A DNA stretch of 24,112 nt from a virus: positions 1 through 24,112 of the IMG/VR virus record IMGVR_UViG_3300021962_000640; one strand, given 5' to 3'. A model generated the notes under the pieces. The model did no database searches. It was given only the letters and a program-made list of their open reading frames with translations, and had not been told where the DNA came from. The position numbers and the translations under genes were made by a program. This document shows, piece after piece, positions 1 through 24,112 of this stretch (positions are counted from its first letter, which is position 1; the number at the start of each line of letters is the position of its first letter).

Positions 1-659
1 TGAACAAATTCTTTGAACATTTGCTCAAAAAACTCATATTGCTTGATTTTGTGCGAGCGCAACAAAGCATTAAAATTTTCACCTAAGTCAACAGGATAAG
101 TAAAAGCAAATGATGTGCACTCCCTTTCTGTATTTGCAATACGCTCGGATTGCTTAATACGGTCAAGAATCATATTTCTGTAGCGCGGGCGTTCAATAGC
201 AATAAGCATCATTGCACGAGCAACATCGGCAAGTCTATAACCCGAATCTTTCAATTGGCGAGCAAACATAGTTGCTATTGCAGGGTCTATACAAACTTGT
301 GTCCCTTTTTTCCTTAATGCTCGTTTTTTTGGTATTTCATCGACAATTTCAATGTTTTCATTTTCAGGTACAAGGACTGAACTTATCGAAGGAAATTCAA
401 ATTCATCAAATGATGGTGGCGAAGGATTTTTTTCATAATTGGGCAGTTTAAATTCGTTGGCTGTAAGGATGCGTTGAATCTCCATTTCAAGTGACTTGAC
501 TTGAGAGGTAAGCATCGCATTTTCTTCAACCAATTGACGATTGTAAATAAGCATCTCCCTAATAATCATAGGTGTTTCAGAGTTGACAGTTTCACTTTCT
601 TTGTGATTAAAGTCAAAGAATGGGGTTTTGCGGATAGGATGTTCCATTTGATTTTTCAT
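1..659 (-). CDS. Hypothetical coiled-coil protein, 3' end outside window
   Basis: This minus-strand frame is open from an ATG at 659 to the left edge, so at least 219 residues are present and the C-terminus is missing. A second in-frame ATG lies at 647. Residues about 27-62 (starting PMIIREMLIYN) look like a heptad-repeat coiled coil. An acidic, proline-containing linker follows, then a basic KKRALRKKGTQV patch, and then a helical region (FARQLKDSGYRLADVARAMM) that could be a DNA-binding or oligomerisation unit. I do not recognise the family. The gene is divergent from everything else and faces a control region with paired dyad sites, so a role as an autoregulated DNA-binding protein is possible but unproven. 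The codon pattern matches the neighbouring genes. Confidence 0.8.
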   Translation of the reverse strand, partial: MKNQMEHPIRKTPFFDFNHKESETVNSETPMIIREMLIYNRQLVEENAMLTSQVKSLEMEIQRILTANEFKLPNYEKNPSPPSFDEFEFPSISSVLVPENENIEIVDEIPKKRALRKKGTQVCIDPAIATMFARQLKDSGYRLADVARAMMLIAIERPRYRNMILDRIKQSERIANTERECTSFAFTYPVDLGENFNALLRSHKIKQYEFFEQMFKEFV

Positions 660-690
660 TTTTTTTTGTTATCTATTTGCTTTGTCTATG

Positions 691-722
691 CAAGATTAAT
701 ATGTCTCGTTGGTTTTTGCAAT
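691..722 (-). promoter_or_regulatory. Candidate Bacteroidota-type promoter for the left-edge gene
   Basis: Read on the minus strand, ATTG (722-719), a 20-bp spacer and TAATCTTG (698-691) fit the Bacteroidota -33/-7 consensus TTTG / TAnnTTTG with one mismatch in each box. Transcription would begin near 686, leaving a leader of about 27 nt before the ATG at 659. Confidence 0.45.
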
Positions 723-760
723 AATGTTGATAAAAAACATTTCCTGATGTTTGTAAATGG

Positions 761-774
761 ACAAAAATTTTTGT
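761..774. promoter_or_regulatory. Perfect 14-bp palindrome in divergent control region
   Basis: ACAAAAATTTTTGT is a perfect palindrome about 40 bp upstream of the candidate minus-strand promoter. It could be a repressor or activator site. Its low complexity means chance occurrence in AT-rich DNA cannot be excluded. Confidence 0.3.
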
Positions 775-836
775 GAATCGTTCAAATAGGTTTAGAAAAT
801 AGCAACCTTAATCAGATTAAAGCAAATGCATACTTC

Positions 837-855
837 TTACATATTCCGTATGTAA
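837..855. promoter_or_regulatory. Dyad site 1, TTACA-N9-TGTAA
   Basis: This is an inverted repeat, TTACATA-ttccg-TATGTAA, in the non-coding divergent region. It shares the half-site and exact 19-bp geometry of the second dyad at 906-924. It is likely an operator for a dimeric HTH protein; candidates encoded nearby are the proteins at 1463, 1840 and the minus-strand gene. Confidence 0.45.
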
Positions 856-904
856 CAGTTTAAGAAACGATTGAAGTAACGGATAAAAAGAACTAAATCA
901 CATA

Positions 905-925
905 GTTACAAAATATTATTGTAAC
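905..925. promoter_or_regulatory. Dyad site 2, GTTACAA-N7-TTGTAAC
   Basis: This is a 7-bp perfect inverted repeat with a 7-nt spacer. Its core, TTACA-N9-TGTAA at 906-924, has the same length as dyad 1, and the two starts are 69 bp apart. A lone TGTAA half-site follows at about 933. It lies some 90 bp upstream of the candidate promoter at 994-1025. Confidence 0.5.
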
Positions 926-993
926 GATAAATGTAATGTATCAAGGAATGGTAGACAAAGTTTTACAGATTAGCAAAATGTGAATAAACAAGA

Positions 994-1025
994 ATTGCTG
1001 TTTTGAAAAACTTAGTGTAAAATTG
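994..1025 (+). promoter_or_regulatory. Candidate promoter for the 1031 gene, near-leaderless
   Basis: ATTG (994-997), a 20-bp spacer and TAAAATTG (1018-1025) fit the Bacteroidota TTTG/TAnnTTTG promoter with one mismatch per box. The -7 box ends only 5 nt before the ATG at 1031, so the mRNA would have almost no leader. Confidence 0.45.
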
Positions 1026-1030
1026 CACTT

Positions 1031-1246
1031 ATGGAAGATTCAACCTATGAAGAAATCTACAATATTGTAGAATTCGCTATTGACGATGCTGTAATTACAT
1101 ACGACCTTGACGAAAGACCAATTATGGATAAAGGCAAATTGCACGAAGTCATTACAGAAATAATTATGAAGCGCGAAAAGGCCCTAAGGAAACGACTGAA
1201 CAAGCAAATAAATGAAAGTGTAAAAAATATTTTGGAAAATAATTGA
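1031..1246 (+). CDS. Small hypothetical acidic/helical protein (71 aa)
   Basis: This 71-residue protein has an acidic N-terminal half (EDSTYEEIYNIVEFAIDDAV) and a basic helical C-terminal half (MKREKALRKRLNKQIN). No family is recognised. It is the first gene of the rightward cluster, and the ATG sits directly behind a candidate promoter with no room for a Shine-Dalgarno sequence, so the start is fixed by context. Size, charge pattern and position resemble small early phage proteins, but no function can be assigned. The next promoter overlaps its stop codon, so it may be transcribed as a separate unit. Confidence 0.65.
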   Translation: MEDSTYEEIYNIVEFAIDDAVITYDLDERPIMDKGKLHEVITEIIMKREKALRKRLNKQINESVKNILENN

Positions 1247-1272
1247 CTTATTTCCCAAAATAATTATTTTTG
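1242..1272 (+). promoter_or_regulatory. Strong candidate Bacteroidota promoter
   Basis: ATTG (1242-1245), a 19-bp spacer and TATTTTTG (1265-1272) give a full match to the TAnnTTTG -7 box. The predicted start at about 1277 leaves a leader of about 16 nt before the ATG at 1293. It overlaps the end of the preceding gene and would drive the replication gene cluster. Confidence 0.6.
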
Positions 1273-1292
1273 CCACTACAACGATAACACCT

Positions 1293-1454
1293 ATGAGCAT
1301 AATTGAGCCATTTCCTGAAGGTTTTGACCAACAGGACCATTATGAAGAAATGTTTCACAGCCACGACAGTGAAAAGTTTTGCGACTGTGACATTAGCGAA
1401 GAATTAGAGGATGAAGACGGTGTGTGTAGCCTGTGTGGATTAAAATATGAATAA
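1293..1454 (+). CDS. Small zinc-ribbon-like protein (53 aa)
   Basis: The frame opens with ATG at 1293 and stops with TAA at 1452-1454. It encodes 53 residues, rich in Asp and Glu, with four cysteines at positions 30, 32, 44 and 47 (FCDCD and VCSLCG). A CxC plus CxxC arrangement with an 11-residue gap is typical of a small zinc-binding knuckle or ribbon. It follows a well-formed promoter and lies 8 bp before the next gene, which supports it as real. It could be a regulatory or protein-binding zinc finger; no specific family is recognised. Confidence 0.65.
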   Translation: MSIIEPFPEGFDQQDHYEEMFHSHDSEKFCDCDISEELEDEDGVCSLCGLKYE

Positions 1455-1462
1455 ATACAAAT

Positions 1463-1837
1463 ATGAATACACTAACATCTCAACCATTTTTGACTATCAT
1501 CAGTGCGCTGTTGGTCATTGGATTAATCAGGGTTATTATGGAATTGGCCTCTGAAAAAAGAAAACGTAAAAACGAACAAGATTTATTTGATGAAGATGAT
1601 GATGAATATGACCCCGAGACTGAATTAGGTATTGGGGCTTACACTGAACCGATAACACACAATCAAAATTTAATTGTGCTTACTCATTTAAAGAATGGAC
1701 TTATGTGTGATGAGGAAATGGCGAAGTACTATAAAATCAAAAAACTATCGGCTGTTATTTCAACTTTGAAGAAAAAGGGTCACGCGATTGAATATGTGAA
1801 GGATGGAAACCGTAAAGGGTATGTGTTAAAAAATTGA
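1463..1837 (+). CDS. Membrane-anchored HTH_39-like protein
   Basis: This is a 124-residue protein. Residues about 8-30 form one hydrophobic segment (FLTIISALLVIGLIRVIM), followed by a basic stop-transfer patch (EKRKRKN) and an acidic linker (about 40-55). Residues 66-124 resemble the phage-associated helix-turn-helix family HTH_39 (Pfam PF14090): NLIVLTHLKNG, then a recognition-helix-like KIKKLSAVISTLKKKGH and a short beta hairpin ending in GYVL. A membrane anchor joined to an HTH could tether DNA to the inner membrane or couple replication to it; that is inference. The next gene begins at its stop codon. Confidence 0.7.
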   Translation: MNTLTSQPFLTIISALLVIGLIRVIMELASEKRKRKNEQDLFDEDDDEYDPETELGIGAYTEPITHNQNLIVLTHLKNGLMCDEEMAKYYKIKKLSAVISTLKKKGHAIEYVKDGNRKGYVLKN

Positions 1838-1839
1838 AA

Positions 1840-2064
1840 ATGGCAATCACTAAATTGGCAAAATTACTCATTCTAAAAGGGATGACGCAACAGGAATTAT
1901 ACAACCTTGTTCAACAAAAAACGGGAAAGGCTATACAATTATACCGTATAAGTACGATGGTGAATGGTAAATTGACTGATTACAAAGTAAGCACAGCGCG
2001 AACTTTAGCAAAAGCCTTAGAAGTTTCAACCGATGAAATAATCGAAGACCATTTTGAAAATTAA
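1840..2064 (+). CDS. Cro/C1-type helix-turn-helix regulator (small)
   Basis: This protein has about 74 residues and is almost entirely one HTH domain. MTQQELYNLVQQKTG matches helices 1-2, and YRISTMVNGKLTDYKVSTARTLAKALEVSTDEII matches the recognition helix and helices 4-5 of the Xre/Cro fold. I start it at ATG 1840. A TTG at 1834, overlapping the previous stop, would add two residues, but TTG starts are uncommon in this clade. It is a plausible repressor for the dyad sites at 837-925. Its 3' end overlaps or abuts the replication gene. Confidence 0.75.
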   Translation: MAITKLAKLLILKGMTQQELYNLVQQKTGKAIQLYRISTMVNGKLTDYKVSTARTLAKALEVSTDEIIEDHFEN

Positions 2065-2704
2065 AGACTTTTTTAAAAGGGTAGTTAGTAAAGGTGAGCA
2101 TCATATGTTGGTGTGGGTGGTTGTATTTGCAAATCTTGATGAACCAATTTCCTTGTCGAAGATTGGTCAAAAGGTGCGCATTTCTAAAACCCACGTTTTC
2201 AGGATTATTAAATGGGGAATAGATGTGTTGAAAGAATTGGAAGTGGAGTGTCAATACAGTAGTGACTCCAACGGAATCACGGTCAGTGTGGGAAAAGCCG
2301 CTGTGAAAACAAAAGAAATTTCAAAAGTCACTCAAGAATCAAAATCAATGCCGACAGCAAAACATACCGAAACTACCATTCAGATTATTTTGTACTTGAA
2401 TGAAAAAGCAAACAAGAATTTTTCAGTAGAAGCAAAAGAGGCAAAAAGATGCATCAACGCGCGTATTTCAGAAGGATACTCACTGAATGATTTTAAAAAG
2501 GTGATAGATATAAAAGTCAGCAAATGGCTAAATACCCCTCAGGAAGACTACCTAAGACCCATAACTTTATTCGGAACCAAATTCAATTCTTATTTAAATG
2601 AACGACCCCAAAACGAACAAATCACTAACCAAAGTAACATCGCAAGAACAATCGCTGTCGCTAACAAAGTCGCAAGCGAACTTAGCGGTATGGACTCGGA
2701 ATAG
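2054..2704 (+). CDS. Phage replisome organiser-like protein (winged helix + phg_2220_C)
   Basis: If the TTG start at 2054 is used, the protein has 216 residues and overlaps the HTH gene by 11 nt. An ATG at 2105 gives 199 residues and keeps the whole HTH, so either start is possible. Residues about 18-75 form a winged helix (ISLSKIGQKVRISKTHVFRIIKWG). After a polar linker, residues about 127-195 match the conserved phage C-terminal domain phg_2220_C (PF09524): ILYLNEKANKNF, ISEGYSLNDFKKVIDIKV and the terminal motif LRPITLFGTKFNSYLNE. Such proteins recognise the phage origin and recruit the helicase loader. The following gene starts inside its 3' end, with 107 nt shared. Confidence 0.75.
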   Translation: MKIKDFFKRVVSKGEHHMLVWVVVFANLDEPISLSKIGQKVRISKTHVFRIIKWGIDVLKELEVECQYSSDSNGITVSVGKAAVKTKEISKVTQESKSMPTAKHTETTIQIILYLNEKANKNFSVEAKEAKRCINARISEGYSLNDFKKVIDIKVSKWLNTPQEDYLRPITLFGTKFNSYLNERPQNEQITNQSNIARTIAVANKVASELSGMDSE

Positions 2705-3485
2705 TGTTGAAAAGGAAGTAGTGCTTGCAGCCTACGGGAAGCAAATTGGAAACTACACAACCACGGAGGACTTGACCAAATTAATTGGGATGGTAACGAA
2801 GTGGCGCATAATGTTGGGTCTTAGTAAGGAGATGAGTGAGGAGGAACTGAAAATAAACGTACAGTTCATCAAAACGAATTATCCAAAATTTACCCTGAAG
2901 GACATTGATATAGCAATCAATTGGTCCCTGCAAGGCAAACTTGGAGTTACTGTAGAACCTTATGGGGCGTTTTCGCCTCTGTACATCAGTCGTATCTTGA
3001 ATGCCTATGGTGCTAAGTCAGAAGAAATGATTAACGAAGTGCTTCAACGAAAAAAGTTGGAGGCTCGTTTACAAGCCTCAGAAAAGACGGTTTTAACCTA
3101 TGAAGAAAGTGTTAAACAGCGTAGGGATTATATCGTTTGGTTTATCAATAAAATCAAAAATGAAAACAAATACATTGGAGACTTTGACAACATAATGTGG
3201 GATTTCGTTACAAAGTACAATCTGATAAAAGTCAATGAAAAATGGACTGAGCAAGCGAGTGAATTTGCTGACGGTGAAATTTTGCGCGAAAATATGGATG
3301 AAGGCTATGCGAAATTTTATGACAAATTGAATTTCAACGATAAGAAGGTTGAAATGAAAAAGCGTCGTGAAATGTATGGACGGTATTATCTACTAAAGAA
3401 GTATTTTGACACCATAGAGAGCCCCGTGAATTGGATTTCCCGATATGATGACAATATGTTAATAGCACCACCTAAAAACAAGTAA
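2598..3485 (+). CDS. Probable replication accessory protein (helicase-loader position)
   Basis: This is a 295-residue protein. The first ~40 residues are polar and come entirely from the overlap with the upstream frame. Residues about 50-135 form a helical domain (TLKDIDIAINWSLQGKLG, AFSPLYISRILNAYG) of a type that I recall following replisome organisers in Bacteroidota phages. The C-terminal half is charged and helical. No Walker A motif is present, so it is not a DnaC-type ATPase. The only upstream start preserving this domain is ATG 2598; the next Met codon, near 2787, would cut into it. Its function as a loader or primosome partner is inferred from position only. Confidence 0.6.
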   Translation: MNDPKTNKSLTKVTSQEQSLSLTKSQANLAVWTRNSVEKEVVLAAYGKQIGNYTTTEDLTKLIGMVTKWRIMLGLSKEMSEEELKINVQFIKTNYPKFTLKDIDIAINWSLQGKLGVTVEPYGAFSPLYISRILNAYGAKSEEMINEVLQRKKLEARLQASEKTVLTYEESVKQRRDYIVWFINKIKNENKYIGDFDNIMWDFVTKYNLIKVNEKWTEQASEFADGEILRENMDEGYAKFYDKLNFNDKKVEMKKRREMYGRYYLLKKYFDTIESPVNWISRYDDNMLIAPPKNK

Positions 3486-3486
3486 A

Positions 3487-4122
3487 ATGGACGAATTTAG
3501 CACCCTTTGTTTGGGTATCCCAACAATAAACCAAGCGGAACTTTTAAATAAAGCCCTTGAGACCTACAAAGACACTTTTTACGGTAGGCACATTTTTATC
3601 GTGGATAATGGAAATCAAAAAATCAATAGGGTTTCTCAGGGAATGAAAATTATGGTTCAAAAGCAAAATTTAGGAGTTGCTGCATCTTGGAACCTAATTT
3701 GTAAAATGGCGTTTTCTCAGGGATACACTCACGTAGCAATAATGAACGATGATATCGTTTGTGAAAAATATGCTGACGACCTTGAAGACTTCATTGATAT
3801 TACAGGAGCGGGAATATACACAGGATATAAAAACTTCTCAGTGTTTATCATTTCTTATGAAACATACAAATACATAGGACCATTTGATGAAGATTTTGTA
3901 GGAGCCTATTTTGAAGATAGTGATTACTTGTACCGATGCAAACTCAAAGGCGTATTTATCGAGCAAACAGAGTTGCTAAACCCTGAAGTGTACAACCAAT
4001 CATTGAGTATTCGTAAAGACCCACAACTCAATAAAAATTTTGAACAAAACAAAACCCGTTATTTACAGAAATGGGGTGGAGTTCCAACTGAAGAGAAATA
4101 TTTAACCCCCTATAACCAATAA
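3487..4122 (+). CDS. GT2-like glycosyltransferase
   Basis: This 211-residue protein has a GT-A fold pattern. The N-terminal CLGIPTINQAELLNKALETY strand-helix is followed by FIVDNGNQ, a second nucleotide-binding segment NLGVAASWNLICKMA, and NDD at residues 87-89, the position of the metal-binding DxD motif. GPFDEDFVGAYFEDSDYLYRCKLKG is the typical acceptor-side block of family 2 enzymes (FDE...YFEDxD). It probably transfers a sugar from a nucleotide-sugar donor. The acceptor is unknown: modified DNA bases or a host surface glycan are both plausible, given the methyltransferase and second glycosyltransferase downstream. It starts 1 bp after the previous stop. Confidence 0.8.
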   Translation: MDEFSTLCLGIPTINQAELLNKALETYKDTFYGRHIFIVDNGNQKINRVSQGMKIMVQKQNLGVAASWNLICKMAFSQGYTHVAIMNDDIVCEKYADDLEDFIDITGAGIYTGYKNFSVFIISYETYKYIGPFDEDFVGAYFEDSDYLYRCKLKGVFIEQTELLNPEVYNQSLSIRKDPQLNKNFEQNKTRYLQKWGGVPTEEKYLTPYNQ

Positions 4123-4123
4123 T

Positions 4124-4399
4124 ATGAACAATCAAGAAAAAAGAATCCAACCATCTATATTTGATTGGTTGGTAAAATTGTTTGAGTTTCCTGCAACACT
4201 GACAATTTCAACAATGTGGGTCCTAAGATTTATTTATTTGGCCAAAAAAAGACAGTTTGAGAATGAGGATTTTAGTAATGCACTTTTAAGGATTTGGAAA
4301 GAGAATGTAGATTACGCAAGTTTTCATCTTTTCCTTTGGAAAATGCCTGTGACCATCATTTTTTATTCATCACTAATCGTATTTATGATTTTTTTATGA
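4124..4399 (+). CDS. Small two-segment membrane protein (unknown)
   Basis: This is a 91-residue protein with a hydrophobic stretch at about 22-40 (FPATLTISTMWVLRFIYLA) and a stronger C-terminal segment at about 71-91 (MPVTIIFYSSLIVFMIFL), separated by a charged stretch (KKRQFENEDFSNALLRIWKEN). No family is recognised. Size and topology allow a holin-like or superinfection-exclusion role, but nothing in the sequence decides this. It begins 1 bp after the glycosyltransferase stop, and its own stop overlaps the next start (ATGA). Confidence 0.65.
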   Translation: MNNQEKRIQPSIFDWLVKLFEFPATLTISTMWVLRFIYLAKKRQFENEDFSNALLRIWKENVDYASFHLFLWKMPVTIIFYSSLIVFMIFL

Positions 4400-4701
4400 A
4401 ATTCAGAGACCCCAAAATTTATGCCGTTGAAATACATAGCAAGGACCCCTTAAGAAAGGAGAGCAGTCCATTTGAATATTTGTATGAATACTCATTAAAG
4501 GATGGTTGGTATAATGGTACTAAACAGTCTGAATTTGCCAAGAAACTTTCATTGGCAGAAGCGAGTATGTTTATTTCAACCTTTTCCAAAATGTATCCTG
4601 AATTTTTTCATATTTCTTTGATAAAATCTTACAGTGTACCCGTAGAATTAGGTAAAAACAATACTATAATATTGGAATCAGCAATGAATTCAATGGAATA
4701 A
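4396..4701 (+). CDS. Hypothetical protein (101 aa)
   Basis: The frame extends upstream to another ATG at 4294, but that start would lie deep inside the previous gene. The ATG at 4396 gives the 4-bp ATGA overlap used throughout this window and a 101-residue product, so I choose it. The protein is mixed alpha/beta (KFRDPKIYAVEIHSKDP, EFAKKLSLAEASMFISTFSK) and ends with a beta-rich tail. It is soluble and no known domain is recognised. Confidence 0.65.
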   Translation: MKFRDPKIYAVEIHSKDPLRKESSPFEYLYEYSLKDGWYNGTKQSEFAKKLSLAEASMFISTFSKMYPEFFHISLIKSYSVPVELGKNNTIILESAMNSME

Positions 4702-4735
4702 ACAATTTTAAAAAAATATTTTAGAAAATATAATT

Positions 4736-5071
4736 ATGAGCGAAGAAAAAAAAGCCCCCGCACCAATTCAGATTTCACACACCTACAGTCTTGTCGAGTA
4801 CAATGTGGTAAAAAAAGCCAAAATGTTACAAAAGGATGGTTTTATGGTAAAATGTCATAAATGCGGCCCTCAGTTGATTCCAAACAATCAATTGGGCACA
4901 TTGGTCCCTCTTTACGAACATTGTTCTACACACTGCTCGAGAGCGTTAATTGGTGTTGAAAATGATAAAGTGGTTTACATTCAAACTTGTGAAGTGCAGA
5001 ATCAAAAGTTTGTGATTGAAAATGCAAACATTTCAACCGAAAAGGAAAGTACCTTAATTGTCAATCGATAA
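4736..5071 (+). CDS. Hypothetical zinc-binding protein (111 aa)
   Basis: This is a 111-residue protein with two cysteine pairs, C40-x2-C43 (KCHKCG) and C63-x3-C67 (HCSTHC), which together look like one structural zinc site. The C-terminal part is predicted beta-rich. It has its own 34-bp upstream gap, which is AT-rich without an obvious -7 box. No family is recognised. It sits immediately upstream of the DNA methyltransferase, separated by a short inverted repeat. Confidence 0.65.
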   Translation: MSEEKKAPAPIQISHTYSLVEYNVVKKAKMLQKDGFMVKCHKCGPQLIPNNQLGTLVPLYEHCSTHCSRALIGVENDKVVYIQTCEVQNQKFVIENANISTEKESTLIVNR

Positions 5072-5079
5072 AACGATTG
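5062..5079 (+). promoter_or_regulatory. Stem-loop between zinc protein and methyltransferase genes
   Basis: CAATCG-ataaaa-CGATTG is a 6-bp perfect stem with a 6-nt loop. It spans the stop codon at 5069 and ends 7 nt before the methyltransferase ATG. There is no U-run, so it is more likely a translational or processing element than a rho-independent terminator. Confidence 0.3.
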
Positions 5080-5086
5080 TTGGTAT

Positions 5087-6094
5087 ATGCAAATATTACA
5101 AGGTAACAATCTTGACTTGTTAAAAACGCTACCCAAGAATAGCGTAGACAGTATTGTAACAGACCCTCCGTATGGTTTGTCTTTTATGAATAAGAAATGG
5201 GATTATGATGTTCCTACAGTTGAGTTATGGCGAGAAGTGTATCGAGTATTAAAGCACGGAGGTTACTTGTTGTCATTTGGCGGTACTCGAACTTATCATA
5301 GGATGGTTGTAAATATAGAGGATGCAGGTTTTGAAATACGCGACCAAATTATGTGGCTATATGGAAGTGGATTTCCAAAATCTCATAATATTGGAAAGGC
5401 TGTGGATGCTTTAACGCTCACAGGTAAATCAAATCCTAAAGCATTAAGAGAGGTTCGTATGGGCGAAAACTACAAACCAACAGGTCAAGTAGATTATCAT
5501 AAAGGCAGGATGTTTTCTTCCGAAATACCTAATGATAATACAGAGCAAAATATCAATAATAAATGGGAAGGTTGGGGGACTGCATTAAAACCCGCCAACG
5601 AACCTATATGTCTTGCTCGTAAACCCTTGTCTGAAAAATCCGTTGCTGAAAATGTCCTTAAATACGGGACGGGTGCAATAAATATTGATGGATGTAGAGT
5701 AGCACAATCATCAAGTTTAGGGCGTTTCCCTGCCAATTTAATTCACGATGGAAGTTATGAGGTAGTTACAAAATTCCCAAACGAAAACGGTAGCACGTCC
5801 CGTTTCTTTTATTGTGCCAAAACGAGTCAAAGTGATAGGAACGATGGCAATAATCACCCAACCGTAAAGCCAACTGAACTTATGAGTTACCTCTGTCGTT
5901 TAATAACGCCACCAAACGGAATAGTATTGGACCCTTTTATGGGAAGTGGTTCGACAGGCAAAGGTGCAATACTTGAGGGTTTTGATTTTATCGGAATGGA
6001 ACTTGACCCCGAATATGTAGAAATAGCCAAATCAAGAATTACGCGGGCTCAAGCAGAATATCAAGAAATTAAAGCACAATTAAAATTATTTTAA
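5087..6094 (+). CDS. Beta-class DNA methyltransferase (N6-adenine or N4-cytosine)
   Basis: This 335-residue enzyme has the catalytic motif IV TDPPYG (DPPY at 26-29) near the N-terminus and the AdoMet-binding motif I DPFMGSGS at 282-289 near the C-terminus, the order of beta-class amino-methyltransferases. NHPTVKPTELMSYLCRL is the usual motif X block, and the end carries GMELDPEYVEIAKSRI (motif II/III). The middle (about 100-240) is the target-recognition region, beginning with SGFPKSHNIGKAVD. No restriction gene is adjacent, so it is an orphan enzyme, probably protecting the element's DNA from host restriction or marking its own genome. Its recognition sequence cannot be deduced here. Confidence 0.9.
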   Translation: MQILQGNNLDLLKTLPKNSVDSIVTDPPYGLSFMNKKWDYDVPTVELWREVYRVLKHGGYLLSFGGTRTYHRMVVNIEDAGFEIRDQIMWLYGSGFPKSHNIGKAVDALTLTGKSNPKALREVRMGENYKPTGQVDYHKGRMFSSEIPNDNTEQNINNKWEGWGTALKPANEPICLARKPLSEKSVAENVLKYGTGAINIDGCRVAQSSSLGRFPANLIHDGSYEVVTKFPNENGSTSRFFYCAKTSQSDRNDGNNHPTVKPTELMSYLCRLITPPNGIVLDPFMGSGSTGKGAILEGFDFIGMELDPEYVEIAKSRITRAQAEYQEIKAQLKLF

Positions 6095-6096
6095 AT

Positions 6097-7320
6097 ATGA
6101 AAAGACTATTAGCATATATGGATTTTGACTGTCCTACAGGGTTCGGAAATGTGTCGAAAAACCTTTTTGAGAGACTCACCCCATTCTTCGAAAAGAATGA
6201 TATTCAGGTGGATGTGTGCGCCACGAACTATGGTAATAAGGAAACTCTACACTACCACAAAAATGTCACTGTGTATAATGCGAAATCATTTGCCAAAAAT
6301 ATGAGTGATAAGTGGTATAGAGATGGGTTTTTGAAATTACTACAGAGCAAACCTTATGACCTTGTATGGATGATGAATGATTTGCCCGTTATCGATGCAT
6401 TTATGTCATTGATGCCCGTGATTAGGGAAAGCAAGGTCAAGTTGATGCATCCTCAGTTTAAATTATTGTTGTACACACCCATCGATAGCAATCCCGACCC
6501 ATCTTGGTTTAAACACGCAAAGGATTTTGACCAAATAATCACTTATACGAAATATGGTTTTGATGAAATACAAAAAATCAAACGGTTAAAAAACCTTGAG
6601 ATTATCCCTCACGGATTTGACACCAAGAATTTTTTTGAACAATCAGGTCAGAAAGAAGAGTGCAGGAAACGCGTAGGGATACCTCAGGGTAAGTTCGTCA
6701 TCGGGACGGTGAACAAGAATCAGCCACGAAAAGATATGGCTAATGCTTTAATTGCGTTTGCTGAATTTAAAGACACTTTACCCAAGGGACATAATGTGTG
6801 TTTATATCTGCACACATATTATGATGACCCAACAGGGGTGAATTTACGCACAGTAGGAGATAAATTAGGGCTTGTTTGGGAAAAGGATTATACAATGCCG
6901 ATGCACAAAAAATACACTGATGGAGCCTACACGCTTTCCGATATGAATGATGTTTACAATTCTTTCGATGTGTTTTTGACTACGTCTACGGCAGAAGGGT
7001 GGGGATTAACTTTAACTGAAGCCATTTGCTGTAAACTTCCAATCATATTTGGATATCACACGTCTCAAAAGGAAATAGCGGCACCTTTGAAGTCGGGAAA
7101 GTGTATTGAATTGACGAAGAGCGTTCAAATTCACGATGGTAACGCTATTCGTTACAAATTGAATCCTACCGAGATTGCTAAATGGATGAATTTTTTCTAC
7201 AAGCAATATCAATCAGGGGAGAAGGAGAATTTTGATAAGTATGACGAAGTGATAAAAAAGTACGATTGGGATTTAATAGCAATTGAATGGTCAGTGATTA
7301 TTGCTAAATTGCTTAAATGA
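6097..7320 (+). CDS. GT-B (GT4-like) glycosyltransferase
   Basis: This is a 407-residue, two-lobed glycosyltransferase. The N-terminal lobe starts MKRLLAYMDFDCPTGFGNVSKNL, with the Gly-rich acceptor-side turn. The C-terminal lobe starts at about 197 with VIGTVNKNQPRKDMANALIAF, the donor-binding strand with conserved Asn/Arg-Lys. FLTTSTAEGWGLTLTEA carries the EX7E motif of retaining GT4 enzymes (E300 and E308). It uses an NDP-sugar; the acceptor is unknown. It starts 3 nt after the methyltransferase stop, so the two are surely co-expressed. DNA-base glycosylation or host glycan alteration are the main hypotheses. Confidence 0.85.
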   Translation: MKRLLAYMDFDCPTGFGNVSKNLFERLTPFFEKNDIQVDVCATNYGNKETLHYHKNVTVYNAKSFAKNMSDKWYRDGFLKLLQSKPYDLVWMMNDLPVIDAFMSLMPVIRESKVKLMHPQFKLLLYTPIDSNPDPSWFKHAKDFDQIITYTKYGFDEIQKIKRLKNLEIIPHGFDTKNFFEQSGQKEECRKRVGIPQGKFVIGTVNKNQPRKDMANALIAFAEFKDTLPKGHNVCLYLHTYYDDPTGVNLRTVGDKLGLVWEKDYTMPMHKKYTDGAYTLSDMNDVYNSFDVFLTTSTAEGWGLTLTEAICCKLPIIFGYHTSQKEIAAPLKSGKCIELTKSVQIHDGNAIRYKLNPTEIAKWMNFFYKQYQSGEKENFDKYDEVIKKYDWDLIAIEWSVIIAKLLK

Positions 7321-7457
7321 ATTGGGAAACCTACTTGACTACATTATTGGTGATGTCGAATATCACTTGGTTTTTGTTATTTAGAGTGGTTCAGAAGGTT
7401 GCTGAATCAAGACGCGACATTATCAATCAACTTTTGGAGGAAAAGAAAAGGGCGTAA
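7317..7457 (+). CDS. Tiny single-pass membrane protein (46 aa)
   Basis: The ATG overlaps the glycosyltransferase stop (ATGA at 7317-7320) and the frame closes with TAA at 7455-7457. The 46-residue product has one hydrophobic segment (YLTTLLVMSNITWFLLF, about 6-22) and a charged amphipathic tail (KVAESRRDIINQLLEEKKRA). The stop codon falls within the first hairpin of the following terminator region. It could be a membrane-tethering partner of the glycosyltransferase or a holin-like peptide; no family is recognised. Confidence 0.6.
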   Translation: MNWETYLTTLLVMSNITWFLLFRVVQKVAESRRDIINQLLEEKKRA

Positions 7458-7532
7458 CATTCCGCTACGCCCACTCCTCAGCCGAGTTTGTTCAGACAAA
7501 CTTGATACAAGTCGTTAATTAACGATTCTTGT
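7450..7532. terminator. Three consecutive hairpins between convergent genes
   Basis: Hairpin 1 is GGGCGTA (7450-7456), a 9-nt loop, then TACGCCC (7466-7472). Hairpin 2 is AGTTTGT-tcag-ACAAACT (7485-7502), a 7-bp stem on a tetraloop. Hairpin 3 is the 14-bp palindrome TCGTTAATTAACGA (7512-7525) with flanking ACAAG/CTTGT (7507-7532). They lie at the end of the rightward gene cluster and cover the stop of the minus-strand peptide gene, which suggests bidirectional termination. None has a long U-run. Confidence 0.5.
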
Positions 7533-7626
7533 AAACCAAGTAAGCGAGCAAAGCAATGGTAATGGTGTTGTGAACATTCACCCCACCCAACCAATTCGGG
7601 TTTTTGATGTCGAAAAATCCATTCAT
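7519..7626 (-). CDS. 35-residue membrane peptide on minus strand
   Basis: ATG at 7626 to TAA at 7519-7521 encodes 35 residues. NGFFDIKNPNWLGGVNVHNT is followed by a hydrophobic C-terminal helix (ITIALLAYLVYKNR). It lies in an otherwise non-coding region, has a clean ATG with an A-rich stretch upstream (ACAAAAAAACT), and stops inside the hairpin cluster. GATATTTG (7661-7654) is a possible -7 box, but no clear -33 partner is visible. It may be a small toxin-like or regulatory membrane peptide. The call rests only on open frame, composition and context. Confidence 0.4.
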   Translation of the reverse strand: MNGFFDIKNPNWLGGVNVHNTITIALLAYLVYKNR

Positions 7627-7658
7627 AGTTTTTTTGTCATAAATTTGACTCTACAAAT

Positions 7659-7777
7659 ATCAATTACAAATTCATTGAATATGTAAGGTGGTTAATTGTA
7701 GTAAAATAAAATCAATCAAATCGCTACAACTAAATCAAAATCAATCACTTACGCGTAATCAATAATGAATAATTGAT
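7659..7777. repeat. ATCAAT repeat cluster upstream of the 7825 gene
   Basis: ATCAAT occurs in direct orientation at 7659, 7711, 7740 and 7758 and inverted (ATTGAT) at 7772. Two copies are embedded in a longer identical AAAATCAATCA (7708-7718 and 7737-7747, 29 bp apart). The last two form a dyad with an 8-bp spacer. TTACA-N13-TGTAA also lies here (7664-7686). This non-coding stretch (7627-7824) looks like a regulatory region or a small iteron-like origin. No good promoter consensus is visible before 7825. Confidence 0.4.
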
Positions 7778-7824
7778 ATTAAAGGAAACTCAAAAACACT
7801 TTAATACATTCAATTTACATCATT

Positions 7825-8211
7825 ATGAGAAAAGGTCGTAAGTCTTTATCGCAAACACCCGCACCAAAAAAGGAACAAATCAGGGGTAGTAAAACTAATC
7901 CCGCAGGGAGTGCTTCGAGTAAATCAAAGGCTAAATCTATTCAGTTTAGCGATGCTACTGAAAAAACAATCCGTGCAAAAGTAGCAGCACATAACCTGAA
8001 ATATCCAAGCAAGAAAATTACGGTGGCTACAGCGAATGCCGTTGTTCGAAGAGGAATGGGAGCATATTCTGTAAGCCACAGACCAACGATTAGCGGTGGA
8101 GCCCCAAATTCTCGCACAGCGTGGGGGATTGCAAGGTTAAATAAATTTATGGAAAAGAAAGTTGGAAAGCCTGTAAAGGCCGCATATGTTCAAGATGATG
8201 ATTTACTTTGA
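7825..8211 (+). CDS. Small basic protein, DUF5824-like
   Basis: This is a 128-residue protein with a lysine-rich, disordered N-terminus (RKGRKSLSQTPAPKK; SSKSKAKS), a helical middle and a conserved-looking block at about 74-112: VVRRGMGAYSVSHRP, then TAWGIARLNKFM. The RG-x-AY...SHRP...W-x-x-AR-x-N-x-F pattern resembles phage proteins annotated DUF5824, which usually end in acidic D-x-DLL, as here (QDDDLL). Its role is unknown; such proteins often accompany structural or polyvalent genes. It has a 198-bp control region upstream and a promoter for the next operon downstream. Confidence 0.7.
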   Translation: MRKGRKSLSQTPAPKKEQIRGSKTNPAGSASSKSKAKSIQFSDATEKTIRAKVAAHNLKYPSKKITVATANAVVRRGMGAYSVSHRPTISGGAPNSRTAWGIARLNKFMEKKVGKPVKAAYVQDDDLL

Positions 8212-8229
8212 GATAGATATGGCTATATG

Positions 8230-8260
8230 TTTGAATTATAAGAAAAATACACCAAATTTG
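8230..8260 (+). promoter_or_regulatory. Candidate promoter of the large right-hand operon, near-leaderless
   Basis: TTTG (8230-8233), an exact 19-bp spacer and CAAATTTG (8253-8260, one mismatch to TAnnTTTG) form a good Bacteroidota promoter. The predicted start is about 8265, only a few nt before the ATG at 8268. Genes from 8268 to the right end are separated by at most 19 bp, so this one promoter may drive all of them. Confidence 0.55.
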
Positions 8261-8267
8261 TATTAAT

Positions 8268-10796
8268 ATGTCATTTAAAGACCTTTTAAATAAACATTAC
8301 ACCCACACTCAAAATTCGGTGAAAAAATACGAAGTGGGTGGTAAGGTAGTTACCAAAAAAGGGGCTACCAATGATGCGAAGAAAGGAGGTTATTTCGATG
8401 GTAGGCCGCACTCAGAGGGTGGTATTAAAGCCATTAACATCGATAATAATCAACCTATAGAAGTTGAAGGTGGAGAAGTCGTTATTACAAAACGCGCAGT
8501 AGCCGACAACACTAAAAAAGAATTCCAAGGCAAAATGATGACTAACAAAGAAATTTTGTCAAAAATAAATGAATCAGGTGGAGGAGTCTCTTTCGCAAAA
8601 GGAGGCGAAGTCAAATTGGAGGAAGATGACTATTATATTTCTGATGATGATTTGAATTTTCCAATTGATGAAAAGGAATTTGCCGACGGTGGAACTATTC
8701 CTCTTCCTGAAATCCAACAGCGTATTTTAGAGATAATCGTCAATTCGCCAAAACCACAAATTACCTACAATCAAATTCAAGACCGATATAGTGAAAAATT
8801 TCCTACGGAATTTGGTATTTATAAAGAGCGTGATGAAGTCTTGGATGCCGTACTTGAAATGCTTGATTCAAAGGTGATTATAAGTGGTCCTAAAGGTTAC
8901 GAACTTACACCTGACGGGTATGATAAAATTGAAGAAATCAGGCGAGAGAACTTAAATACAAAAACTACATTAACAAATGAAACTAAGGTCATTATACCTG
9001 AAAATCAACAGCGTATTTTAGAAATAATTATAAATTATGGAAAGCCAAAAGTTACGTATGATGAAATTCGAGACAAGTATGAGGAAAAATTTCCAACAAA
9101 CAAATTAATTACTGAAGTAGTGGATGCTTTGCGTGAAGCATTAGAGTCTAATTTGATTGTACAGGTCTCAGAAGGAATGTACAAGGCTTACAAAATTTCT
9201 CCTTTGGGTTTTGATAAAATTGAAGAAATACGCCAATCAAATCGAGAAGCAAATAATCAAAAATCAAACGAAAACAGTGGGCCTTTAGAAATTGAATCAA
9301 TTCGAGTTTTAATTAGCAATATTAAAGACCCTGAAGGTTCTAAATACGGTATCACAAATAAATATAGAGGCCAATATCAAAAAGTCTTTCAAAACATTGC
9401 AACATTTGATAATGTAGAAGAAGATATTGTATATTATGGGAAAGATGGTGGTAATGTTAATGATTTTTACGTAAAAATTATAAATCCAAAATTCAAAATT
9501 GACTCTGAGTCAGCAATCAAAGAAATAAATAAATTAAATCGTGTATCGGTTACAGATATTATTTACAAAAATTCACCGAGCACTGAAGGAGTTCAAACGA
9601 ATCCTTTGTTCGAAGAATTTCCCTATTTTGCTCCTGATGCTGTCCAAGAATACAATCCTCAGGTTCTTACGGTGCAACCAAGGTCTCTTATCCTTGATGC
9701 TTCATTGACAGAACTGAAAAACAAAATATCTGAAAAGCAAAAAATCATACGAATCACTTCGCAATTATTACAAGATGTACCTGTTGAAAATGTCTTGGAA
9801 AGAGTTGAAATGTCTTTACTATTGAACGCGGAGCAAAAAGAGTTGGATTTATTAGCAAACCCAACATTAAACAAACTTCCATTTTTGAAACGCACCAATA
9901 ATAAAAATGCTTTAGACCAATTGATAGATAATGCTCGTGTAGAACAAAAGAATCTTCAACTACCAAGAACTTTAGCGACTGAAACAAATATGTTAGGCGA
10001 GTTCGATACTTTCATTGAATATTGCGCAGCAAATACAGATTCTTACATTGCTAATTGGTTGGTTAATTTTTTTGGAAATTGGGTTTTTTATTCTGATTTA
10101 TACAATTTTGATTACTCACTGTTGAATGATAAAAATAACCTACCCGATGCAATGAGTAGAGTAGGGAGAGTTCAACAGATTCAAATCGGTAATACCTATC
10201 AATATATGTATGTTCCTCAAATTGTATTTCAAGGATTGTCTAAGGTTTATGACAGAGTGGGATTTGATGTTTTTCCGATTTCCTATTATGCAGTAAATTA
10301 TAGTTATGCGAATTGGTTTGCAACTACTAAAGGACAAAATTTGGGAACAGAAGGGGTTATACTTCCGTGTATTTTGAATATACGTAGACCATTAGATTTG
10401 AGTTTTTTTGGAATCGAAAAAGTAAGCCCTACAAAATTCTTTGATGCGATTTATCTTCAAACAGGCTTGTCTCCTCAAGAGTTGAAGGTAAGTCCCGCAT
10501 TTTTATCCGACAGCACGCCTGATTTAGAGGTGTGGGTTTATATTAGAAATAATGTTGAAATGTTAAAAATCCTTAAGGAAACAAAAATCTGTGATGGTAT
10601 TCATATGTATGAAAATAATCCCGCAGTTGATATGACGAATATCGCTTATCAGACCGAAGTTTGGATTACTTTTTATCCTGAGCAGACCAAAGTTGTTCCA
10701 TTATATCAATTTAGAGATTTCAAGCAAGATGGGTTCGAAATGGAAAGAGGATGGTTTAGTAAATCGCAATTTTTAAAAAGTGGAGGTACAATATGA
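8268..10796 (+). CDS. Polyvalent-type protein: duplicated winged helix + ART-like C-terminus
   Basis: This is an 842-residue multi-domain protein. Residues 1-115 form a common phage/polyvalent N-terminal module (PHSEGGIKAINIDNNQPIEV, EGGEVVITKRAVAD, EILSKINESGGGVSFAKGG). Residues about 143-229 and 244-325 are two related winged helices (both with QQRILEII and a terminal DKIEEIR). About 330-640 is unassigned. About 640-825 resembles the ADP-ribosyltransferase domain of polyvalent proteins (ART-PolyVal): VFQGLS, YYAVNYSYANWFA, VILPCILNIRRPLDL, DGIHMYENN and a terminal TEVWITFYPEQTKVV in the place of the usual E/D-x-QIK block. Transfer of ADP-ribose to a host protein or DNA is possible; the ART call is inference. 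GG linkers occur at about 21, 109, 138 and the C-terminus. Confidence 0.8.
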   Translation: MSFKDLLNKHYTHTQNSVKKYEVGGKVVTKKGATNDAKKGGYFDGRPHSEGGIKAINIDNNQPIEVEGGEVVITKRAVADNTKKEFQGKMMTNKEILSKINESGGGVSFAKGGEVKLEEDDYYISDDDLNFPIDEKEFADGGTIPLPEIQQRILEIIVNSPKPQITYNQIQDRYSEKFPTEFGIYKERDEVLDAVLEMLDSKVIISGPKGYELTPDGYDKIEEIRRENLNTKTTLTNETKVIIPENQQRILEIIINYGKPKVTYDEIRDKYEEKFPTNKLITEVVDALREALESNLIVQVSEGMYKAYKISPLGFDKIEEIRQSNREANNQKSNENSGPLEIESIRVLISNIKDPEGSKYGITNKYRGQYQKVFQNIATFDNVEEDIVYYGKDGGNVNDFYVKIINPKFKIDSESAIKEINKLNRVSVTDIIYKNSPSTEGVQTNPLFEEFPYFAPDAVQEYNPQVLTVQPRSLILDASLTELKNKISEKQKIIRITSQLLQDVPVENVLERVEMSLLLNAEQKELDLLANPTLNKLPFLKRTNNKNALDQLIDNARVEQKNLQLPRTLATETNMLGEFDTFIEYCAANTDSYIANWLVNFFGNWVFYSDLYNFDYSLLNDKNNLPDAMSRVGRVQQIQIGNTYQYMYVPQIVFQGLSKVYDRVGFDVFPISYYAVNYSYANWFATTKGQNLGTEGVILPCILNIRRPLDLSFFGIEKVSPTKFFDAIYLQTGLSPQELKVSPAFLSDSTPDLEVWVYIRNNVEMLKILKETKICDGIHMYENNPAVDMTNIAYQTEVWITFYPEQTKVVPLYQFRDFKQDGFEMERGWFSKSQFLKSGGTI
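8715..9022 (+). repeat. Direct repeat from winged-helix duplication
   Basis: The 17-bp string CAACAGCGTATTTTAGA occurs at 8715-8731 and again at 9006-9022, exactly 291 bp (97 codons) apart. The ends of the repeated segment (GATAAAATTGAAGAAAT, near 8922 and 9213) also match. Nucleotide identity in these blocks suggests a fairly recent tandem duplication of one winged-helix module. Confidence 0.75.
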
Positions 10797-12256
10797 ATAT
10801 TGGTCAAGTAATAAAAATTGGAGGGATTGATTTAAAATATAAAACTGCGGCTCAACTTTTGGGTAAAACGCTGAATAATGTCCAAATAGATGGTAAGTGG
10901 AATGCAGCGCAGTATTATGCTTTAGAGGATTTTTATGCACTGCCACCCGAAAAAAAAATACCTGTGCTCATACAGTTATCAAGAGAGGATAATAGTAAGA
11001 TGTTTTTAGTTGGATTTTTTCAACACGAATTTCTTACAGCAATAAATTTTTCGAGTGACATAAATGTAAATTTTGAAATGATTATGAATCCTGTTGTCAT
11101 TCCAAATTCATATGGCTTTTACTACGAAGAAGAGGCTTATGATTTCTTTATGGATTTAAATGAGCGTTTTAATCAACAGCAAAAAGGCAATCCACCACCA
11201 CAACCACCTGAAGAACAACAAATTTTATTAGGCAGGTTTGATATAAATTCTGATAATATATTATACGTGTTTCAGTCATCCATTAAACCCGATGCGAGCG
11301 GTAACTATATAGGAGAATATGTCACAACATTAACGGATACAAACACGGCTTCGACAAGTCCAAAATCTAAAGAGATAACTACGACTATTAATGGGGAAGA
11401 ATATGATTTGTTATTATTGTTTGACCAAGATTTTTCTGATAAAACATCGTTGCCAATTCCTTCTACCTTTCCACAAGGAGGTGGTGGTCCTAAATCGCAA
11501 ACTTGGTTTATTATTCCTATGAAAAACGATGGTACAGGACACGGTGAGCCTCCACCAATGCCTTCGCAAGGGTCACAGGGCTCAAACGGCTCACAAGGTT
11601 CTCAAGGTTCTCAAGGCTCGCAAGGGTCACAAGGTTCTCAAGGCTCTCAAGGGTCACAAGGTTCTCAAGGCTCGCAAGGGTCACAGGGTTCTCAAGGCTC
11701 GCAAGGGTCACAGGGTTCAAAGGGCTCACAGGGTTCTCAAGGCTCACAAGGTTCTCAAGGCTCGCAAGGGTCACAGGGTTCTCAAGGTTCTCAAGGTTCT
11801 CAAGGTTCTCAGGGCTCGCAAGGGTCACAGGGTTCTCAAGGTTCTCAAGGTTCTCAAGGTTCTCAGGGCTCTCAAGGGTCAAATGGTTCTCAGGGTTCTC
11901 AGGGCTCTGAAGGCTCTCAAGGGTCAAATGGTTCACGCGGTAAACGCGGGGCAAGCACAAGTGGTTCAAGTGGAAGAAAAGGACAAATTCAAGGGGGTGA
12001 TGATGAAAGTGCATCGCCTGTATATGGTAGTACTCAAACCAAAGATATACCGTTAATTGAAATCATTTCTCAGGCAACAAATAAAACATCAAACCAAGTT
12101 CGAGGTCAAGTAAGAACTACAGGTTCCGCAATGATGTTCCTTTCTTCAAACCCATCATCTATAAACCCAATTAAAAGAAGTTTAGGATATTCTGAAAGCG
12201 ATAATATATCAATAAATCAATTGGCACAACAAATAGTTCAAAAAATAAGAGAATAA
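10793..12256 (+). CDS. Protein with long (Gly-Ser-Gln)n collagen-like tract
   Basis: This 487-residue protein overlaps the previous gene by ATGA. Residues 1-140 are a folded alpha/beta domain of unknown type (IGQVIKIGGIDLKYKTAAQL, DFYALPPEKKIPVLIQL). A Pro/Gln-rich linker (PPPQPPEEQQ, about 140-150) leads to a second domain at 150-255. Residues about 258-388 are some 42 consecutive Gly-x-y triplets, mostly GSQ with rare GSN, GSK, GSE and GSR, closing in GKRGASTSGSSGRKG. A helical C-terminal domain of about 85 residues follows. The tract has Gly at every third position but almost no Pro, so a collagen triple helix is uncertain; a flexible or fibre-like spacer is equally likely. Confidence 0.8.
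   Translation: MNIGQVIKIGGIDLKYKTAAQLLGKTLNNVQIDGKWNAAQYYALEDFYALPPEKKIPVLIQLSREDNSKMFLVGFFQHEFLTAINFSSDINVNFEMIMNPVVIPNSYGFYYEEEAYDFFMDLNERFNQQQKGNPPPQPPEEQQILLGRFDINSDNILYVFQSSIKPDASGNYIGEYVTTLTDTNTASTSPKSKEITTTINGEEYDLLLLFDQDFSDKTSLPIPSTFPQGGGGPKSQTWFIIPMKNDGTGHGEPPPMPSQGSQGSNGSQGSQGSQGSQGSQGSQGSQGSQGSQGSQGSQGSQGSQGSQGSKGSQGSQGSQGSQGSQGSQGSQGSQGSQGSQGSQGSQGSQGSQGSQGSQGSQGSNGSQGSQGSEGSQGSNGSRGKRGASTSGSSGRKGQIQGGDDESASPVYGSTQTKDIPLIEIISQATNKTSNQVRGQVRTTGSAMMFLSSNPSSINPIKRSLGYSESDNISINQLAQQIVQKIRE
11565..11955 (+). repeat. Gly-Ser-Gln coding microsatellite-like repeat (9/27-bp period)
   Basis: The tract is built from 9-bp units GG(T/C/G)TC(T/A/G)CA(A/G), organised into longer blocks of about 27 bp (for example GGCTCGCAAGGGTCACAGGG followed by TTCTCAA). 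Because the period is a multiple of three, other frames on both strands also stay open through it. Expect copy-number variation. Confidence 0.85.
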
Positions 12257-12261
12257 ACAAT

Positions 12262-13665
12262 ATGGCACAAAGAGGCACATTAGAATACTATCAGGAAATT
12301 GTGAATGACACAACCACTCCTGAATTACTTAGAAATCAAGCACAGAAGCAAATTGACCGTTTGGCTTCAATTGGCTCTGCGCAAATACAAACATCGGCAT
12401 CAACAGGAGTTGGAGACCCGCAAATTCAAGCGGTAATTGATGCAATGCAAGCCGCAGTAAATGCTTACGCAGGTAAATCAGGAAATCCTGAGCAAATCAA
12501 AAGAATTGTCGACGAAGAAATTTCAAAATCAAAAATTGATTTTTCTCAACTAAGTGACGGCCTGAAGGCAATGTTACAATCGTCTCAAAAAGTAGAGTTG
12601 ACAATACGTCAAATGGCTGCCGTATCTACAAAAGTGGTTAGTAATGCCTTTATTACAAGACCTATTGTTCAAGACCTTTTATCTGATGTTCAAGCGCGAA
12701 ACAATGCATATTTGTACGGAGGAGCGGGAACGGGTAAAACGTTTACAGCAGGTGAAATCGCAGACTTATTGGATTGGGAACTTATTACTTTGAACTGTAA
12801 CCAATTTACATCTCCAATCGATATTATTGGAGGTCAAACTATTGATGGTTATCAGGAAGGAAAAGTTTCAATGGCTTGGGCCAACGAAATTATTTCTCCT
12901 AATGGTGATAAGCGTAAAGTTTCGGGCGTAGTTCTTCTTTTGGATGAGTTACCTAAACTTGACCCCAATACAGCAGGTTTGCTGAACGAAGCCTTGGCTA
13001 AAGTAAAAGATTTTAAACTTGACAAAGTAACGGGTGCAATAAAACCACCGACAATTTTGAATGGAAGAAATGAAAAATTGGTTTTAGGCAATTTGATGGT
13101 TATTGCCACGGGTAACGTGCCATTAAATACCGTTGACCCCGATTATGAGGCTAATTTTAAGCAGGATTTATCTTTGCAAGACCGTTTTGTAGGTAGCACC
13201 TACAAGGTTTTCGTTGATTATGAATACGAATTCAACTCTATTATGGAAGGATTTGCATTCATTTGGATTTATGGAACCAAACTGCGTGAAAAGATTATTT
13301 CTTTGAATGCAACGGGTCAAGCGTTTGTTTCAATTCGTCTTATGATGAATTTGAAAGAAACTTACAAAGTGTATCGTGAGGTAATAGACAAAAAGAAATT
13401 CAATCAGGGTAATCAAGCCTTTGATTTAATTTCTGAGCCCAAAACTATCATTGAATCTTTGGAAACTTTCTTGACTCTTTTCAAACCTGCAATTAAACAA
13501 GCCATTCAAGACGACCCTGAAACCAACTTGAAAAACTTTGAAAAAATTGTTAAGGAAAAAAATAAAATGCCATACAATGAAAAGGCTCCTAATTTCAACA
13601 CTCAAGATGAAATTAATGAAGCGCAAAGAATGATTAAAGCATACGAGGATAGTAAAAACTCTTAA
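12262..13665 (+). CDS. MoxR/CobS-like AAA+ ATPase
   Basis: This is a 467-residue protein. The N-terminal ~120 residues are helical and Gln-rich. The AAA+ core has Walker A GGAGTGKT at 153-160, Walker B VVLLLDE with D228-E229, sensor-1 N285 in ATGNVPLN, and an arginine-finger candidate R308 in LQDRF. The insert TIDGYQEGKVSMAWANEII before Walker B and the IRLMMNLKET helix afterwards resemble MoxR/CobS/dynein-related ATPases. These form hexamers that act with VWA-domain partners to remodel protein or metal complexes. The next gene, 3 bp downstream, encodes a probable VWA-like partner, which strengthens the call. Substrate unknown. Confidence 0.85.
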   Translation: MAQRGTLEYYQEIVNDTTTPELLRNQAQKQIDRLASIGSAQIQTSASTGVGDPQIQAVIDAMQAAVNAYAGKSGNPEQIKRIVDEEISKSKIDFSQLSDGLKAMLQSSQKVELTIRQMAAVSTKVVSNAFITRPIVQDLLSDVQARNNAYLYGGAGTGKTFTAGEIADLLDWELITLNCNQFTSPIDIIGGQTIDGYQEGKVSMAWANEIISPNGDKRKVSGVVLLLDELPKLDPNTAGLLNEALAKVKDFKLDKVTGAIKPPTILNGRNEKLVLGNLMVIATGNVPLNTVDPDYEANFKQDLSLQDRFVGSTYKVFVDYEYEFNSIMEGFAFIWIYGTKLREKIISLNATGQAFVSIRLMMNLKETYKVYREVIDKKKFNQGNQAFDLISEPKTIIESLETFLTLFKPAIKQAIQDDPETNLKNFEKIVKEKNKMPYNEKAPNFNTQDEINEAQRMIKAYEDSKNS

Positions 13666-13668
13666 TCA

Positions 13669-15321
13669 ATGGCTCTATTTGGAAATTGGCAGGGATATCC
13701 TATAGTTGGTTGGTCTTTTGACGACCAAGACAAACTTATTGAGGCTCTTGAGGAGACTTCAGGTACAAATGGTCGCAGATTATATGATGATACTATACGA
13801 GAATATAAAAGGGATTATTATGACAAATTTTTTAGTAAACTACTTTTCAATTTTGGATTAAAATTTCAATTAGGTGGCTCAAAAGACAAATCAAGAATAA
13901 TTACGACAGATAAGCCGCAAGGAATTTTTGATTTTTCTTTGGCTTCAAAAGGATTGTATAGGGTACCCGAATATTACTCGGAGAAATTAGCAGAAGAAAA
14001 ACCTGATAGATTTATTGAGTATGGTACTTTAAGCGGAGTAGTGCCACCGAATTTTGTTCAGCAACGGATGATACTTGGTATTAGACAATTTTATTTCAAA
14101 GATGAAGATGGAAAAGAGTATGTTTGTCAACAATATCAAAAAGGCACTATTGCTATAAAAGATAATATCAAAGGTGCTAAATTACAGTTTGCTACAAACA
14201 CAAAAAAAGTATATTTGAAGTTTAAACGGCAAGGAGGAAAAGTAAACTACGTTGAAATTTATTCACTATTTTATTTTACAAGCGTAAGTGGAAATGACGG
14301 GTATGCTTTACGACATTTACCTGCAATAATCGTATGTCAATATTTTGAGAGTATTGGTATAAAGTGCCGTTTTTATGCAACTCGATTTGTAGTTTTTGAT
14401 AATAAATATAAAATAAGAAAAGAGGATTTACTCACGGGTGCAACTTTGCCATTATGGAATTATGATAATAAAGGCAAACTACACAATTCCGAAGATTATT
14501 TGTGTGTTCAACCATTTTTAGCCAAAGAGTATGGCGAGGAGTTTGACCCTGCAATAGCACTTGCATTTTCAAAGCAAGGCGCAAGTCCTGTATATCGGTA
14601 TGGAATACAAAACGCTCAAAAACACGACCTTGTAGCAAAGGATTTTCCAACGGGAGGAAATCCCGATTGGAATGAAATCGATTATAGAATTGGTTTTGAG
14701 AGGTATAAAAACAAATATCAAGAATATGTGGAGGCGGGTATTTTTAAGGGTAAAGAAGTAAGACCTGAGGCTCAAATATTATTTCATTCTATGTCAATAA
14801 AATATTATCAGAGTGAGTTAATGGACGATGCTATGAATGTTTATGGCTCTTATGGTGGTACTATGGATAGACTCGTAGAAAAATCGCAATTTTATGGAAA
14901 ATTTATTGAATGGTGGATGAATTTTTGTGCTCAAAAATTACGCGACTATATTCTTCTTTTGAACACCAAACAACCTCGGAAAGAAATGGAAATGATTGGT
15001 AGGGAAATGAAAGAAGGGCTTGAAAATTATGTATATTATTTAAATAATAATGCAATAAGTGGTTTAGATAAAGCATTTCGGGATATAATTATATATAAGA
15101 TAGGTGATATATGTAAAATAGAATATTTAACTCTCAACGAAACTATTGTCGGAAACGAATTAAAAATTAACCCTGATATAAGGGGGTATATCTCAAATTT
15201 AATAAATGATGTTGCTATTTATGCTGAGGAGGACCCATTTCCGACTCCAAAAGAACAAATTGAAAAAATGGATGCATTAGCAGAAACTTTATATAATGAA
15301 TTGGAAAGGGTAAATATATGA
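13669..15321 (+). CDS. Probable degenerate VWA-domain partner of the AAA+ ATPase
   Basis: This is a 550-residue protein. Residues about 190-240 have the start of a VWA fold: beta strand VEIYSLFYF, then T204-S205-V206-S207-G, a helix (LRHLPAIIVCQYFES) and strand GIKCRFYATRFVVF. In a canonical MIDAS (D-x-S-x-S) the first residue would be Asp; here it is F203, so metal binding at this site would be impaired. The rest is mixed alpha/beta with a helical C-terminus. Adjacency to a MoxR/CobS-type ATPase is the classic AAA+/VWA arrangement (as in CobS/CobT and MoxR operons). The VWA assignment is inference from this segment and the pairing. The stop overlaps the next start (ATGA). Confidence 0.65.
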   Translation: MALFGNWQGYPIVGWSFDDQDKLIEALEETSGTNGRRLYDDTIREYKRDYYDKFFSKLLFNFGLKFQLGGSKDKSRIITTDKPQGIFDFSLASKGLYRVPEYYSEKLAEEKPDRFIEYGTLSGVVPPNFVQQRMILGIRQFYFKDEDGKEYVCQQYQKGTIAIKDNIKGAKLQFATNTKKVYLKFKRQGGKVNYVEIYSLFYFTSVSGNDGYALRHLPAIIVCQYFESIGIKCRFYATRFVVFDNKYKIRKEDLLTGATLPLWNYDNKGKLHNSEDYLCVQPFLAKEYGEEFDPAIALAFSKQGASPVYRYGIQNAQKHDLVAKDFPTGGNPDWNEIDYRIGFERYKNKYQEYVEAGIFKGKEVRPEAQILFHSMSIKYYQSELMDDAMNVYGSYGGTMDRLVEKSQFYGKFIEWWMNFCAQKLRDYILLLNTKQPRKEMEMIGREMKEGLENYVYYLNNNAISGLDKAFRDIIIYKIGDICKIEYLTLNETIVGNELKINPDIRGYISNLINDVAIYAEEDPFPTPKEQIEKMDALAETLYNELERVNI

Positions 15322-15629
15322 AAATAAGTCAACAAGCGTATGTTACGCTTCAAGAAATACTAAGAAATTTGAACATTGCATCCGCAAAAGGTGCTAAAGT
15401 TCAAAATCTTTTGGTTTTGCAAAATCCCATCATTCCTGATGCTGTTTACATCAAATATGACATAGAATATATGTCAGCAGGAGAAAAAAAGTTTGAACCA
15501 AGATTAACGCAAATAAGCGATAGCGGTGAACCTATGGACATAAATGACCAATTTGATAATGTCTATCAACGGTATGCTTTCTTAGGTGACTGTGTTCCTG
15601 TTAATGTTTCACAAATAAAAATAAGATAA
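15318..15629 (+). CDS. Hypothetical protein (103 aa)
   Basis: This is a small soluble protein. Helical N-terminus ISQQAYVTLQEILRNLNIAS, then a beta-rich part (VQNLLVLQNPIIPDAVYIKYDIEYM) and a C-terminal NVSQIKIR strand. No family is recognised. It overlaps the preceding gene by ATGA and the next by one base (TAATG), so it is translated with them, probably as an adaptor in the same complex; that role is a guess. Confidence 0.7.
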   Translation: MKISQQAYVTLQEILRNLNIASAKGAKVQNLLVLQNPIIPDAVYIKYDIEYMSAGEKKFEPRLTQISDSGEPMDINDQFDNVYQRYAFLGDCVPVNVSQIKIR

Positions 15630-18600
15630 TGGCTCAGAGGGATAAGTATGACTTTCAACAAATAAGTCAAGATTGGGGTGCCGTCGAATACAAAGACGTG
15701 CCATCCTACAGCAAAACAAGTGTAGGAACTACGGGAGATGCGTATTTAATCAGACAATTTTTAAAACAGTTTTTTCCATTTTTAAAAACGACTGTAAATA
15801 AAGGTAATACTTCAGTAAGGGTTAAAGTTCAAGAAATCGAAATCAATTTTATTTCGCAACAAGGTGGGGTTCGTACAAATTTCCTACTTAATGCCGCCAA
15901 ATTGGATGAAATTTTGGGGCCTCTTTTTGAGGGTCAAGGTTTTGATGGAATGACCGATTCTTCATATTCGAAACCTTTGCCAAAAATGTACAATGATGAG
16001 GGATTTGAAGTAAGTTATGGATACATTTATTTATTTGTAGACCCTGAAAATTTTAAATACCGTTATACAATTGACCTTAATACTCCTGATAAAACAAAAA
16101 AACAAGATGTTTTAGTATTTCGCTCGGAAGTTGCAGGTGACGGGTCTCAATTGAAGATAGAATTGCCTTTGAAGACCTACAATTATATTAGGAACGAAAT
16201 AAACAATACTATTTCTAATACTGCATCACCTACGACCAATCAAAGTGATTCGGTGATTTTGGAAAGAAGTGAAGAAAATCCAAATCCTGAGCATAATTTG
16301 GATAGACAGGCAGAAAATATTTTGAAATTACTAAATCGGGATACGGCACTTAGTTTAAGTGAAATGGACAATTTTTCAACAATTCCTCGACAGCAAATAG
16401 AGGAAAATTTAGTTGATTTATTAAGTGATGGATACGTTGTTATTGTAGACAAGAATAAGAAAAGACAGAAATATGAAATAACTCAAAAAGGTAAAAATGC
16501 TTTGGAAACAACGGCATCAAAAATTGACCCGTTGCCGAATCAGGAAAAACCGAATAGCCCAAGTCGGTACAACATATCAAGTTTAGGACAAGCAATAGTA
16601 GATTTTTTAGCAGAAAATACAATGTACGTCCTCGAGGCGTTGCTAAATGAACTGACTTTTAATAAAAAATTTAGGAGAGAAGACATTTTGGATGAAGTAA
16701 AAGAATTAATACAGAATGGCTTGGTTAGTGCCCAAATGAAAAATGGTTATACTGTGTATGTTCTTACCTCTGAAGGCAGTAGATATGTTGACGAGGATAA
16801 ATATTACACAGTTTTAAAACGACTTATATTAGATTTTTTGGCAGCCAAAAAAGGCTCAAAGTTTGCAACAAAAAGTTTTATTATTACGCAAATCAGAGAT
16901 AATAATAGTATTTATTCTGAGTTTGAAATTGTTCAAGCACTAAATGAATTGGTAGAAGAAGAATTGATTGGTAATAAAATTATACAAGGTTATGAATCAT
17001 ATTTTATTTTACCCAAAGCCTCGTCTGATTTCATCAAAAAACAAAATCCACTAATTTCAAAAGACCCTAATGATATGGATATGGAAAAATCAAGTGAAGG
17101 CGAAAAAGCAATGTCATTATTTGTTGCCAAAAATTTGGATATTTTGAAGGATATGGAACAAAACGCTCCTGAGTTATTGGATGTGCTTTCCAAGGGTTTA
17201 CAACTTATTACAAATTTAGGCAAAGGAAACACGGCAGAACTTGCACCTTTTATTCCTTTAAAAAATCAACAGGAATTGGAGGACCAATTAAAGGAGGAAG
17301 ATTTTGACATTTCAGAAAGTGATTTATCAGAACTTGATTTGACAGGACTTGAAGATGATTTGGAACTTAATGATGATGAATTAGGCAACTTGGATTTAAC
17401 AGAATTCGATGAATTGACTGATTTTGTTAACACTGAATTGATACCTTCAAAAGAGGCGCGTGATTACGCAGTTTTAAAAACTTTGCAGTTGAAATCGGTG
17501 GTAAATAATTCTATTACGACCAACGAAATTTTAACGTCATTGAATGACCGTGCTGAAGAAAAATACACAGACCAAAATATTTTGGATTTGGAACAAAGGG
17601 ATTTTCTTTATAAGTCTAATGGATGGAATTTAACAACTAAAGGTGAAGAATTCATAGATGAATATGAGTTAAAAAACAAACAAGACAGTGTTGCTTATCC
17701 TTTGATTAATGCTCAAAATAAAATTGATATTGACAATTTAGATATTTATCAAAAAGAAATAATTAGGGTTCTATCTCCATACGATAATGATGCTCTTTAT
17801 CCAACATTGACTGTAGTCCAAATATTTGAAAAAATTGATAACAACTTCAAATTTACTTATCGAGTTATAGATGCAAGGGCAGATTTGGAAATTTTAAAAA
17901 TAATGGGTTTAGTGGAGGAAGAAGACCAAAAATTTAGTTTGGTAATGTCTGATAAAGTCAAAAAAGTAGTCGATGAGTTGAATGAAGAAAAATCGAAAAG
18001 CGAAAAATTAAGTTCTACAGAAGAACTCATATTACTCGATTTAAGACGTATGAATACTTCTCTGTCAGGGTCAGATATCCAAAAAGATATAACATCATCT
18101 TCTAAAACAAATTTGACACTTCCAAAAGTTTTTACAATGTTATCTCAATTAAAAAACAAAGGACTTGTTGAAGAAATCAATACTCAATACTCAGGAGTAC
18201 AATGGAAAATAACACCTTTGGGTGATGAATATGTTGACAAACTACCAAAAACGGGAGGAGAATACCGTGAAGAAAAAAAACGACAAAAAATCGAAGAGGA
18301 TTTCGGCTCACTTGACTATGATTATTACTTAGTTGCAAAAATTTTAAATGACACTATGGGTATGTTAACTGCAGGAACTGTAACAACCATACTTCAACAA
18401 AAATTCAATAAAAAACCAAAGTGGAAAGAAGTTGATGTTCTGTTAAAACTTCGAAGTTTAAAAAAATACGGATTGGCTTTAGAAGATATTCAAAATTCAA
18501 CCGAATATTTTGAAATCAGTGCTTACGGAGAAGACGTAGTTGAATATTTGAGTGAACAAGAAAGCAAAGGATTATATCCAAAATCAAAACCAACACAACA

Positions 18601-18739
18601 GACCGCTGCTGTGCGCCCCTCTCCTACGGAAAGTGCAACCCTTAATGCTGTTGGAACCATAAAAAAAGGTAATGATGGAAACAATTGGGAAGTCAAAGAA
18701 AGTTCCACAGGTGTGAAGCGTTGGGTAAAAATGAAATAA
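15629..18739 (+). CDS. 1036-aa array of about seven winged-helix modules
   Basis: Residues 1-200 are an unassigned alpha/beta domain. Winged-helix-like units then occur at about 227-294, 320-390, 392-466, 611-680, 700-785, 795-870 and 897-970. Each has a leading helix, a recognition-type helix and a wing ending in a T-x-x-G-E/K-x-x-(hydrophobic) pattern (YEITQKGKNALE, YVLTSEGSRYV, WNLTTKGEEFI, WKITPLGDEYV, FEISAYGEDVV). An acidic linker (about 545-605, ELDLTGLEDDLELNDDELG) splits the array three plus four. The end, GTIKKGNDGNNWEVKESS then VKRWVKM (1009-1036), is a small module I recall from other large phage and virus proteins. A string of DNA-binding units suggests DNA coating, bridging or architectural use. 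Module boundaries are estimates. Confidence 0.75.
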   Translation: MAQRDKYDFQQISQDWGAVEYKDVPSYSKTSVGTTGDAYLIRQFLKQFFPFLKTTVNKGNTSVRVKVQEIEINFISQQGGVRTNFLLNAAKLDEILGPLFEGQGFDGMTDSSYSKPLPKMYNDEGFEVSYGYIYLFVDPENFKYRYTIDLNTPDKTKKQDVLVFRSEVAGDGSQLKIELPLKTYNYIRNEINNTISNTASPTTNQSDSVILERSEENPNPEHNLDRQAENILKLLNRDTALSLSEMDNFSTIPRQQIEENLVDLLSDGYVVIVDKNKKRQKYEITQKGKNALETTASKIDPLPNQEKPNSPSRYNISSLGQAIVDFLAENTMYVLEALLNELTFNKKFRREDILDEVKELIQNGLVSAQMKNGYTVYVLTSEGSRYVDEDKYYTVLKRLILDFLAAKKGSKFATKSFIITQIRDNNSIYSEFEIVQALNELVEEELIGNKIIQGYESYFILPKASSDFIKKQNPLISKDPNDMDMEKSSEGEKAMSLFVAKNLDILKDMEQNAPELLDVLSKGLQLITNLGKGNTAELAPFIPLKNQQELEDQLKEEDFDISESDLSELDLTGLEDDLELNDDELGNLDLTEFDELTDFVNTELIPSKEARDYAVLKTLQLKSVVNNSITTNEILTSLNDRAEEKYTDQNILDLEQRDFLYKSNGWNLTTKGEEFIDEYELKNKQDSVAYPLINAQNKIDIDNLDIYQKEIIRVLSPYDNDALYPTLTVVQIFEKIDNNFKFTYRVIDARADLEILKIMGLVEEEDQKFSLVMSDKVKKVVDELNEEKSKSEKLSSTEELILLDLRRMNTSLSGSDIQKDITSSSKTNLTLPKVFTMLSQLKNKGLVEEINTQYSGVQWKITPLGDEYVDKLPKTGGEYREEKKRQKIEEDFGSLDYDYYLVAKILNDTMGMLTAGTVTTILQQKFNKKPKWKEVDVLLKLRSLKKYGLALEDIQNSTEYFEISAYGEDVVEYLSEQESKGLYPKSKPTQQTAAVRPSPTESATLNAVGTIKKGNDGNNWEVKESSTGVKRWVKMK

Positions 18740-18758
18740 AAAACAAAAAAATACGAAT

Positions 18759-21700
18759 ATGAATAATCAAGCAAAAATCAAACTTGAGAAAATAAAGAAA
18801 CTGAAACTCCCTGAAAAAGTTAGGGCTACAGCGGACAAAATTGAAAAAGGTTTGTCGAGTGCAGACGCGGCTACCCAAAAGAAGGCTGAAGATGCATTGA
18901 ATAAACTTTATGACCAAATCAAAGCAGTTGCGGCTAAACAGCGTGAAGAAAAAACGGAAAAGAAAGTCAATGAAAATACTATTGTTCCTCAGAATGCTGA
19001 TATCGCGGCCCCTGAAGCAAAAAAACAGTTGGCAAAAAAAACCACTGTTGCAGATGACGTGATTGACAAGGCATTAAAGGAGGACCCTGAACTTGCAGGA
19101 TTTGGGAAATCGGATAAACGCAGAGACGCAGGGCGCAAAGCGCAACCTGCAGGTCGACGAGTGGCTCGCAAGGGATGGAAAAATCAATACGGTAAATCAG
19201 ATGGCGGCAGAGTATATTTTGAAAATCGTGAAAACCGTACAGACCGTAAAAGTCCCTCTTTCAAATCAGGATACCCATATTTAGCAAAAGGTGGTAAAAT
19301 ACACCCTATGGATGAGGAAGATGGAACTTTTTATGTCAACCTTTACAAGACCAAAGGAGACCAAATGATGTCAGTGGATGAGCGCGAATACAAATCTAAA
19401 GCGTCCGCTATGACCTATGCGATGATGAAGCGCGATTTTATGAAAGAAGGTGAAAGCATATTCGTGATGAATGATGACGGTGATGTGCTTTACACTTCTA
19501 TTGGCACCAAAAAAATGGCTATGGGTGGTAAATTCCCTTATCAAAATGCTCAAGTTGGTGACAGTGCTCGTGTTATTCTTGAAAACAAAATGGGAACCAT
19601 TATGGTCGCATATGGTCGTCGTTTCCATTTGAAGTTTCCCGATGGTACGGAAAAGACATATTCGGCTGAAGAATTAGAATTTTATCCTGAAGACGAAATG
19701 ATGGCTAAAGGTGGTGACATTCAAAACACAACTTTTGTCGTTAAAAACTTGGACGGTAAAATCGTTTTAAAAACTAAAAGTCTAAATAAAGCATCAGACT
19801 ATCAAGGTTTAGTCGGAAGGGATACTCACACGGTTGAAACTCTTGACGGCAGAATTTTGAGTGCGTCAGGTGGTTATATGGAACATCGTGGTACAATTAC
19901 GGATGATTCATTGGAAAGTATTTTGAAAAGTGATTTCCCTAAATCCAATTATCAGTTAGATTATAATGAAATTAATGGGCATAGTATTTACGGGCAAAAA
20001 GAGGTGATTCAGACTATTCAAAAACATTTGTTGAATGAATATGGTATAACTTCTGAATATGTTAAAGAGGGATTTGGATTGCCATTTTTGAGGGTAAATA
20101 GTCAATTCGTAGACAAATACGCTCAAGGTGGATATATTGCTGAGGGAGAAAATTATGAGTATGTAAATACTTTCAAGCGTTTTGACAGCAATGTTCCTGT
20201 TCCTCAGGAGGACTTTGAAAAATTGGTGGATGCGTATCACAAACAACTTTCAGGTGATAAACTTGCCGTTTCCAAATACAAGGTTTTGAAACTTCAAATG
20301 GGCAACTATTTAGGTCATAAAACAGTTGAAGAAATGGAAGAGTACATCGAGAAAACTCACAACGCTCACAAAATGGCCGATGGTGGTGAATTGAAAAAAG
20401 GCGATAAAATTATAATACTTGGAAAAGAGTTTGAATTTGTACGAAATGAAATGGATTCAAGCCAAGGATATGACGAAGAGCGTGTAATTTTGAAAAATGA
20501 AGATGGAATTCGCTCGTATCCAAAAGATATGGTTGAAGCATATTCCAAATACAAAATGGCCGATGGTGGAGTAGTTAGCAATTTAGAATTACTCAAGACA
20601 AAGATTAGAGATGAAAGCAAAAAAATGAAAGTTTATGGCGAGGATGGATTTGGTGGATATGTAGTTAATATGAGTGATGATAAAATTTCACTTTCAGACT
20701 ACACAGATTTAAAACCGTATTCAGCACAAGCAAGTGATAACGAAACAAAGGTTTCCTTTTCTGACACGAATCGTCAAATGGTTATATTTTCAACAGATGT
20801 TAAAGAGCGTTTTGAAGATGACAATAGTTTCAAAAAATATGGGGGGATTAAATACATTTATGAGCCACTCACTGACGAAATTGCGGAGGAAATATTAAGC
20901 AAAGTAGATACCTTTAAACAAAGCACTGCATTTGCAACAGGTGGTTATGTGTCTAAAAGGGATATTGAAGCGATAACAATTGTGAACCCAAATAAGAGTA
21001 ATCCGAAAAACCCATACTTGACTTTCCGAAGTGGAGAATTCTTAAACGGTTTGAATCAATTCGCGAAAGGTGGAAAACTGACTGATAATTATACCTACAT
21101 TAAACGGAGTGATGTTTTTGCGGTGTACTACAAAGACAAATCCAAAAAATATTTTTCGGTTATGGAAAATAAACCGAAAAATGGTTTTTGGGTCAGCAAG
21201 AAAGCATTAATCAGGGAAGGTGGAAAAACACCAAGTGCAGCAAATGCACCTTTTGACGCATACGAGTCATACAATGAACTTTCTGAGATGAATAGCAAAG
21301 TATGGGACAAGTTGAAAATTCAAAGTGGTAGCGAAATTTATGCTTCAGATTCTTTACAAAAGAAATTGGCCGTCGAGTATCCCAATTCGGGAATTGATGC
21401 AAAATTCAAAAGTTTGAAAGCCATTCAAAGAAAAAAGGTTGCGGAAATAATGACGGACGAAAACGAGCATAGTTTGCGTAATTATTTGACACTGAGAGGA
21501 TATCTTGGACAAAAAGAATATGACAGAAAGGTAAGTATATTCGACCCTAAAAGACCTTATAACTTAAACCCTGCAAATTTTAAAAATACTCTGAAAAAAA
21601 TGGCTGAGGGTGGTAAAATTGGATTTGAAGCCCTTTCCAAAAAAGTAGCGTCAAGGTATGCGGGTAAAAATGTTAAGCCTAAATACCAAGGCGAATATGG

Positions 21701-22331
21701 AAAGACTTACGATAAGGCTGAAGCAAAGGAAGTTGGCGACAAAGTAGCGGCAAAAGTTTATCGTATGCAGCAAGGTAAAATGGCTATGGGTGGTGAACTT
21801 GAAAAGGGTATTCGAACCGAAATGAAAGAACACGGAATGAGCCGTGAAGAAGCAACAAAAACTGCGAATGACCATTTAAAAGAAGATGCAAAATACTACA
21901 CCAAAATGGCTAAAATTGGTCTAAAAGATGGTGGTAAAATCGAATTGCCTCACGAATTGGATAGATATTTTACTAAGCCTGCAGGAACGATTGAAGTGGA
22001 AATGAACAAGTTGATTCCTATTCGTGCACGGAAGAGTGGTATTGAAAATGCAGAAGTGTATATGAAGAAGGCTTACGATGGAAAAATGTCGAAGCGTAAA
22101 CCTATTGAAATTTACAAAACTCGTAATAAAAAATATCGTGTAAACGATGGTAACAGTACCTATGCAGTTGCTAAAAAGAATGGTTGGGAAACTATTTATG
22201 CAACTGTAGTTTCCAATCCAAATATCAAAAATCGTGTTGAAAAAAGTACATTTGCAATAGCAAAAGAAATTAGAAAAGAAGGTGAAAAATGGAGTGATGC
22301 TGTTAAAAGAGTAAAGGAAAACAGGAAATGA
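18759..22331 (+). CDS. 1190-aa polyvalent-type protein with DUF5661-like and ParB-like modules
   Basis: The N-terminus (1-110) is lysine-rich coiled coil. Residues 117-170 hold a basic block (KRRDAGRKAQPAGRRVARKG, then YFENRENRTD). A chain of small domains follows, separated by GG motifs at about 175, 253, 315, 454, 539, 600, 725, 768, 948, 1008 and 1055 (for example MADGGELKKGD). Residues 1010-1050 resemble DUF5661 (EHGMSREEATKTANDHLKED, then YYTKM). Residues 1056-1140 resemble a ParB/sulfiredoxin-like domain (MNKLIPIRARKSGIENAEVY, then YRVNDGNSTYAVAKKNGWE), but the usual G-x-R-R catalytic/CTP motif is DGNST. No TM segment. The architecture matches phage and conjugative-element polyvalent proteins delivered with DNA; the function of most domains is unknown. 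Overlaps the next gene by ATGA. Confidence 0.75.
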   Translation: MNNQAKIKLEKIKKLKLPEKVRATADKIEKGLSSADAATQKKAEDALNKLYDQIKAVAAKQREEKTEKKVNENTIVPQNADIAAPEAKKQLAKKTTVADDVIDKALKEDPELAGFGKSDKRRDAGRKAQPAGRRVARKGWKNQYGKSDGGRVYFENRENRTDRKSPSFKSGYPYLAKGGKIHPMDEEDGTFYVNLYKTKGDQMMSVDEREYKSKASAMTYAMMKRDFMKEGESIFVMNDDGDVLYTSIGTKKMAMGGKFPYQNAQVGDSARVILENKMGTIMVAYGRRFHLKFPDGTEKTYSAEELEFYPEDEMMAKGGDIQNTTFVVKNLDGKIVLKTKSLNKASDYQGLVGRDTHTVETLDGRILSASGGYMEHRGTITDDSLESILKSDFPKSNYQLDYNEINGHSIYGQKEVIQTIQKHLLNEYGITSEYVKEGFGLPFLRVNSQFVDKYAQGGYIAEGENYEYVNTFKRFDSNVPVPQEDFEKLVDAYHKQLSGDKLAVSKYKVLKLQMGNYLGHKTVEEMEEYIEKTHNAHKMADGGELKKGDKIIILGKEFEFVRNEMDSSQGYDEERVILKNEDGIRSYPKDMVEAYSKYKMADGGVVSNLELLKTKIRDESKKMKVYGEDGFGGYVVNMSDDKISLSDYTDLKPYSAQASDNETKVSFSDTNRQMVIFSTDVKERFEDDNSFKKYGGIKYIYEPLTDEIAEEILSKVDTFKQSTAFATGGYVSKRDIEAITIVNPNKSNPKNPYLTFRSGEFLNGLNQFAKGGKLTDNYTYIKRSDVFAVYYKDKSKKYFSVMENKPKNGFWVSKKALIREGGKTPSAANAPFDAYESYNELSEMNSKVWDKLKIQSGSEIYASDSLQKKLAVEYPNSGIDAKFKSLKAIQRKKVAEIMTDENEHSLRNYLTLRGYLGQKEYDRKVSIFDPKRPYNLNPANFKNTLKKMAEGGKIGFEALSKKVASRYAGKNVKPKYQGEYGKTYDKAEAKEVGDKVAAKVYRMQQGKMAMGGELEKGIRTEMKEHGMSREEATKTANDHLKEDAKYYTKMAKIGLKDGGKIELPHELDRYFTKPAGTIEVEMNKLIPIRARKSGIENAEVYMKKAYDGKMSKRKPIEIYKTRNKKYRVNDGNSTYAVAKKNGWETIYATVVSNPNIKNRVEKSTFAIAKEIRKEGEKWSDAVKRVKENRK

Positions 22332-23443
22332 AATTATTAAAATTAACCAAACAGGAAGTTGCAAAACTTCAAAAGCAATATAAATTTGGGTCTGATTTAT
22401 CCAAGCAAGATGTAGTGGTGAAAATATTCAACCCTTATGGTAGAGGGAGATGGTATTTGGTAAATCAAGACCCTGATGACCCTGATTACATTTGGGCGAT
22501 TGTAGATTTGGGTATGGGTCCTGAGGTTGGCTCAGTGAGTTTTAGCGAATTGCAAAACTTTCGAATGCCTGTATATGGATATAAATTCCCGTTGGAAAAG
22601 GACAGATTTACACAGCGAAATGCTGTCGAAGTTTTTGAAGGATTACAGCGCGGGAATTATTTTGCAGATGGTGGAGAAATCAAAGTGAAAGTTGCCGAAA
22701 AAGACATTTACAACAAAAATCATTACAAAGGTATCTTTCAAGATTCGGACAAAGATGGTGTTCCTGACATTGATGATGCGCAACCTAAAAATGCGAAATT
22801 ACAGGGAGAGGTTGAAGAGTTGAAGTTCTCTCAAGTTTTTGATAGGCTTATCAAAACCAAAAAGTCTTTGGACAAAATTATGAGGGCGGCTATTTCAAAA
22901 CTTAAGGTTATTTCCCCTGTAGGAAGTACTATTTATGCGCGAACCAAAACGCCTTATTCCATAATTAACAAATTGATTAACAAGAAATCTACGAGCCTTG
23001 AAAGAAGCAAATTGGGAGATGTAGAAGGTTTGACAGACTTAATTGGAACCACCGTGGTTGTGAAAAATTTGGATGATATTAATATGGTTTCTAAGAAGTT
23101 GGATGATGGAGCATTAGGCGAAATTTTGGAGAAAAAAGATTATTATAAAAATCCAAAAGCGGGTTATCGTGCAATTCATTACATCACTATTTTTGAGGGC
23201 GTTGCTATTGAAGTTCAATTAAAAACTTACCGTCAAAAAGAAATAAATGAGGCTTCGCACGAACCTTACAAGTATGAAAATCTTGAAGCGGAGCGTTTAT
23301 TGTATTTGACTAATTTGGCAAATGAAGCGGATATGGGAAATCTAAAAGCCCAAATAGAAATTGACAAAATTTTCCTTGATAAAAAAGCCTTAAAGCAATC
23401 TTTATACAAAGACAAAGTCAGAGGAAATAAATTACCTTCGTAA
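22328..23443 (+). CDS. DUF2958 - RelA/SpoT-type nucleotide synthetase fusion
   Basis: This is a 371-residue protein. Residues 1-105 match DUF2958 (VVVKIFNPYGRGRWYLV, VGSVSFSELQNFR, PLEKDRF), common on plasmids and conjugative elements. A FADGGEI linker (about 112) and a DSDKDGVPDIDDAQP calcium-loop-like segment (about 139-153) follow. Residues about 175-315 are a RelA/SpoT synthetase domain: R205-x-K207-x-x-Y210-S211-x-x-x-K215, D237-L-I-G, K-D271-Y...P-K-x-G-Y280-R-x-I-H284, and E295-V-Q-L-K-T. These align with the RelSeq residues R241, K243, K251, D264, Y308 and E323, so the site looks competent. No HD hydrolase domain is present. Expected reaction: pyrophosphate transfer from ATP to GDP/GTP, or toxic variants (adenosine nucleotides, tRNA). 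Starts within the preceding stop. Confidence 0.8.
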   Translation: MKLLKLTKQEVAKLQKQYKFGSDLSKQDVVVKIFNPYGRGRWYLVNQDPDDPDYIWAIVDLGMGPEVGSVSFSELQNFRMPVYGYKFPLEKDRFTQRNAVEVFEGLQRGNYFADGGEIKVKVAEKDIYNKNHYKGIFQDSDKDGVPDIDDAQPKNAKLQGEVEELKFSQVFDRLIKTKKSLDKIMRAAISKLKVISPVGSTIYARTKTPYSIINKLINKKSTSLERSKLGDVEGLTDLIGTTVVVKNLDDINMVSKKLDDGALGEILEKKDYYKNPKAGYRAIHYITIFEGVAIEVQLKTYRQKEINEASHEPYKYENLEAERLLYLTNLANEADMGNLKAQIEIDKIFLDKKALKQSLYKDKVRGNKLPS

Positions 23444-23457
23444 TAAAATTTACACAT

Positions 23458-23889
23458 ATGAAAAATATAACCACTATCCTAAAGGAGAAAAATGTGAAAG
23501 TCGACACTTTGCCCGACAACATTCAAAGTGCAATTGAAAATTCAATGAACCTTTTCGAGGACATTCAAACTTTAGAAGACACGTTGACTGAAGAGTCTAC
23601 AGATGAAGAAAAAGCAGAATTCACCGAATTGAAGCAAACCCACGAAGATTTTAACGAACAGATTCTTGGGGCAATTGACAATTTTCAAGAAGAACTTGAA
23701 GCAAAGAAAAAAGCACAAAATAATGTAAGTCCTGCGCCATCGCCTGCGCCTGAACCAAAACCTGCAACGCCTCCACCATCAAATCCTGAACCGAAAAAAA
23801 AAGGAATTGGATTTGGTACTTTTATTATCGGAGCAGCAGTTTTGATTGTAACCGCAGGTGCTGTTAATATGATGAGAAATAAGAACTAA
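23458..23889 (+). CDS. Acidic coiled-coil protein with C-terminal membrane anchor
   Basis: This is a 143-residue protein. Residues 1-90 are acidic and helical (LFEDIQTLEDTLTEESTDEE, AIDNFQEELEAKKKAQN), a likely coiled coil. Residues 93-113 are a Pro/Ala/Glu linker (SPAPSPAPEPKPATPPPSNP), and 119-138 are one hydrophobic segment (FGTFIIGAAVLIVTAGAVNM) followed by RNKN. The layout is a tail-anchored protein with a large cytoplasmic coil. No family is recognised. It lies 14 bp after the synthetase fusion, and its stop overlaps the next ATG. Confidence 0.75.
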   Translation: MKNITTILKEKNVKVDTLPDNIQSAIENSMNLFEDIQTLEDTLTEESTDEEKAEFTELKQTHEDFNEQILGAIDNFQEELEAKKKAQNNVSPAPSPAPEPKPATPPPSNPEPKKKGIGFGTFIIGAAVLIVTAGAVNMMRNKN

Positions 23890-24098
23890 TGGAAAAAATA
23901 CCCCAACACTACTTTGCATTTAATCCACAGTCTGTCCGTTGGATGGATATGGTGTTTGTTGCACCTATTATGATTTATGCAGGTGTGAAGGGAGATTTTA
24001 AACCGTATGTTAAATTTTCACTCATCGCGATTGGCTCTTTGACTTTTCTTTACAACGGCATTAATTATGTAACCAATTTGCAAAACGAAGAAAAATGA
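23889..24098 (+). CDS. Small two-TM membrane protein (69 aa)
   Basis: This is a 69-residue protein with two hydrophobic segments, about 19-33 (MDMVFVAPIMIYAGV) and 42-60 (VKFSLIAIGSLTFLYNGINYV), joined by a KGDFKPY turn and ending in a short charged tail. It overlaps the preceding gene by one base and the following gene by ATGA. It is probably a membrane partner of its neighbour; a holin-like function cannot be excluded. No family recognised. Confidence 0.7.
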   Translation: MEKIPQHYFAFNPQSVRWMDMVFVAPIMIYAGVKGDFKPYVKFSLIAIGSLTFLYNGINYVTNLQNEEK

Positions 24099-24112
24099 GT
24101 TACCGTATTACA
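24095..24112 (+). CDS. Start of next operon gene, truncated by window edge
   Basis: The ATG at 24095 overlaps the TGA of the preceding gene (ATGA), as at several other junctions here. Only MSYRIT is visible, so nothing can be said about function. It shows that the operon continues to the right. Confidence 0.5.

Follow-up and report, generated by a model that had tools for sequence, protein, structure and literature searches.

The gene and its two domains

The window, the whole 24.1-kb virus record analysed here (24,112 nucleotides), derives from an uncultured virus, probably a bacteriophage. An earlier note on this DNA had read a fusion of DUF2958 with a RelA/SpoT (RSH) synthetase in the ORF at 22328-23443 (Table 1), and this was borne out: the ORF is real and both domains lie above their Pfam cut-offs, with 58.9 bits against 27 for RelA_SpoT (PF04607) and 47.9 against 21 for DUF2958. 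The ORF shares its first 4 bp with the end of the upstream ORF, stop codon included, and 14 bp separate it from the next one. Its dN/dS of 0.045-0.058, low in both domains, shows that it is under strong purifying selection. Three relatives on viral contigs of 75-85 kb are 91-95% identical to the 371-aa protein over its full length, and they were the only ones returned by a scan of viral contigs with a narrow alignment (A2), while a scan of genome contigs gave only two distant long RSH loci. A further alignment, A4, offered no stretch of sufficient conservation for such a scan. Remoter fusions of DUF2958 with the RSH domain occur in G004 and G026 (46-47% identity to the window protein); their DUF2958 part falls under the Pfam cut-off, and that of G004 clusters with other DUF2958 segments. 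The annotated phage and plasmid collections contained no record covering 80% of the 371-aa protein.

Table 1. Coordinates of the features discussed (positions of the window unless another locus is named)
Feature	Position	Strand	Evidence
Whole ORF, DUF2958 cassette + RSH cassette, 371 aa	22328..23443	+	ATG start
DUF2958 domain, residues 6-93	22343..22606	+	Pfam PF11171, E 2e-12
Cassette joint FADGGEI, residues 112-118, a copy of [YFM]A[KD]GG	22661..22681	+	Motif count, alignment
DSDKDGVPDIDD, residues 139-150, EF-hand / thrombospondin-3-like loop	22742..22777	+	Conserved aspartates and glycine, 11 cassettes
Long helix, residues 167-195, ahead of the synthetase core	22826..22912	+	Predicted structure
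RelA_SpoT synthetase domain, residues 205-317, full catalytic residue set	22940..23278	+	Pfam, E 7.1e-16
AAA/MoxR-like ATPase, marker gene	12262..13665	+	Pfam; found 24 related viral loci
Overlapping upstream 1190-aa multi-cassette protein, 11 GG joints	18759..22331	+	0.66 joints expected by shuffling
Another GG-jointed polyvalent-type protein	8268..10796	+	Motif count; alignment with G011 homologue
Stand-alone HD_4 alarmone hydrolase gene	L083 1300-1872	-	HD_4 match
Stand-alone HD_4 alarmone hydrolase gene	L084 1300-1920	-	HD_4 match

Elsewhere in the window we observed an ORF that contains a long collagen-like repeat of the GSQ type (10793-12256), and a gene for a CcrM-like adenine methyltransferase lying between two glycosyltransferase-like genes (3487-4122, 5087-6094, 6097-7320). 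The C-terminal cassette of the 1190-aa ORF (21936-22328) looks ParB-like by eye (PIEIY...YRVNDGNSTYAVAKKNGWETI), with no Pfam support.

A mix-and-match system of GG-jointed cassettes

Through the AAA ATPase gene, for which 50,697 phage records contained no match, we gathered the related viral loci. A short motif recurs in the genes neighbouring 22328-23443 and in 12 related viral contigs: [YFM]A[KD]GG, with one free position and then a hydrophobic residue behind it. There are 336 copies of [YFM]A[KD]GG in 25 proteins, 3-31 in each, where shuffling yields means of about 0.1-1.7 for a protein; 143 other proteins, with 40,596 residues, contain 22 copies. The two glycines (G115-G116) are the sole invariant columns in a 10-row alignment. 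Segments cut at the motif have a median length of 88 aa, and their clustering revealed the same segments in different orders across the viruses, in multi-cassette proteins whose length reaches 2836 aa (L060, L061, L062, L063, L064, L066-L069 and the window protein at 18759-22331).

How do the two parts of the 371-aa protein fit into this layout? DUF2958 is present in 10 of the 24 marker-bearing records and RelA_SpoT in seven. The former is the lead cassette in nine clustered proteins of the window and related contigs; it is the first segment in every protein that carries it, and the cassette which follows varies, being RSH or another. Many DUF2958 carriers, 1,200-1,700 aa long, are without RSH, and several RSH carriers of 1,200-1,600 aa are without DUF2958. 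The RSH cassette itself may be second, in the middle or last, and the gene in which it resides differs between viruses. In G011 it has been added to a gene containing an ADP-ribosyltransferase (ART) domain, directly behind an EKGG sequence; this GG joint is where the orthologues of that gene from the window, G009 and G023 come to an end. The C-terminal part of the window protein at 8268-10796 aligns weakly with the ART-PolyVal region of the G011 homologue; PF18760 matches above its cut-off in the homologue L068 (E 3e-10) and not in the window protein.

By these comparisons DUF2958 and the synthetase are interchangeable cassettes of a mix-and-match system and not a special one-off fusion. Nothing supports a special function of this combination, both parts being shuffled cassettes; the earlier note was right about the two domains and overlooked the GG joint, the DxDxDG loop described below, the modular setting and the HD_4 genes that stand apart in G011 and G023. 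Since the architecture is explicit and the borders of the cassettes are clear, single effectors lend themselves to separate expression and assay.

Could the joints be processing sites? In that case viral polyproteins would be cut at double glycines into dozens of small effectors, among them a calcium-controlled alarmone synthetase that would be kept in one state inside the virion and switched once in the cytoplasm. We consider this quite improbable, and a limited literature search on the GG motif and phage double-glycine polyproteins found nothing relevant. The motif might also be a pure DNA recombination site: codon bias is seen at it in places (GCT, and GGC for the first glycine, above background), but with a pattern that differs between groups. 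The repeated joint offers a direct handle on the question whether such viral multi-domain proteins undergo processing.

Among the related viruses, that of G003 (L014-L018; 84.7 kb) has many small ORFs which look membrane-anchored and one ORF of 5338 aa, and it is possibly a tailless membrane virus. In the same virus (L085 2001-2699) a conserved protein of 233 aa, a tentative candidate for a jelly-roll capsid protein, adjoins a HerA/terminase-like ATPase. Its predicted structure (mean pLDDT 54.5) gave a best Z of 7.0, to an unrelated protein, and 5.8 to PRD1 P3.

The DxDxDG loop

After a short lead-in at the start of the RSH cassette comes a DxDxDGxxxxDD loop, in which D139, D141, D143, G144, D149 and D150 are shared without exception by the 11 cassettes, among them that of an archaeal plasmid protein (BDI55125.1) that is about 30% identical (35% in another alignment). 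The pattern is that of the calcium loops of EF-hand, dockerin and thrombospondin-3 proteins, and from it we infer that the loop may bind calcium and perhaps control the activity of the cassette. Synthetases with dockerin or thrombospondin-3 loops were sought in a limited literature search, with nothing relevant found. The same module of loop plus RSH lies in the 1003-aa protein encoded on an archaeal plasmid at L005 5743-8754 (LC711081.1), which PF04607 misses at E 0.05. After that module lies a JAB/MPN-like stretch, FGHTHP...S..D, which recurs in the next gene.

An apparently intact synthetase, nearer to the housekeeping kind

All the RelSeq-type active-site residues that the earlier note had named were recovered. 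In a profile alignment to 1VJ7, R205, K207, S211, K215, D237, Y280, H284, E295 and Q297 pair with RelSeq R241, K243, S247, K251, D264, Y308, H312, E323 and Q325 (RelSeq numbers counted by hand from the alignment), with an interval between K215 and D237 that is nine residues longer than in RelSeq. The whole set is identical in 11 of 11 cassettes at identities down to about 30%, and further K and T positions are also invariant in them. The syn3 site reads GYRAIH, with AIH at 282-284 (thus AxH), and the syn2 region reads IGTT where RelSeq has IAIR. The equivalent of RelSeq K304 is K277 here and is N or Q in four of the 11 cassettes. This variation, together with that at syn2, might suggest a catalytically dead cassette serving as a nucleotide-binding or structural module. 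Against such a role stand the invariance of the R, K, S, K, D, Y, H, E, Q, K and T positions and the strong purifying selection, and we regard it as highly improbable.

The earlier note had proposed structure prediction and superposition as a check, and these returned a synthetase fold. The AlphaFold model is confident for the synthetase part only, best at residues of about 240-350, and the first ~165 residues, loop included, are mostly below a pLDDT of 50. The top Foldseek matches were RelP and RelQ (E 1e-8), and all the top fold matches were alarmone synthetases. With VIA-align the matches to small synthetases began at residues 165-175 of the model, and the closest were of the RelP/RelQ type, S. 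aureus SAS2 giving a Z of 15.7 (2.4 A over 166 residues). An intact synthetase is therefore supported by the profile, the conserved active site, the predicted fold and purifying selection.

Could the cassette be a toxSAS-like enzyme, which pyrophosphorylates the CCA ends of tRNA or makes (p)ppApp and, as an effector in the infection, kills the host or blocks translation? ToxSAS enzymes belong to the same domain superfamily and are common in phage-host conflict (PMC11559606; PMC12226406), and CapRel and FaRel2 superimpose on the model with Z of 13.3 and 7.7. However, the housekeeping synthetases score better in sequence as well as in fold: the profile search placed RelSeq at E 7e-12 and FaRel2 at 0.004, and the single-sequence search found RelP at E 6e-6 and no toxSAS at E<=1. 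The histidine of syn3 is likewise unlike the GxN of Apk2. These arguments and those from the neighbouring genes (below) make a toxSAS-like role rather unlikely. The domain is, from sequence and predicted fold, closer to the housekeeping (p)ppGpp synthetases than to the tRNA-modifying or (p)ppApp enzymes. Its score with the NCBIfam RelQ/YjbM equivalog NF053588 (29.3 bits) is far from the cut-off of 320.

Guanosine synthetases carry SxH at syn3, a histidine which the cassette shares with them, and (p)ppApp synthetases GxN. The acceptor is uncertain because syn2 differs from that of RelSeq, being unlike both guanosine and (p)ppApp enzymes, and because swaps of the syn motifs in Apk2 left its specificity unswitched, which shows that more than these motifs determines it. 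From residues and model we lean, without certainty, towards (p)ppGpp as the predicted product.

Hydrolase and immunity genes

The earlier note had recognised neither a hydrolase nor an antidote gene. For the hydrolase this was true of the window and its nearest relatives and failed for the group at large. HD_4 was not found in the window, G001-G004 and G009, nor in the other 20 records searched, among contigs that are possibly incomplete; distant RSH-bearing relatives, G011 and G023, have separate Mesh1-like HD_4 genes with the HD motif. The lack of a hydrolase is for this reason, and because contigs may be incomplete, a local statement. HD_4 occurs in two of the seven marker-bearing contigs with RSH and in none of the 17 without it (p about 0.08 by hand count), too few to claim an association. 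The two Mesh1-like genes might speak for a toxSAS-like activity, given that PaSpo, a hydrolase from a phage, is able to undo the product of a toxSAS (PMC11559606). On the other hand, no antitoxin was recognised in the window or the nearest relatives, and the two downstream ORFs (23458-23889 and 23889-24098) gave no Pfam antitoxin match. Near both HD_4 genes we noticed by eye an ADP-ribosyltransferase-like ORF; Pfam lent no support to the one that was scanned.

An action against competitors was also suggested by the earlier note. The alarmone, made late or in a carrier state, might bar rival phages or poison neighbouring bacteria; Iyer 2017 allows anti-rival action for nucleotide-signal (GGDEF) domains (PMC5512222), and among the candidate-defence profiles of PADLOC one, PDC-S33, matches the RSH part at E 2.4e-12. 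This match may, however, reflect the shared domain only, and the setting among cassettes is suggestive of viral multi-domain effectors. Because no immunity gene was recognised beside the ORF and no carrier domain of the MuF, PAAR or LXG type was found, we find the anti-competitor toxin unsupported and superinfection exclusion very improbable.

Proposed role

We think it fairly probable, with some reserve, that the 371-aa product is a small two-cassette polyvalent protein, the second cassette of which is a competent RelA/SpoT-type pyrophosphokinase with a putative calcium loop that acts in the infected cell to damp the host for the virus. Whenever and by whatever route it is delivered (no delivery signal was identified), the RSH cassette would most likely act inside the infected cell, moving pyrophosphate from ATP to a 3'-hydroxyl acceptor. 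With GDP or GTP as the most likely acceptor, the (p)ppGpp formed would damp host transcription, translation and replication to the benefit of the virus. DUF2958 would be an independent lead cassette, perhaps serving packaging or delivery, or else an effector in its own right. A stringent-like shutdown of the host, as the earlier note had suggested, is plausible, and it was proposed earlier for the RelA/SpoT domains of polyvalent proteins (PMC5512222). If active, the synthetase would test this proposal of Iyer et al. The gene also connects an alarmone synthetase of viral origin with a protein layout that is explicitly mix-and-match.

Comparison with known systems

The polyvalent proteins of phages and conjugative elements are likewise element-encoded and multi-domain, with mixed effectors that include RelA/SpoT and ART domains, and a host-shutdown role for the former has already been proposed (Iyer 2017, PMC5512222). 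The 371-aa protein has at least two distinct domains in one virus polypeptide, as that class is defined. Its RelA/SpoT domain is among the catalogued polyvalent domains, and ART-PolyVal was above the cut-off only in the relative L068. The group of the window differs in its [YFM]A[KD]GG joints, its DUF2958 lead and its calcium-type loop, and perhaps also in the lack of a zincin: the large proteins scanned gave no Pfam match to a peptidase, with many segments unassigned. The zincin-like peptidase is the commonest polyvalent domain, in about 36% of the published set, and is not obligatory (PMC5512222). The term DUF2958 is missing from the main text of Iyer 2017, and the GG-jointed layout, the DUF2958 lead cassette and the loop are new as far as we checked that paper; the viral group itself, whose AAA marker matched nothing among isolated phages, is also new, as far as the sources compared show. 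BFVD contains RelA/SpoT-like proteins from uncultured phages that exceed 1,000 aa in length.

MuF-Apk2 and the toxSAS enzymes FaRel2 and CapRel similarly place RSH-superfamily domains in phage-associated or anti-phage proteins. In contrast to MuF-Apk2, the window protein begins with DUF2958 and not MuF and has AxH instead of GxN at syn3, and it differs from the toxSAS enzymes in having no recognised immunity partner. RelP (SAS2) and RelQ (SAS1), the best fold and single-sequence matches, share the catalytic residues, whereas here the synthetase is a polyvalent cassette behind a DxDxDG loop, about 20% identical to them and with no evidence of the tetramer or the allosteric site. Plant CRSH, a calcium-activated RSH, combines a synthetase and an EF-hand-type motif in one polypeptide. 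The viral cassette differs in having a single loop, N-terminal of the synthetase, and a calcium control that is putative. If this loop is functional, its likeness to CRSH is likely to be convergent.
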